Source: Erysipelotrichaceae bacterium
Lineage (GTDB): Bacteria > Bacillota_I > Bacilli_A > Erysipelotrichales > Erysipelotrichaceae
DNA: 57,301 nucleotides
Direction of reading: 5' to 3'
Assembly (NCBI GenBank): GCA_022767445.1
Contig: JALENJ010000060.1
Coordinates: 1 to 57,301 of the forward strand
Shown here one piece after another: positions 1 through 57,301 of the stretch. A program made the translations under genes and the position numbers. The stretch's first letter is position 1. Every line of letters begins with the position of its first letter. The notes beneath the pieces were generated by a model. It saw only the letters and a list, made by a program, of their open reading frames with translations. It was not told the origin of the DNA and searched no databases.

Positions 1-312
1 ACCTTTCGGCAATGTCTTTATAAGACAGATGTAGATTCTGAAAGTCAGCAGCAATCTTATAAATAACAGCATAGGTTTGATGGAAATACTCTGGTCCAAA
101 AGGATTATCCTCGCAGAATGTTTTAAGACAATCCTTACAGGTATAGCGCATACGTTTCCAATGGATAGAAGAAGCAGCATCACCTAAAGGAAGGTGATTA
201 TACGTTTTGTTAATATATCCCTTGGAGATAGAAGGGTCACCACAATAAGGACAAGTAGGATGTTTATTTTTAAGTATTACATAACATGAAGATGGTTATC
301 CTTACGTACTGG
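1..312 (-). pseudogene. ISL3-family transposase, N-terminal fragment
   Basis: The minus strand reads a zinc-finger segment typical of the start of ISL3 transposases: KNKHPTCPYCG near 240-275, then a second pair (YTCKDC) and F-CEDNPFGPEYF. The frame is open to the left edge, so the rest lies outside the window. Upstream the frame breaks near 292: VRKDNHLHV is in another frame from YVILKNK, as if one T were lost. Coding similarity stops where the IS30-type element begins at about 312. The 5' end is therefore both frameshifted and cut by an insertion. The family call is from remembered motifs. Confidence 0.7.
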
Positions 313-338
313 TGCTCAATTTTTAATGATAGTTCCTT
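312..338 (+). repeat. IS30 terminal inverted repeat, left
   Basis: GCTCAATTTTTAATGATAGT at 314-333 continues with TCCTT and matches the reverse complement of 1626-1652 at roughly four of five positions. The shared cores are CTCAATT and AGTTCCT. It lies at the 3' end of the transposase gene. Confidence 0.7.
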
Positions 339-369
339 TTTTGTAGGTCAGGGATATGTGCCAAATCGG

Positions 370-1536
370 CTAGTGGGTGATAGGTGTAAGCTTGACTTGT
401 TTAATGTTGAGATGTTTCAACTTGTTAAGACTTAACACCTTTTTATTTAGTGATAGAGCAGCGATATCGATAGGTGAATTGTAGTTTAAGGATCTACGAG
501 GATAGTTGTTTATCATGCCAGACACATAGTTGATGTCCTTCTGGGTCAATGCATGCATACTCTTTCCCTTTGGAACACATTCTCTAAAGTGTTCATGGTT
601 CTTCTCGCATTTACCTTTCTGATCACTTCTTCTGGCCTTGCAGTAGTAGATGGATATTAGATTTTTTCCCGTACTTGCATCGGTCTCTAGACTTAGAGGA
701 TCATGGAACTCAGAGCCATTGTCGGTAAGAATGATTGGAAAGGTCATAGAAAAATAGTTCTGGACCAAGGACATCCTTGATTATTTCGAAGACACGCTGG
801 ACAGCCAACATGCTTTTCTCCTTTAACAGATAATATAGCTGAAGATTCGATCTTGTATGCAAGAGTGAAAGGACACAGTTCTCATCATTGCCTCGCTTGC
901 CGAGTATCGTGTCCATTTGCCATATGTTGATGGAAATATCTTCATTCTCGATGCGTTCGATATAGTCTTCGTATCTTCTGCCTTCGAGCCAATCGTAGTT
1001 GATTGGTATCACGACATGTTTGCTGGAAGGTTCTGTTTGACACCTTTCTCAAAGGCATCGACAATAGTCTCCATTTCTGCTTTTGATTTCTTCGGTCCTT
1101 CCTTCCAACCACTGACATTGTCATCCCTTTGTTTTTGGGCAACGTCTGCCATATAGAATACTTTAGGCAACTTGCAGGTTTTGGCATCTGGGCAATTGTT
1201 GCAGACATAGGGGAAACGAGATGTATGCTTGCATATCGGTGTAGAGATGAAATCAGGACATAGATCATTGCAGTTATCATGTTTGCAGAACTTACAATGA
1301 CCTTGTAGACAGTGAGTACATAACCTTGTACGATCACATTGATTTTGTCTACCACACTGATTATGGGTATTGACACGGACGACAATTCTAAGATGGTGTG
1401 TTATCTCATAGCGAATGGACTTGGGACTCCTGTTAAGAGTAAGGGCAATCATCTTGAGCGTGATATTAGGATCAGACAATAGATTTTGAATAATGAGTCG
1501 TTCGTCAAAAGAAAGCTGTTTGTATGTGCTAGTCAT
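370..1536 (-). pseudogene. IS30-family transposase, two frameshifts
   Basis: Three consecutive minus-strand pieces together make one IS30 transposase. Residues from the ATG at 1536 (MTSTYKQLSFDERL) give the helix-turn-helix and an unusual Cys/His-rich stretch with several C-x2-C pairs. A middle piece at 710-1012 carries WQMDTILGK, the first catalytic Asp region. A last piece at 370-774 carries ILTDNGSEF and the QKGKCEKNHEHFRE block of the DDE core. The first and third pieces share a frame and the middle is shifted, so there are two compensating frameshifts near 1010 and 710-775. A ribosome site AGAAGGAA precedes 1536. All catalytic blocks are recognisable, so decay looks recent. Confidence 0.8.
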
Positions 1537-1625
1537 AAAATATTCCTTCTTTTCTCCACTTTCCTGGCACGTATCCCTTGTACCATTATCATAAGAAGGA
1601 ACTTTTACTAAGAAAATAGTGCGAA

Positions 1626-1652
1626 GAGGAACTTTCAAAAATAATTGAGGTC
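1626..1652 (-). repeat. IS30 terminal inverted repeat, right
   Basis: The reverse complement begins GACCTCAATT and contains AAAGTTCCTC, matching the left repeat at 312-338. It lies about 90 bp upstream of the transposase start. Confidence 0.7.
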
Positions 1653-1708
1653 AATAAAGAACTTACGCATTATCTTGTTAAATTACAACTGTAAAACTCC
1701 CGTGGTTA

Positions 1709-1717
1709 TGGTATAAT
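1709..1717 (+). promoter_or_regulatory. Extended -10 promoter for surface protein
   Basis: TGGTATAAT gives a perfect -10 (1712-1717) with an upstream TG. No good -35 is visible at 16-18 bp. Transcription would start near 1724 and leave a leader of about 145 nt before the gene at 1869. Confidence 0.6.
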
Positions 1718-1775
1718 ACCAATGAAATCTTCAGCTCCAGTATAAATAGTAGCTATTTACAACAACTTGAGATAG

Positions 1776-1838
1776 CTTTATTGGACACTATTTATAAATG
1801 AATGGTATGCCATCATACATGGCTTTTGTCCAAATAAC
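1776..1838 (+). promoter_or_regulatory. Structured 5' leader hairpin
   Basis: TTGGACA at 1781-1787 pairs with TGTCCAA at 1827-1833, and the stem extends outward (TTATTGGACA with TGTCCAAATAA, one bulge). A nested stem GTATG/CATAC lies inside the loop. It falls between the promoter and the ribosome site, so it would be in the mRNA leader. I do not recognise it as a known riboswitch. Confidence 0.4.
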
Positions 1839-1868
1839 TTTGGTTGAAATATCGTGGGAGGATCTTGG

Positions 1869-4800
1869 ATGAAAAGGCTACTAAATATGATTGTTTCGTG
1901 CGTAATTTCGGTATTTGTTGTGCTGGCCGGGATGATCCCCAACACATCTATCGTTCATGCCGAAGATACGACAGGACTACAATTCAATAAATTAATCATC
2001 AAAGACTCAACAACGGGTGCGCAGATAGCGGATCTTTTGAATGGGGATGTACCAAATCTACATGCGAATGTGGATTATTCCTTGAATGTGGAATATTCTG
2101 TACCATCTTCATTGCAGTTTTCAAATACTTATTTTCATATGACACTTGGTAATGGTGCGCATTTTACGACCTTACCAGGATCAACATTTACACAGGGACC
2201 AATCACATCAACAGGGTTCTCAAATCTTATCAAGACACCTGAGATTACTAGTTCTGTGTATAACTACATCACGCCAGGTTCTCCAGAATCTAAGGGTGGT
2301 GAACTAATCTATCAGTCTAAGAGTTCATTGTTAAATGTGGCATCCAATAATGAGATTAGTTTTGTGTTGACTGAGGAGTATGTGAACCAGGACCCAAATC
2401 AGATTCTTTCGAATTTGTTTCAATTTCATTTATCGACAGATGCGACTCCATCTGTCGATGCCAAATCTTATAACGCAAAAGCAGTGGATGAACTCAGATA
2501 TAACTTCTGGTTGAATCAGGCTACGGAGATTGTTTCTAAGGGTGGAACTACAGCTACTCTGACGACGACTGTTACTGGTAATAAGTCTTTGAGTGAAGCA
2601 GGTAGTAAGACCAGTGTGGAAGTTGTTTATCCAAGTGATGTTGAGCTTGTATCTTTGGAAGAGACAAATCTATATCACACAAATGGTACTGTTGTCTCTA
2701 GCTCGACAAGTGGTGGTATGACAACTGCAGTTGTGGAATGGAATGAACCTGGTTCTTATTCGGGTGGTGTTACCTTTATGCCTCACTTTAAAGTTCCTAC
2801 AACCAGTGCTAGAGCAAATGGTTCAACTTTTAACATCACACTTCAAAATTTCAAGAAGACTATTCTAGACGATAACCCAAATGTGGATCGTACATCATCG
2901 AATGTCGCAACATTTACGGTGCAGATTATCGATGGACTGGATCCTGAAATTATGACTTTACATGGTCTTGTGGATACTTCTAGTAACTGGGCTTTGAAGA
3001 AATACGATACATACAATGTCCGACTTGGCTCTCTTCTGATTAAGAATGAGTTGGTAATTCCTACCAAGCCTAAGACTTTAGAGATGACAATTGATGAAAA
3101 CAATACAGCAATTATCCGTGGTGTCACAATTCCTTATACACCTAGCATGACCTATGGAAATATTGAGTGGACTGCAGCCAGCGGTGCTAGTGGTAGTGCA
3201 CCTGCAAGCATAATTCAAACTAGTAGGAAAGTTTCTGCACTGATTACCAATACAGCATTAGGTTTGGATATCAATGATTCCATCAAGTCTATCAAAGTAG
3301 ACTTGGGTCCTATTCCTGCAAGCTATGATGGTATTCGTCCTCACCAAGATTTATTAGATACTTGGAATCCTGCGAATAAGCATATCGATGATGGTGAGTT
3401 CTATGGCTGGTCTTATATCTCCAATGGTGTGTTTGGATCTTGGAAACAGGGAAGTGATGGAGATGTTGTATCGACTGTCAAACTCTATACGACAGGACAA
3501 ACTCCAACTGATAGTGAAACATATCAATTAATCGGTAAATCCAAAGTACCTGAGGTCAAGAATGGTGTAGGTACCATCAACAAGACTCAGATCGTTGGTG
3601 GCGATACATTCAGTGTTCAAGGTCGTATTAACGATACCAACTGGGATTGGAATCCTCTGCAGGAACCTGTTCTATACATGATGATGCCTGAGGGATTTAG
3701 CTATTCGAATTTAACTTTAACCAATGGTAACTTAGGTACGCCTGAGTATGTTGGTGAGTTTGACAACAATGGTGAATTAGTCCAAGTGTGGAAATACACA
3801 GTTGATGTTGGGAATGAAACACGTGGACAATATCAGCCAGACTTTACCAGCAAGAGTATGAATATCAATTTTGACGTACAGACAAATGAAACAGCTAAGG
3901 TCGGTACGTATCATATCAGTGATTTCTTTGGTTTTACTACAAAGGACTTTGTGGATATCAATGCGGTGATTAAGTCTGAGCATTGGGATCATAGCAACTG
4001 GAATACAAGTAAATATACAGCCGCGTTTGGAAATGCGGTCAATGGTGGTAATACGATGGTTTCTTTATCCGAAGGGCCAGGCATCAAGATTAACCAGGCA
4101 CCTGCTGTTAGTGCAGATGATCACCTCATAGATAACAAGACAGCTAATCACTATGTCTATGACAATACATCTTCCACAACAAAAGTAGATTCAACTGTTG
4201 TGCTTACCAACAATGAAACAGCGACGATGCATATTCGCGTTAGAAATAACGAGCCTAATCCGATTGATCACACTACATTATTTGTGCCTTTACTCAAAGA
4301 GGGATCAAACTTCGGTACTGGTTTTATGCCAGAGGGTGAAAACAAGCTTCCTCTTGCATTAGATGGTGTATCAGTAACTTCTAACTTTACCGTTAAGTAC
4401 ATCAAGGTAAGAGATGGAAAGACTTATGCAGTGAATCATGTTCCTCAAGTAGGTGACTATGATGAAGTAACTGATCCAAACGATGCAAATATGTTGATGA
4501 TTACAGCTACAACATCTTTAGGCAATGGAGATGGTGGAAGAATCGATATCACATACAAAGCAAGCAATGATTTAACAATGACTTATAACAACAAGGTTGA
4601 TGTGATTACACCAGCTCTTGATTACGACCTCAATGGTAATAAATCAACATTGTCACTAAGACCTGTTGCCTTAAGTTTTATTACACATTCCGTCACTGTC
4701 ACTAAAGAATGGAAAGACATGGATGGTATTGCGTATACAGCCCCAGTACATCAGGTGGGTGTTGAACTTTATCGTGATGGCACATTACTAGATGTGAAAA

Positions 4801-5525
4801 ATGTAGTAGATACAGATAACTGGACAGTTACATTTACCAATATTGAACAGGTAAATCCAGCAACTGGAGTCAATTACATTTACACAGTCAAAGAAGCAGG
4901 TGCGGATGTGGATGGAAATGTACAACATGCAGGACTTTGGTTTAAGGCTGATGTGACTGGTAGTGCAGATAGTGGGTTTACAATCACGAATACATATACA
5001 CCACTACCTGCAGATGTAAATTTACCAGTGAAAAAGAAGATATCAGGAACACCAAGTACAAGTTCTAACTTTAACTTTGAACTGATCGCTGATGTTGCTG
5101 GCCAACCTATGCCAACGGGTAGTATGGCTGGAAGAAAACTGGTAACAATATCTGGTAGTGGACAAACAGTATTTGGCAACATCACATTTACCCAACCTGG
5201 AACATATCAGTATAAAGTTGTAGAAATCAATGACGGTATTGCCAATTACACATATGATTCAACAATCTATTCACTGACATATACCGTACTCGATGTCAGT
5301 GGACAACTAGTGGCAACAACAGATATTCAAAAGCAGGATGGAACAGTTGTGAATGATGTTGTATTTACCAACATTTATGATGAACCAACACATCCAACAG
5401 TTACACCAAGACCATCTACACCAGCAACTGCAGATCAACATAATATTGCGATTTTTGGCTTAATGTTTGGTGTTGCAACTATGGCATTTATTGCGATAAA
5501 TAGGCTTAAAAAGCGACTTTCTTAA
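1869..5525 (+). CDS. Large cell-surface protein with Cna-B and pilin-like domains
   Basis: A secreted, probably wall-attached protein of 1218 residues. The start is set at ATG 1869, 7 bp after GGGAGG, rather than the GTG at 1854. The N-terminus is a signal peptide (KRLLNMIV..., cleavage near VHA-ED). Most of the protein is a Ser/Thr/Asn-rich beta-sheet repeat region I cannot assign. A Cna-B-type domain begins near residue 941 (VTVTKEWKD...). A streptococcal FctA-like pilin isopeptide domain follows from about 1050 (PVKKKISGTP ... YSLTYTVLDVSG). The tail is TPATADQHNIA, a hydrophobic segment and KRLKK-type charges, which resembles a sorting signal without a proper LPxTG. It is probably an adhesin or stalk protein. 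The next gene encodes a second surface protein. Confidence 0.8.
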   Translation: MKRLLNMIVSCVISVFVVLAGMIPNTSIVHAEDTTGLQFNKLIIKDSTTGAQIADLLNGDVPNLHANVDYSLNVEYSVPSSLQFSNTYFHMTLGNGAHFTTLPGSTFTQGPITSTGFSNLIKTPEITSSVYNYITPGSPESKGGELIYQSKSSLLNVASNNEISFVLTEEYVNQDPNQILSNLFQFHLSTDATPSVDAKSYNAKAVDELRYNFWLNQATEIVSKGGTTATLTTTVTGNKSLSEAGSKTSVEVVYPSDVELVSLEETNLYHTNGTVVSSSTSGGMTTAVVEWNEPGSYSGGVTFMPHFKVPTTSARANGSTFNITLQNFKKTILDDNPNVDRTSSNVATFTVQIIDGLDPEIMTLHGLVDTSSNWALKKYDTYNVRLGSLLIKNELVIPTKPKTLEMTIDENNTAIIRGVTIPYTPSMTYGNIEWTAASGASGSAPASIIQTSRKVSALITNTALGLDINDSIKSIKVDLGPIPASYDGIRPHQDLLDTWNPANKHIDDGEFYGWSYISNGVFGSWKQGSDGDVVSTVKLYTTGQTPTDSETYQLIGKSKVPEVKNGVGTINKTQIVGGDTFSVQGRINDTNWDWNPLQEPVLYMMMPEGFSYSNLTLTNGNLGTPEYVGEFDNNGELVQVWKYTVDVGNETRGQYQPDFTSKSMNINFDVQTNETAKVGTYHISDFFGFTTKDFVDINAVIKSEHWDHSNWNTSKYTAAFGNAVNGGNTMVSLSEGPGIKINQAPAVSADDHLIDNKTANHYVYDNTSSTTKVDSTVVLTNNETATMHIRVRNNEPNPIDHTTLFVPLLKEGSNFGTGFMPEGENKLPLALDGVSVTSNFTVKYIKVRDGKTYAVNHVPQVGDYDEVTDPNDANMLMITATTSLGNGDGGRIDITYKASNDLTMTYNNKVDVITPALDYDLNGNKSTLSLRPVALSFITHSVTVTKEWKDMDGIAYTAPVHQVGVELYRDGTLLDVKNVVDTDNWTVTFTNIEQVNPATGVNYIYTVKEAGADVDGNVQHAGLWFKADVTGSADSGFTITNTYTPLPADVNLPVKKKISGTPSTSSNFNFELIADVAGQPMPTGSMAGRKLVTISGSGQTVFGNITFTQPGTYQYKVVEINDGIANYTYDSTIYSLTYTVLDVSGQLVATTDIQKQDGTVVNDVVFTNIYDEPTHPTVTPRPSTPATADQHNIAIFGLMFGVATMAFIAINRLKKRLS

Positions 5526-5593
5526 GAATTGATTATGTATTGGATAATTTGAGGCAATTTGATTGATTTAAATAATCTAATATGTAAAAATGG

Positions 5594-5621
5594 CAACGTT
5601 TTAGTCATATATTAGACGTTG
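5594..5621 (+). other. Short hairpin between surface genes
   Basis: CAACGT (5594-5599) and ACGTTG (5616-5621) form a 6-bp stem with a 16-nt loop in the 137-bp gap. No T-run follows, so it is a poor terminator. It may belong to the leader of the next gene. Confidence 0.3.
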
Positions 5622-5662
5622 TAATTATCAATATTGACATATGAAACGAATGGGAGAAAAAT

Positions 5663-7786
5663 ATGGGAAAAAGATTATTGATGGTTTTATCTTCGTTAGC
5701 CTTAATGTTAGGGTTAACAACAACTCGTGTATCCGCAGCAGGTGGTACACTTTCAATTGCACAGTATGTAAGTATTATAAATGATTCATCTACGTATGAT
5801 CCAATTACAGATACTGTTACGTATACTGGTACATGGCATGCGGATATTCCAATTGGTGCAGTGATGCAGCCATATGAAACACAAATGGCAACATTAGGCG
5901 CTACTGGTGCTTATCCACATGGATTAGATGGAAGAAATCATATTGCGTATATTCGCTATAATGTTAACTTTCCAAGTGGTGTAACAGTTGGTGCTGTTTC
6001 AACAAGTAGTGCATCTGCGATGTTTCCGGCAAGTGGTATTTCCAGTACTGTAAGTGGTAACTCAGTTGGTTTAAAATTCAAACTTGCGGATGTAAACTGG
6101 GCTACTACATATACAAACTATAACAATGATAAAGCTGCTGGTTTCGCGTCACGTAATATTACAGTTGATATTCCTTACTCTTACACAGTAGATTGTGATA
6201 ATGCGTCAACATTATCAAATGTAACTTCTAGTGGTGATTTTACATTCTACTTGAGTAGTTTTGATGCGATTTTTGGCAGGAATCCAAATGTATATAGCTC
6301 TGATACTGCTTCTATGAATGCTTTCCCAAATATTGTGGATGCATGTCCTGCAAACAATACAATCACAGCGAACTTAGATGGAGATATTGCGACAAATGGT
6401 GATACACAGAATACAAGTGTATATACAATCGCCTCCCCAACACAGACTGTACCAACGGATGTTGTTCCTTTATCTGGTACATTGAACTTTAAGACTGTTA
6501 AGGATCAGTTGGTTTCCATTAAGAATACATTTGGACCATCTTTCCCAGCAACGAATATTCTGTTAAATAATATTTCTTCTGGATTCAAGGCTACATTGAA
6601 TCTTCCTGCTGGTGTTGAATTTGCAAGTCCACTATCTGCAACTTTAATCGGTGGCAATGGTATCTTTGAGGTAAGTGGAACACCTGTTGTAAGTGGAAAC
6701 ACTGTTGAAGTGAACTTAGCTCTTGTAAATCCTGGTCAATATACAAACTATGATTTATTATCCAACGCATTAAATACTGTTGCGGATACATTACAGGTTG
6801 ACTTTAGTGGTGTACAGTTCTCCTCTACAGCAACTCCATCTACAAATTACACAATCACTGGTGGATTCAATGGTAATTTCTCTGCTATCGCATCAGTCGG
6901 AGGATTCAATCAGAAGTTTAATCTTGTATGGAATGCTGTACAGTCCGCAAGTGGTTTGGATGCGACAGCACCTGCAGGTTCACAAGGTATCTCCTTTACA
7001 ATGAACTATACTGTTCCGCCAACACCAATCACACGTAATGAAACATTATTAGGTGATATCCGTATTGGTGATAACACAGAACATGATGCTGTGTTCATTG
7101 CTCGAAGAGAATCAAACTTAACAGTGACGGGTGTACTTGATATCACTCCTGTTAAGAATGAGTTAGCTGATATTGAATCAACTACTTTAAATGCAGCTCT
7201 TGCAAATCAGGTTCATATTGGCAGTGATTATGATTTCCAAATGAAGGCTGTATTAACACTACCTCAAGGAATGAAGTATCAAAATCCTACAGTAAATCTA
7301 ACGGGTGATAATGGTAGCTTTAGAATCGTAAGCACATCGAATGATGATCATAAAATGGAAGTCATCCTATCTACAGATCATGCGCCTAGCACATATGAAG
7401 ATTTAAGAAATATGTTGATGATTGCGAATAATGAACTCAATGTAAATGTATCTGGTGTTGTATTCACAAGTGATTCTCAAGTTAATACAAACTACACCAT
7501 TACAGGTGAGCTAAGTGGTTACATGAATGCAAGTGCAACAATTGTACCTACAATGCCAGACTTATTATTCTCACTGACATGGGATGTCATTCAAAATCCT
7601 GCATCATCAGATTTCATCAATCCTACTTCAACAGATATTACATATACATTGAAGTACTTACCTGTAGAGGCTACTCTTAAGACAAGTGATAGTTCAAATA
7701 TCGCTATGTACATAGGTATGATTGCATTATCATTAGCAGGTTTATTCTTCACTCTATATAAGAGAACAACTGCAGAAGTGAAATAA
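5663..7786 (+). CDS. Secreted surface protein with two long tandem repeats
   Basis: A 707-residue protein with a clear signal peptide (KRLLMVLSSLALMLG..., cleavage near VSA-AG). ATG 5663 follows GGGAGA. Two related repeats of about 190 residues start near residue 270 (VPLSGTLNFKTVKDQL) and near 475 (LTVTGVLDITPVKNEL). Both share TLNLP/VLTLP, VDFSGVQF/VNVSGVVF, TNYTITG and a closing YTV/YTLKYL. The C-terminus is LKTSDSSNIAMYIGM, a membrane span and KRTTAEVK, a sorting-signal layout in which LPxTG is replaced by LKTSD. It probably acts at the surface beside the preceding protein, with which it shares the xxxT(A/S)DxxNIA tail. Function is unknown. Confidence 0.75.
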   Translation: MGKRLLMVLSSLALMLGLTTTRVSAAGGTLSIAQYVSIINDSSTYDPITDTVTYTGTWHADIPIGAVMQPYETQMATLGATGAYPHGLDGRNHIAYIRYNVNFPSGVTVGAVSTSSASAMFPASGISSTVSGNSVGLKFKLADVNWATTYTNYNNDKAAGFASRNITVDIPYSYTVDCDNASTLSNVTSSGDFTFYLSSFDAIFGRNPNVYSSDTASMNAFPNIVDACPANNTITANLDGDIATNGDTQNTSVYTIASPTQTVPTDVVPLSGTLNFKTVKDQLVSIKNTFGPSFPATNILLNNISSGFKATLNLPAGVEFASPLSATLIGGNGIFEVSGTPVVSGNTVEVNLALVNPGQYTNYDLLSNALNTVADTLQVDFSGVQFSSTATPSTNYTITGGFNGNFSAIASVGGFNQKFNLVWNAVQSASGLDATAPAGSQGISFTMNYTVPPTPITRNETLLGDIRIGDNTEHDAVFIARRESNLTVTGVLDITPVKNELADIESTTLNAALANQVHIGSDYDFQMKAVLTLPQGMKYQNPTVNLTGDNGSFRIVSTSNDDHKMEVILSTDHAPSTYEDLRNMLMIANNELNVNVSGVVFTSDSQVNTNYTITGELSGYMNASATIVPTMPDLLFSLTWDVIQNPASSDFINPTSTDITYTLKYLPVEATLKTSDSSNIAMYIGMIALSLAGLFFTLYKRTTAEVK

Positions 7787-7828
7787 TATCGGTATTGTAA
7801 ACAATTGTAGGGCTTTCCGATTAAAGGT

Positions 7829-7860
7829 GGGTAGTAGTGATAAGCTGCTATCCATTTTTT
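7829..7860 (+). terminator. Rho-independent terminator after surface gene
   Basis: GGGTAGTAG (7829-7837) pairs over 9 bp, with two G-U pairs, with CTGCTATCC (7845-7853). An A and six Ts follow. Confidence 0.8.
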
Positions 7861-8133
7861 GAACCTTTAAAGAGTCCCTGTACTTTATATTGATAGCAAT
7901 TGTTTAATAGACATAACACTAAATGAGTAGTGTCATTATATTGATTAAAAACCATGTCATAATTACCTAAAACTCTTAAGTAGTGTAAGGGTATAGAGAT
8001 GACTGTTTTTATGATAACGACAGCAATATCGTTAAAGATACACTGATTGCTATTGATCGTTTTAGAATGTAAAATTAAGTGATCTATCTGTTCTATAAGG
8101 ATGTAATGAACACGTAATCATTCATAGTAAAAA

Positions 8134-8180
8134 GCCTCCTTTCTTAAAATGTGATTTAAGTCCATTCTAAGAAGGGAGGC
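8134..8180 (-). terminator. Long inverted repeat, terminator-like on minus strand
   Basis: GCCTCCTTTCTTA (8134-8146) and TAAGAAGGGAGGC (8168-8180) pair over 13 bp with one wobble. On the minus strand the hairpin is followed by TTTTT. No minus-strand gene lies nearby, so it may be a remnant of a lost element. Confidence 0.5.
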
Positions 8181-8201
8181 GTTCTATTTGTATGTGGTAC
8201 T

Positions 8202-8279
8202 CTACAAATATTTACAGCGAAATTTCGAAAACTCTACAATTATTTACAGGTGGGGGGTGCCACCCTACAAATATTTACA
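8202..8279. repeat. Three-copy 15-bp direct repeat
   Basis: CTACAAATATTTACA occurs at 8202-8216 and 8265-8279, with one variant (CTACAATTATTTACA) at 8234-8248. The spacing is 31-32 bp. Regularly spaced terminal repeats are known from IS21-family ends, so this may be an insertion-sequence scar; no istA/istB is present. A regulator-binding array is the alternative. Confidence 0.5.
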
Positions 8280-8468
8280 ATACCATAATAAAAGGATAGG
8301 TACTGTGGTATCTATTCTTTTTATACAAATGATTATGATGAAAAGTAGACTGATTTATCATAGTAAACAATATGTATAAAATAAATGATTCATTTTATCT
8401 GAAAATGAAAAATATACTGAAATAGAGTTTGAAAAAAATTTAATTTTAGTGAAATACTTAAGCGTCTA

Positions 8469-8477
8469 TGGTATCAT
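8469..8477 (+). promoter_or_regulatory. Extended -10 promoter for opp operon
   Basis: TGGTATCAT has the -10 at 8472-8477 with an upstream TG. There is no strong -35. It lies 30 bp before the oppB start. Confidence 0.5.
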
Positions 8478-8507
8478 AACTACTATGAAAAGGTAGGGGT
8501 GAGTAAT

Positions 8508-9986
8508 ATGAAGCGTTACATTCTAGGCCGTGTAATCAGATCGATCTTTTCGATATTTGCGGTAGTTACAATCGCATTGATTTTGGTCTATACGCTAACA
8601 CCGCGCGATAGTATCTTTATTACAGATACAACTTACCAGAAGTTAAAAGCTGCGGATGACAAAAATAGATATAAGTTCAATACTTGGGAGAGTCTTGGAT
8701 ATTTACGCTTTGATGAGCAAAAGGACATGTGTGCAAAAACAGATGATTATGATGCATGTATGGTTGTTGGCTCTGATTTAGCAAAGAAACAAGCAGCTAA
8801 GTATGAAGCAGATGGTTATACTGTTGAGAAATATTCTGATGGTAGATACTATGCACATAAGGATTATTCTGTTCCTGAGTTAGTTATTAACTGGTTTGGA
8901 AGATTGATTAAAGTAGATCATCCATTCAAGATGTATGATAGCAACAATGAAGGTCTTGCTAGAAAAATTTACATCGAAAATGACTACAACGGATTACCAG
9001 CTATTAAGTGCTCTGGTTGTGAACACAAGTACTTAATTTACATGGATGGTACATTCCCATTTGTGCATCAGAATATTGTAAGTCTTGATTTTGGTATTTC
9101 ATATCCAACATTTAGTGGTGTTGATGTAGCTACAGTCATCACACAATCACAGGGTAATGCGGTTAGCCAAGAAGTTACATTTGAAACAGGAAAGACTTCT
9201 TCAACAGCTGTTAACTTACATTCGTGTGAATATAAGTATACTGAGCTATTAGATAACATCGATACAAGTAGATTTAGTGATAACTATGCGAACTGTTCTT
9301 CGAATCTAGCAGATCCATCTATGATTTCTACATCAGCGATTCAGGGTATTATTGCATTGATCTTGACATACCTAATTGGTATTCCTGCCGGTATGGTAAT
9401 GGCTGCAAATAAGGACAAGTGGCAAGATAAGCTTGGAACTGTATACATCAACATTATGAGTGCCGTCCCATCTCTAGCATTTATCTACTTTGTAAGATCA
9501 ATTGGTATGTTTGCTGGTCTTCCAGATAAGTTCCCAGTATATGGTGCACATGATGTTCGCTCATATATCATGCCTGTATTGATTCTAGGTCTATTGAGTA
9601 CTGGTGGACAGATGTTGTGGATTAGACGTTACATGGTTGACCAATCAAGTGCTGACTATGTTAAATTTGCGCGTGCAAAGGGATTATCTAACAATGAGAT
9701 TTTCCGTACACATATCTTACGTAATGCGATTATTCCGTTTGTTAATGGATTCCCATCAGCAGTTATCTTAACGATTTCTGGTGCGGTTATTACAGAGACT
9801 GTATTCGCAATTCCTGGTATGGGTAAGATGTTGCCAGATAGTATTAAGGCATACAATAACCCAATGGTAATTGGTTTAACATTTATCTTTACGGCAGTTA
9901 GTATCTTTGCATTATTACTAGGTGACTTACTTGTTACGGTTGTAGATCCTCGTATCCAACTTCAAGCGAAAGGAGATGCAAGATAA
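8508..9986 (+). CDS. oppB: Oligopeptide ABC transporter permease OppB (AmiC-like)
   Basis: Membrane subunit of a peptide importer. ATG 8508 is preferred over GTG 8499 because AGGGGTG lies 6 bp before it. One N-terminal membrane span (ILGRVIRSIFSIFAVV) is followed by an extracellular insert of about 250 residues with several Cys (MCAKTDDYDACM, KCSGCEH). The usual permease core follows, with the EAA loop ARAKGLSNNEIFRTHILRN. At about 490 residues it matches the long AmiC-type OppB of streptococci rather than the roughly 310-residue enteric form. It overlaps oppC by one base and heads oppBCDF. No substrate-binding oppA lies beside it. Confidence 0.9.
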   Translation: MKRYILGRVIRSIFSIFAVVTIALILVYTLTPRDSIFITDTTYQKLKAADDKNRYKFNTWESLGYLRFDEQKDMCAKTDDYDACMVVGSDLAKKQAAKYEADGYTVEKYSDGRYYAHKDYSVPELVINWFGRLIKVDHPFKMYDSNNEGLARKIYIENDYNGLPAIKCSGCEHKYLIYMDGTFPFVHQNIVSLDFGISYPTFSGVDVATVITQSQGNAVSQEVTFETGKTSSTAVNLHSCEYKYTELLDNIDTSRFSDNYANCSSNLADPSMISTSAIQGIIALILTYLIGIPAGMVMAANKDKWQDKLGTVYINIMSAVPSLAFIYFVRSIGMFAGLPDKFPVYGAHDVRSYIMPVLILGLLSTGGQMLWIRRYMVDQSSADYVKFARAKGLSNNEIFRTHILRNAIIPFVNGFPSAVILTISGAVITETVFAIPGMGKMLPDSIKAYNNPMVIGLTFIFTAVSIFALLLGDLLVTVVDPRIQLQAKGDAR

Positions 9987-10912
9987 TGACAGAAATTAGA
10001 GATGAACGTTTTACATTCGTTGAGTTAGATGATTTTGCATCTGAGAAGATTAATAGTCCTAAGTATTCTTACTGGAAGAGTGTATTCAAGAAGTTCTTCA
10101 GCAGTAAGAGTGCAATCTTCTTCTTAGTATTAGCGGCTTTGACGTTGTTTTTATCCTTCGTGCTTCCGCTAATTAGCGGATATGATCCTACGGAACAAGT
10201 TCATATCAATGACTTTACACGTCGTTTTATTGCACCAAATATGACATTCTGGTTTGGTACAAACCCTGTTGGTGATTCATTATTTGATGTTGTTTGGGCA
10301 GGTGCTAGAACTTCATTAAGTCTTGCGATGATTGCTACATTGATTACAAATGTCATTGGTGTTATTGTCGGCGCATTCTGGGGTTATTCTCGCAGAATGG
10401 ATGTTATCATGATTGAAATCTATAACATCATCGCTAACGTACCATTTACACTTGTTGTTATCGTGTTGTCTTATGTTATTGGTCCTGGTTTCTGGCAGTT
10501 GGTATTCTGCTTATGTATCACTTCATGGTTAGGTGTTGCATATAGTATTCGTATTCAGGTTATGATGATTCGTGACCGTGAATACAATCTAGCTTCTAGA
10601 TGCTTAGGTACTCCAACAGCTAAGATTATTCAACACAATGTATTACCATTTATGATTCCAATTATCGTTACTTCGGTAGCTAGAGATGTACCAAGCTTTA
10701 TCTCTTATGAGGTATTCTTGTCATACTTAGGAATTGGTTTGACTGAGAACGATGTATCGCTTGGTCGTTTGATTTCCAGTTACTCAGCATATATGACATC
10801 TGCTCCATATCTATTCTGGATTCCAGTTGCGGTATCTGCTGTAATTTCGATTTCACTCTATATCGTTGGACAGACATTGGCGGACGCTTCCGATCCAAGA
10901 ACACATATGTAA
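9986..10912 (+). CDS. oppC: Oligopeptide ABC transporter permease OppC
   Basis: Second membrane subunit (308 residues, the usual AmiD/OppC length) forming the channel with OppB. A cytoplasmic N-terminus of about 40 residues precedes the first span (IFFLVLAALTLFLSF). The EAA loop is visible as ASRCLGTPTAKIIQHNVLP. Start and previous stop share the sequence TAATG. The ATPase gene follows after 10 bp. Confidence 0.9.
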   Translation: MTEIRDERFTFVELDDFASEKINSPKYSYWKSVFKKFFSSKSAIFFLVLAALTLFLSFVLPLISGYDPTEQVHINDFTRRFIAPNMTFWFGTNPVGDSLFDVVWAGARTSLSLAMIATLITNVIGVIVGAFWGYSRRMDVIMIEIYNIIANVPFTLVVIVLSYVIGPGFWQLVFCLCITSWLGVAYSIRIQVMMIRDREYNLASRCLGTPTAKIIQHNVLPFMIPIIVTSVARDVPSFISYEVFLSYLGIGLTENDVSLGRLISSYSAYMTSAPYLFWIPVAVSAVISISLYIVGQTLADASDPRTHM

Positions 10913-10922
10913 GGAGGGTATC

Positions 10923-12035
10923 ATGGCAGAAGAAACATTAGCGAAAAATCTAGATATCACCTTCGAAAATGCAGAAAAGGAAGCTGTGCTTTCAGCACGT
11001 GATATTATTGTTAAATTTACGGTTCGTAATCGTATTCTAACAGCGATTCGTAATGTTTCCCTTGATTTATATGATGGGGAAACACTCGCAATCGTTGGTG
11101 AATCTGGTTCAGGTAAATCCGTATTTACAAAGACATTTACAGGTATGCTTGATAAGAATGGTAGTATCCCACAGGGAAAGATCATCTTTGAAGGCAAAAA
11201 CCTATTAGACTTTAAGACAGATAAAGAATGGGAAAATATTCGTGGTAAAAAGATTGCGACAATCTTCCAGGATCCTATGACATCTTTAAATCCTATCCGT
11301 ACAATCGGTTCTCAGATTACTGAGGTTATCGTCAAGCATCAGGGTAAGGATTTAATTGAAGCTCGTAAGATTGCGGTTGATTTGATGAAGCGTGTAGGTA
11401 TTAACAACGCTGAGAATCGTTTTGATGAATATCCATTCATGTATTCCGGAGGTATGCGTCAACGTATCGTTATTGCGATTGCCTTGGCTTGCCGTCCTCG
11501 AATTCTGATTTGTGATGAGCCTACAACAGCTCTTGACGTTACAATTCAGGCACAGATTATCAAGTTGATTAAAGACTTACAGGAAGAATATCACTTCACA
11601 ACTGTTTATATTACCCATGACTTAGGTGTCGTAGCTAACGTAGCGGATAAGGTTGCGGTTATGTATGCTGGTCAGATTGTAGAATATGGAACAGTTGAAG
11701 AGGTCTTCTATGATCCTAAGCATCCTTACACATGGGCACTATTAAGTTCTATGCCTCAGTTAGGTGTTAAGGGACAAGACTTATATGCGATTACAGGTAC
11801 ACCTCCAAGTCTATTTGAAGAGGTGAAGGGTGATGCTTTCGCTCCTCGTAATCCATACGCGATGAAGATTGACTTTGAAGAGGAACCACCAATGTTTGCG
11901 GTAAGTAATACGCACCTTGCAAAGACTTGGTTGTTGGATCCTCGTGCACCTGAGGTTGAAAAACCTGAGATTATCCGTAACTTACATGAAAGATTATTAA
12001 AGACATTAGGAGAAGGAGGTACATATCATGGCTGA
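10923..12035 (+). CDS. oppD: Oligopeptide ABC transporter ATPase OppD
   Basis: Energy-coupling ATPase of 370 residues. ATG 10923 lies just after AAGGAGGG; the in-frame ATG at 10866 is inside oppC. It shows Walker A GESGSGKS, signature YSGGMRQR, Walker [13 protein letters not shown] and the C-terminal oligopeptide-transporter extension ([16 protein letters not shown]). With OppF it forms the ATPase heterodimer. The gene overlaps oppF by 8 bp. Confidence 0.93.
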
Positions 12036-12966
12036 TAACCAAAATGATGTTATTGTTGAAGTTAAAAACCTTGAAGTAACCTTCACTAATGGTAAGAATA
12101 AGTTTGTTGCGGTACACGATGCGAACTTCCAAGTATACCGTGGTGAAACATTTGCCTTGGTAGGTGAGTCTGGCTCAGGTAAGACAACAATTGCTCGTGC
12201 AATTAACCGTATCAATCCAATTAGTAATGGTGAAATTTTATTTGAAGGTAAGCGTATCTCTGGTAAGATCTCACGTGAATTGGATAAAGAAGTCATCCGT
12301 AAGATTCAGATGGTTTTCCAGGATCCTGCAGCTTCATTAAATGAGCGTGCAACAATTGATTATATTGTTTCTGAGGGTCTTGTAAACTTCAAGCTATATA
12401 AGAATGAACAGGATAGACATAATAAGGTAGCAGCTGCTTTAAATGAAGTAGGTCTTCTAGAAGAACATATGTCACGTTACCCACATGAATTCTCAGGTGG
12501 TCAGCGTCAACGTATTGGTATCGCTAGAGCAATTATCATGGAACCAGAGCTATTGATTGCTGATGAGCCAATCTCAGCTTTGGACGTGTCGATTCGTGCC
12601 CAGGTATTAAACCTATTAAAAGGTCTACAACGCGAGCGTGGATTAACATGTATCTTCATCGCCCATGACTTATCTGTAGTGCGTTTCATTTCTGATCGTA
12701 TCGCAGTTATTCACTTGGGAAGAATCGTAGAGCTTGCGGAAACAAATGAATTATTCCGTAATCCACTACACCCATATACACAGTCCTTATTGGGGGCTGT
12801 CCCAATTCCAGATCCACAGATTGAAAAGGCTAAGGTTGTTAAACCATATTCCTTGGATAGCCATCATTATGATGTTGATAAACCAGCTTTCCATGAGATT
12901 ACGCCTGGACACTTTGTATGGGCAAACAATGAAGAATTAGAAGAATATCGTAAGAATATCCAATAG
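12028..12966 (+). CDS. oppF: Oligopeptide ABC transporter ATPase OppF
   Basis: Second ATPase, 312 residues. It has Walker A GESGSGKT, signature FSGGQRQR, Walker [13 protein letters not shown] and the C-terminal [16 protein letters not shown] block. The ribosome site AGAAGGAGG lies inside the end of oppD, so translation is coupled. It is the last gene before a strong terminator, so no oppA is transcribed downstream in this operon. Confidence 0.93.
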
Positions 12967-12972
12967 TATATT

Positions 12973-13004
12973 AGCGAACTGTAGTCATCTATGGTTCGCT
13001 TTTC
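12973..13004 (+). terminator. Terminator of opp operon
   Basis: AGCGAACTGTAG (12973-12984) pairs over 12 bp, with two wobbles, with CTATGGTTCGCT (12989-13000) around a TCAT loop. TTTC follows. Confidence 0.85.
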
Positions 13005-13016
13005 TGTGCATTCTCT

Positions 13017-13045
13017 TTGAGAATGGAACATACATGCATTATGAT
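13017..13045 (+). promoter_or_regulatory. Promoter of glutaredoxin-like gene
   Basis: TTGAGA (13017-13022) and TATGAT (13040-13045) are 17 bp apart, close to the sigma-A consensus. Confidence 0.65.
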
Positions 13046-13062
13046 AATAACAGGAGGTATTT

Positions 13063-13377
13063 ATGTTAAAAGTATATGGTAGTCCACTTTGTCCAGAGTG
13101 TGTTGCTTGTAAGTCAGCCTTGGATAGTAATCAAGTAGAATTTGAGTACATCAATATCACAGAATCGATGCGTAATTTAAAGGAATTTCTAAAGATACGA
13201 GACAATTCTGAAGAGTATAAAGAAGTAAAAGAGGGTGGCTATGTTGGTATTCCAACATTAATTGATGATGGTAAGATCATCCTAGACTATGAGGAATGGT
13301 TACAAAACCATGGATATTCTCTTACAGCGAAACCAACTTCTGGTGCTGCTTGTAACATTGATGGAAGTGGTTGTTAA
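13063..13377 (+). CDS. Glutaredoxin-like redox protein
   Basis: A small cytosolic thiol protein of 104 residues with ribosome site AGGAGG. The thioredoxin fold starts KVYGSPLCPEC, with an active-site-like C10-x2-C13 and a further C16. VGIPTLI gives the cis-proline typical of glutaredoxins. The C-terminus carries two more Cys (C97 and C104 in CNIDGSGC), an unusual tail that could be a resolving pair or metal site. It has its own promoter and terminator. Its partner is not evident. Confidence 0.75.
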   Translation: MLKVYGSPLCPECVACKSALDSNQVEFEYINITESMRNLKEFLKIRDNSEEYKEVKEGGYVGIPTLIDDGKIILDYEEWLQNHGYSLTAKPTSGAACNIDGSGC

Positions 13378-13401
13378 GACGAGCGTATGCTTGTCTTTTT
13401 T
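13376..13401 (+). terminator. Terminator after glutaredoxin-like gene
   Basis: AAGACGAGC (13376-13384) pairs over 9 bp, with one wobble, with GCTTGTCTT (13389-13397). A T-run follows. The T-run abuts the next promoter. Confidence 0.8.
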
Positions 13402-13420
13402 ACGCTATAATAGATAGCGT
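13402..13420 (+). promoter_or_regulatory. -10 box inside a perfect dyad, before polymerase gene
   Basis: ACGCTAT (13402-13408) and ATAGCGT (13414-13420) form a perfect inverted repeat with a 5-bp spacer. It covers the -10 TATAAT at 13406-13411, a classic place for a repressor site. It does not match the Bacillus LexA box GAAC-N4-GTTC. Confidence 0.6.
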
Positions 13421-13430
13421 TGAGGTGAGT

Positions 13431-14939
13431 ATGGCAGAAAATAGAACTTATATCGCAATTGACTTAAAATCATTCTATGCCTCTGTAGAGTGCCAAGATC
13501 GTAAATTAAATCCACTAACCGCAAATCTTGTTGTGGCGGATTTATCACGTACGAGTAAGACAATCTGCCTAGCAGTTTCACCTTCTTTAAAGAAACTGGG
13601 AATTCCTGGTAGACCACGTCTATTTGAAGTAAAACAGAAGATCGCAGAATTAAACCGCAATCGTCTAAGCAATTTAAAAACAAAGACGTTCACAAATGAG
13701 GATTGGAACAGTGATGTTTTAGAACAACATCCAGATTATAAGATTACATACGTAATCGCCAAGCCTCGCATGGCGAAATACTTAGAATACAGTGCTAGAA
13801 TCCATCAGATATACCTGCGATATATCGCAGCTGAGGATATCCATGTCTATTCCATTGACGAGGTTATGATGGATGTGACAGAATACCTGCGTACGTACCA
13901 AATGAGTGCACGCCAACTTGCACAGAAGATGATACAGGATGTCTTAAAGGAAACGGGTATTACCGCAACTGCTGGCATTGGCACAAATCTATATCTAGCA
14001 AAGGTTGCGATGGATATTATTGCCAAGTACTTACCAGCGGATGAGTATGGTGTACGTATCGGTGAGCTTGATGAGCTGTCCTATCGTAAACAACTATGGA
14101 ATCATCGTCCACTCACTGACTTTTGGCGTATTGGTAGAGGTTATGCCAATAAGCTTGAAAAGAATGGGATGTATACCATGGGGGATGTCGCTAGGTGTTC
14201 CATTGGTAGCGATGATGCAATGCACAATGAAGAGTTATTGTATAAGTTGTTTGGTATTAATGCTGAGCTGTTAATTGATCATGCTTGGGGGTATGAATCC
14301 TGCACAATGGATGCGATTAAGCACTATCAACCTACAAATCATAGCTTCTCATCAGGACAAGTTTTGGTGAGAGGATATACATTTACAGAAGCGAAGTTAA
14401 TCGCCAAAGAAATGGCAGATCAATTAACATTGGACTTGGTTGCCAAAGGCATGACAACCAAACAGATCGGTATCATGATAGGCTACGATACAGATAGCTT
14501 AAAAAATATCTCTGATTCCATCGATTCGATGGACTTAGCACGAGATTGGTATGGAAGAGTTGTACCTAAACCTGTCAATGGTTCTATCCGTTTAACACAT
14601 CATACATCCTCCACAAAACTAATCCTGAAAGCAGTGGAAGAACTTTATGATAAACTTGTTAACCACAATATGTTAGTGCGTAGAGTGAATATCACCTTCA
14701 TGAGTATCCTAAGTAGCCAAGAGGCAAAGAAACGCACAGAAGCTATCCAATTAAATCTATTTATGTCAGATCATGATGAAGTGATGGAAGAGGAAGATGA
14801 TAAGGAATATGAACTCCAGAAAGCAATTCTTTCCATCAAAAATAAATTCGGTAAGAATAAACTGGTAAAGGGCAGAGATCTACAAGAAGAAGCGACAATG
14901 ATGGAAAGAAATAACCAGATTGGAGGACATAAAGCATGA
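13431..14939 (+). CDS. Y-family DNA polymerase (UmuC/UvrX-like)
   Basis: Translesion DNA polymerase of 502 residues. ATG 13431 follows GAGGTGAG; the upstream in-frame codons run through the terminator. The catalytic palm is visible as IAIDLKSFYASVE near residue 7 and YSIDEVMMD near 140. The helix-hairpin-helix and little-finger regions follow. Length and the paired YolD-like gene fit the UvrX/ImpB group rather than chromosomal DinB. It overlaps the next gene by 4 bp (ATGA). A promoter-overlapping dyad suggests repression, perhaps damage-inducible. Confidence 0.88.
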   Translation: MAENRTYIAIDLKSFYASVECQDRKLNPLTANLVVADLSRTSKTICLAVSPSLKKLGIPGRPRLFEVKQKIAELNRNRLSNLKTKTFTNEDWNSDVLEQHPDYKITYVIAKPRMAKYLEYSARIHQIYLRYIAAEDIHVYSIDEVMMDVTEYLRTYQMSARQLAQKMIQDVLKETGITATAGIGTNLYLAKVAMDIIAKYLPADEYGVRIGELDELSYRKQLWNHRPLTDFWRIGRGYANKLEKNGMYTMGDVARCSIGSDDAMHNEELLYKLFGINAELLIDHAWGYESCTMDAIKHYQPTNHSFSSGQVLVRGYTFTEAKLIAKEMADQLTLDLVAKGMTTKQIGIMIGYDTDSLKNISDSIDSMDLARDWYGRVVPKPVNGSIRLTHHTSSTKLILKAVEELYDKLVNHNMLVRRVNITFMSILSSQEAKKRTEAIQLNLFMSDHDEVMEEEDDKEYELQKAILSIKNKFGKNKLVKGRDLQEEATMMERNNQIGGHKA

Positions 14940-15346
14940 GTGATCAATATGAAGATATCCTCTATCGGTCTCGTCCAGTCTCAAAAAGACATCGCCAAAT
15001 GGAAATTTCTGATCGGGCTGCACAGTTTATGCCGTTTGCGGCTCTTGTAGGATATAATGATTTAATTCGTGAAGCTTCACGACTCACACAAGAGAAGAAA
15101 GACTTATCTGATACAGATAAAGAAGAAATCAAACGTAAGCTAGATTACTTACAAACACAGATCAAAAACAAACCACTGGTAACTGTTCAATATTTTATAC
15201 AGGATGCACACAAACAAGGTGGATATTATCAGACGATAGCAAAGCCTTTAAAGAAAATTGATGAAATCAAGCAACGTATTCTATTTATGGATCAATCGTA
15301 TATTCAATTTGATGATATTGTTTCGGTTGAGTATGAAGAAATGTAG
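14936..15346 (+). CDS. YolD-like protein
   Basis: A 136-residue cytosolic protein with the YolD-family signature SDRAAQFMPFAALVGY near residues 25-40. A helical charged middle and a short beta-rich end (YIQFDDIVSVEYEEM) follow. YolD-like genes usually accompany Y-family polymerases, as here, where start and stop overlap. The molecular role of the family is not settled. Confidence 0.85.
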   Translation: MSDQYEDILYRSRPVSKRHRQMEISDRAAQFMPFAALVGYNDLIREASRLTQEKKDLSDTDKEEIKRKLDYLQTQIKNKPLVTVQYFIQDAHKQGGYYQTIAKPLKKIDEIKQRILFMDQSYIQFDDIVSVEYEEM

Positions 15347-15354
15347 ATTGTCGT

Positions 15355-15385
15355 AAAGATGGCGCAGGAATGTGCCTCTTTTTTC
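15355..15385 (+). terminator. Terminator after yolD-like gene
   Basis: GGCGCA (15361-15366) pairs with TGTGCC (15371-15376) around GGAA, followed by TCTTTTTTC. The stem is short but the T-run is good. Confidence 0.7.
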
Positions 15386-15417
15386 TATATATGTAAGTGA
15401 GAAGGGGAGGAACTTAC

Positions 15418-18400
15418 ATGAATATAGAGAAGATAAGAAATACATTCATCAATTTATTAATATCTTTCTTGATGTTAATAACAACACCATGCTGGCATGT
15501 AAATGCGGAAAGCACAACAATCACTTGTACATACATACCAGGCAGACAAATATACTATGTCGATGGAATTAAGTATGATACACCTGAATCACATTTCCTA
15601 CATGCGGATGGTATTCCGGCATACTGTATACAACCAAAGATACCAGATATTTTTAATCCTATCGGATACTATAGTGAAGATCCTGGATGGGATAAGATAT
15701 CAGACATTGATAGAAATATCATGCTTGCATATGCATACTTTGGCTATGGATATGCAGGAGATAGAAGTAATGAGAGATACCTTGCGGCACAGGATTTAAT
15801 CTGGGAACACTTAGGTACAACCAATATCACACGTGCTACAATCGATACTACAAATAAGAAGAATGAGATATTATCCCTTGTTGCTCAACTGCGTAAAACA
15901 CCAAATATTCAAATGATGGAATATAACGGTGCTGTTAAAGAGGGTAACTTTTATCATGCGGAAGTTGATGGAAATCAACCAATCCATATTGTCGATACAA
16001 ACAATTCTTTAGATAACTATACAGTCATAATTGAAAATGGAAGTATGGTTGACCAATACGGAAATCTATCATCTTATAAAACGAGCAGTGATTTCTATGT
16101 CAAAGTTGCGATGGGACAAACCGCAAAGATTCGTTTTGTGAATCTTACTTTAGATAAAAATCCTGTAGGTGGTGTTAACCAAATCATATATCGATCACCA
16201 ATCAATCAGGATGTGATTAAGGCGGGTCAACTGCATGTAAACAGTGCAGAAGTCAGTTTAAGTGCGATAGGCACTAGTATCTCTATTAACAAACACGATA
16301 TCGATACTGGAAAGCTAACACCTCAAGGTGAGGCTGAAACATTTGAAGGAGCTAGTTATGAGTTGTTTGATGAAACCCAAAAACAATCCATTGGTATGTT
16401 GAGTATCCAACAAGATGGTACATCAAATACTATCAGAGGACTTCATTACCATCATCAATACTCACTCAAAGAAGTGACGTCACCACTCGGCTATCATCTA
16501 GATACAACTAAAATCATGTGTGATTTTAATTTGTTAAGTAAGAATGAGAATACATTACATGTCGATGTAAATGATGATGTCATAACTGGTAAGTTTAAAA
16601 TTCATAAGTTGTTTGCGGATCGACAGCATTCAGCCTTAGCTGAAAATGAAGAGGGTGCAGAGTTTCTAGCAATCCTACAAAAGCATATCAATCGCTATGG
16701 CTCCTTTGAAGAGGCGAGTAATCATCTATATGAATTTACAGAAAAGGAATATGCATTCCTAACAACAGATCAAGATGGAAATGCGGAATCTAGACCACTA
16801 GCGTATGGGAAGTATATTGTACGTCAAACAAATGCAAAAGATAGTGAGATTGAACTTTTAAAGGAGGACTTTATCTTTGAAGTCAATCAAGAAAACCAAC
16901 CAATTGTAAAGTATGAAATCAGTAATCTACCCAAAGAGTACTATCTTCGACTTGTAAAGAAGGATGCTGAAACAAACCAAATCATAGACTATCACTCTGC
17001 AGGCTTTAAGATCAAAGACGAAATGGGTAATTATGTAAGCCAACGAGTCGGTGATCAAGTATATGATACTTTTCAAACATCTTCTAAGTTGGATACACAG
17101 TATCCAAAGGGAACATTCTGTATATCTGATCAACTAGGTACAATCACAACTCCACTAAAGCTAGCACCAGGAAAATACACATTGGAAGAAGTTGTGAATC
17201 CAGATGGATTTGTACGTATCCAGCAGGAAATTCCATTTGAATTAAAACAGACAAATGTAGTCAGTGTAGATGAGTTGGATAACCAATACATTACAGTTGA
17301 AGTCGTTAATGAGAGAATCTACGGTAGACTTCAACTAAAGAAAAATGTTGAAGACTATGAATGTGATACATCACTTGTAGATAAAAACAACTTATCAGGA
17401 ATTGAATTTGAACTTGTATCGTTAGAGGACATCATTGAGCCTATCCATGGAACGGTTGAGCTTCCAGCAAATACAGTCTTTTCAAAGATCACAACAGATG
17501 AAGAAGGAAACGCACAACTAGATCATATCCCACTTGGTAGATATTACTTACAGGAAGTTCATACCCTAGATGGACTAATCCTGGATCATACCCAGTATCT
17601 GCTGGAGTTTATAAGCCAGGATGATACAGTCACTCCAGTAATACAAAAACTAGAACTAACAAATCCAATCACCAAAACAGAAATTACAAAAGTGATGATT
17701 GGAGGAAATAGTGAAGTCACAGGGGCCAAGTTGGTAATATCTGATGCACAAGGTAATCAAATTGATGAATGGATATCCACAAACAATATTGCACATAAGA
17801 TAGCTGGACTACATCCAACAAAGGCATATACACTACACGAAGAAATGACAGTAGATGGCTATTACTATTCTGAGGATATCCAGTTTACAGTCAATGCGGA
17901 TGGTAGTGTACAACAAGTAGAGATGAAGGATAAACCAGTTCAATATCTCATTGAAAAGGTGGATGATGAAAATCAATTCGTTGAGGGTGCACATCTACAA
18001 CTAAAGAATCTAACAGCAGATCAAATCGTACCATTACCAAATGATGGCATCACACAAGATGAACCAATGCTATTGAATGGTTTATTAGCGGATAATGAGT
18101 ATGAACTAGAAGAGTTAGAGCATGTAGAAGGTGTTCACCTAGCAGCCAGTATCCAATTTACAGTACCAAAGTACAATCCAAGCTCATCCGATCCAATGAT
18201 CATCAAGATGGTAGACTTACAAGTTGAAATTGGAATCGAAAAGATTGATGACGAAGGAAAACCTGTAGAAAATGCAGAGTTAGAAATTTACCAATTGGAC
18301 GAAGACACCCAACAACAAACCTTAATTCATGAATTCACAACAGACAATACAGGAATCTATAACGTAAGTGCATATCTAAAGGGTGGATCTACATATATCT

Positions 18401-18942
18401 TGCATGAAAAGAAAGCACCTTTTGGATATGAGAAGATGGAGGATATCATCTTTACTGCCAAAGGCACAAAACAACATCCACAGATCATTCAAGGCATCGA
18501 TCAAAAGAAGAAGATCTATCTACAGGTGAAAAAAGTAGATGCAGAAGATCATACGATAGCTTTAGAGAATACAGAGTTCACAGTCTATCATCAAGATGGA
18601 TCTGTTGCCAAGGATATCTTTGGTAATGATTTACGAGGATATACAAATCAAAATGGCATGATGGATTTTGTTGTACCATACGCAGCTGAAATCTTCTATG
18701 TCCTAGAGACGAACGCACCTGTTGGATATGAGATATCCTATGATAAATATGAATTAAAACATCTTGTGGAAAATAACTTTAAACAAGAGACACCAACACA
18801 TCTAACAGTCGCAGACTACAAAGAAAAAGATATACCTACAGGAGTTGGTTTGCATTATGGAATCATGATCGCATGCTTAATTGGTATATTTGGTTTTGTA
18901 TGGGTCATATTCAAGCCAAGAAAAACAAAGCACCATGAATAG
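15418..18942 (+). CDS. Thioester-domain adhesin with multiple Cna-B-like repeats
   Basis: A 1174-residue surface adhesin of the Cpa type. ATG 15418 lies 7 bp after GAAGGGGAGG. A signal peptide ends near VNA-ES (residue 30). A thioester (TQxA-like) domain follows, with C70 in AYCIQ and Q125 in AAQDLIW as the expected thioester pair, which in this family covalently captures host ligands. From about residue 285, some eight Cna-B/SpaA-like modules follow, each with I-x-K-x-D starts and LxExxxPxGY-type ends. The tail is KDIPTG, a membrane span and KPRKTKHH. The IPTG signal recalls the VPTG motifs used by class B pilus sortases of streptococci. The sortase gene overlaps its stop codon. Confidence 0.85.
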   Translation: MNIEKIRNTFINLLISFLMLITTPCWHVNAESTTITCTYIPGRQIYYVDGIKYDTPESHFLHADGIPAYCIQPKIPDIFNPIGYYSEDPGWDKISDIDRNIMLAYAYFGYGYAGDRSNERYLAAQDLIWEHLGTTNITRATIDTTNKKNEILSLVAQLRKTPNIQMMEYNGAVKEGNFYHAEVDGNQPIHIVDTNNSLDNYTVIIENGSMVDQYGNLSSYKTSSDFYVKVAMGQTAKIRFVNLTLDKNPVGGVNQIIYRSPINQDVIKAGQLHVNSAEVSLSAIGTSISINKHDIDTGKLTPQGEAETFEGASYELFDETQKQSIGMLSIQQDGTSNTIRGLHYHHQYSLKEVTSPLGYHLDTTKIMCDFNLLSKNENTLHVDVNDDVITGKFKIHKLFADRQHSALAENEEGAEFLAILQKHINRYGSFEEASNHLYEFTEKEYAFLTTDQDGNAESRPLAYGKYIVRQTNAKDSEIELLKEDFIFEVNQENQPIVKYEISNLPKEYYLRLVKKDAETNQIIDYHSAGFKIKDEMGNYVSQRVGDQVYDTFQTSSKLDTQYPKGTFCISDQLGTITTPLKLAPGKYTLEEVVNPDGFVRIQQEIPFELKQTNVVSVDELDNQYITVEVVNERIYGRLQLKKNVEDYECDTSLVDKNNLSGIEFELVSLEDIIEPIHGTVELPANTVFSKITTDEEGNAQLDHIPLGRYYLQEVHTLDGLILDHTQYLLEFISQDDTVTPVIQKLELTNPITKTEITKVMIGGNSEVTGAKLVISDAQGNQIDEWISTNNIAHKIAGLHPTKAYTLHEEMTVDGYYYSEDIQFTVNADGSVQQVEMKDKPVQYLIEKVDDENQFVEGAHLQLKNLTADQIVPLPNDGITQDEPMLLNGLLADNEYELEELEHVEGVHLAASIQFTVPKYNPSSSDPMIIKMVDLQVEIGIEKIDDEGKPVENAELEIYQLDEDTQQQTLIHEFTTDNTGIYNVSAYLKGGSTYILHEKKAPFGYEKMEDIIFTAKGTKQHPQIIQGIDQKKKIYLQVKKVDAEDHTIALENTEFTVYHQDGSVAKDIFGNDLRGYTNQNGMMDFVVPYAAEIFYVLETNAPVGYEISYDKYELKHLVENNFKQETPTHLTVADYKEKDIPTGVGLHYGIMIACLIGIFGFVWVIFKPRKTKHHE

Positions 18943-19669
18943 GATAAAAATACTACGTTGTATTCTATTTCTATTATTTAGCTTGTTGAATACTTGTCTT
19001 TACGCAAGGAATTGGAAAGTGATAAATGAGGAGACAGTTCATGTCTTGTATCTGAAAGAACAACTGCAGTTAAAGAAACAGAAAGATAAAATGCATTTCA
19101 ACTTGCATGCATGGAAAGAATTAAAAAATCAGAATCCGGACTTTTGGGCTTGGATACAATGGGAAGATAATCTTGTATCACAACCAATTGTGATAGATAC
19201 AGGTGGACAACAATATCTACACCTAAGTTTCAAACAAGAAAAATCGCTGAGTGGAACACCTTTCATCTTCGATATCGAAGCGAAAAATAAAGTGATATAC
19301 GGGCATCATGTCGGATATGGAACAAGTGATTCTGTATTTACAAACTTAGCCAATCTGATCGACAAGAATCAATTTTATGAACATCAGAAATTCTACTTAT
19401 GTCTAGAAAAGAAAGTCGAAGAATATACATTATTGTTGGTTGGTGAAAAGGGTACATGGGATTATCAACAGAAAGAATTTCATAACACTAGTGAATTTTA
19501 TTCTTGGATTCAAAATGCACGAGAAACATCTATTGTATACGATGACAGTTTGAATCCAAGATACCAGGATTCATATATTACAATCCAGACATGCAAAGAT
19601 TCTTATTCTTCTAAACGCATCATATTATTGGCGATAAAAACGGATGAATATGTACTACACATGGATTAG
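18935..19669 (+). CDS. Class B sortase
   Basis: Membrane-anchored transpeptidase of 244 residues. ATG 18935 overlaps the adhesin stop by 8 bp. One N-terminal membrane span (ILRCILFLLFSLL) is present. The catalytic residues are visible: H124 in IYGHHVGYG, C220 in TIQTCKD and R228 in SKRIILLA. Folding cues (QPIVIDTGGQQYLHLSF, FIFD) fit class B. Coupled expression implies that it anchors or polymerises the adhesin through its IPTG signal. No clear ribosome site is present, again suggesting coupling. Confidence 0.85.
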   Translation: MNRIKILRCILFLLFSLLNTCLYARNWKVINEETVHVLYLKEQLQLKKQKDKMHFNLHAWKELKNQNPDFWAWIQWEDNLVSQPIVIDTGGQQYLHLSFKQEKSLSGTPFIFDIEAKNKVIYGHHVGYGTSDSVFTNLANLIDKNQFYEHQKFYLCLEKKVEEYTLLLVGEKGTWDYQQKEFHNTSEFYSWIQNARETSIVYDDSLNPRYQDSYITIQTCKDSYSSKRIILLAIKTDEYVLHMD

Positions 19670-19686
19670 TTTCTGTGTGTAGTACA
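19651..19686 (+). terminator. Hairpin at the end of the sortase gene
   Basis: TGTACTACACA (19651-19661) and TGTGTAGTACA (19676-19686) form a perfect 11-bp stem with a 14-nt loop spanning the stop codon. No T-run follows, so it may act as an mRNA end-stabiliser or weak terminator. Confidence 0.5.
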
Positions 19687-19695
19687 TAAGTGAAA

Positions 19696-19704
19696 TGATA
19701 TAAT
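19696..19704 (+). promoter_or_regulatory. Extended -10 promoter
   Basis: TGATATAAT has a perfect -10 at 19699-19704 with TG upstream and no clear -35. It serves the gene at 19729. Confidence 0.6.
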
Positions 19705-19728
19705 ATGGCTATTAGTGAGGGTATTTTT

Positions 19729-20415
19729 ATGGAGATAAAAATTGATCAAAGTTTAGCATCATTAGGAATTAAACATGTTGTTATTGGCATCGCAAAAAAC
19801 GTCGATCCAAACGCCGAATTATCAGAAAACTTTCTAACCAAACAAAAGAAGATGGAAGAGTGGGCATTACAATGCGATATTGATGAAGTGCTCAATCATC
19901 CATATACACAGGGCTATGTAGCGTTAATGATGAAGGCAAAGCGCAGTGTGAAGAAGAATCCACCAACTATCCCAGCCTTTATTCGCAACATTCAACATCG
20001 TGGTTCTATTCCACACATCAACAGTATCGTGGACATCTATAATGTAGAATCATTACAATCATATCTTGCGATTGGTGGTCATGACTTAGATAAGATTGTA
20101 GAACCATTGGTATTTACTGTCAGTCAAAAGGAAGATACATTCTTACCGATATCATCTACACCAAAGCATGTGGCAGAAACAGATTACATCTACCGTGATA
20201 AGAATGGTATCATGGCATGGATTGGTGTAAGAGATGGAGAAAATTACAAATTTGATGACAATACAAAAAATGCCATCTTTATCATTCAAGGAAATGAGAA
20301 TACTCCTGTTGAGCCAAGAGTTGAAGCTTTGCATCGCATTGAAAGCGACTTAAAGGAATGCATGCCAAATCTGGAATTTGAAGTGCTCGTCATAGACGCA
20401 AAGGACGAAGCCTAA
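19729..20415 (+). CDS. B3/B4 tRNA-binding-domain protein
   Basis: A 228-residue cytosolic protein resembling the free-standing B3/B4 domain of phenylalanyl-tRNA synthetase beta subunit. Support includes IPHINSIVDIYNVESLQSYL and the closing PVEPRVEALHRIESDL. In the synthetase this domain hydrolyses mischarged tRNA, so a trans-editing or amino-acid-binding role is possible but inferred. ATG 19729 is chosen because GTGAGGG precedes it; the ATG at 19705 touches the -10 box. The next gene, a broken cyclotransferase, begins right after its stop. Confidence 0.7.
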   Translation: MEIKIDQSLASLGIKHVVIGIAKNVDPNAELSENFLTKQKKMEEWALQCDIDEVLNHPYTQGYVALMMKAKRSVKKNPPTIPAFIRNIQHRGSIPHINSIVDIYNVESLQSYLAIGGHDLDKIVEPLVFTVSQKEDTFLPISSTPKHVAETDYIYRDKNGIMAWIGVRDGENYKFDDNTKNAIFIIQGNENTPVEPRVEALHRIESDLKECMPNLEFEVLVIDAKDEA

Positions 20416-20828
20416 ATGAGATATTACATCGCATATGGCAGTAACTTAAATATCAAACATATGGCACAACTGTCCTACATAACTTTTCTTTATCCATCAA
20501 AGGTAGAAACAAAGGATACCTAACAATCAAAGATAAAGAAAACGCTGTAGTAAAAGCAGGTGTATGGCAAGTTGACGAACAAGATATTCCAAGTTTGGAT
20601 GATTATGAAGATTACCCAAACTTGTATAACAAAATTGAAATTTCAACTTCTGTAAAACTGTTTGATAGTGATAAAATTGAAACGCATGATAGTTTTATCT
20701 ATGTGATGCAAAAAGGATATACATATCAAAAACCATCAGAGAAATACATACAAAAATGCAGAGAAGGTTTCATCGATTTTAATATCCCAGTTAGCGGATT
20801 GGAAGATGCACTGGAAAAGATTGCCTAA
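20416..20828 (+). pseudogene. Gamma-glutamylcyclotransferase-like, broken
   Basis: The start MRYYIAYGSNLN is the hallmark glycine-rich entry of the AIG2/gamma-glutamylcyclotransferase fold. The frame then fails after about 18 residues. A second frame from about 20487 continues with KGRNKGYLTIKDKE, GVWQVDEQD and LDDYEDYP, and runs to 20828. The gap between the two lacks the usual 20 or so residues, so an internal deletion with frameshift is likely. The downstream frame still looks coding. A translated C-terminal fragment (from 20595) cannot be excluded. Confidence 0.7.
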
Positions 20829-20834
20829 ACTGTT

Positions 20835-20864
20835 TTGTTGAATTAAATCAGATGAAACTATAAA
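20835..20864 (+). promoter_or_regulatory. Candidate mgtE promoter
   Basis: TTGTTG (20835-20840) and TATAAA (20859-20864) are 18 bp apart, just before the mgtE ribosome site. The short gap leaves no room for an M-box magnesium riboswitch. Confidence 0.45.
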
Positions 20865-20887
20865 GTAATTGGGTTGGAGGTCTGAAT

Positions 20888-22252
20888 ATGTCAAAAGAAT
20901 TACAAAGAGAAGAAGTGATGAATGAAGAAAGACTTCGCCAAATGATAGAAGACAGAGAGGCAGCGGAACTCTCTGAGTATATTACGGAAAACAATCCAAT
21001 TGATGTAGCACAAGCTGCTGAAGATTTAGATGATGATGAACTTTGGAAGATGTGTAGCTTGTTACCGTCGGAAGATATCGCTTCTGTTATGGAACAGGCA
21101 GATGATGACCTTCGTGTACGCTTAGCAGATACGTTAACGAACAATGAACTTGTCGAAATCTTCCATAATATGGCACAAGATGATATAGCGGATATTATCG
21201 GAGATTTATCCATCGGCAGAAGAAAATCAATCTTTAATATGATGATGGATAATGAAAAAGCAGTGATTAAAACACTGCTAGAATATCCAGAAGAGAGTGC
21301 GGGTGGTATCATGACCACCGCATATATCGCAATTAAAGACGATCTAAAAGTATCACAAGCTTTAGAAAAGATACGAGATATTGCGCCAAAGATTGAGGTT
21401 ATTGAAACAATATTTGTTGTTGATACAAGAGGACAATTAATCGGAACAGTTGACTTAAGAGACATACTTTCATCTGGGAAAGATGCAATGATTGCCGATA
21501 TCATGAAAGAAAATGTAATTAGCGTTCAGCCAGAGGTAGACCAGGAAGAAGTTGCTAAGTTAGTATCGAAGTATGACTTGAATGCAATTCCTGTAGTCAA
21601 TCATCGCAAGGCAATTCTAGGTATTATTACGGTTGATGATATCATCGATGTTATTGTTGAAGAGTACAACGAAGATATCTTGGAGATGGGTGGTGTATCA
21701 AAGGAAGAAAGTCTAGATACAACATTAGTCCAATCAATTAAGTTACGTTTACCTTGGTTATTGATTAACTTGCTAACTGCTTTTATGGCATCCTTAACTG
21801 TTAAGGCTTTTGAAGGTACCATCGCTCAGGTTGTCGCATTGAGTTCAATTATGACAATCATCTCAGGTATGGGTGGTAATGCTGGATCTCAGACACAATC
21901 TATCCTTGTTCGTGAGATTGCGACCAATGATGTAAATTTTAAGAAAGACTGGCCATCCTTTGTGAAAGAAATATTCTTGGGTGTCATCAATGGTGCAATC
22001 AATGGATTGATTACAGCAGTGATTGTGGCAGTGATCTATCATAACTTCTTCTTAGGTGTCATTACAGTCATTGCAATGATTGGAAATCTTGTTGTGGCAG
22101 GTATCTTTGGCTTCTTAGTGCCAGTGGTATTACGTAAGCTTGGTGCAGATCCTGCAGTATCTTCATCAATCTTTGTAACGACAGCCACAGATGTATTGGG
22201 TTTCTTTATCTTCCTAGGTTTAGCAAATCTATTCTTACCATTATTACTATAA
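20888..22252 (+). CDS. mgtE: Magnesium transporter MgtE
   Basis: Inner-membrane Mg2+ channel of 454 residues, standard length. The order is: an acidic N-terminal superhelical domain (about 30-140), two CBS domains (about 145-270, containing MTTAYIAI and VVNHRKAILGIITVDDI), a plug helix and five membrane spans from about 285. The conserved pore segment MGGNAGSQTQS is present. ATG 20888 follows GGAGG. The CBS and N-domains of the family sense cytosolic Mg2+ and close the pore, so regulation is likely at protein level. Confidence 0.95.
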   Translation: MSKELQREEVMNEERLRQMIEDREAAELSEYITENNPIDVAQAAEDLDDDELWKMCSLLPSEDIASVMEQADDDLRVRLADTLTNNELVEIFHNMAQDDIADIIGDLSIGRRKSIFNMMMDNEKAVIKTLLEYPEESAGGIMTTAYIAIKDDLKVSQALEKIRDIAPKIEVIETIFVVDTRGQLIGTVDLRDILSSGKDAMIADIMKENVISVQPEVDQEEVAKLVSKYDLNAIPVVNHRKAILGIITVDDIIDVIVEEYNEDILEMGGVSKEESLDTTLVQSIKLRLPWLLINLLTAFMASLTVKAFEGTIAQVVALSSIMTIISGMGGNAGSQTQSILVREIATNDVNFKKDWPSFVKEIFLGVINGAINGLITAVIVAVIYHNFFLGVITVIAMIGNLVVAGIFGFLVPVVLRKLGADPAVSSSIFVTTATDVLGFFIFLGLANLFLPLLL

Positions 22253-22277
22253 AAGTGGGCATTAGCCCACTTTTATT
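22252..22277. terminator. Bidirectional terminator between convergent genes
   Basis: AAAAGTGGGC (22251-22260) pairs with GCCCACTTTT (22265-22274) around ATTA, with T/A runs on both sides. It serves mgtE and the minus-strand gene. Confidence 0.85.
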
Positions 22278-23290
22278 GATAGGATTCGACGAGATATATC
22301 AGTATCATACATATAGAACTTTAAGGTATCTACATCGGAAATTGTTTTATCAATTGTCTGGAAGTATTGATCTATCTTTCGCATGTAGATATCGTACATC
22401 GGATTTACTTCAATTTTTCTGTTGTTAGAGATCGCTTCAAAGTATAGAAGAATCAGTGTCCACATAATCTCTAAACAAGAATCTTCAATCCAGAAATCAG
22501 CTTTGGATACCGGTTCATAACATTGTTCTAATAGCTTCGTAATGATAGGTAGTCCATCTTGAGAAGATTGCCAAATATCTACATAGATATAATCGTAGTT
22601 TTTATGATTGTCTTTATTGAAATAATCAAACGCATCTGCCTCAATGAAATGTACAGGTTTATCAGTTATAAATTGAGGGAAAATGAAATTCTTGAACATT
22701 GCGATGACTTCTATAGATTTCTCTACTACAGTCACTTCCGTAACGTTAGGATTAGCTAGTGCCATATATAAGAAGTATCCAATTCCCAAGCCATAAGTTA
22801 ATACATGACCATGTGCATGGCTTGCAGGAACATTATTTGTGGCAGCCTCACTTGGTGCATCGAACATCCAGTCCATATCTCCTTGATATAGATATAGAGC
22901 TTCAAAATTACGATCCATCGCACGTAATTTCATCCAGTCGTTTAATTCTCGATTGGGATCCTTTTGTATAACATCAGAATTAAATAATTCATAGCCTGCA
23001 ATTTTACCTTTTTCAAAAGTGAAGTTGGCATCTTTAATCCAATCGAGATGAATATTCTTGTGGTATGGGGTATTTTCCCATTCATCTGCAGAGATGAACA
23101 GGGAAGGTGGGATATCTTGGTTGTTAAACTCAGGTATCCCTGCATCTGCTAGCATCTTCTGTACTTTCTTCTCACTTTTCTTGGTAACATGCATACCAAT
23201 GAATTCATTTTTTCTATCATTTTGGATATTCGTGATACAACGTTTAAAGAAAGCTTCAATTTGGTCTGTTCGATTAATTTCCATAAGCAT
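22262..23290 (-). CDS. Spermidine-synthase/methyltransferase-like protein
   Basis: A 342-residue cytosolic protein with a Rossmann-type SAM-binding motif: VLTYGLGIGYFLYMAL near residues 165-180, then VTVVEKS at the next strand and YDYIYVDIW further on. The motif spacing resembles spermidine synthases and related aminopropyl or methyl transferases, but I cannot assign a substrate. The N-terminal 150 residues are unlike either family. No ribosome site precedes either ATG (23290 or 23284); TAAACT lies 6 nt before the second, so a leaderless start at 23284 is possible. It is convergent with mgtE. Confidence 0.6.
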   Translation of the reverse strand: MLMEINRTDQIEAFFKRCITNIQNDRKNEFIGMHVTKKSEKKVQKMLADAGIPEFNNQDIPPSLFISADEWENTPYHKNIHLDWIKDANFTFEKGKIAGYELFNSDVIQKDPNRELNDWMKLRAMDRNFEALYLYQGDMDWMFDAPSEAATNNVPASHAHGHVLTYGLGIGYFLYMALANPNVTEVTVVEKSIEVIAMFKNFIFPQFITDKPVHFIEADAFDYFNKDNHKNYDYIYVDIWQSSQDGLPIITKLLEQCYEPVSKADFWIEDSCLEIMWTLILLYFEAISNNRKIEVNPMYDIYMRKIDQYFQTIDKTISDVDTLKFYMYDTDISRRILSIKVG

Positions 23291-23348
23291 AGTTTACATG
23301 AAAATAAATCGAAAAGGAATGATGGTAGCTAGTATTTTGGTATCTATC

Positions 23349-23357
23349 TGTTATAAT
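23349..23357 (+). promoter_or_regulatory. Extended -10 promoter
   Basis: TGTTATAAT with a perfect -10 at 23352-23357 lies 28 bp before the permease start. Confidence 0.6.
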
Positions 23358-23384
23358 TCATTTAATTGTTTGTGGAGGAGATTT

Positions 23385-24650
23385 ATGATACTTGCATTGG
23401 CTTTATTCATTATTATGTATATTTTTCTTTTGGTGTTGCCTGAGAAAAGACCGTATACCGCATTGATTTTTGCGGTACTATTTATCATCTTTAGAATCTT
23501 ACCGCTTGATCAGGTAATTGGTGCGGTAAACTGGAACATCATCATGATGCTTGCGGGTACAATGATGGTTGTAGAACTATTTATCGAAAGTCATATGCCA
23601 TCACTGATGGCAGAGGGACTTTTGAAAATTGTGCCAAATATCCAATGGGCAGTTGTCATCCTGAGCGTATTCGCTGGTGTTATCTCAGCGTTTGTGGATA
23701 ATGTAGCGACTGTATTGATGGTAGCTCCAATTGGACTTGCAGTTTCAAAGAAGTTGAATACAAATCCGATACCAGTAATTATATCGATTGCGGTATCTAG
23801 TAATTTACAAGGTGCTGCGACATTGGTTGGGGATACCACAAGTATCCTTTTAGGTGGCTATGCCAATATGAGCTTCAATGATTTCTTCTGGTTCATGGGT
23901 AGACCTGGTATTGCCTTTTCAGTAGAGTTAGGTGCGATCATGACGATTCCTGTGATGTTGTTCCTATTTAGAAAATCAAAAGATCCAGTACATGCGGAAA
24001 TTACAACGGAAGTTACAGATTACTTACCAAGCTTCTTAATGGTGGGTGTTATCGCAGCGTTGATATTCGCATCACAGTTTGAGACAAAGCCAGAATTAAC
24101 AAATGGTTATATCTGCTTAGGATTTGCAATATTTGGCATCATATATGAAAGCATTCGCCGAAAGTCTACGGATGTTGCCAAACGTGTAATCAAGTCTATA
24201 GACTTTCAAACACTCTTATTATTGATTGGTTTGTTTATTGTGATTCAAGGTATTACAGAAGCAGGTGTTATTGATGCGATTGCAGGTATTTTTATCGCAG
24301 TTGGTGGTAATTCACTATTTGTAATGTATACGTTATTGGTATTTGTTTCTGTATTGATCTCTGCATTTGTAGACAATATACCATATGTAGCAACCATGTT
24401 ACCAGTTGTACAGGGCATTGCCTTATCAATGGGTGTAGAGCCATATGTTCTTTATTATGGACTATTAATTGGCGCAACATTAGGTGGTAATCTAACTCCA
24501 GTTGGAGCTAGTGCAAACATTGCAGGTATCGGTATCTTAAATAAAGCAGGATATAAAGTATCATCCAAGGACTTCTTTAGAATTGGTATTCCATTTACAC
24601 TTGTAGCAGTATTATCAGGATATATCGCTATTTGGTTAATCTGGAGCTAA
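23385..24650 (+). CDS. ArsB/NhaD-type (ion transporter superfamily) permease
   Basis: A polytopic membrane transporter of 421 residues with about ten spans. ATG 23385 follows GGAGGAG; longer in-frame starts fall inside the opposing gene. Two internally related halves contain AFVDNVATVLMVAP (near 105) and AFVDNIPYVATMLP (near 330), each followed by NLQGAATLVGD or GGNLTPVGAS. This duplicated VDN...P and N-T/L-x-x-G layout is typical of the ArsB/NhaD/citrate group. The substrate (arsenite, Na+/H+, or an anion) cannot be told. Confidence 0.8.
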   Translation: MILALALFIIMYIFLLVLPEKRPYTALIFAVLFIIFRILPLDQVIGAVNWNIIMMLAGTMMVVELFIESHMPSLMAEGLLKIVPNIQWAVVILSVFAGVISAFVDNVATVLMVAPIGLAVSKKLNTNPIPVIISIAVSSNLQGAATLVGDTTSILLGGYANMSFNDFFWFMGRPGIAFSVELGAIMTIPVMLFLFRKSKDPVHAEITTEVTDYLPSFLMVGVIAALIFASQFETKPELTNGYICLGFAIFGIIYESIRRKSTDVAKRVIKSIDFQTLLLLIGLFIVIQGITEAGVIDAIAGIFIAVGGNSLFVMYTLLVFVSVLISAFVDNIPYVATMLPVVQGIALSMGVEPYVLYYGLLIGATLGGNLTPVGASANIAGIGILNKAGYKVSSKDFFRIGIPFTLVAVLSGYIAIWLIWS

Positions 24651-24705
24651 TTATTGAAATAATTAAAAAATTATCTCAATTATGAAATAAAATCTAACTT
24701 TGAAC

Positions 24706-24734
24706 TTGCCAAACACTTCTTTTCTTGCTATATT
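24706..24734 (+). promoter_or_regulatory. Promoter of tRNA cluster
   Basis: TTGCCA (24706-24711) and TATATT (24729-24734) have a 17-bp spacer, 28 bp before the first tRNA. Confidence 0.7.
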
Positions 24735-24761
24735 TATATAGCACTAATTTTTAAGTGTTTT

Positions 24762-24838
24762 GCGCCGATAGCTCAACTGGATAGAGCATTTGACTACGAA
24801 TCAAAAGGTTGCGGGTTCGACTCCTGCTCGGCGCGCCA
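24762..24838 (+). tRNA. tRNA-Arg (ACG)
   Basis: Acceptor GCGCCGA pairs with TCGGCGC, the anticodon loop is CTACGAA, the T-arm is GGGTTCGACTCC and CCA is encoded. Confidence 0.95.
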
Positions 24839-24840
24839 TT

Positions 24841-24917
24841 CGGGATGTAGCACAGCTTGGTAGTGTACTTGATTTGGGATCAAGGGGTCACAGGTTCGAA
24901 TCCTGCCATCCCGACCA
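24841..24917 (+). tRNA. tRNA-Pro (TGG)
   Basis: Acceptor CGGGATG pairs with CATCCCG, the anticodon is TGG in TTTGGGA, and CCA is encoded. It is separated from tRNA-Arg by two bases. Confidence 0.95.
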
Positions 24918-24921
24918 TGTT

Positions 24922-24998
24922 GGCGAGGTAGCTTAGTTGGCTAGAGCAATCGGTTCATACCCGGTAGGTCGTGAGTTCGAGTCTCACCCTCGCTACCA
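24922..24998 (+). tRNA. tRNA-Met, elongator (CAT)
   Basis: The anticodon is CAT in GGTTCATACCC. The body closely recalls Bacillus elongator tRNA-Met (GGCTAGAGC..., GGTTCATACCCG). The acceptor has a G-U first pair, and CCA is encoded. Confidence 0.85.
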
Positions 24999-25007
24999 TT
25001 TATTAAA

Positions 25008-25044
25008 AAACGAGATGTTGAATTCATCTTGCAAAAAAACATCT
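25008..25044 (+). other. Inverted repeat in tRNA spacer
   Basis: CGAGATGTT and AACATCTCG flank a loop of about 20 nt between tRNA-Met and the next tRNA. There is no T-run downstream on this strand. It is probably a processing hairpin. Confidence 0.4.
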
Positions 25045-25045
25045 C

Positions 25046-25119
25046 GGACCCTTAGCTCAGTTGGTCAGAGCTGTCGGCTCATAACCGACTGGTCGAAGGT
25101 TCGAGTCCTTCAGGGTCCA
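25046..25119 (+). tRNA. tRNA-Ile2 (CAT, lysidine-type) or tRNA-Met
   Basis: Acceptor GGACCCT pairs with AGGGTCC and the anticodon loop is CTCATAA. The body resembles Bacillus tRNA-Ile with modified CAU (GGACC-TTAGCTCAGTTGGT). The identity is inferred; the alternative is a second Met tRNA. CCA is not encoded. Confidence 0.75.
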
Positions 25120-25125
25120 CTAAAC

Positions 25126-25216
25126 GGAGGAATACCCAAGTGGTTGAAGGGTCCGGTCTTGAAAACCGGTAGGTCGAGAAATCGGCGCCTGGGTTCGAAT
25201 CCCAGTTCCTCCGCCA
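25126..25216 (+). tRNA. tRNA-Ser (TGA)
   Basis: A 91-nt class II tRNA with a long variable arm (GGTCGAGAAATCGGCGCC). The anticodon is TGA, acceptor GGAGGAA pairs with TTCCTCC, and CCA is encoded. Confidence 0.95.
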
Positions 25217-25247
25217 TTTAATTTATGTTCAGAAATGAACGCCACAT

Positions 25248-25324
25248 CGCGAGGTAGAGCAGCCTGGTAGCTCGTCGGGCCCATAACCCGGAGGCCGTTG
25301 GTTCAAATCCAGCCCTCGCAACCA
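25248..25324 (+). tRNA. Initiator tRNA-fMet (CAT)
   Basis: It has the initiator hallmarks: an unpaired C1/A72 (CGCGAGG with CCTCGCA) and three G-C pairs in the anticodon stem (GGGCCCATAACCC). CCA is encoded. Confidence 0.92.
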
Positions 25325-25327
25325 TTT

Positions 25328-25400
25328 GGCTCTGTAGCTCAGTCGGTAGAGCAAAGGACTGAAAATCCTTGTGTCGCCAGTTCGATTCTGGCTGGAGCCA
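25328..25400 (+). tRNA. tRNA-Phe (GAA)
   Basis: The anticodon loop is CTGAAAA. Acceptor GGCTCTG pairs with TGGAGCC, with two wobbles. CCA is not encoded. Confidence 0.92.
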
Positions 25401-25405
25401 CTGAA

Positions 25406-25446
25406 AAAACCTGTATTGTCGATTTGATCGATGTACAGGTTTTATT
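25406..25446 (+). terminator. Terminator of tRNA cluster
   Basis: AACCTGTA (25408-25415) pairs with TACAGGTT (25434-25441), with an inner stem TCGAT/ATCGA. TTTATTTTA follows. Confidence 0.85.
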
Positions 25447-25529
25447 TTATTACAGATCATCGAATTTATTTGAAACATACATTTTTATTCAAAAATAAAT
25501 GATGATTCGTAATGTGATAGAGATAATTT

Positions 25530-25538
25530 TGTTATACT
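25530..25538 (+). promoter_or_regulatory. Extended -10 directly before a start codon
   Basis: TGTTATACT has the -10 at 25533-25538. Only 6 nt separate it from ATG 25545, so transcription would begin at or next to the start codon. Confidence 0.6.
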
Positions 25539-25544
25539 TGATGT

Positions 25545-26438
25545 ATGAAAAAGATATTGATGATTGGTTCGGCACATGTTGATTTTGTGTCATATGTAGA
25601 TAAACTACCACAAGGAAATGAAGATTTTAATATACTGAGTCAGACACAGAAAATATCAGGTACTGGCTTTCAAGCAGCTACGATCTTTCAACGTTTTGGT
25701 TTTTCTTATGCGTTATACGCACCTGTAGGTACTGGTGTTTATGGTGAGATGGTTGAAGAACAATTCCGTAAACAAAGAATTGAGATTGAACAAAGAGTAG
25801 AAGAAGTAAATGGTTGTACTTACCATATGATTGATCAAGCTGGAAATCAAAGTTATTTTAGTGTTCCTGGTGGAGAGTATAACTTTGATATTTCATATGC
25901 ACAAACATTAGATAAAGATGATATTTATGCTGTCTTGTTGTTTGGTGAGATGCTAAGTCAAGAGGGAATTGTAGACCTTTTAAATACTTTGGATGATTTA
26001 GAAAAGCCTATCTATTTTGTACCAGGTGAATTTGGTGATCAAATGGATGAGGATGTATTCCGTGCACTTATATCTCTACAACCAACATTACTTTTATCAG
26101 AATTTGATGCTTTTTATCTGACTGGTGAAAGATTCCATGATTTAAAGATGACGGCTGAATATTTACATGAACTTACCAAAGCACCTGTCATGGTAAATAA
26201 AGAATCTGAAGGTACATATTGGTATGGCGATGAGAAGTTCATGGTTCCATGTCCAAGTAAGATTAATATTGAATTACAAGCTACGCTTTTTACCCTTGCA
26301 CAATTAGCAGGTGTCGATGCGAAGAATAGTCTATTATTTACCAATGACTTTGTACAAACATTACAAAAGGAACAGGATGATTTTACCTTCGAAGAAGGTA
26401 AGCAAAAGCTTGCAAATATCATCTTAAATAAATCATGA
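25545..26438 (+). CDS. PfkB-family carbohydrate kinase-like protein, likely inactive
   Basis: A 297-residue ribokinase-fold protein. The N-terminus (MIGSAHVDFVSYVDKLPQGN) and the sugar-binding GTGFQAATIFQRFG match PfkB kinases. Where the family has the catalytic GAGD box (about residues 247-262), this protein reads INIELQATLFTLAQLAG, with no Gly-Ala-Gly-Asp. Phosphotransfer is therefore doubtful and a binding or regulatory role is possible. No ribosome site precedes the ATG, and the -10 box is 6 nt away. The gene overlaps the following P-type ATPase by 4 bp, so the two are probably co-translated. Confidence 0.75.
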   Translation: MKKILMIGSAHVDFVSYVDKLPQGNEDFNILSQTQKISGTGFQAATIFQRFGFSYALYAPVGTGVYGEMVEEQFRKQRIEIEQRVEEVNGCTYHMIDQAGNQSYFSVPGGEYNFDISYAQTLDKDDIYAVLLFGEMLSQEGIVDLLNTLDDLEKPIYFVPGEFGDQMDEDVFRALISLQPTLLLSEFDAFYLTGERFHDLKMTAEYLHELTKAPVMVNKESEGTYWYGDEKFMVPCPSKINIELQATLFTLAQLAGVDAKNSLLFTNDFVQTLQKEQDDFTFEEGKQKLANIILNKS

Positions 26439-28708
26439 ATATAAAGGGTTTAACTTCACAAGAAGTAAAGAGAAAAGTTGAAGAAGGTAAAGTCAATTCA
26501 AAGATCAACAAATTATCGAAGAGTACATTTGAAATCATTCAAGAGAATGTATTTACCTACTTTAATCTTTTAAATTTAATATTGTTTATTCTTGTCATAT
26601 CGACTGGTGAATATAAGAATGCGATGTTTATGGGAGCTGTCATCATAAACACGTGTATCGGTATCATACAAGAATTACGTGCGAAAAAGTTACTGGATAA
26701 AGTGCGTATTTTAACTGCGTCTAAAGTGATGGTAAGTCGTGATGAGGCATGGATTGAAATTGATGTAAAAGATATCGTTGAAGATGATTTATTGCGGTTG
26801 AATGCTGGCAGTCAAATACCGATTGATGGCTTTATCCAACAAGGAAGTCTTGAGTTAAATGAAAGTTTACTAACTGGTGAATCAGATACAATTTATAAGT
26901 CAGTTGGTAATCAAGTATATAGTGGTACCTATATTTTAAGTGGTAGTGCCTATGTGAAGGTGAGTGCTGTAGGAAAACAACGTCAAGCCGAGAAGATACT
27001 ATCTGGCAAGAAAGTTTTTGGATTTCAAAAAAGCGCTCTTCAAAATGATTTAAAGAAATTAATACAGATTGTTTCGGTATTGATTATTCCGGTAGGATTA
27101 TCGCTTTATTTCATGCATACAGGGCTAATGCATATATCACATAAAGAAGCGATACTAAGAGTCAGTGCAGCAGTGATTGGTATGATACCAGAGGGTTTGG
27201 TTGTACTAACAAGTGTCGCTCTTGCGGTATCTGTAATACGTTTATTAAAACAGAATGCTTTGGTTCAAGAATTATACGCAATTGAATCACTGGCAAGAGT
27301 AGATACGCTATGCTTAGATAAAACAGGTACTTTAACACAAGGTGATATGCAAGTGGTTGATTTAAATATCATATCTGATATTTCAAAGGAACAACTCAGT
27401 GCATACATGCAAGCATACTTATCCAAAGAAGAAAATCCAAATGAAACAGGACTGGCACTGAAACAATATTTTCGTAGCGATACACAAATTGAGATAGATG
27501 AATATCATCCTTTCTCTAGTGAGCGTAAGTATACAAGTGCACATATAAAGGATGTGGGTACTCTTCATGTTGGTGCGCTTGAATTTATCATACCTGATGA
27601 AAGTAGCGCATATCAGAGATACATCAAACATGATGGTTTACGTACACTTACAATTGCTTTAAAGAAGGATATGGAAAATGAATGTAAGATACTTGGGTTT
27701 GTATATCTACAAGATGTGATACGTCCACAGGTACAGAGTACTCTATCATTCTTCTATCAAAATGATGTTGATATTAAGGTGATCTCTGGTGATCATCCTG
27801 CTACGGTATCCGCAATCGCTAAGAAGGCGGGTGTCATGCATGCAGATGCGTATCTAGATATGTCACAAGAAGATGTTGATTATGATCAAGCTGTAAAGCA
27901 ATATACTGTTTTTGGTAGAGTGCTACCAAAACAGAAGAAAGAACTTTTAAAAGCACTACAAAGAAATCATCATACAGTCGCAATGGTAGGGGATGGGGTT
28001 AATGATGTACCATCTTTAAAACAAGCAGATGTTTCCATTGCGATGCTTGCAGGTGCTTCAGCTGCCAAAGATACAGCTGATATTGTACTTTTGGATAATA
28101 ACTTTGATGCTTTACCATCTATTTTATTCGAGGGAAGACGTGTGATTAACAATATCTCTAGAGCTTCCTCGATGTATTTGGTTAAGACGTTGTTTTCGTT
28201 CTTGTTGACGATCGTTGTTGTCCTTCTTCAACAAGAATATCCATTCATACCAGTGCATCTAACGATGATCAGTGCAATCTGTGTAGGAATACCGACGTTG
28301 TTCTTACAGTTTGAAGAAAGTTTTGAGAAAGTGAAGGGTAGATTCTTAGTGGAATCCTTTAAACATGCATTGCCATCCGCAATCATGATTGTCCTTGTGA
28401 GTATTAGTTTGATGATAGCTAAGATGGTTCTTAACCTACCACAAGGATTAATGAATGGGATACTGGTTGTTGTCAGTGGTTTTATCTATTTATATACACT
28501 GTATCGTTTATATCAACCTTTGAGTCGATATCGAAAATATGTACTAGCTACGATGAGTATTCTGTTTATCCTGGTGTATTATTTTACACAACCACTATTG
28601 GGAATTTATCTAACAATCAATCTAATACCAATTGTATGTGGGTATATCGCAGTTAGTATCCTAGGAATTCATTTTGTTTCACAACTTATACAAGAGCGAT
28701 TCAAATAG
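26435..28708 (+). CDS. P-type cation-transporting ATPase (CtpE-like)
   Basis: Membrane cation pump of 757 residues. The actuator motif LLTGESD is near residue 147. The membrane helix with PEGL (MIPEGLVVLTS) comes before the phosphorylation site D295-KTGTLT. The nucleotide domain follows, with VISGDHPATV, then the hinge AMVGDGVNDVPSLKQADV. No N-terminal metal-binding domain is present. The PEGL motif and compact size recall the CtpE group (linked to Ca2+ in mycobacteria), so Ca2+ or a similar ion is a guess. It overlaps the PfkB-like gene (ATGA). Confidence 0.85.
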   Translation: MNIKGLTSQEVKRKVEEGKVNSKINKLSKSTFEIIQENVFTYFNLLNLILFILVISTGEYKNAMFMGAVIINTCIGIIQELRAKKLLDKVRILTASKVMVSRDEAWIEIDVKDIVEDDLLRLNAGSQIPIDGFIQQGSLELNESLLTGESDTIYKSVGNQVYSGTYILSGSAYVKVSAVGKQRQAEKILSGKKVFGFQKSALQNDLKKLIQIVSVLIIPVGLSLYFMHTGLMHISHKEAILRVSAAVIGMIPEGLVVLTSVALAVSVIRLLKQNALVQELYAIESLARVDTLCLDKTGTLTQGDMQVVDLNIISDISKEQLSAYMQAYLSKEENPNETGLALKQYFRSDTQIEIDEYHPFSSERKYTSAHIKDVGTLHVGALEFIIPDESSAYQRYIKHDGLRTLTIALKKDMENECKILGFVYLQDVIRPQVQSTLSFFYQNDVDIKVISGDHPATVSAIAKKAGVMHADAYLDMSQEDVDYDQAVKQYTVFGRVLPKQKKELLKALQRNHHTVAMVGDGVNDVPSLKQADVSIAMLAGASAAKDTADIVLLDNNFDALPSILFEGRRVINNISRASSMYLVKTLFSFLLTIVVVLLQQEYPFIPVHLTMISAICVGIPTLFLQFEESFEKVKGRFLVESFKHALPSAIMIVLVSISLMIAKMVLNLPQGLMNGILVVVSGFIYLYTLYRLYQPLSRYRKYVLATMSILFILVYYFTQPLLGIYLTINLIPIVCGYIAVSILGIHFVSQLIQERFK

Positions 28709-28788
28709 GGGTGAAATACACAGGATAGATTCACTTTTCTGATATTGTTTAGGCACAAGAAGTTCGTGCATTTTGGAATATCCTTGTG

Positions 28789-28794
28789 TATAAT
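28789..28794 (+). promoter_or_regulatory. -10 box of tRNA-Leu gene
   Basis: TATAAT at 28789-28794 lies 12 bp before the tRNA. No convincing -35 is visible at 16-18 bp. Confidence 0.5.
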
Positions 28795-28806
28795 TACTAT
28801 TGCGAT

Positions 28807-28888
28807 GCGGATATGGTGAAACTGGTATACACGCTGATTTCAGGTGTCAGTGAGGCGACTCATGCAGGTTCGAATCCTGTTATCCGCA
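28807..28888 (+). tRNA. tRNA-Leu (CAG)
   Basis: Acceptor GCGGATA pairs with TATCCGC. Anticodon stem CTGAT/GTCAG encloses loop TTCAGGT (CAG). There is a long variable arm and no encoded CCA. Confidence 0.9.
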
Positions 28889-28903
28889 CTACATAGTACT
28901 CTT

Positions 28904-28928
28904 AGCCCAGCGATGGGCTTTTATTTTT
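28904..28928 (+). terminator. Terminator of tRNA-Leu
   Basis: AGCCCA (28904-28909) pairs with TGGGCT (28914-28919) around GCGA, followed by TTTATTTTT. Confidence 0.85.
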
Positions 28929-28964
28929 GTGAGTTTCTTATACAATGTATGTAGTGAGGTTATT

Positions 28965-29528
28965 ATGAAAGTCGTAAAGAATGAGGAAATTAATGATCAT
29001 TTATTTCAACAGATGATAGAGTTAGACCATCAAGTTTGGCCTGCTTCATCAGAAACACATCTTTCAACGGAATATCTGTATGGACTGTATCAAGATACGA
29101 AGGATGCGATGTTTTTTGCGGTGGATGATCATGGAAATCTGATGGGGTATCAGACAATCATCTTTGTGGATAAAAAGAACTTTGATGAGTATTATCGCAC
29201 TGGCAATTTTATGTTGTTGAAGAATATCGGTATGCATAAAGGGGATAATATCCTTTACATCTATACTGCCAATGTGAAAGATGAATACCAAGGTAGTGGT
29301 TGTATGAAGTACATTGGACAAAGTATTGCCCAATGGTTAGAAGAGAGAGAAAAAGAAGGTTATCATGTCAGTGTTGCTTATGCGGAGGCAGTCAGTGACT
29401 CTGGGGTTAGGACGATTCTACAAGGCTTTGAGATGGAAGCTATGGATGATGTGGATGAAAATGGACTCGGACACTACATCCTAAAGGACGGTATGCGTGC
29501 ATACCGCAGGAAAATGTTAAAGAAATAA
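28965..29528 (+). CDS. GNAT-family acetyltransferase-like protein
   Basis: A 187-residue cytosolic protein. ATG 28965 follows GTGAGG. The acetyl-CoA motif is visible as YIYTANVKDEYQGSGCMKYI (Q-x-S-G-x) near residues 108-127. ISQ-like helices and a closing GFEMEAMDD strand follow. The substrate is unknown. The next gene starts 21 bp downstream, so the two may be co-transcribed. Confidence 0.7.
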   Translation: MKVVKNEEINDHLFQQMIELDHQVWPASSETHLSTEYLYGLYQDTKDAMFFAVDDHGNLMGYQTIIFVDKKNFDEYYRTGNFMLLKNIGMHKGDNILYIYTANVKDEYQGSGCMKYIGQSIAQWLEEREKEGYHVSVAYAEAVSDSGVRTILQGFEMEAMDDVDENGLGHYILKDGMRAYRRKMLKK

Positions 29529-29549
29529 TATGAATCTTAAGAGGCATAT

Positions 29550-30269
29550 ATGAGGGGACTTGGGACAATTATTAATGTGGCACTCATTATTGTGGGTGGA
29601 ACCTTGGGTTGTATGTTTAGCGATAGGATACAGAAGAAAATCCAAGAGACTTTATTTATTGTGACGTGAGTTTGTATCTTGTTTATAGGGATAGCTGGTA
29701 CACTACAACATATGTTAGTGATAGAGAATTCATCTCTACAAGTGCAAAATTTCATGATGATTATCTGTTGTTTATCAATCGGTACGATTGTTGGTGAGAA
29801 AATAGACATTGATCATCAGATTACCAACTTTGCCGAATATATAAACCAAAAGACAAATAACGAGAATAATACAAAATTCACAACTGCTTTTGTGAATACA
29901 AGTTGTATTGTATGTATTGGTGCGATGGCCATCATAGGAGCGATACAAGATGGAGTTCATGGTGATATCACTATCTTAACTGCCAAGGGCATTGTGGATT
30001 GTATCATTGTCTGTATTATGAGCGCTTCCTTAGGAAAGGGTTGTGTATTCTCTGCGATTCCAGTCAGCTTATTTCAAGGTAGTATTACGCTACTAGCTAT
30101 TTTTATCCATCGTTTGATTGTACCAGCTGCCCTAGATGACTTATCTTGTGTTGGATCAATTATGATTTTCTGTGTTGGTTTAAATATGATTTTCGACAAG
30201 AAGATACGTGTCAGTAATATGTTACCAGCAATTCTTGTCGCTATTATTTGGGGTACAATTTTTCATTAG
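29550..30269 (+). pseudogene. DUF554 family membrane protein with in-frame TGA
   Basis: The frame opens at ATG 29550 (after AAGAGG) with RGLGTIINVALIIVGGTLG, the typical DUF554 start. It meets TGA at 29667-29669 (codon 40), then continues in the same frame with VCILFIGIAGTLQHM and further spans to 30269. Only one base change would restore a full-length gene of about 239 codons. TGA is a normal stop elsewhere in the window. Either the gene is freshly inactivated, or it is read through, or this is a sequencing error. Re-initiation at TTG 29679 is also possible. Confidence 0.75.
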
Positions 30270-30284
30270 TGATTAATAACTGGG

Positions 30285-30315
30285 GATGATTTCCAATTGG
30301 ATATCATCTTTTTTT
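30285..30315 (+). terminator. Terminator after DUF554 gene
   Basis: GATGAT (30285-30290) pairs with ATCATC (30303-30308), with an inner CCAATTGG, followed by TTTTTTT. Confidence 0.75.
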
Positions 30316-30356
30316 CGTTTTCCTAATTACCAATTTTGGTTGAAATATCCTCACAT

Positions 30357-30405
30357 ATGTTCAATAATAGATGGGTATTTGAAAAAATGAACAAAAGGTG
30401 AACAT
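30357..30405 (+). promoter_or_regulatory. Repeated TGAACA sites over the choline-operon start region
   Basis: TGAACA occurs at 30388-30393 and 30399-30404. Its inverse TGTTCA is at 30358-30363; ATGTTCA and TGAACAT are perfect complements. The last copy overlaps the ribosome site AAAGGTG. They are candidate binding sites for the HTH domain encoded just downstream, or a leader hairpin. Confidence 0.45.
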
Positions 30406-30408
30406 CTT

Positions 30409-32187
30409 ATGGATATTAACAAATCAAATTTTAAAGTGCTAGTTGCCTATGTTGATCAACATAAGCATACACAAAGAGAAGTTGCGAATCAGACAGACTT
30501 GTCACTAGGTCTTGTTAATTCAATCGTTACGGATATGAAGAAAGATGGATTAATTGATGATGCTGGGATTATGACCTCAGCTGGATTGGACGCTTTAAAA
30601 CCATATCAGGTTGATAATGCGATCATCATGGCGGCAGGAATGAGTAGTCGCTTTGCACCATTATCGTATGAGAAACCAAAAGCTTTACTCAATGTTAAGG
30701 GAGAAGTACTGATCGAAAGAGAAATCAGACAACTCCAAGAAGCAGGGATTCATGACATAACGATTGTTGTTGGATACATGAAAGAGAAACTGTATTATCT
30801 TGCAGACAAATTTAATGTAAAAATTGTAGTGAATGAAGACTACTATCGTTACAACAACACGTCAACATTGATGTGTGTACTGGATCGTTTAAAGAACACA
30901 TATATCTGTTCATCAGATAATTACTTTAAAGAGAATGTATTTGAAAAATATGTATTCTCTTCATATTACGCTGCTATCTATGCGGAAGGAAAAACGGAAG
31001 AGTACTGCTTAAAAACAGAGAAGAGCGGCCGTATCAAAGAGGTTACGATTGGTGGCGAAGATGCTTGGTATATGTGTGGACATGTATATTGGAACCATGA
31101 TTTCAGTGATAAGTTTAAGAAGATTTTAGTGGACTCATACGGTGAAATGGAAACCAAAACACAGTTGTGGGAAAACCTATATATGAAACATCTAAAGGAA
31201 CTTGATTTATATATCCACAAGTATCCAAAAGATGCGATTAAAGAGTTTGACTCACTGGAAGAATTACGTGTTTTTGATAAGAACTATTTAAGAAATGGAG
31301 ATTCTAAAATCCTAAAAAATATCTCCAAAATTCTTAATTGCAAAGATGAAGATATCACTGGTATCGTTCCTATCAAGTCAGGCTTAACAAATGTCTCATT
31401 CAAGTTTGAGGTAGATGGTAAATCTTACGTGTATCGTCATCCAGGACAGGGAACTGAGAAGTATATCAACCGTGCAAGTGAAGCTGAATCTATGCAGGTA
31501 GCTAAGGAATTGCACTTAGATGATACGTTTGTATATATCGACGCCAAAGAGGGCTGGAAGATTTCACGTTATATCGACAATGCAAGATTATTGGATTATG
31601 AAAACGAAGATCAAGTCAAGCAAGCTCTACAGATGATACACAAATTACATACGTCGAATATGAAGACGAATTGTACTTTCGATTTCTGGAAAGAGATCGA
31701 TGGATTCTATACTTCAATCAAAGAGGCACAAAGAGATGATTTCGAGGGAATTGATGACTTAAAGAGTCTGATGGCACAAGTGAAATCTTGTGTAGAGAAA
31801 GATCAGACAGAGAAATGTCTATGCCATTGCGATTGTTATAATCCTAACTTCTTAATCGATGATAATGACAACATGTATTTAATCGATTGGGAGTATTCAG
31901 GAATGTGCGATCCAGCAGGGGATATTGGCACATTCATCGCTTGTTCTCCATACACGATGGACCAAGCTGATCAAGTCATTGCATGGTATCTAGGACATAC
32001 GCCATCCAAAGAGGAAGTCAGACACTTCTTAGGCTATGTATCGATTGCCTCATATTACTGGTTTGTGTGGTCATTGTATCAAGATTGTGTTGGTAAACCA
32101 GTAGGCGAGTGGCAATACCTATGGTATAAATCAACAAAAGCCTATGCGAAACGAACAATTCAACTATATAAGGAGCAATCACTATGA
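30409..32187 (+). CDS. HTH - phosphocholine cytidylyltransferase - choline kinase fusion
   Basis: A 592-residue tripartite protein. Residues 1-68 form a winged helix (THREV...SLGLVNSIVTDMKKDGLI). Residues 70-300 form a sugar-nucleotide/LicC-type transferase with AIIMAAGMSSRF and YEKPKALL. Residues 305-592 form a LicA-type choline kinase with H473-C-D475-C-Y-N-P-N480 and LIDWEYSG. Together they would phosphorylate choline and activate it to CDP-choline for cell-surface decoration. The HTH suggests added self-regulation. The next two genes (small membrane protein, NCS1 permease) overlap in start-stop fashion, suggesting uptake coupled to activation. Confidence 0.85.
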   Translation: MDINKSNFKVLVAYVDQHKHTQREVANQTDLSLGLVNSIVTDMKKDGLIDDAGIMTSAGLDALKPYQVDNAIIMAAGMSSRFAPLSYEKPKALLNVKGEVLIEREIRQLQEAGIHDITIVVGYMKEKLYYLADKFNVKIVVNEDYYRYNNTSTLMCVLDRLKNTYICSSDNYFKENVFEKYVFSSYYAAIYAEGKTEEYCLKTEKSGRIKEVTIGGEDAWYMCGHVYWNHDFSDKFKKILVDSYGEMETKTQLWENLYMKHLKELDLYIHKYPKDAIKEFDSLEELRVFDKNYLRNGDSKILKNISKILNCKDEDITGIVPIKSGLTNVSFKFEVDGKSYVYRHPGQGTEKYINRASEAESMQVAKELHLDDTFVYIDAKEGWKISRYIDNARLLDYENEDQVKQALQMIHKLHTSNMKTNCTFDFWKEIDGFYTSIKEAQRDDFEGIDDLKSLMAQVKSCVEKDQTEKCLCHCDCYNPNFLIDDNDNMYLIDWEYSGMCDPAGDIGTFIACSPYTMDQADQVIAWYLGHTPSKEEVRHFLGYVSIASYYWFVWSLYQDCVGKPVGEWQYLWYKSTKAYAKRTIQLYKEQSL

Positions 32188-32366
32188 GTGAAAAATCAAT
32201 CGAAGAACTAATTAAAGAAGAAACAGAAAACCGTATCAAAATTATGTCCGATAAGGATTATGTCTTTCCTGAAAGAATCAATCAGAAAGATTACATCGCA
32301 ATCATTTCACTGATTGTAATTTGTTTAGTACTTATCGTTTTATGTATGATGGGAGCAATTCAGTAA
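32184..32366 (+). CDS. Small single-span membrane protein
   Basis: A 60-residue protein: a charged N-terminal half (EELIKEETENRIKIMSDKD) followed by one membrane span (YIAIISLIVICLVLIVLCMM). Its ATG overlaps the preceding stop and its stop overlaps the permease ATG. Tight coupling suggests an accessory subunit of the NCS1 permease. I know of no named family for it. Confidence 0.75.
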   Translation: MSEKSIEELIKEETENRIKIMSDKDYVFPERINQKDYIAIISLIVICLVLIVLCMMGAIQ

Positions 32367-33793
32367 TGGCAGAGTTAGATTATATTAAACAAGAGACAGT
32401 CACTGGTGCTGTTCCAATGTTAAACAAAGAGAGACAATACTCTTTTACAGATTTATTTTTGACAACCAGTGGTTTTGCGATTGCGACGTGGTGCTATACA
32501 CAAGGTGCATATGTTGCACAATATCTTGGCTTTAAGCAGATGTTAATCAATATCTTTTGCTTTAACATTGTTTGGGTATTGATTTCATGTTTGCCAGTAT
32601 TATTCGCTGTTCGCTATGGAATTGATTTATGGATTTGGTTGCGTTCTGTTTTAGGTATTAAAGGTGTAGCGATCCTAGCGGTTGTCATCAGTCTAGCAAA
32701 CTTTGGATGGTATGCGGTTGATGCGAACTTATTTGCTAGTTCTATGATTAATCTAGCAAATGGATTGGGATTGGTATTGGATGCCAATATCTGGAAGCCG
32801 ATACTCGGTGTGGCTTGTGTTGTACTAGGTACACTGATTGCACTGGGTGGACCAGAAGTTATCAAATGGACAAATCGTGTCCTTGTAACATCTTTATTAA
32901 TTGTCGGTGTGATCGTTGTCATCATTAGTTTGACTAGTGTTCCTATCTCAGTGATTAATGCGATTAAACCAGACACAAGTCTATATGATACTGCCCTTGG
33001 AAGATTTATGTTATCAGCAGAAGGTAACGTTGCCTTTGCGTTTTCTTGGTCAACACAAGCACTAGTCATGCCACGACTTGCCAAGACAGAGCGCAGTGGT
33101 TATTGGGCAACAACATTATCATATGGTTTTGTGGCACCATTCTTCGTAGCAGCTGGTGGTATTATGGCACTTGCGATGTTTGCTAAGTTTGGCTATTACG
33201 AAAGTGATCCAACAACAATGCTAGCGATGTTAGCTGGACCTGCATTCTCCTTTTTAAGTCTACTCATGGTAGCTTTTGCGAATATAGGAACACAGGGTAC
33301 AGGTTCTTATGTCAACTGTATGATTGTAAAGAGCGGTTTACCACAAATCAAATATAAGACATTAGTTATTATCTCCATGTTCTATGTTAGCTTCTTGACC
33401 CTATGGGGATGGGTGATGGATAACTTTGGTAAATTCATTTCATGTGCTGCATATATTCAAGGCCCAATTATTGGCATCATCGTGGTAGACTACTTGATTG
33501 TTAAAAAGAGAAAGATATCATTCCGTAGTTTGTATGACATTGGTGAACACCATGCATACAAATTTACAAATGGTTTCAATCTAGTTGGTCTTGGATGTAT
33601 TTTAATCACATTCATAACAGCGATATTATTTGTCTATAACCCAGCTACCGGTGTCATTAAGAGTGATATCTTTATGATAACAACAGGCAGCGGATTCACT
33701 GCAATTATGGGTGGTCTACTTTATTGGATTGCGGCCATGACACCATTACATAAGTATATGTTAAGAGATCGTAATGAAATTGAATTTGAATAA
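32366..33793 (+). CDS. NCS1-family permease, probable choline uptake
   Basis: A 475-residue transporter with about twelve spans. ATG 32366 overlaps the previous stop. The N-terminal YSFTDLFLTTSGFAIATWCYTQGA and the QGPIIGIIVVDYLIVKKRK block resemble NCS1 (nucleobase/thiamine/allantoin) permeases. Position after a LicC-LicA fusion, in the place usually taken by LicB, suggests it imports choline or a related amine; that is an inference. A terminator follows. Confidence 0.78.
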   Translation: MAELDYIKQETVTGAVPMLNKERQYSFTDLFLTTSGFAIATWCYTQGAYVAQYLGFKQMLINIFCFNIVWVLISCLPVLFAVRYGIDLWIWLRSVLGIKGVAILAVVISLANFGWYAVDANLFASSMINLANGLGLVLDANIWKPILGVACVVLGTLIALGGPEVIKWTNRVLVTSLLIVGVIVVIISLTSVPISVINAIKPDTSLYDTALGRFMLSAEGNVAFAFSWSTQALVMPRLAKTERSGYWATTLSYGFVAPFFVAAGGIMALAMFAKFGYYESDPTTMLAMLAGPAFSFLSLLMVAFANIGTQGTGSYVNCMIVKSGLPQIKYKTLVIISMFYVSFLTLWGWVMDNFGKFISCAAYIQGPIIGIIVVDYLIVKKRKISFRSLYDIGEHHAYKFTNGFNLVGLGCILITFITAILFVYNPATGVIKSDIFMITTGSGFTAIMGGLLYWIAAMTPLHKYMLRDRNEIEFE

Positions 33794-33841
33794 ATCTCAT
33801 ACATTTAACTTTGAAACGAAGTCATGATAGATTCAAAAGAG

Positions 33842-33868
33842 CACTAGCTATCTAAGCTAGTGTTTTTT
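33842..33868 (+). terminator. Terminator of choline operon
   Basis: CACTAGCT (33842-33849) pairs with AGCTAGTG (33855-33862), followed by TTTTTT. Confidence 0.85.
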
Positions 33869-33924
33869 GATGGTCATATTTTATATAAATGTAGTCTTGG
33901 AATACATAAAACTCAGGCTAAAAT

Positions 33925-33947
33925 TTTGTTTATAATTTCTAAACAAA
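33925..33947 (+). promoter_or_regulatory. Operator-like dyad 1 before XRE-cupin gene
   Basis: TTTGTTTA and TAAACAAA form a perfect 8-bp inverted repeat with a 7-bp spacer. It shares CTAAACAAA with dyad 2, and the two bracket the promoter. Confidence 0.5.
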
Positions 33948-33963
33948 AAGTTTAAAAATACTA

Positions 33964-33991
33964 TTGCAATTCATGATGAATTTCATATAAT
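33964..33991 (+). promoter_or_regulatory. Promoter of XRE-cupin/pot operon
   Basis: TTGCAA (33964-33969) and TATAAT (33986-33991) have a 16-bp spacer. Confidence 0.7.
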
Positions 33992-34020
33992 TATTATTGT
34001 TTTATTACTGTTAAAAAATA

Positions 34021-34037
34021 GTTTAGTAAAACTAAAC
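34021..34037 (+). promoter_or_regulatory. Operator-like dyad 2
   Basis: GTTTAGT-AAA-ACTAAAC is a perfect 7-bp inverted repeat in the leader, 13 bp before the regulator start. It is probably a site for the XRE protein itself. Confidence 0.55.
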
Positions 34038-34050
34038 AAATGAGGTATAT

Positions 34051-34593
34051 ATGATTGATATTGGACAAAGGATAAAACAACTGCGAATCAAGAATGATTT
34101 AACTCTAGAAGAACTTGCGTCTAGAACCGAACTTACAAAGGGATTTTTATCACAACTGGAAAGAAATTTAACTTCTCCATCCATTCAAACTTTGGATGAT
34201 ATTGCGGAAGCGTTAGGGGTAGATATGTCCCGCTTTTTTGCGGAAGAACATGAGGAGAAAATTGTCTTTACACCAGAGGATGCCTTTGATGATGAACAAG
34301 ATGGTGTTATCACACACTGGATTGTACCGAATGCACAGAAGAATGATATGGAACCAATTCTACTCGAGTTGTCTTCTGGTACGAAGTCTAAACGTGTTGA
34401 ACCTCATCAAGGCCAAGAATTTGGATATGTGTTGAGTGGGAAAATCTATCTTTGTAGAGATGGTCATAAGAAGGGTGTTGTTGTAAGAAAAGGTGACACC
34501 TTCTATATCAAAGGGGATATTGCGCATTATCTAGAGAATCGCAGTAAGCAACTTGCGGAAGTGCTATGGATTAGCACGCCACCAGAATTTTAA
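34051..34593 (+). CDS. XRE-family regulator with cupin domain
   Basis: A 180-residue DNA-binding protein. An N-terminal helix-turn-helix occupies residues 1-60 (IGQRIKQLRIKNDLTLEELA ... LTKGFLSQLERN). A cupin sensor domain follows (about 105-175, VEPHQGQEFGYVLSGKI). This architecture commonly precedes potABCD in Firmicutes and senses polyamines or related amines. potA begins 12 bp after its stop. The dyads around its promoter suggest autoregulation and control of the whole operon. Confidence 0.88.
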   Translation: MIDIGQRIKQLRIKNDLTLEELASRTELTKGFLSQLERNLTSPSIQTLDDIAEALGVDMSRFFAEEHEEKIVFTPEDAFDDEQDGVITHWIVPNAQKNDMEPILLELSSGTKSKRVEPHQGQEFGYVLSGKIYLCRDGHKKGVVVRKGDTFYIKGDIAHYLENRSKQLAEVLWISTPPEF

Positions 34594-34605
34594 GGGAGAA
34601 TACAG

Positions 34606-36174
34606 ATGGCAAAGAAATTAATTGAAGTAAAGAATGTTGTTAAGACATTTGACAATCAAGTTGTTTTAAAGGGGATATCATTAGATATCTATGAAAATGA
34701 GTTCGTGACATTACTTGGACCTTCAGGTTGTGGTAAGACTACATTATTGCGTATCATCGCTGGTTTTATTGAGCCAACTGAGGGACATGTCATTATGGAT
34801 GGAGAAGATATCGCGCGTATACCTGCATACAAAAGAGATGTTAATACAGTCTTCCAACACTATGCATTATTTCCACATTTAGATGTATATGACAACATTG
34901 CCTTTGGTCTAAAGATTAAGAAACAACCAAAGGATATCATCGACCAGAAAGTTCAACGTATGATTTCATTGGTAGGTCTTGAAGGTTTTGAACATCGTGA
35001 TGTAACGATGATGTCAGGTGGACAACAACAGCGTGTTGCGATCGCAAGAGCGCTAGTCAATGAGCCAAAGGTTCTATTGTTAGATGAATCACTCAGCGCA
35101 TTGGATAAGAATCTACGTAAAGAGATGCAACTAGAGTTAAAGGAAATTCAACGCGAGGTTGGTATTACTTTCATCTTCGTTACACACGACCAAGAAGAAG
35201 CTCTAACCATGTCTGATAAGATTGTCATCCTCAAGGATGGTGTCATTGAACAGGTAGGATCTCCTACGGAGGTTTATAACGAGCCTATCAATGAATACTG
35301 TGCTCGCTTTATTGGTGACTCCAATATCATCGATGGCATTATGAAGAAGGATAACGTTGTTAACTTTGATGAGGTTGACTATGCATGCATAGACTACGGA
35401 TTCCGCGAGAATGAAGCTGTTGATATTGTCATCCGTCCAGAGGATATTGATATTGTCCCAAGAAATCGAGGTCTATTAAATGGTGAAGTAAAATCTGTAC
35501 TATTTAAGGGTGTTCACTATGAAGTGATTGCCGAAACATCCTCTGGTACATCCAAGACAATTACCATGCATGTAACAGGAGAACATGATGTTGTAAATGA
35601 AGAAGCCAAAGAGCGTATCAGTGCATCATCCTTTACGATGGACTTAGAAGATGTTGATCAATTAACAGATTCCGAAGTTATCGCACGTGCAAATGCGCAA
35701 GCATGGACAGATGAGGGAGAAGACGTATCCTTGACACATGTAGAATATAATGTGGAAAAGAAGATTGGTACATACTCTTGTACATTTAGCACAGGTGCAG
35801 GTACGAAGATTACTGTCAAGATCAATGTTGTAAAACCAACAGCAGTAGAAGATAAAGAAAACGAAGAAGGTATCCAGGCGTTTGATTTCTATCGTACAGT
35901 TGATGAAATCAAGGAGTCCGTTGCACTAGATACAGACTTGATTCGTTGGGCCGATGCGTATGCATGGAATATTGAAGATGATTCCCGTGTTGAGATCTGG
36001 GATGTGAAGTATGACTTTGATGATGAAAACATCACGGAAGGTGATTATCAGATTACCTTCTCAACACAGGGACGTGAGCTTAAGATCGAGACAACAGATA
36101 AGATCGAAGTCGGCGAGAGAATCGGTTTGAAGTGGAATCCTGAAGATATCCATGTCATGAGAAAGATGGGTTAA
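34606..36174 (+). CDS. potA: Polyamine ABC transporter ATPase PotA with repeat insertion
   Basis: ATPase of the spermidine/putrescine importer. Walker A is GPSGCGKT near residue 38, signature MSGGQQQR, Walker [12 protein letters not shown], and the switch His is in [10 protein letters not shown]. At 522 residues it is about 150 longer than usual. The TOBE region is entered at IRPEDIDI and leaves normally at [13 protein letters not shown], but between them (about 325-497) lie two related repeats of 70-75 residues starting near 338 and 423. Both contain A-x-AW-x-x-E and GTY/GDY-x-TFST. Such modules resemble repeats of surface proteins, which is odd for a cytosolic ATPase. Confidence 0.88.
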
Positions 36175-36178
36175 GGCA

Positions 36179-36964
36179 ATGAAGTCATTCAACAAGTTAA
36201 TTTATCCATATTTTGTGTGGATGATGATTATGATTGTCGTTCCGATGTTCATGATTGTCATGTATGCATTGACTGTAAAGGGTAACTCTGTTTTGACTTT
36301 GCAGTTTACATTTGAAAACTTTACGCGTTTCTTCAATGATACGATTTTCCCAAGTGTACTATGGCGTAGTTTACAGATGGCTTTTATAACTACAGTCATC
36401 TGTATCGCAATTGGTTATCCAACTGCTTATGTGATTGCACAGTTAAAACCCGGTTCACAATCTCTTATGGTGTTATTAATTACACTACCAATGTGGATCA
36501 ATATGTTGGTACGTACGTATGCATGGAAGGGAATCCTAGGTTGGTTTGGCTTTAGCAGTGAGATTCGTGTATATATCGGTATGGTCTATAACTTTTTACC
36601 GTTTATGATTCTACAGATTTATACAGCTTTATCTAAGATTGATAAGAATCTATTGATTGCGGCCAGTGATTTAGGCGCAAATGATCGTGAGACTTTCTTA
36701 AGAGTTACACTACCGCTATCCTTAAGCGGTGTTGTTAGTGGAATTACTTTGGTATTCTTACCAGCTGTATCTAGCTTCTTCATTCCAAAGTTACTAGGTG
36801 GAGGACAGTATGTTCTAATCGGTAACTTAATTGAAGATTACTTTATTAAGACAGGAGACTGGAACTTTGGTTCCGCAATCAGTTTGATCATGGCAATCAT
36901 CATCCTAATTTCAATGTATATCACTAAGAAGTTGGATAAAGAGCCTAGCGAGGAGAGAGATTAA
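36179..36964 (+). CDS. potB: Polyamine ABC transporter permease PotB
   Basis: Membrane subunit of 261 residues with six spans. The N-terminus FNKLIYPYFVWMMIMIVVPM and the EAA loop AASDLGANDRETFLRVTLPL are typical of PotB. It starts 4 bp after the potA stop and its own stop overlaps potC by one base. Confidence 0.92.
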   Translation: MKSFNKLIYPYFVWMMIMIVVPMFMIVMYALTVKGNSVLTLQFTFENFTRFFNDTIFPSVLWRSLQMAFITTVICIAIGYPTAYVIAQLKPGSQSLMVLLITLPMWINMLVRTYAWKGILGWFGFSSEIRVYIGMVYNFLPFMILQIYTALSKIDKNLLIAASDLGANDRETFLRVTLPLSLSGVVSGITLVFLPAVSSFFIPKLLGGGQYVLIGNLIEDYFIKTGDWNFGSAISLIMAIIILISMYITKKLDKEPSEERD

Positions 36965-37782
36965 TGGAAAACAAAAAGAGTTCTATCATCGGCAAAATCT
37001 ACCTTGCGGTAATGATTGCGTTCTTCTATCTGCCGATTATTTACGTTGTATTCTTCAGTTTCAATCGTTCTAAGTCATTGACTCGTTTTACTGGTTTCTC
37101 TTTACGTTGGTATGAGAACATGTTTAACAATCGCTCGATTTTGGAAGCGATTTACTACACAGTATTATGTGCTGTACTGGCAACGATTATCTCTACACTT
37201 GTAGGAACAATAACAGCGATTGGACTTTCCAAGTCTAAGCGTATTACACGTGAGTTATTCCAACAGGTAAATAATCTACCAATGTTAAATCCAGAGATTG
37301 TAACAGCGATTGGATTGATGTTGTTTTTTACATCACTGCGTGTACAAACAGGATTTACAACGATGTTGTTAGCACATATTGCATTCTGTACACCATACGT
37401 TATCCTGTCGGTATTACCACGCCTTAGAAGAATTGATCCGAATATGGCAGAAGCTGCTTTGGATTTGGGTTGTACACCATGGCAAGCAATGTGGAAGGTC
37501 ATCATCCCACAGATTAAGGGTGGTATTGTGGCAGGTGCTCTAGTTGCCTTCTCCATGTCATTTGATGACTTTGTTATCTCCATGTTTACAACAGGACCTG
37601 GTGTATCTAACATATCTATTTATGTATATGCCAATGTGAAACGTGTCAATCCAACGATCAATGCCCTTAGTGCAATTATCGTTTATGTCATTACAGTTGT
37701 ATTGATTATTGTGAATGTAGTTCCTTACATTCAAGAAAGAAGAAAGGCGAAGCTCAATGCGCAACTTACAGAATCTAACTAA
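36964..37782 (+). CDS. potC: Polyamine ABC transporter permease PotC
   Basis: Second membrane subunit, 272 residues. It has YLPIIYVVFFSFNRSKSLTRF and SLRWYENMF at the start, and the EAA loop AALDLGCTPWQAMWKVIIPQ. It forms the channel with PotB. Its end overlaps the potD start by 26 bp. Confidence 0.92.
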   Translation: MENKKSSIIGKIYLAVMIAFFYLPIIYVVFFSFNRSKSLTRFTGFSLRWYENMFNNRSILEAIYYTVLCAVLATIISTLVGTITAIGLSKSKRITRELFQQVNNLPMLNPEIVTAIGLMLFFTSLRVQTGFTTMLLAHIAFCTPYVILSVLPRLRRIDPNMAEAALDLGCTPWQAMWKVIIPQIKGGIVAGALVAFSMSFDDFVISMFTTGPGVSNISIYVYANVKRVNPTINALSAIIVYVITVVLIIVNVVPYIQERRKAKLNAQLTESN

Positions 37783-38866
37783 AATAACGATTTGTACAAC
37801 GATGCTGTTTCCTTTAGCAGGTTGTAGTACAGATGGGGCACAGCGTGTCGAACAAGTCGGTGATGCCAAAGAGATGTTTGGCTGTAATGTCATCAATGTG
37901 TTCAACGCTGGTGAGTACATTGGTGAAAATGTCATCTCTGATTTTGAAAAAATGTATAACGCAAAAGTTAACTACGATTTATTTGAATCCAATGAGATGA
38001 TGTATACAAAGCTATTAGGTGGATCATCCTATGATGTTCTTGTGCCAAGTGACTACATGATTGAACAGTTACTGGTTGAGAATATGTTACAACCATTGGA
38101 TAAAAAGTCTTATGAAAACCTGGATTTGTTAAATCCATTTGTGACAGAGACACAGAAGTCTTTTGATCCAACATTGGAATATTCTGTTCCATACTTCTGG
38201 GGTAATGTAGGACTTGTATATAACAAGACTACAGTCGATGAAAAAGACATCGAAGAAGAAGGATGGAATATCCTAAAAGATCCAAAGTACAAGGGAAGAA
38301 TCTTTGTCTATGACTCCCAACGTGATGGTTTTATGATAGCCTTTAAAGCACTGGGATATTCAATGAATACCAATAATCCTGAAGAGATACAAAAAGCATA
38401 TGAATGGCTATCAGAGATGAATCGTGCGATGGAGCCGGCATATGTGACAGATGAGGTAATTGACGGCATGATCAATGCCGAAAAAGATATTGCGGTTATC
38501 TACTCAGGGGATGCAGCATATGTACTATCCGAAAACATGGATATGAGTTGGGTCGCACCAAAACAGGGCACAAACATCTGGATTGATGCGATGGTAATGC
38601 CAAAGAACAATACATGCCCTGGTTTGGCAAACAAATTCATTGACTACATGATCAGTGAAAGTGTTCAACAACAGAATACAGAATGGGTTGGATACACACC
38701 AGTTGATTTAAAAGTTCAGGAGTATATGTCAGGACCTGATGGGGACTTCTTTGAAAATCCTGCATATTTACCACGTACAAATTATGCGAAAGATGAAGCG
38801 TTCCACTATGATGAAGAGCTAAAGACAAAGCTATCTGATTTGTGGAACAAGGTAAAAGTTCAGTAA
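37757..38866 (+). CDS. potD: Polyamine-binding lipoprotein PotD
   Basis: Extracellular solute-binding lipoprotein of 369 residues. The signal peptide ends in the lipobox PLAGC near residue 22, after which it would be lipidated. The mature part starts with NVINVFNAGEYIGENVISDFEK, typical of PotD/PotF. Trp/Tyr/Asp ligand positions (SYDVLVPSDYMI, PYFWGNVGLVY) are present. It captures spermidine or putrescine for PotABC. It is the last gene of the operon. Confidence 0.9.
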   Translation: MRNLQNLTKITICTTMLFPLAGCSTDGAQRVEQVGDAKEMFGCNVINVFNAGEYIGENVISDFEKMYNAKVNYDLFESNEMMYTKLLGGSSYDVLVPSDYMIEQLLVENMLQPLDKKSYENLDLLNPFVTETQKSFDPTLEYSVPYFWGNVGLVYNKTTVDEKDIEEEGWNILKDPKYKGRIFVYDSQRDGFMIAFKALGYSMNTNNPEEIQKAYEWLSEMNRAMEPAYVTDEVIDGMINAEKDIAVIYSGDAAYVLSENMDMSWVAPKQGTNIWIDAMVMPKNNTCPGLANKFIDYMISESVQQQNTEWVGYTPVDLKVQEYMSGPDGDFFENPAYLPRTNYAKDEAFHYDEELKTKLSDLWNKVKVQ

Positions 38867-38917
38867 TATTTTTTATAAAAAATATGCAAAACTGATCACA
38901 AAAGTGATATACTTCTA

Positions 38918-38946
38918 TTGCATTCACGAAATGCATTCAGTATAAT
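38918..38946 (+). promoter_or_regulatory. Promoter of tRNA-Cys/tRNA-Leu
   Basis: TTGCAT (38918-38923) and TATAAT (38941-38946) have a 17-bp spacer. Confidence 0.75.
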
Positions 38947-38975
38947 AATAAAGCACTGTAATTTTACAGAGCTTT

Positions 38976-39049
38976 GGTTCCTTAGCCAAGTGGTAAGGCA
39001 GCAGACTGCAACTCTGCGAGCGCCGGTCCGACTCCGGCAGGAACCTCCA
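38976..39049 (+). tRNA. tRNA-Cys (GCA)
   Basis: Acceptor GGTTCCT pairs with AGGAACC, the anticodon loop is CTGCAAC, and CCA is encoded after discriminator T. Confidence 0.95.
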
Positions 39050-39052
39050 TAT

Positions 39053-39139
39053 GGAGATGTGGCGGAATCGGCAGACGCAACGGACTTAAAATCCGTTGTC
39101 TGAAAGGACGTATGGGTTCAAGTCCCATCATCTCCACCA
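39053..39139 (+). tRNA. tRNA-Leu (TAA)
   Basis: An 87-nt class II tRNA. Acceptor GGAGATG pairs with CATCTCC, the anticodon loop is CTTAAAA, and CCA is encoded. Confidence 0.95.
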
Positions 39140-39144
39140 TCAAT

Positions 39145-39169
39145 AGCTTACTTCGGTAAGCTTTTTTTC
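39145..39169 (+). terminator. Terminator of tRNA pair
   Basis: AGCTTAC (39145-39151) and GTAAGCT (39156-39162) close a TTCG tetraloop, followed by seven Ts. Confidence 0.9.
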
Positions 39170-39174
39170 CGCAT

Positions 39175-39197
39175 ACAATAAAAACGGCTAAGCCGTT
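39175..39197 (-). terminator. Minus-strand terminator
   Basis: On the minus strand AACGGC-TTA-GCCGTT is followed by TTTATT. It covers the stop codon of the small membrane protein gene. Confidence 0.75.
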
Positions 39198-39546
39198 AGA
39201 TGAATCTTGGAAGTATAATACACAATACAATCAATACAACGCTAGCATAGAGAGCTATATTGTCTTTGTCCTTTCTTTCATCAAGGATACGTCTGCGATA
39301 AGCAGCGTAGGATGGATCTACTTTCTTACTTCTTTGGAAGCCAATACTCGTAAAATCACCTTTGATCCAAGCTTGACGGAATATACCGATGAAAAATAGG
39401 ATGGCAGTTAGAATGCCAAGTGTATTGAGGAATCCATAGCGGAATGGTGGTAAGAAGATACCGACAATCAAGGAGATACCTACAACAACACCATCCACAA
39501 TCCAAACTGTTAAGTTTTTATATGTGTTTATTAAGTTATTTATCAT
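39196..39546 (-). CDS. Small membrane protein, unknown family
   Basis: A 116-residue protein with two N-terminal spans (WIVDGVVVGISLIVGIFL; FLNTLGILTAILFFIGIF). A cytoplasmic charged loop follows (KKVDPSYAAYRRRILDERKDKD), then a third span at the end (ALYASVVLIVLCIILPRF). I do not recognise it. No ribosome site precedes ATG 39546. A TTTACA/TAAAAT promoter ends 6 nt before the ATG, so the mRNA may be leaderless. Confidence 0.7.
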   Translation of the reverse strand: MINNLINTYKNLTVWIVDGVVVGISLIVGIFLPPFRYGFLNTLGILTAILFFIGIFRQAWIKGDFTSIGFQRSKKVDPSYAAYRRRILDERKDKDNIALYASVVLIVLCIILPRFI

Positions 39547-39552
39547 GAGATA

Positions 39553-39580
39553 ATTTTAGCGGATATTTCATGAATGTAAA
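39553..39580 (-). promoter_or_regulatory. Promoter abutting start codon (minus)
   Basis: On the minus strand TTTACA (39580-39575) and TAAAAT (39558-39553) are 16 bp apart, with 6 nt to the ATG at 39546. Confidence 0.6.
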
Positions 39581-39671
39581 TAAGTATACATACAATTCCT
39601 AAGTGTATACTGAATCAAAATTGATGTGTTTTGAAACTTGTTGAATAAAATTGAATATCGCTTAGAATGCG

Positions 39672-39700
39672 TTGTTTAAAGGAAATATGAATGTTATAAT
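39672..39700 (+). promoter_or_regulatory. sepF promoter
   Basis: TTGTTT (39672-39677), a 17-bp spacer, then TATAAT (39695-39700) with an upstream TGT. Confidence 0.75.
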
Positions 39701-39724
39701 GTAGACGTTAAAGGGAGATTGTAT

Positions 39725-40135
39725 ATGGTATTCAACAAGATTAAAGAATTCGTCGCTCCAGTAGATGAAGACGAAGAAGATGAAGGTGAAGAATTACAAT
39801 TCACAGGAAGAGAGGTTCAGCCAGTGAGTACTTATGAATCAAAACAAACAAATCTAAATAACATTTCTAAAAATACACAGATGGTAATGTTTGAGCCAAG
39901 AAGCTTTGAACAAGCTGAGGAGATTGCACGCCACTTAAAACAAACACGTGGTTGTATCATCAACTTACACCGTCTACAAAGAGAATATGCACAACGTACG
40001 ATTGATTTCTTATCTGGTGTTGTATTTGCGTTGGATGGAACAATTCAAAAGGTTGGTCATAACGTTATTTTCTGTGCACCACGTAATGTAGGTGTTGAAG
40101 GTAATATCTCTTTAGATAAAGCAGAGGATGAATAA
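39725..40135 (+). CDS. sepF: Cell division protein SepF
   Basis: FtsZ-anchoring protein of 136 residues. ATG 39725 follows AAGGGAGA; the TTG at 39719 lies too close. A short N-terminal amphipathic segment (FNKIKEFVAP) and an acidic linker precede the SepF core: MVMFEPRSFEQAEEIARHLK, NLHRLQREYAQRTIDFLSGV and GTIQKVGHNVIFCAP. It tethers FtsZ to the membrane at midcell. It overlaps the next gene by 8 bp in the conserved division cluster. Confidence 0.93.
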   Translation: MVFNKIKEFVAPVDEDEEDEGEELQFTGREVQPVSTYESKQTNLNNISKNTQMVMFEPRSFEQAEEIARHLKQTRGCIINLHRLQREYAQRTIDFLSGVVFALDGTIQKVGHNVIFCAPRNVGVEGNISLDKAEDE

Positions 40136-40868
40136 TCTTTCGGATTTTGAGGCCTTGGTTGCTCATCTTTATGATTTAGAAGAAAAGAGTATACGATGGC
40201 ATAAAAATATTTCTTCTTCGTTTTTAAGCGAAGAAGAACAAGCTTATGTACAGAAGATATTTTCTCCATCGAAGTTTATAAAATATGATGGAGGATATCC
40301 AGATGCACGAAAAAAGAAGGTCATCTTTCTTCACGGTAAGGAGGATGACCTTTCAGATATTGTTTGTTTAAAGGCTGAGATTGATCAGCGTTTCAGAAAG
40401 ATAGGGCATCGTGATGTATACGGGGCCATCATGAATCTACAGATTACAAAGGAAAGCTTTGGTGATTTTTGGATTGAAGATAATGCGATTTATTTATATA
40501 CATCGATAGATATGGCACCGTTTTTAATGGATCATCTATTGCGTATTAACCAGCTGACTGTCAGTTTTTATCAGCTGGATACATATCCTTCTCAGGTATT
40601 TAAAACCAAGGAAATATCCGTGGTAGTAGCGAGTGAAAGAATTGATGCGATTGTATCAGGACTGGCACATTTAAGCCGTAGTGAAGCTAAGGAAATGATA
40701 CGGAAGGGGTATGTTCAGGTCAATCACATCGAACTTGAAGAGCCTGATAAAATATGCAATAATGGGAGTGTTATTTCAATACGTGGAACGGGTAGATTTA
40801 CCTTTTTAGGATTTAGTCGTAAGACACGTAATGGAAGAATCGTAGCAGAGTTTCTACAAAACATTTAA
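40128..40868 (+). CDS. YlmH-type S4-domain RNA-binding protein
   Basis: A 246-residue cytosolic protein. The N-terminal two thirds match the YlmH fold (DLEEKSIRWHKN, GHRDVYGAIMNLQI, GDFWIED). An S4 RNA-binding domain closes the protein (ERIDAIVSGLAHLSRSEAKE, GYVQVNHIELEEP). The family is ribosome-associated and linked to nascent-chain quality control in Bacillus. It lies between sepF and divIVA, its usual place. Confidence 0.88.
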   Translation: MNNLSDFEALVAHLYDLEEKSIRWHKNISSSFLSEEEQAYVQKIFSPSKFIKYDGGYPDARKKKVIFLHGKEDDLSDIVCLKAEIDQRFRKIGHRDVYGAIMNLQITKESFGDFWIEDNAIYLYTSIDMAPFLMDHLLRINQLTVSFYQLDTYPSQVFKTKEISVVVASERIDAIVSGLAHLSRSEAKEMIRKGYVQVNHIELEEPDKICNNGSVISIRGTGRFTFLGFSRKTRNGRIVAEFLQNI

Positions 40869-40879
40869 AAGGAGTTAAC

Positions 40880-41362
40880 ATGAGTGCACAAAAACCGACA
40901 TTTCGTATCATGAAAAATGGTTATGATCGGTTTGCGGTTGACGACGTGATGGAGCAGTATGCTGCACAGGTTTCCTTCCTACAAAGAAAGTTGGAGCTCT
41001 ATCAGGATCAAATGGTAGAGACAACACAGAAGTTGGAGGAGTTACAGGCACGTTATGATGAAGTTGAACGTGCGGTAGATGTACGTAAGGATGCGGCAGA
41101 CAGTATTACACGAGTATCTGTGCAAGAGGCACATGAAGTTGTGGCGAAGGCACAAGAAAATGCTGATGAGATTGTAAAAGAAGCTCTGTCGGTAGCTCGG
41201 TCGATATTGCTTGATTTATCGCAACTATATACAGAAGCCGGTGAAGTCAAGAGTGATCTTAGCCAACAGCTTACCGAATTACAAAAGAGTTTAGACAACT
41301 TTAAACTTCCAAAACTTCCAGATATGGATTGGTTAGAAGAGACTGATAAACAACTGCAGTGA
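40880..41362 (+). CDS. divIVA: DivIVA-domain protein
   Basis: A 160-residue coiled-coil protein. The lipid-binding N-domain is visible in FRIMKNGYDRFAVDDVMEQY. A long coiled coil follows from about residue 28 to 150, rich in E/Q/A heptads (QRKLELYQDQMVETTQKLEE). Members mark poles and septa and recruit division or wall enzymes. It follows ylmH by 11 bp and is followed by the ileS leader. Confidence 0.9.
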   Translation: MSAQKPTFRIMKNGYDRFAVDDVMEQYAAQVSFLQRKLELYQDQMVETTQKLEELQARYDEVERAVDVRKDAADSITRVSVQEAHEVVAKAQENADEIVKEALSVARSILLDLSQLYTEAGEVKSDLSQQLTELQKSLDNFKLPKLPDMDWLEETDKQLQ

Positions 41363-41369
41363 TCAGGAC

Positions 41370-41552
41370 ATGCTTTAACAGAGGGATTTCAAGAGAGTTC
41401 GCGGATGGTGGAAAGCGGATATGAAGACTGTTAATAGAATCACCTGTGAGCAATCGTAATTTCTGCGTTAAAGAAAAAATGAGTGTACGAGTAATCGTAA
41501 ACTAAGGTGGTACCGCGTATATAACGTCCTTAGATTTAAGGACGTTTTTATT
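41370..41552 (+). promoter_or_regulatory. T-box riboswitch (isoleucine) controlling ileS
   Basis: The T-box core AAGGTGGTACCGCG is at 41504-41517. Upstream stem I contains AGAGAG and GGATGGTGGAAAGC elements, with a likely specifier ATC (Ile) at 41439-41441. The terminator AACGTCCTTA/TAAGGACGTT (41523-41546) plus T-run is the alternative to the antiterminator. Uncharged tRNA-Ile would bind and allow read-through into ileS. Confidence 0.93.
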
Positions 41553-41574
41553 TTTGAGAAGAGGAGACAAGGAT

Positions 41575-44307
41575 ATGGACTACAAAGACACGTTGAACAT
41601 GCCAAACACAGACTTTGAAATGCGAGGAAATCTTGCAACGAAGGAGCCTGGCATTCTAGAAAACTGGCAAAAAGACAACTACTATCAAAACTTACTACAA
41701 CATCACAAAGGACAAAAGGCATTCATCTTGCATGATGGTCCTCCATACGCAAATGGAAACCTGCATGCAGGTACAGCGATGAACCGTACAATTAAGGACT
41801 TTATTGTACGTTCCCATGCGATGTCAGGATTCTATACACCATTCTTCCCAGGATGGGATACACATGGATTACCAATTGAAAACGCAATCCAAAAGCTCGG
41901 TGTTGATCGTAAGAGTCTATCCGCTGCAGAATTTAGACGTAAGTGTGAAGAATATGCACACCAGCAGATTGCCCAACAGATGGAAACAGAAAAGCGTCTA
42001 GGACAGATTGCGGATTATGATCATCCATACATCACACTAAAGAAAGAGTTTGAAGCGCGTCAGATTGAGTCCTTTGCCAAGATGGCATTGAAGGGCATGA
42101 TTTTCCAAGGCTTAAAGCCTGTATACTGGTCTCCATTTAATGAGACAGCTGTCGCTGACTCTGAGATTGTATATAAAGATGTTAAAGATGCGACAATCTA
42201 CCTCAAATTCCCTATCGTAGATGGTAAAGGTGTATTAAGTGCAGGCGATAACTTTGTAATTTGGACAACGACACCTTGGACAATTCCATCCAATATGGCA
42301 GTATCTGTTCACCCGGATTTGGAGTACGCACTTGTTAAGACAAACGTTGGTAACTTGGTTGTATTAGCGAAGTTTGTAGATTCATTACTTGCTAAGTTTG
42401 AGTTAGAAAACCAAGGTATCTTAAAGACATTTAAGGGTAAAGATATTGAATCTGTTACCTATCATCATGTTGTATTAGACAAGGATTGTCCGTGTCTGTT
42501 AGGTACGCATGTTACGGATGAGGATGGTACTGGTGTTGTACATACTGCCGGTGGTCATGGTATGGATGACTACCTTGTATGTATGAAGAATGGTATGGAT
42601 CCAATCTGTACAGTTGATGAGCGTGGTTATATGAATGAAGAAGCTGGACAATACCAAGGTATGTTCTTTGAAGATTGTTCTAAGGCCATCATTCATGACA
42701 TGAATGAGAAGGGATTCCTACTTAAAGTAGAGAATATTGTCCATGCATACCCACATGATGATCGTCTCAAGAAGAAGGTTATCTTCCGTGCCGTTAAACA
42801 ATGGTTCTGCTCAATTGATAAAGTACGTAAACAAGCACTTGATGAAATTGACAACCAAATTAAGTGGCATAACTCCTTTGGTCAAAAGCGTATGCACAAT
42901 ATGATCGCTGATCGTGGTGACTGGTGTATCTCAAGACAACGTCTATGGGGTGTTCCAATTCCTATCTTCTATTGTGAAGATGGCGCACCTATCATGGAGA
43001 AAGAAGTATTTGATCATATCGCTGAATTAGTTGGCCAATACGGTTCTAATATCTGGTTTGAAAAAGAAGCCAAGGACCTATTACCAGAAGGCTATCAGAA
43101 TGAGAAGTCACCAAATGGTATCTTCCACAAGGAAACAGATATCATGGATGTATGGTTTGACTCTGGATCTAGCTGGAATGAGTTGAGTGCTAGAGGCTAT
43201 GATTATCCATGTGATATCTACTTTGAAGGATCTGACCAGTATCGTGGTTGGTTCAACTCATCACTCATTGTTTCAACAGCTGTCAATGGTACAGCTCCAT
43301 ATAAAGAAGTACTTTCCCATGGTTATGTTGTGGACTCCAAGGGAGAAAAGATGTCTAAGTCCGTAGGTAATGTTGTTAATCCAATGGATATCATCAACCA
43401 AAATGGTGCAGATGTATTCCGTCTTTGGGCAATGTCATCTGACTTCAAGGAAGACTTGAAACTTGGTCCAAGTAATATCAAGCAAGTATCCGACCAATAT
43501 CGTAAGATTCGTAATACATTTAGATTCTTACTAGGTAACGTGAATGCAGAAGACTTCAATCCATCCAAGGATATGATTGACTTTGATGGACTAGAAAGAG
43601 TGGATCAACAAGTTCTTGTATTACTCAACGACTTAGTCAAAGATGTACGTCAAGATGTCTTGGATTATAACTATCTATCTGCTAATAAGAACTTAATGTA
43701 CTTCATGGTTAACATCCTATCTTCATACTATTGTGATTTCACAAAGGATATCCTATATGTCAGTGCGAAGGATGATAAGCGTAGAAGACAAGTACAGTCA
43801 GTCTACTGGGTGTGTGCAGATACATTAGTGAAGCTTTGGGCTCCATTCTTGGTATATACTGCTGAGGAAATCTGGTCACACTTCTCACACTTAGGTGAAA
43901 CTTCTGTACATTATGAAGAATTCCCAACTGTGAAAGAGTATGCAGAGGCAGAAGTATTACGCAATGAAATCAAACGTCTGCTTGAAATTCGTACCCTTGT
44001 CACAAAGGCAAACGAACAAGCTCGTAATGATAAACTCATCGCATCTAGCCAAGAAGCGAAAGTCATCCTCACTCTAGAGAAGGAAGATAAAGAGCTTGTT
44101 GAAAGCAACCTGAAAGAAGGTCTTGCGCAATGGCTCATCATCTCTCAAGTAGAACTCAAAGAGGGAGAACAAGATGTCCAAGTAGAGAAGGCAAGTGGAC
44201 AAAAGTGCCCACGTTGTTGGAACTATGATGAACATGTTGATGAAAATGGACTATGCCCAAGATGCCATGCGGTTATGGAAGGCTATAAGCTCATTCATCA
44301 AAACTAA
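41575..44307 (+). CDS. ileS: Isoleucyl-tRNA synthetase
   Basis: Class I synthetase of 910 residues charging tRNA-Ile. ATG 41575 follows GAGGAGA. The ATP-site HIGH box is altered: H64-A-G-T in PPYANGNLHAGTAMN. The KMSKS loop is intact at K592. The CP1 editing domain (WTTTPWTIPSN, GTGVVHTAGGHG) is present. A C-terminal zinc finger (CPRCWNYDEH ... GLCPRC) marks the bacterial type. It is controlled by the upstream T-box. Loss of the second His of HIGH is unusual for IleRS. Confidence 0.95.
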   Translation: MDYKDTLNMPNTDFEMRGNLATKEPGILENWQKDNYYQNLLQHHKGQKAFILHDGPPYANGNLHAGTAMNRTIKDFIVRSHAMSGFYTPFFPGWDTHGLPIENAIQKLGVDRKSLSAAEFRRKCEEYAHQQIAQQMETEKRLGQIADYDHPYITLKKEFEARQIESFAKMALKGMIFQGLKPVYWSPFNETAVADSEIVYKDVKDATIYLKFPIVDGKGVLSAGDNFVIWTTTPWTIPSNMAVSVHPDLEYALVKTNVGNLVVLAKFVDSLLAKFELENQGILKTFKGKDIESVTYHHVVLDKDCPCLLGTHVTDEDGTGVVHTAGGHGMDDYLVCMKNGMDPICTVDERGYMNEEAGQYQGMFFEDCSKAIIHDMNEKGFLLKVENIVHAYPHDDRLKKKVIFRAVKQWFCSIDKVRKQALDEIDNQIKWHNSFGQKRMHNMIADRGDWCISRQRLWGVPIPIFYCEDGAPIMEKEVFDHIAELVGQYGSNIWFEKEAKDLLPEGYQNEKSPNGIFHKETDIMDVWFDSGSSWNELSARGYDYPCDIYFEGSDQYRGWFNSSLIVSTAVNGTAPYKEVLSHGYVVDSKGEKMSKSVGNVVNPMDIINQNGADVFRLWAMSSDFKEDLKLGPSNIKQVSDQYRKIRNTFRFLLGNVNAEDFNPSKDMIDFDGLERVDQQVLVLLNDLVKDVRQDVLDYNYLSANKNLMYFMVNILSSYYCDFTKDILYVSAKDDKRRRQVQSVYWVCADTLVKLWAPFLVYTAEEIWSHFSHLGETSVHYEEFPTVKEYAEAEVLRNEIKRLLEIRTLVTKANEQARNDKLIASSQEAKVILTLEKEDKELVESNLKEGLAQWLIISQVELKEGEQDVQVEKASGQKCPRCWNYDEHVDENGLCPRCHAVMEGYKLIHQN

Positions 44308-44315
44308 GTAAACAA

Positions 44316-44354
44316 AAAGATTCTAAACATACATGGTATGCTTAGAATCTTTTT
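44316..44354. terminator. Bidirectional terminator ileS/metK
   Basis: AAAAAGATTCTAA pairs with TTAGAATCTTTTT, with an inner CATAC/GTATG, and T/A runs at both ends. It serves ileS and the convergent metK. Confidence 0.85.
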
Positions 44355-45448
44355 TAAACACTGATTTTCTTGAATTGTTCCCAAGGTAAGTAAGGCTTAC
44401 CAAAGTGACCATAGTTTGTTGTCTGTGTATAGATAGGTCTTTCAAGATTGAGCTCTTGAATCATATTCTTCACTGAGAAGTTGAAATTCTTCTTTACGAT
44501 TTCTTCAAGTTGTTCATCGCTATATTTAGAAGTGTTGAAACTGTTGATGTTGATGGAGATTGGATCAGGTTTACCAATCGCATAGGATAATTCAATTTGG
44601 CACTTCTTCGCCAGTCCGTTTGCAACGATATTACGGCAAACATAACGTGCATAGTAAGCAGCGGAACGATCTACTTTCGTAGGATCCTTAGAGGAGAAAC
44701 ATCCACCACCAATTGGCGCATATCCACCATAAGTATCAACTACAATCTTACGTCCAGTTGTACCGGAATCTCCCCAGCTTCCGCCAACGACGAAGGAACC
44801 AGAGGGATTGATTAAATACTTTGTATTTTCATCAATCAAGGATGAATCTACTGTACGATTGATGACTTTATCAATGATGAGCTTCTTTAACTCTTCTTGT
44901 GAGATATCCTTACTATGTTGTGTAGAAACAACAATTGTATCGATGCGTTTTAGTTTACCATCTTCATACTCTACGGTTACCTGTGTTTTTCCATCAGGGC
45001 CAAGAAGAGTAGGGTTTTCACGACGAGTTTCTTCTAGGTGTTTGGCTAGCATGTGCGCACAATCAATCGCAAATGGCATGTAGGATTCTGTTTCATCACT
45101 TGCATAGCCAAACATGATACCTTGATCACCTGCAGAGTATTCATCATGTTCAACTGCAGAGTTGATTTCAGCAGATTGTTTGTTTACCTTGACGATAACG
45201 TTATACTCTTCAGGATAGCCAATATCCTTTAAGACTTTCTTGGCAATTCCTGCATAGTCTATGGCAGCTTTTGTGCCCGCTTCACCATAGATGAAGATTG
45301 TATCATCTTTGATGGTCGCCTCAACTGCCATGTGGGATTTTGGATCTTGTGCTAAAGCTGCGTCCAAAATAGAATCGGCGATTAAATCACAGATTTTATC
45401 TGGATGACCGCTCGTAACGGATTCGGATGAAAAATAAAATTTAGACAT
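44354..45448 (-). CDS. metK: S-adenosylmethionine synthase
   Basis: Makes SAM from methionine and ATP. It is 364 residues long, somewhat shorter than the common 380-400. The three domains are recognisable: SVTSGHPDKICD at the start (ATP site), YSAGDQGIMFGYA near 105 and the phosphate loop GGGCFSSKDPTKVDRSAAY near 245. The usual GGGAFSGKD is GGGCFSSKD here. A strong AAGGAGG precedes ATG 45448. A structured leader of about 160 nt lies upstream and probably senses SAM. Confidence 0.95.
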   Translation of the reverse strand: MSKFYFSSESVTSGHPDKICDLIADSILDAALAQDPKSHMAVEATIKDDTIFIYGEAGTKAAIDYAGIAKKVLKDIGYPEEYNVIVKVNKQSAEINSAVEHDEYSAGDQGIMFGYASDETESYMPFAIDCAHMLAKHLEETRRENPTLLGPDGKTQVTVEYEDGKLKRIDTIVVSTQHSKDISQEELKKLIIDKVINRTVDSSLIDENTKYLINPSGSFVVGGSWGDSGTTGRKIVVDTYGGYAPIGGGCFSSKDPTKVDRSAAYYARYVCRNIVANGLAKKCQIELSYAIGKPDPISININSFNTSKYSDEQLEEIVKKNFNFSVKNMIQELNLERPIYTQTTNYGHFGKPYLPWEQFKKISV

Positions 45449-45612
45449 AATAAAACCTCCTTCTTTGTGTCTTTTTAATAACGACAGATGAAAGAGGTTA
45501 TTTTGTTTTATCTACTCTTTCCTTATCGATGTCAGCTGTACCACCTTGCGTAGTATGCAGGTTGGTGTGAGGTCATTGAGCTGACTCTCTACCTCAGTTC
45601 TTGATAAAAGAC
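45449..45612 (-). promoter_or_regulatory. Structured metK leader, probable SAM riboswitch variant
   Basis: On the minus strand, P1 TTTTATC/GATAAGG (45609-45603 with 45527-45521) encloses hairpin A TGAGGT/ACCTCA (45596-45591, 45573-45568). It also encloses hairpin B ACCTGC/GCAAGGT (45562-45557, 45549-45543). The loop of A (GTCAGCT) can pair over 7 bp with AGCTGAC (45537-45531), a pseudoknot. S-box-like strings AAGA, AATGA and CCAACC...GGTG are present but the P4 hairpin of SAM-I is missing. Downstream, AATAACCTC can mask the ribosome site, and GAAAGAG/CTCTTTC can free it. This suggests translational control. Confidence 0.6.
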
Positions 45613-45618
45613 ATCATA

Positions 45619-45647
45619 ATTAAAACATTAGATATACTGCTTGTCAA
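45619..45647 (-). promoter_or_regulatory. metK promoter
   Basis: On the minus strand a perfect TTGACA (45647-45642), a 17-bp spacer and TTTAAT (45624-45619). Its -35 abuts the divergent permease promoter. Confidence 0.8.
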
Positions 45648-45677
45648 TTGATATGTTTACAACAAAACTGATATAAT
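45648..45677 (+). promoter_or_regulatory. Promoter of AI-2E family gene
   Basis: TTGATA (45648-45653), an 18-bp spacer, then TATAAT (45672-45677) with TGA upstream. Confidence 0.7.
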
Positions 45678-45698
45678 CACAGTGGAGGTCTGTCCTTT

Positions 45699-46841
45699 AT
45701 GAAGTGGTTTAATCTCAAAGACGAAACAGTAGAAAGTATTAAAGCTTTTACGATTTCTGGAATATTCGTAGTATCATTCTATTTACTTGTTAGTAATGTA
45801 GAACCTTTATATGAAGTGCTTACAGGTATATTTGTCGCGTTAGCACCGTTTATCTATGGCATTGCAATTGCGTTCTTATTGAATCCAATGCGTAAGATTA
45901 TTGAGTATAGTTGGTTATCTAAGACTTCATTAAAACCAAAAGTGAAAAAGACAATCGCATGCTTTAGTTCATTGTTAATAGGTCTTGTGCTTTTATTTAT
46001 CTTCTTTTCAATCTTGATTCCACAGTTGATATTATCAATTCAAACATTCATGTCTTCATTTGAAGGATATGTAGATTCTGCACGTGATCTGTTTGAAAGA
46101 AATGCAATTATTGGAGATGAGTTATTGAATACATTGAATCCTTTCATTGATCGAGCAGTGAATGTATTAGGAGACTGGGCAACCAATCTTGCAAAGAGTT
46201 TAAATGCGATACTTGCCTATAGTGTCATCTTTGCAAGAGGTGTCATGAATTTCTTTATCGGTATGATTATCGCTTTATACATACTTCTAGATGAAATCAA
46301 TCTAAAGCGACAGACAAAGAAAGTGTTATATGCATTATTACCAAAGAAAACAACAGAAAATATTCTAAGTACAATGCGTTTGACGATATCTACGTTTAAC
46401 AGCTTCGTAGCTGGTAAGGCAGTAGATTCACTGATTATCGGTATCTTGTGCTATATCATCTTATCGTTTATGAATATGCCATATACACCACTTATCAGTG
46501 TGGTCGTTGGTGTAACGAATATGATTCCTGTATTTGGTCCATTCTTAGGTGCTGTACCAAGTATCTTAATCCTATTGTTGGTTGATCCATTTAAGGCAGT
46601 TGAGTTTGGAATATTTATCTTGATCTTACAGCAGATAGATGGAAATATTATCGGTCCAAGAATCCTGGGTGGTGCAGTAGGTTTACCTACACTATATGTC
46701 ATGTTTGCGATTATCGTAGGTGGGGCAATGTTTGGTGTTGTAGGTATGTTTATCGGTGTACCGGTATTCTCTGTCATCTTTGTATTAGTGAGTGACTTTA
46801 TTCATCATCGATTACAGATGAAAGATATTGTTGTAGAGTAA
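45699..46841 (+). CDS. AI-2E family (PerM-like) membrane protein
   Basis: A 380-residue protein with about eight spans. Two N-terminal spans (ISGIFVVSFYLLVSN; LAPFIYGIAIAFLLNPM) precede a helical loop. The typical C-terminal block contains TPLISVVVGVTNMIPVFGPF and ILQQIDGNIIGPRILG. Members export autoinducer-2 or act as Na+(Li+)/H+ antiporters; which applies here is not clear. It has its own divergent promoter and a bidirectional terminator. Confidence 0.85.
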   Translation: MKWFNLKDETVESIKAFTISGIFVVSFYLLVSNVEPLYEVLTGIFVALAPFIYGIAIAFLLNPMRKIIEYSWLSKTSLKPKVKKTIACFSSLLIGLVLLFIFFSILIPQLILSIQTFMSSFEGYVDSARDLFERNAIIGDELLNTLNPFIDRAVNVLGDWATNLAKSLNAILAYSVIFARGVMNFFIGMIIALYILLDEINLKRQTKKVLYALLPKKTTENILSTMRLTISTFNSFVAGKAVDSLIIGILCYIILSFMNMPYTPLISVVVGVTNMIPVFGPFLGAVPSILILLLVDPFKAVEFGIFILILQQIDGNIIGPRILGGAVGLPTLYVMFAIIVGGAMFGVVGMFIGVPVFSVIFVLVSDFIHHRLQMKDIVVE

Positions 46842-46867
46842 AAGAAACTGCATTTGCAGTTTCTTTT
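46841..46867. terminator. Bidirectional terminator permease/glnN
   Basis: AAAGAAACTGC (46841-46851) pairs with GCAGTTTCTTT (46856-46866) around ATTT, with A and T runs. Confidence 0.85.
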
Positions 46868-48959
46868 ATATATTAAACAATATATCCTCATAGGATGGTA
46901 GTTGATAGAAGTCTCTAGATGCGATTGCTTCATAGGCATCTACACATTGACGTAAGTCATCCATCAATGGATTGATGGAATCATAGATTGCTTTACCGAC
47001 TTCGTATGGAGTTTCTTGTTTGTTTGCTTGTTGCCATGCGTCTTGTAATGCATGTAAAGCTTGATATGTATCATCGATATAGCCAGAGATAAGTTTTACT
47101 CTTTCTGTGATGAAGGAAGGAGTGTTTTTATTTGCATGCAAGCATGCTTGGTTGTAAAAGTCTAGCTCTGCGACTTGAGAAGGTAGGATATCTTTGCGTA
47201 CCATCTCCAACATCATACGAACTTCAATGCCCATCATCTTAACGTATTGTTCCTGTAGGATGATGCGGTTGGCAGCCAGTTCTTTCTTAGAGTAGATATC
47301 AAGAGAGGTAAATAGCTGAATGACAGTAGGATCATTGAGGATGTTTGTTGCTTCAATAAAGCTCTTTACATTTGGTAGTCCTCTGCGCTTGGCTTCTTTC
47401 TTCCATTCATCGCTATATCCATCGCCTGAGAATAAGATACGTTTATGTTTATCAATCAACTCACGACAAATAGCCAGTGCTTTTTCACGTATATCTTGGA
47501 TGTATTTAATACCATCTAGTTGATCCGCAATCTCATTGAGTGCTTCTGCCATAATCGCATTTAGTACTGTATTGGCAAAGGAAGCACTCATGGAAGAACC
47601 TAACATTCTAAATTCAAACTTATTGCCAGTAAATGCGACTGGAGATGTGCGATTGCGGTCTGTGTTATCGTGGGGAATATATGCGAGTCCATTGACTGGA
47701 TTGAATGTATTCTTCTCGATTTGTTGCGTACTCTCTTTTTTATCATCACGATATAGGTTATATAAAATGCTTTCGATGTAGCTACCTAAGAAGATAGAGA
47801 TAATCGCAGGAGGGGCTTCGTTAGCACCATGACGATGATCATTACCAGTAGAAGATGCACTAAGTCTTAATAGGACTGGGTAGGTATCCACTGCCTTGAT
47901 AAAGGCACATACAAATAATAGGAAGCGTATATTCTCTGCAGGTTTTTCTCCTGGCGAAAATAGGTTTTGTCCATCATCTGTGATGATGGAGTAATTATCG
48001 TGTTTACCAGAACCGTTGATGCCAGCAAATGGTTTTTCATGTAGAAGACATGCTAGGTGATGTTTCTTTGCGGTTTGGCGTAGGATATCCATAATCAGAT
48101 GGTTTTGATCTACCGCAACATTACCGTTGGTAAAGATAGGAGCGAGTTCAAATTGTCCTGGTGCGACTTCGTTGTGTTCTGTTTTCGCATAGACGCCTAG
48201 CTTCCATAGTTCGTGGTTAACTTCATCCATAAATGCGGATACGCGACTTGGGATAGCGCCGAAGTAGTGATCGTCTAACTCTTGTGTCTTTGGGGAAGGA
48301 ATACCAAATAATGTTCTGCCGGTAAAGCGTAAATCTAGACGTTTTTCAAAGTATTTCTGGTCGATGAGGAAGTATTCTTGTTCTAAGCCGACGGAGATAT
48401 CGCAGCTCTTTACGTCTTTATCACCTAGGATATTTACGACTCTTGTGGCTGCTTTGCTTAGGGCAGTTAGTGATTTGAGTAGGGGATCTTTTTTATCCAG
48501 GGCTTCGCCACTATAGGATACAAAGACTGTAGGAATACATAAGACTCTATCACGGATAAAGACGGGACTTTTAACATCCCAGTATGTATAGCCGCGTGCT
48601 TCAAATGTTGTACGTAATCCTCCATTTGGAAAGCTTGAAGCATCTGGTTCTCCTTTGATGAGCATCTTACCTGAGAAGCGGGCAAATGGTTCACCATTTA
48701 TATCTGGTTCTAAGAAGCTATCGTGTTTTTCGGCTGTACCGCCTGTCATTGGTTGAAACCAATGGGTAAAGTGTGTTGCGCCATGTTCAAGTGCCCAGAG
48801 TTTCATCGCATGTGCGATGGCATCTGCAGTTGGTCGATCGAGTACTTCTTCGTTCGCAACTGTCTTTTTCCACGATTGGTATACTGGTCGTGGTAAGCGA
48901 CTTTGCATTTCTTTTTCGCTAAATACGTTTTCGCCAAAATCTTTAAACAAGTTTTCCAT
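46866..48959 (-). CDS. glnN: Glutamine synthetase type III
   Basis: Makes glutamine from glutamate, ammonia and ATP. It is 697 residues long, the size of GSIII. The start is ATG 48959 after CAGGAGGAAAA; a longer in-frame start at 49082 lies inside an upstream dyad. Typical GSIII blocks are HFTHWFQPMTGGTAEKHDSF near 70, VGLEQEYFLID, ELAPIFTNGNVAVDQNHLIM and GINGSGKHDNYSI. It stands alone, with a large inverted repeat upstream that may mediate nitrogen control. Confidence 0.95.
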   Translation of the reverse strand: MENLFKDFGENVFSEKEMQSRLPRPVYQSWKKTVANEEVLDRPTADAIAHAMKLWALEHGATHFTHWFQPMTGGTAEKHDSFLEPDINGEPFARFSGKMLIKGEPDASSFPNGGLRTTFEARGYTYWDVKSPVFIRDRVLCIPTVFVSYSGEALDKKDPLLKSLTALSKAATRVVNILGDKDVKSCDISVGLEQEYFLIDQKYFEKRLDLRFTGRTLFGIPSPKTQELDDHYFGAIPSRVSAFMDEVNHELWKLGVYAKTEHNEVAPGQFELAPIFTNGNVAVDQNHLIMDILRQTAKKHHLACLLHEKPFAGINGSGKHDNYSIITDDGQNLFSPGEKPAENIRFLLFVCAFIKAVDTYPVLLRLSASSTGNDHRHGANEAPPAIISIFLGSYIESILYNLYRDDKKESTQQIEKNTFNPVNGLAYIPHDNTDRNRTSPVAFTGNKFEFRMLGSSMSASFANTVLNAIMAEALNEIADQLDGIKYIQDIREKALAICRELIDKHKRILFSGDGYSDEWKKEAKRRGLPNVKSFIEATNILNDPTVIQLFTSLDIYSKKELAANRIILQEQYVKMMGIEVRMMLEMVRKDILPSQVAELDFYNQACLHANKNTPSFITERVKLISGYIDDTYQALHALQDAWQQANKQETPYEVGKAIYDSINPLMDDLRQCVDAYEAIASRDFYQLPSYEDILFNI

Positions 48960-49025
48960 ATTTTCCTCCTGATAGGGAAAATGTATACCTTTGTAGTGAT
49001 TCTTGCAATAGTATTTTATGTTTTG

Positions 49026-49081
49026 TGATATATTTTCAAAATTTATTGGTGTTTTTAGTAAAAAATATTGAAAATATATCA
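49026..49081. repeat. 14-bp perfect inverted repeat upstream of glnN
   Basis: TGATATATTTTCAA (49026-49039) and TTGAAAATATATCA (49068-49081) flank a 28-bp AT-rich spacer. They lie between the terminator of the NifU-like gene and the likely glnN promoter (TTGCAA...TACATT on the minus strand), a place suited to an operator. Confidence 0.65.
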
Positions 49082-49096
49082 TAAATCAGGAATTTA

Positions 49097-49127
49097 AAAT
49101 AAAAAATGCAGATATTTTCTGCATTTT
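49097..49127 (-). terminator. Terminator of nifU-like gene
   Basis: On the minus strand AAAATGCAGA and TCTGCATTTT form a 10-bp stem with a 5-nt loop, continuing into TTATTTTAAA. It overlaps the stop codon. Confidence 0.75.
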
Positions 49128-49452
49128 AGTAATATGGATTAAATTCGTTGTAGTTATTTGTTTCGAGTAAGCGTACATCATGTACTTCTGGTACTTCATC
49201 CATCAAGATGGCTTTAATACCATCGTTGAGGGTGGAATCGATTACCATACAGCCATTACATGCGCCTGCCATCGTTACTGTTACGATTCCATCGGCATAG
49301 CCGACAAGATACACATCACCACCATCCGCTTGGATGTATGGACGAATCTTATCTAACGTATGTTGTATACGTTGTAATAGGTCCTTACGTACAGGGTCAG
49401 TCTCGAGTGAGATTAAATCTGATCCGTCTGTCATAAAGTTTGTTTCAGTCAT
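49126..49452 (-). CDS. NifU-like iron-sulfur scaffold domain protein
   Basis: A 108-residue cytosolic protein. ATG 49452 follows GAGGCGGT; upstream in-frame codons belong to the preceding gene. The NifU C-terminal domain is clear: LDKIRPYIQADGGDVYLVGY and the cluster-ligand motif GACNGCMV (C-x2-C). It would carry and transfer Fe-S clusters. It follows the PAP2-like gene by 17 bp, so both are probably one transcript. Confidence 0.88.
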   Translation of the reverse strand: MTETNFMTDGSDLISLETDPVRKDLLQRIQHTLDKIRPYIQADGGDVYLVGYADGIVTVTMAGACNGCMVIDSTLNDGIKAILMDEVPEVHDVRLLETNNYNEFNPYY

Positions 49453-49469
49453 TACTACCGCCTCTTTCC

Positions 49470-49943
49470 TTACTTTACAAGATGGAATATATAGGCTATC
49501 ACAACTCCCCATAGAATGCCACCCAAAACCTCAATCCAACGATGTCCTAATATGGGCTTTAACTTTGTATCGTAGATAGGATCATTGAAGGTTTTAGGAT
49601 ATTTATCTTGTAAATCTCTGACTAATTGTTGCGTAACTTTGATATTTTGTCCACTATAATACCTCACATTTGCGGCATCGTAGATGACGATAATCGCCAA
49701 TACAACGGTTATTGCAAATAGTGTTGAACTAAAATGTTCGTGAATACCAACAGCAATAGCAAGTGCTGTTACCATCGCACTATGGGAACTTGGAAAGCCA
49801 CCTGCATCAATTGCTAGACGCCAATTCCACTTTTTATTTGGGTCTAATATATATCCACGTATTGGCTTTAATAGTTGGGCACTAATTGCTGCAAATAATG
49901 CACAGAATATAATATGTATTGCATTTAATGGAATAATGATCAT
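49470..49943 (-). CDS. Divergent PAP2-family membrane protein
   Basis: A 157-residue membrane protein with four spans. It has AIDAGGFPSSHSAMVTALA (the His-containing PAP2 core), YDAANVRYYSGQ and the ending LGHRWIEVLGGILWGVVIAY. This matches the short divergent PAP2 group, thought to be phosphatidate phosphatase-like but uncharacterised. AGGAGGTGACTG precedes the ATG. Confidence 0.85.
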   Translation of the reverse strand: MIIIPLNAIHIIFCALFAAISAQLLKPIRGYILDPNKKWNWRLAIDAGGFPSSHSAMVTALAIAVGIHEHFSSTLFAITVVLAIIVIYDAANVRYYSGQNIKVTQQLVRDLQDKYPKTFNDPIYDTKLKPILGHRWIEVLGGILWGVVIAYIFHLVK

Positions 49944-49987
49944 CAGTCACCTCCTATTAAGTATACCACACATAAATCTTAATATTG

Positions 49988-49996
49988 TGCTATACT
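49988..49996 (+). promoter_or_regulatory. Extended -10 promoter
   Basis: TGCTATACT has the -10 at 49991-49996, 23 bp before the S1-domain gene. Confidence 0.55.
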
Positions 49997-50018
49997 TAAA
50001 CCCGATTAGGAATGCAAA

Positions 50019-50387
50019 ATGATATATAAACCAGGACAGATTGTAGAAGGAAAAATAACAGGTATTCAACCCTATGGGGCGTTTGTAGCGCTTGAACATC
50101 ACGTCAGTGGGTTGATTCACATTTCAGAAATCAGCGATGGATTTGTCAAAGATATTTCAAAGTTCGTCAATGTTGGAGACAGCGTAAAGCTAAAAGTTTT
50201 GGAATGTGATGAGAAACATAGCCATGTTAAGTTATCACTAAAAGCACTCCAGAAAACACATACGAGAAATCGTTGTAAACCGGTGGGACATAAGCCGAGT
50301 TTGCCACTGATGGATATTGGTTTTCAATCAATCGCAGAGCATATGAATGAATGGATTAAAGAAGCAAAGGAGAATATTTTAAAATGA
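50019..50387 (+). CDS. S1 RNA-binding domain protein (YugI/CvfD-like)
   Basis: A 122-residue protein with one S1 domain filling residues 5-75 (GQIVEGKITGIQPYGAFVAL, SGLIHISEISDGFV, VKLKVLECDEKHSHVKLSLK). A basic linker and a short C-terminal helix follow. Length and layout match general stress protein 13/CvfD, a ribosome-associated regulator. It overlaps the pgi start by 4 bp. Confidence 0.85.
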   Translation: MIYKPGQIVEGKITGIQPYGAFVALEHHVSGLIHISEISDGFVKDISKFVNVGDSVKLKVLECDEKHSHVKLSLKALQKTHTRNRCKPVGHKPSLPLMDIGFQSIAEHMNEWIKEAKENILK

Positions 50388-51664
50388 TGAAGTTAGATAC
50401 AACACATGCACTATTAAAACAGAGTATTGAAAGTTACCAAGATAAAGTAAATCAGTTACACAAAGTAATCTTTGAAAGAACTGGTGCTGGTAATGACTAC
50501 ATGGGATGGGTAGATTGGGCTGATACCTATGATAAAGCAGAGTTTGCTCGTATCCTTGAAGTAGCGAATAAAGTGAAGGATAAAGCTGAAGTATTATTGG
50601 TATGTGGTATTGGTGGATCATATCTTGGTGCACGTGCTGCTATTGAGATGATTCAAGGTCTTTATTCCGACAACAAGAGGGAAGTTATCTTTATTGGTAA
50701 TACATTTTCTTCCACATATGTATCTCAAGTATTAAAGCATATCCAAGATAAAAGCGTTGTCCTCAATGTCATCTCTAAATCAGGTACGACAACAGAGACT
50801 GCTCTTGCTTTCCGTGTTCTTCGTGAATTCATGGAGAAGAAGTATGGTAAACAAGAATGCAAGGAACGTATTATTGCCACAACAGATAAAGCACGTGGTA
50901 CATTAAAGGCTTTAGCTGATAAAGAAGGTTATGAAACATTTGTTATCCCTGATGATATCGGTGGTAGATACTCTGTCATTACACCCGTTGGGCTTGTACC
51001 AATGGCAATCATGGGTATTGATATCCAGCAGGTAATGAAGGGTCTACATGATGCATATGTTGCCCTAAATACAGCTGACTTAAACAAGAATCCTGCTTAT
51101 CAATATGCAGTTGCTAGACGTATTCTACAAAACCAAGGATATGATGTAGAGATGTTTGTCGCATATGAACCACAACTAGCGATGCTGGCTGAATGGTGGA
51201 AACAGTTATTGGGTGAATCTGAAGGTAAGGATGGTAAGGGTATCTTGCCAGATAGTGCAAACTTCTCTACAGATTTACATAGCTTGGGACAATTTATCCA
51301 AGAGGGTAAGAAAGTATTGTTTGAAACAATCCTGGAAGTTGAAACACCAACAGAGGATCTATTAGTTCCAAATGATGAAGAGAATAGTGATCAGATGAAT
51401 TACTTAACTGGTAAGTCATATGATTGGGTTAATAAGATGGCTTGCAAGGGTACAATCGAAGCGCATGAAGTGACAGGTGGCGTACCAAATCTTGTCATTA
51501 CAATTCCTGATATGAAGGAATATGCATTTGGTTATCTATGTTACTTCTTCTTCTTAGCAACTGCGATGACATGTTATATGATTGACATCAACCCATTCAA
51601 TCAACCTGGTGTTGAGATTTACAAGAAGAATATGTTCCGTTTACTAGGTAAACCTACAAAATAA
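50384..51664 (+). CDS. pgi: Glucose-6-phosphate isomerase
   Basis: Interconverts glucose-6-phosphate and fructose-6-phosphate. It is 426 residues, the short Firmicutes form. The sugar-phosphate site NVISKSGTTTET is near 125 and the catalytic Glu region includes LLGESEGKDGKG. The catalytic His/Lys block includes QPGVEIYKKNMF at the end. AAGGAG lies 12 bp upstream. ATG 50384 and 50387 are both possible. Confidence 0.95.
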   Translation: MMKLDTTHALLKQSIESYQDKVNQLHKVIFERTGAGNDYMGWVDWADTYDKAEFARILEVANKVKDKAEVLLVCGIGGSYLGARAAIEMIQGLYSDNKREVIFIGNTFSSTYVSQVLKHIQDKSVVLNVISKSGTTTETALAFRVLREFMEKKYGKQECKERIIATTDKARGTLKALADKEGYETFVIPDDIGGRYSVITPVGLVPMAIMGIDIQQVMKGLHDAYVALNTADLNKNPAYQYAVARRILQNQGYDVEMFVAYEPQLAMLAEWWKQLLGESEGKDGKGILPDSANFSTDLHSLGQFIQEGKKVLFETILEVETPTEDLLVPNDEENSDQMNYLTGKSYDWVNKMACKGTIEAHEVTGGVPNLVITIPDMKEYAFGYLCYFFFLATAMTCYMIDINPFNQPGVEIYKKNMFRLLGKPTK

Positions 51665-51674
51665 TTAAGTAAAT

Positions 51675-51699
51675 AAGAGGAAGAAGATTCCTCTTTTGA
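51675..51699 (+). terminator. Terminator after pgi
   Basis: AAGAGGAA (51675-51682) pairs with TTCCTCTT (51688-51695), followed by TTGATTT. The T-run is modest. Confidence 0.65.
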
Positions 51700-51717
51700 T
51701 TTGATGGAGGGCACAGA

Positions 51718-53085
51718 ATGAGTACAAAATCTTTACAACAAGAACTGCAGTACAAGCGTATGACACAAGAGCCGATTCCTCGTTTGATTACAGCTCTTGC
51801 CATACCAACTGTGATTTCGATGTTGGTCACAAATATCTATAACATGGCAGATACTTACTTCGTTGGTAGTATCAGTACAGCAGCCAGTGGAGCCACTGGT
51901 GTAGTCTTTAGTTTGATGACTATTCTACAAGCCTTTGGATTTATGTTTGGCCATGGGGCTGGTGCGAACATCTCCCAGGAGTTAGGTAAAAAGAATGTAG
52001 AGAAGGCAAGAGAGTATGCCTCTACAAGTTTCTTTTATTCGATTGTTGTAGGGTTGATCATCATGGTCATTGGTCTAATCTTTATGGATCCCATGATGAG
52101 AATGATGGGTAGTACCGATACAATTTTGCCATATGCACGTACATATGCCTTCTATATTTTGATCGCTGGTATGTCGATGACCTCCAGTTGTGTTTTAAAT
52201 AATATCCTACGTTATGAAGGAAAAGCCTTCTATGCGATGATTGGTTTAACAATTGGTGGTGTTTTAAATATCTTTGGTGATTATATCTTAGTCAATATCT
52301 TTGATATGGGGATTGCTGGAGCAGGATTAAGTACGACGATATCACAATATATCAGTATGTTTGTGCTAATGTTGCCATATTTACAAGGTAAGACACAGAG
52401 TCGTATTGAACTCAAATACATCACAAGAAGTCTAACAACTCTAAAACGTATTATTACAACTGGTCTTCCATCCTTGAGTAGACAAGGCTTAAACTCCATC
52501 TCAACGATGGTGTTAAATACAACTTCGGCAATGTATGGTGATGCGGCTGTAGCAGGTATCTCCATTACGACACGTATCGTCTCGTTCTTGTTTTGTATAG
52601 CAATTGGAATTGGACAGGGCTTCCAACCTGTCAGTGCATTTAATTATGGTGCCAAGTACTATAGTCGTGTTAAGAAGGGTTTTAACTTTGCATTAACCAA
52701 TGGAACCATCTTGATGGCAATCTTGGCTATCTTTGCGTTTATCTTCGCCAAGCCATTTGTGGCAATTTTTAGAGATGATCCAGATGTGATCGCAATTGGT
52801 ACAACGGCATTGCACTTTCAATCTGTTTCTCTTGTGCTAATGCCGCTAACGATGTATGGCAATATGTTATTCCAATCTATTTCTCGCAGTGGTGCTGCTA
52901 CATTCTTAGCGATGTTAAGAAGTGGATTGGTGTTGATTCCTGCAGTTATTCTTTTGCATGCATGGTTTGGTATTACGGGTATTGAGGCAGCACAGTCTGT
53001 CAGTGAGGTGATTACTGCCTTGGTATCTCTACCATTTATCATTTACTTATTTAGAAGTTTTCCTGCTGATGGCAAGGAGATATAG
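51718..53085 (+). CDS. MATE-family efflux transporter
   Basis: Membrane antiporter of 455 residues with twelve spans in two halves. IPTVISMLVTNIYNMADTYFVG opens the first half and LPSLSRQGLNSISTMVLNTT the second. GQGFQPVSAFNYGAKYYSRV is a strong MATE signature. It would export cationic compounds using Na+ or H+; the substrate is unknown. ATG follows GGAGGG. Confidence 0.92.
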   Translation: MSTKSLQQELQYKRMTQEPIPRLITALAIPTVISMLVTNIYNMADTYFVGSISTAASGATGVVFSLMTILQAFGFMFGHGAGANISQELGKKNVEKAREYASTSFFYSIVVGLIIMVIGLIFMDPMMRMMGSTDTILPYARTYAFYILIAGMSMTSSCVLNNILRYEGKAFYAMIGLTIGGVLNIFGDYILVNIFDMGIAGAGLSTTISQYISMFVLMLPYLQGKTQSRIELKYITRSLTTLKRIITTGLPSLSRQGLNSISTMVLNTTSAMYGDAAVAGISITTRIVSFLFCIAIGIGQGFQPVSAFNYGAKYYSRVKKGFNFALTNGTILMAILAIFAFIFAKPFVAIFRDDPDVIAIGTTALHFQSVSLVLMPLTMYGNMLFQSISRSGAATFLAMLRSGLVLIPAVILLHAWFGITGIEAAQSVSEVITALVSLPFIIYLFRSFPADGKEI

Positions 53086-53105
53086 GTGACGATGTCACCT
53101 TTTTT
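53084..53105 (+). terminator. Terminator after MATE gene
   Basis: AGGTGAC (53084-53090) pairs with GTCACCT (53094-53100) around GAT, then a T-run. It includes the stop codon. Confidence 0.85.
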
Positions 53106-53114
53106 ATATGCATG

Positions 53115-53142
53115 CAAAAGAAAAAGCGGAATCAATCCGCTT
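53115..53142 (-). terminator. Terminator after apbE (minus)
   Basis: On the minus strand AAGCGGA and TCCGCTT form a 7-bp stem, followed by TTTCTTTT. Confidence 0.8.
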
Positions 53143-54280
53143 ATTGATAGGTGATATTGTTGTCTAAATCAGAAGTATGTACGACGTAGTATCCGTTAGA
53201 TTCTCTACCTTCACCTTGTTTCTTATCTAGGCTCATTACCCAAACTGCGTTAACTGTTTGTCCTGTTGCTTGTTGGTAGGCTTCTAGTACTTTCTTGCCA
53301 TCTTCGATTGGAAGTGTGAATAGGGTAGTACTTAAGCAATCCGCAACACCTGAATCAGTAGTAACGATCGTTACACTGCGATAGTAGGTTGCTGGGTAGT
53401 TGGTTTCAGGATCGATGATGTGATGGTAGGTATTTCCATCTGTTGCGGTGTAATAACGTTCATAATCACCACTGGTAACGAAGGAAGATGTTCCAGAGGA
53501 GGCAATCGCAACCAAACCATTTGGTAGTTTTCCTTCAGGATCGGTAACACCGACATTCCAATCTGTACCATCTAGTTTTTGGTTGACAGTGCGGATGTTT
53601 CGACCAACGTTGAAGTAACCAGATACCATATTTTTTTCAATTGCTTCTGCGACTAGTTCAGTTGCATATCCCTTAGCGATGCCACCTACATCAAAGGATT
53701 GACAGGATTGTGTAATATACACAGTACTTTCGTCGTCATTGATTTCGACGTTGTCCCATCCCTTACAAGCAGCTGCCGTTGATAGTTCTTCTTGGGATGG
53801 AAGATTACCTTGTTTTCCTTCCTGGTTGAGCTGAATACCTTCTTCTCGATATTTATGCCATACCTTTAATAGGGCACCCATGGTGATATCGAATTCTCCA
53901 TTGGAGTAATCGTAGAAGTCTTTTGCCATATGTAGTAGATCGATGATAGGTTGATCAACCTTGACAGGTTGGATACCTGCATTATCATTGATTGTCTTCA
54001 AGTTATTTACGCCATCATAGTCGTTATAGATATCAAATAGTTGATTGTAATAACGAAGTAGTTTTGTGCTTTCATCAAAGTGCTTTGCAGCTTCTTGATT
54101 GTTGGATGAGTATTCTAGATAGTTATATATCGTATCAAATCCGACATCTGTACTCATGTTTTGGTAACGTGTTAGTTCGTTATTTGAAGCAGTGGATTCC
54201 TGCTTCTGTTTTTGTGTACAACCTGTTAATAGGGTACACGCGCTTAAAGCGCTAATGCATATTTTTGTAATCTTATTCAT
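53141..54280 (-). CDS. apbE: FAD:protein FMN transferase ApbE, lipoprotein
   Basis: Transfers FMN from FAD to Thr/Ser of target proteins, here most likely the Rnf subunits encoded divergently. It is 379 residues long. The signal peptide ends in lipobox LLTGC near residue 20. The ApbE core includes DVGFDTIYNYL, SNGEFDITMGALLKVW, SFDVGGIAKGYATEL, GYFNVGRNIRT, TSGDYERYY, HHIIDPETNYPA and DSGVADCLSTTLF. The usual GGN(v) is GRN here (NVGRN). No ribosome site precedes the ATG. An extended -10 ends 6 nt before it. Confidence 0.92.
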   Translation of the reverse strand: MNKITKICISALSACTLLTGCTQKQKQESTASNNELTRYQNMSTDVGFDTIYNYLEYSSNNQEAAKHFDESTKLLRYYNQLFDIYNDYDGVNNLKTINDNAGIQPVKVDQPIIDLLHMAKDFYDYSNGEFDITMGALLKVWHKYREEGIQLNQEGKQGNLPSQEELSTAAACKGWDNVEINDDESTVYITQSCQSFDVGGIAKGYATELVAEAIEKNMVSGYFNVGRNIRTVNQKLDGTDWNVGVTDPEGKLPNGLVAIASSGTSSFVTSGDYERYYTATDGNTYHHIIDPETNYPATYYRSVTIVTTDSGVADCLSTTLFTLPIEDGKKVLEAYQQATGQTVNAVWVMSLDKKQGEGRESNGYYVVHTSDLDNNITYQ

Positions 54281-54286
54281 GTTTCA

Positions 54287-54295
54287 ACTATATCA
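54287..54295 (-). promoter_or_regulatory. Extended -10 abutting apbE start (minus)
   Basis: On the minus strand TGATATAGT has the -10 at 54292-54287, 6 nt from the ATG (54280). Confidence 0.6.
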
Positions 54296-54326
54296 CAAAA
54301 GATTCATTACGGTTATAGAAAGAGTG

Positions 54327-54335
54327 TGTTATAAT
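54327..54335 (+). promoter_or_regulatory. Extended -10 promoter of rnf operon
   Basis: TGTTATAAT has a perfect -10 at 54330-54335, with a weak -35 (TTACGG) 17 bp upstream. Confidence 0.6.
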
Positions 54336-54372
54336 ACTGTGTGCTTTTTATAAGAGGAAAGGGACGAAATTT

Positions 54373-55680
54373 ATGTCAATATTTATAGGACCAATGAAGC
54401 TTCATTTAAATGGCCATAAGGATTTGACTCTTCATAAAGATGTATTGAAGACGATTGATCCAGATGTTGTTTGGATTCCACTTGTTAACGGCGCTGCCCC
54501 ATGTAATCCGCTGGTTCAGGTTGGCGATGAAGTAAAAGTTGGACAAAAGATAGCAGAGAGAAATGATATGTTTTACTTGCCATTGTTCTCATCTGTATCC
54601 GGTACTGTAACAGGTATCGAAAAGTTCTTAAGTGCAGGTGGTGCAATGGTAGATCATCTACGTATTCAAAATGATCACAAGCATACAACAACACGTGCAT
54701 TTGAGCCAATTGATTTTGAGAATGTGGAATGGGAAGAGCTTAGTGCGTTTGCCAAGAATTCCGGCATGTTAGGACTTGGTGGTGCAGGTTTCCCATCTTA
54801 CGTTAAATATGCAAAGCCTGAAAATGTCGATCTTTTCATCGTGAATGCAGTTGAGTGTGAACCATTCTTGACTTCAGATTATAAGAATATTGAAGACAAT
54901 ATGGACCTATTGAAGGCTGGTACACTTGCGTTCTTTAAGCTAAGTAAGGCGAAGGCTGGTTGCGTAGCTATCAAGGAAGATAAGAAAGAACAGATTGCCC
55001 AATTACAGGAAACATTCAAGGGAACTCCAATTGAAGTTCGTATTGTACCTAATGTTTATCCTATGGGTTGGGAAAGAACTTTGATCTATCAGTTAACTGG
55101 TAAGCGTTATGGTCGTCTGCCTATCGAGGCTGGATGTATCGTCAACAACGCATCAACAGCAATTGCCTTCGGTAATGCGGTGTTGAATGGCATGCCTGTT
55201 ACTCATAAATATGTAACAATCTCTGGTGATGCGGTTGCGAATCCACAAAATGTTTATGTACCTATCGGTACAAAAGTACATGATATTATCGACGCTGTTG
55301 GTGGATATAAAGATGGTGTTGATGATGTAGTATTACTAGCTGGTGGACCTATGATGGGTAGAGCAGTACCAAATGACCAGTTTGTTGTAATGCCACAAAA
55401 CAATGGTCTTACAATCCAGAAGTTCAAGAAGTCTGATACGGTTGCTTGTTTACGTTGTGGACGTTGTACAGAGACATGTCCTGCTGGTTTACAACCAGTG
55501 CGTATCGCATCTGAGCATAAGTCTGTAGATTACGATACATTAATGAAACTCGATGTTATGAGTTGTATTGAATGTGGATTATGTACATACGTATGTCCAT
55601 CTAAGATTGAAGTTACTGAGAATGTTAGAAGAGCTAAGACATTTGTAAGAGCTCGTTTAGCAGCTCAGGCAAAGAAATAG
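54373..55680 (+). CDS. rnfC: Rnf complex subunit RnfC
   Basis: Peripheral NADH-binding Fe-S subunit of the Rnf ferredoxin:NAD oxidoreductase. It is 435 residues long. An N-terminal barrel-like sandwich (NGAAPCNPLVQVGDEVKVGQ) is followed by the nucleotide-binding stretch GLGGAGFPSYVKY near 135. Two [4Fe-4S] motifs lie near the end: CLRCGRCTETCP and CIECGLCTYVCP. GAGGAAAGGGA precedes the ATG. The RnfD-like gene follows after 12 bp. Confidence 0.95.
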   Translation: MSIFIGPMKLHLNGHKDLTLHKDVLKTIDPDVVWIPLVNGAAPCNPLVQVGDEVKVGQKIAERNDMFYLPLFSSVSGTVTGIEKFLSAGGAMVDHLRIQNDHKHTTTRAFEPIDFENVEWEELSAFAKNSGMLGLGGAGFPSYVKYAKPENVDLFIVNAVECEPFLTSDYKNIEDNMDLLKAGTLAFFKLSKAKAGCVAIKEDKKEQIAQLQETFKGTPIEVRIVPNVYPMGWERTLIYQLTGKRYGRLPIEAGCIVNNASTAIAFGNAVLNGMPVTHKYVTISGDAVANPQNVYVPIGTKVHDIIDAVGGYKDGVDDVVLLAGGPMMGRAVPNDQFVVMPQNNGLTIQKFKKSDTVACLRCGRCTETCPAGLQPVRIASEHKSVDYDTLMKLDVMSCIECGLCTYVCPSKIEVTENVRRAKTFVRARLAAQAKK

Positions 55681-55692
55681 GAGGCTGAAGGA

Positions 55693-57301
55693 ATGAAATT
55701 TTCATACAAAGTATCGCCTAACTATGCGGCTAAGCAATCGACTTCTGGCATTATGTTTGAGTTGAGTGCAGCCTTAGTAATCGTTACGATTGCCTCTGCA
55801 ATCTGGTATGGCGTAACAGGTGGAGTTGCTTTAGGTCTACGTGTTATCTTGATGTCAGTTACATCTGTAGTAACTGCATTATGTACAGAAGCATTATATT
55901 TAATCGCTAGAAAGAAAAAGAATGTAGTAAATGAAGTATTACATTCTTATGGTTGGGTAACAGGTTTAATCATTACATTGATTACAAGAATCAATGTTAG
56001 TTACTATGCAATCATTCTAGCTACATTAATTGCAGTATTATTCGGTAAGATGATTTTTGGTGGTTTTGGTCAAAACATCTTTAACCCAGCTGCCTTTGCG
56101 GAAGCTATCATTATGAATTCATTTGCGTCTAGTGTGGCTACTGATATTCAAACAGGTGCTACACCACTTGCGGTGATGGATTCCTATGGATGGGTAGCTA
56201 ATGGAAGTGTGTTTGAAAATGTAGTTGGACAGTTTGGTAATTTAACAGGCATGTTCATAGGAAACTATCAGAGTGTAATTGGTGGTTCTTGTGCATTACT
56301 ACTCATCATTCTTGGTGTGTATCTAATTGCTAGACGTGTCATTGATTATCGTTTGACAGTAACATATATCGTCAGTGTATTTGTAATGTCACTTGTTGTT
56401 GGATTGATTCATGGTGCAGGTATTGAATTTGCAATCTTCAATGTATTAGCAGGTGGTGTATTGTTCGCTGGTGTATTTATGATTACAGATCCAGTAACAT
56501 CTCCAGTATCTATCCCTGGTCGTTATGTATTTGCGGTTGGTACTGCAGCGTTAACATTGATTCTACGTTGGAAGTCTAACTTACCTGATGGTGCATTATT
56601 CTCTATCTTATTGATGAATATGTTAACACCAGCGATCGATCAGATCTTCGATGGTAGTCAGATCAATGATGCTGGTAAGATTCTACGCAACGCGCTCATC
56701 GGTATCTGTGCTTTCTTATTAGTAGGTTGCCTTGTAGGAGCTACTTTAACATCTAAGACTCCAACAGCTGCTCAAGAACCAGAAACAACTGAGACACCTG
56801 CTGAAGCTACTACATTAAGTGCTGAGGACTACTCTGAAAATAAAGCAACATGCCAAGTTGTTAGCAACGATGGAACAACAGCTGTATATGCATGTACTGC
56901 TGGAGGATTTGAAGGAACAAATGAAGCAACTGTTACAGTTGATTTAACAAAGAATACAGTTGTAGCATTTGAAGTTACGAAGTTTGGCGATACAGAGGGC
57001 GTAGGCGATGCGGCTGTAGCTGATGATCAACTACAGAAGTATGTAGGCGCTACTCTTGATAGTAAGATTGATTCTACAACAGGTGCTTCTTATACAAGTA
57101 AGTCACTACGTGCAATGCTTGCAAAAGCATTGGAAACTGCTTCAGCTGTTTCATTAGAACAAGAAGACTTTAGTGATAACGCAGCTACATGTGAGGAAAC
57201 AAGCAACGATGGAACAACAATCGTATATGCATGTAAGGCACAAGGCTTTGAGGGAGTCAATGAAGCAACAGTAACAGTTGATGCGACAACAAAGTCAGTA
57301 G
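55693..57301 (+). CDS. rnfD: RnfD fused to RnfG-like FMN-binding domains, partial
   Basis: Ion-translocating membrane subunit; the frame is open to the window edge (536 codons seen). ATG 55693 follows AGGAGG. Residues 1-340 are RnfD, with several spans and the flavinylation motif T154-G-A-T157 (QTGATPLA). From about 337 a further span (ILRNALIGICAFLLVGCLVG) resembles the membrane anchor of RnfG. After a Pro/Thr/Glu linker comes an FMN_bind-like domain with D460-S-T-T-G-A-S466, fitting the ApbE target pattern. A second, related domain starts near 499 (CEETSNDGTTIVYAC) and is cut by the window end. Confidence 0.85.
   Translation, partial: MKFSYKVSPNYAAKQSTSGIMFELSAALVIVTIASAIWYGVTGGVALGLRVILMSVTSVVTALCTEALYLIARKKKNVVNEVLHSYGWVTGLIITLITRINVSYYAIILATLIAVLFGKMIFGGFGQNIFNPAAFAEAIIMNSFASSVATDIQTGATPLAVMDSYGWVANGSVFENVVGQFGNLTGMFIGNYQSVIGGSCALLLIILGVYLIARRVIDYRLTVTYIVSVFVMSLVVGLIHGAGIEFAIFNVLAGGVLFAGVFMITDPVTSPVSIPGRYVFAVGTAALTLILRWKSNLPDGALFSILLMNMLTPAIDQIFDGSQINDAGKILRNALIGICAFLLVGCLVGATLTSKTPTAAQEPETTETPAEATTLSAEDYSENKATCQVVSNDGTTAVYACTAGGFEGTNEATVTVDLTKNTVVAFEVTKFGDTEGVGDAAVADDQLQKYVGATLDSKIDSTTGASYTSKSLRAMLAKALETASAVSLEQEDFSDNAATCEETSNDGTTIVYACKAQGFEGVNEATVTVDATTKSV

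Follow-up and report, generated by a model that had tools for sequence, protein, structure and literature searches.

A P4-less SAM-I riboswitch predicted to control metK translation in an Erysipelotrichaceae gut bacterium

Which kind of RNA stands ahead of metK in a gut Erysipelotrichaceae bacterium, and how might it regulate that gene? The window, by which we mean the whole 57,301-nucleotide stretch of DNA that was analysed, carries a metK leader of about 165 nt on its minus strand, with the riboswitch RNA at 45613-45454, upstream of metK (Table 1). A preliminary description, made from the sequence alone, had linked this leader to the SAM riboswitch clan, had found no fourth helix, and had wavered between a SAM-I/IV-type variant and an undescribed class. 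All of the strings that it named were found in their places on the minus strand. We conclude that the leader is very probably a P4-less SAM-I (S-box) riboswitch that controls metK translation by negative feedback.

Table 1. Features of the metK leader, its promoter, and its gene, in window coordinates.
Feature	Position	Strand	Basis
-35 box TTGACA, metK promoter, 17-nt spacer	45642..45647	-	read from sequence
-10 box TTTAAT, preceded by TG (extended -10)	45619..45624	-	sequence
S1 UGUCUUUU, overlaps P1 5' strand, complementary to S4	45606..45613	-	pairing in 36 leaders
P1 5' strand	45603..45610	-	RF00162 alignment; covariation
P2 with kink-turn (tandem G.A 45589-45588 / 45574-45573) and P2b	45568..45596	-	RF00162 alignment; covariation; position-wise conservation
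PK-1 5' strand GUCAGC, in P2 loop	45580..45585	-	covariation
P3 with SAM-binding internal loop (ACCAACC...GGUGGU)	45540..45566	-	RF00162 alignment; covariation; position-wise conservation
PK-1 3' strand GCUGAC	45531..45536	-	covariation
3-nt linker AUC (ANC consensus), in place of P4	45528..45530	-	alignment; linker lengths in relatives
P1 3' strand	45520..45527	-	RF00162 alignment; covariation
S2, putative antisequestrator 5' strand GAAAGAG, overlaps P1 3' strand	45515..45521	-	pairing with S3 in 36 leaders
S3, putative anti-SD AACCUCUUUC; CUCUUUC part also pairs with S2	45490..45499	-	S3:SD duplex energy, covariation
S4 AAAAGACA, complementary to S1	45468..45475	-	permutation test; leader alignment
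SD and surroundings GAAGGAGGUU, anti-SD target	45454..45463	-	duplex energy, covariation
metK, S-adenosylmethionine synthetase, 364 aa, predicted regulated gene	44354..45448	-	Pfam S-AdoMet_synt N, M and C, E 5e-29 to 3e-62

The sole credible match of the leader in Rfam 15 was RF00162 (SAM-I), which aligned over its full model length at 38.7 bits (E = 4.1e-7 in 801 nt searched and 2.3e-7 in the whole genome). The search of the Rfam SAM models that the preliminary description had called for pointed to SAM-I. The score lies below the gathering cut-off of 44.4 bits, which is an annotation threshold and not a structural trait. As a result, default annotation leaves the region blank. Close relatives with the same architecture (L028 and L029) exceed the cut-off at about 62 bits, and P4-less relatives above it would receive the Rfam label SAM-I. 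The SAM-I/IV model (RF01725) scored 35.6 bits (E = 3.6e-4; cut-off, 41.1), 3 bits under SAM-I, with a match reaching 45489 that probably takes the GAAAGAG/CUCUUUC hairpin for P5. The SAM-IV model (RF00634) gave no match to the leader even at an E value of 10. A Rhino_CRE match, far under its cut-off, was dismissed as chance. With a model from which all sequences of the source genus had been left out (R2), we found the riboswitch with E values of 3.1e-26 (window) and 1.0e-24 (genome).

Relatives were collected by searches with the MetK protein and with RF00162. Many of the leaders came from Erysipelotrichaceae, including Solobacterium-like rumen MAGs, Holdemanella, Faecalitalea, and Erysipelothrix. 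Of the 131 parsed RF00162 hits in this family, 112 lack P4 and 19 carry it; the shortened form is the commoner one. The spacing between GGUG and the P1 3' strand has two modes, 13 to 15 nt in nearly all of the 112 P4-less sequences and 23 to 27 nt (43 nt in one) in the P4-bearing group, where a hairpin is visible in most. The P4-less sequences comprise subtype I (GCAACC..GGUGC, pseudoknot CAAG/CUUG) and subtype II (CCAACC..GGUGG, pseudoknot GUYAGC/GCURAC), which includes the leader studied here; it is the short spacing of both subtypes that led us to file it as a P4-less variant. Of 66 subtype-II aptamers, 60 are followed immediately by a recognisable metK, and a divergent MetK comes after two of the remaining six. 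A dedicated model (R1) found 52 of 60 genomes of the source genus, recovered five of the six genus genomes without any RF00162 SAM-I hit, and at E = 0.001 found 113 of 395 genomes across the class. When the sequences were read, the P4-less form with a complementary pseudoknot was present in at least 10 other families of the class; the families in which it was read are labelled f6, f8, f9, f11, f12, f14, f15, f17, f20, f21, and f22. In a sample of 392 genomes from the phylum, all matches listed fall in the same class.

Some relatives are arranged in other ways. One leader (L293; G318:C4:126742-126827) combines a subtype-II-like core (CCAACC..GGUGG) with a P4-like hairpin (AAAGTTTAACTTT) and is a possible intermediate in P4 loss. 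Tandem SAM-I aptamers, about 55 to 70 nt apart, stand ahead of a small protein in L016 (G137:C50:14418-14503 and 14571-14666; one P4-bearing, one P4-less) and L014 (G161:C90:8746-8841 and 8896-8994; one P4-bearing), and this protein has no Pfam or PHROG family. Small proteins rather than methionine genes also follow the subtype-I P4-less aptamers of L021, L026, G042:C29, G083:C2, G106:C63, and G046:C104 (for example, MEKLNFNHKENQHRC... and MNNVKMILEKYGKDTIWFYLKDD...), again with no significant Pfam or PHROG match. The subtype-I aptamers of L023, L027, and L031 precede a MetK-like protein (MKLFSNEIVFRGHPDKVCD...) that diverges from the family's standard MetK.

The metK leader contains a complete SAM-I core, consisting of P1, a kink-turned P2, P3, and the pseudoknot PK-1, with a 3-nt linker replacing P4. 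The P1 strands (CTTTTATC/GATAAGGA) form 7 of 8 pairs, and PK-1 is followed by ANC and then by the GAU of P1. The kink-turn of SAM-I (tandem G.A and a 3-nt bulge in P2) is present, as is a PK-1 that links the P2 loop to the J3/4 position. Across 41 subtype-II aptamers, 93.1% of cells in the named structure were paired, and sliding columns by 1 to 3 positions as a control cut pairing to 30 to 41%. Two-sided changes occurred in 16 of 28 pairs, compared with 7.0 in shuffles (0/500), and the covariation score was 0.242 versus 0.136 when shuffled (0/500). An absence of covariation had been named beforehand as grounds for abandoning the proposal; we found covariation in P1, P2, P3, and PK-1. The proposed P1 closure and two hairpins, which correspond to P2 and P3, are far beyond chance by the whole-genome Rfam and R2 E-values and by the covariation test.

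The pseudoknot itself was 98.8% paired in these aptamers, with two-sided changes in four of six pairs and compensatory types at the outer pair that include G-C, A-U, and U-A. In other families its strands are still complementary (UAUAGC/GCUAUA, CUAGC/GCUAG, and CAAGC/GCUUG). A 7-bp loop-tail pairing had been proposed between GTCAGCT (45585-45579) and AGCTGAC (45537-45531). The two strings are complementary, but only six of the seven pairs are supported; we rejected the seventh, U45579-A45537, which competes with P2b and has a 3' base that is not conserved. Nor is this a different pseudoknot, as had been thought: the topology, from the P2 loop to J3/1 with compensatory changes, is that of an ordinary SAM-I PK-1 lengthened to 5 to 6 pairs. 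The absence of P4 was correctly described, with the 3-nt linker in its place.

The roles of the SAM-contacting positions are taken from the Thermoanaerobacter tengcongensis structure (PMC3764141). In that numbering, A6, U7, G11, C44, A45, U57, and G58 are present in all 41 subtype-II aptamers, and G86, A87, and U88 in 40 of the 41. The leader has the SAM-I ligand core, namely the P1 pairs A6-U88 and U7-A87, G11, C44-G58, A45, and U57. The only change in the core is at the P3 pair 43-59, which is C-G instead of G-C in all 41 aptamers; it is compensated and marks subtype II. Because of a shorter loop, A24 of SAM-I has no counterpart. With SAM-I as the best Rfam match and this core conserved, membership in the SAM clan was upheld, and the intact core speaks against an undescribed ligand class. 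Sequence comparison demonstrates how the aptamer folds, that P4 is missing and PK-1 present, and that the ligand core is conserved; SAM is the predicted ligand.

It is conceivable that the ligand has changed, as in the spermidine-binding SAM-I variants (PMC10853860), or that another SAM-related compound is sensed. SAM-I variants with new ligands exist, and both the loss of P4 and the pair flipped in every subtype-II aptamer could be read in this way. However, the spermidine riboswitch, which shares the SAM-I scaffold, is altered in J1/2 and in the internal loop of P3 (PMC10853860), where the metK leader keeps the SAM-I letters, and the gene in 60 of 66 cases is metK, on which feedback by SAM would be expected, rather than a polyamine gene. 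We therefore rejected a changed ligand as very unlikely.

SAM-I is a model riboswitch with a four-way junction. With it (RF00162) the leader shares P1, the kink-turned P2, P3 with the CAAC(C)/GGUG core, all SAM-contacting positions, PK-1 from the P2 loop to the strand after P3, the gene association, and the predicted off-switch logic. It differs in lacking P4, so that PK-1 is connected to P1 by three nucleotides (ANC) and the junction is three-way rather than four-way; in a longer PK-1 of 5 to 6 pairs that absorbs the last P2b pair; in the C-G that subtype II has for G43-C59; and in a score under the Rfam cut-off. We accordingly class it as a structural variant within SAM-I rather than a canonical member, with the core, the predicted ligand, and the apparent logic of SAM-I.

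Might it instead be of the SAM-I/IV or SAM-IV type, with the shared SAM core and a PK-2/P5 module in place of P4? SAM-IV has P5 and PK-2 and no P4, which makes the missing helix a SAM-IV trait, while SAM-I/IV has P4 and PK-2 but neither PK-1 (PMC6890682) nor an internal loop in P2 (PMC2864571). Like SAM-IV (RF00634), the leader builds P1, P2, P3, and PK-1 on the shared core, but we found in it neither P5, nor PK-2, nor the different 4-nt P2 turn of that class (PMC6890682). With SAM-I/IV (RF01725) it shares the SAM core and the weak, sub-threshold match, yet it is the opposite of that class on each feature tested, having PK-1, retaining the P2 internal loop as a kink-turn, and lacking P4. Pairing of the P3 loops with the 70 nt downstream gave no PK-2 signal (-2.66 kcal/mol versus -2.71 kcal/mol when swapped; 1209/2000), and a stable hairpin right after P1 was rare (8/56). 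A GUAG/CUAC complement between the P3 loop and downstream sequence in the window was not found in relatives and was judged to be chance. The earlier suggestion of a SAM-I/IV-type variant was not borne out, and we give this reading almost no weight.

As to the gene, three S-AdoMet_synt domains and the position of most subtype-II relatives agree with metK as the target. A TTGACA-N17-TTTAAT promoter with an extended -10 at 45647-45619 leads us to expect the metK transcript to start at about 45612-45614, within a few bases of 45613. TTGAC-type boxes occur at the matching position in most leaders of the source genus, and A/T-rich boxes resembling the metK -10 occur in other genus leaders as well. 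This promoter was missed by a promoter scan because its -10 has no A at position 2. Close behind it lies a divergent promoter-like TTGATA-N18-TATAAT (45648-45677, plus strand), for a transporter-like ORF at 45699. On the other side, convergent with metK, a T-box leader (41350-41534, plus strand; 99.7 bits) stands directly upstream of an isoleucyl-tRNA synthetase-like ORF (41554-44307).

We examined the expression platform in an alignment of 36 distinct leaders of the source genus. It contains five recurring strands, namely S1, (N)GUCUUUU at the 5' end; S2, GAAAGAG after P1; S3, (NNN)CUCUUUC; S4, AAAAGAC(N); and the SD. In the window the anti-SD reads AATAACCTC at 45502-45494, and GAAAGAG (45521-45515) stands opposite CTCTTTC (45496-45490). 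S3 and the SD co-vary past the SD core (AACCUC/GAGGUU, AAGCUC/GAGCUU, AAUCUC/GAGAUU, and AGUCUC/GGGACU). Their mean duplex energy was -12.4 kcal/mol for native versus -10.5 kcal/mol for swapped partners (0/5000 permutations), and their covariation score was matched in 0/500 controls, with controls that in both cases leave relatedness in. The S2:S3 antisequestrator was 96.8% paired and is nearly invariant, so that covariation cannot test this helix. S1:S4 was paired in 93.4% of cells with a single clear compensation (UGUCUUCU/AGAAGACA). Since its covariation counts were not above shuffles in this alignment, and with a weak permutation result (40/5000) in a test where a few S4 strings were mis-extracted, we put the S1:S4 helix forward as a proposal. 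The pairing of the putative anti-SD with the SD and the conservation of the competing strands are established at the level of sequence comparison. The coherent translational switch of the preliminary description, built on an anti-SD and a competing GAAAGAG/CTCTTTC stem, therefore stands as regards its strands and the covariation of anti-SD with SD, and the control that it implies is probable.

These strands suggest the following mechanism. Transcription would begin just ahead of P1. When SAM binds, PK-1 and P1 would be locked and the P1 3' strand made unavailable to CUCUUUC, which with its AAC extension would then pair with the SD region, block ribosome binding, and turn the gene off. When SAM is scarce, the P1 3' strand plus AAGAG would pair with CUCUUUC, and the P1 5' strand could pair with S4; P1 would be dismantled from both sides, the SD freed, and MetK made. 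The off state would thus be P1 with S3:SD, and the on state S2:S3 with or without S1:S4. By ViennaRNA secondary-structure energies, 30 of the 36 leaders favoured the antisequestrator state over the sequestered one, as would be expected of an off-switch that requires its ligand. In the window leader the off state was slightly lower without SAM (sequestered, -36.7; antisequestrator, -35.1; minimum free energy, -39.4), in an energy model that covers secondary structure without pseudoknot, ligand, or kinetics.

The same aptamer could also act on transcription, in whole or in part, if the hairpin formed by S3 and the SD region, together with the U-rich sequence behind it, were a large-loop terminator. 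Among subtype-II leaders from outside the genus, 50 of 59 end in compact terminator-like hairpins, often with the CUCUUUC string, and the genus hairpin resembles a modified terminator. Moreover, each of the 36 aligned genus leaders has a U-rich run after its SD, which leaves some transcription termination possible. However, the window hairpin has a loop of about 26 nt and only UUAUU after its stem, a terminator scan of the window leader found none, and the 3' arm that covaries is none other than the Shine-Dalgarno sequence, which lies 7 nt from the AUG. We consider terminator-based or mixed control unlikely and infer translational control in the direction outlined above. Given the hairpins outside the genus, the source genus appears to have turned a terminator arm into an anti-SD.

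We found no paper describing a P4-less SAM-I in the open-access literature, a search that does not establish its absence from the literature overall. It is possible, though we hold this only tentatively, that within the class to which the genus belongs the P4-less S-boxes form a branch of their own in the SAM clan, hitherto undescribed, with the clan's minimal architecture of core, kink-turn, and PK-1 that would be a plausible intermediate between SAM-I and SAM-IV and, in the genus, a switch of four strands in which S1:S4 opens P1 from one side and S2:S3 from the other. In practical terms, the Rfam cut-off overlooks part of the P4-less group. An architecture lying between SAM-I and SAM-IV bears on how the clan diversified. 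Finally, the natural removal of P4 in many lineages suggests that this helix is dispensable when PK-1 is longer, an idea that is directly testable.
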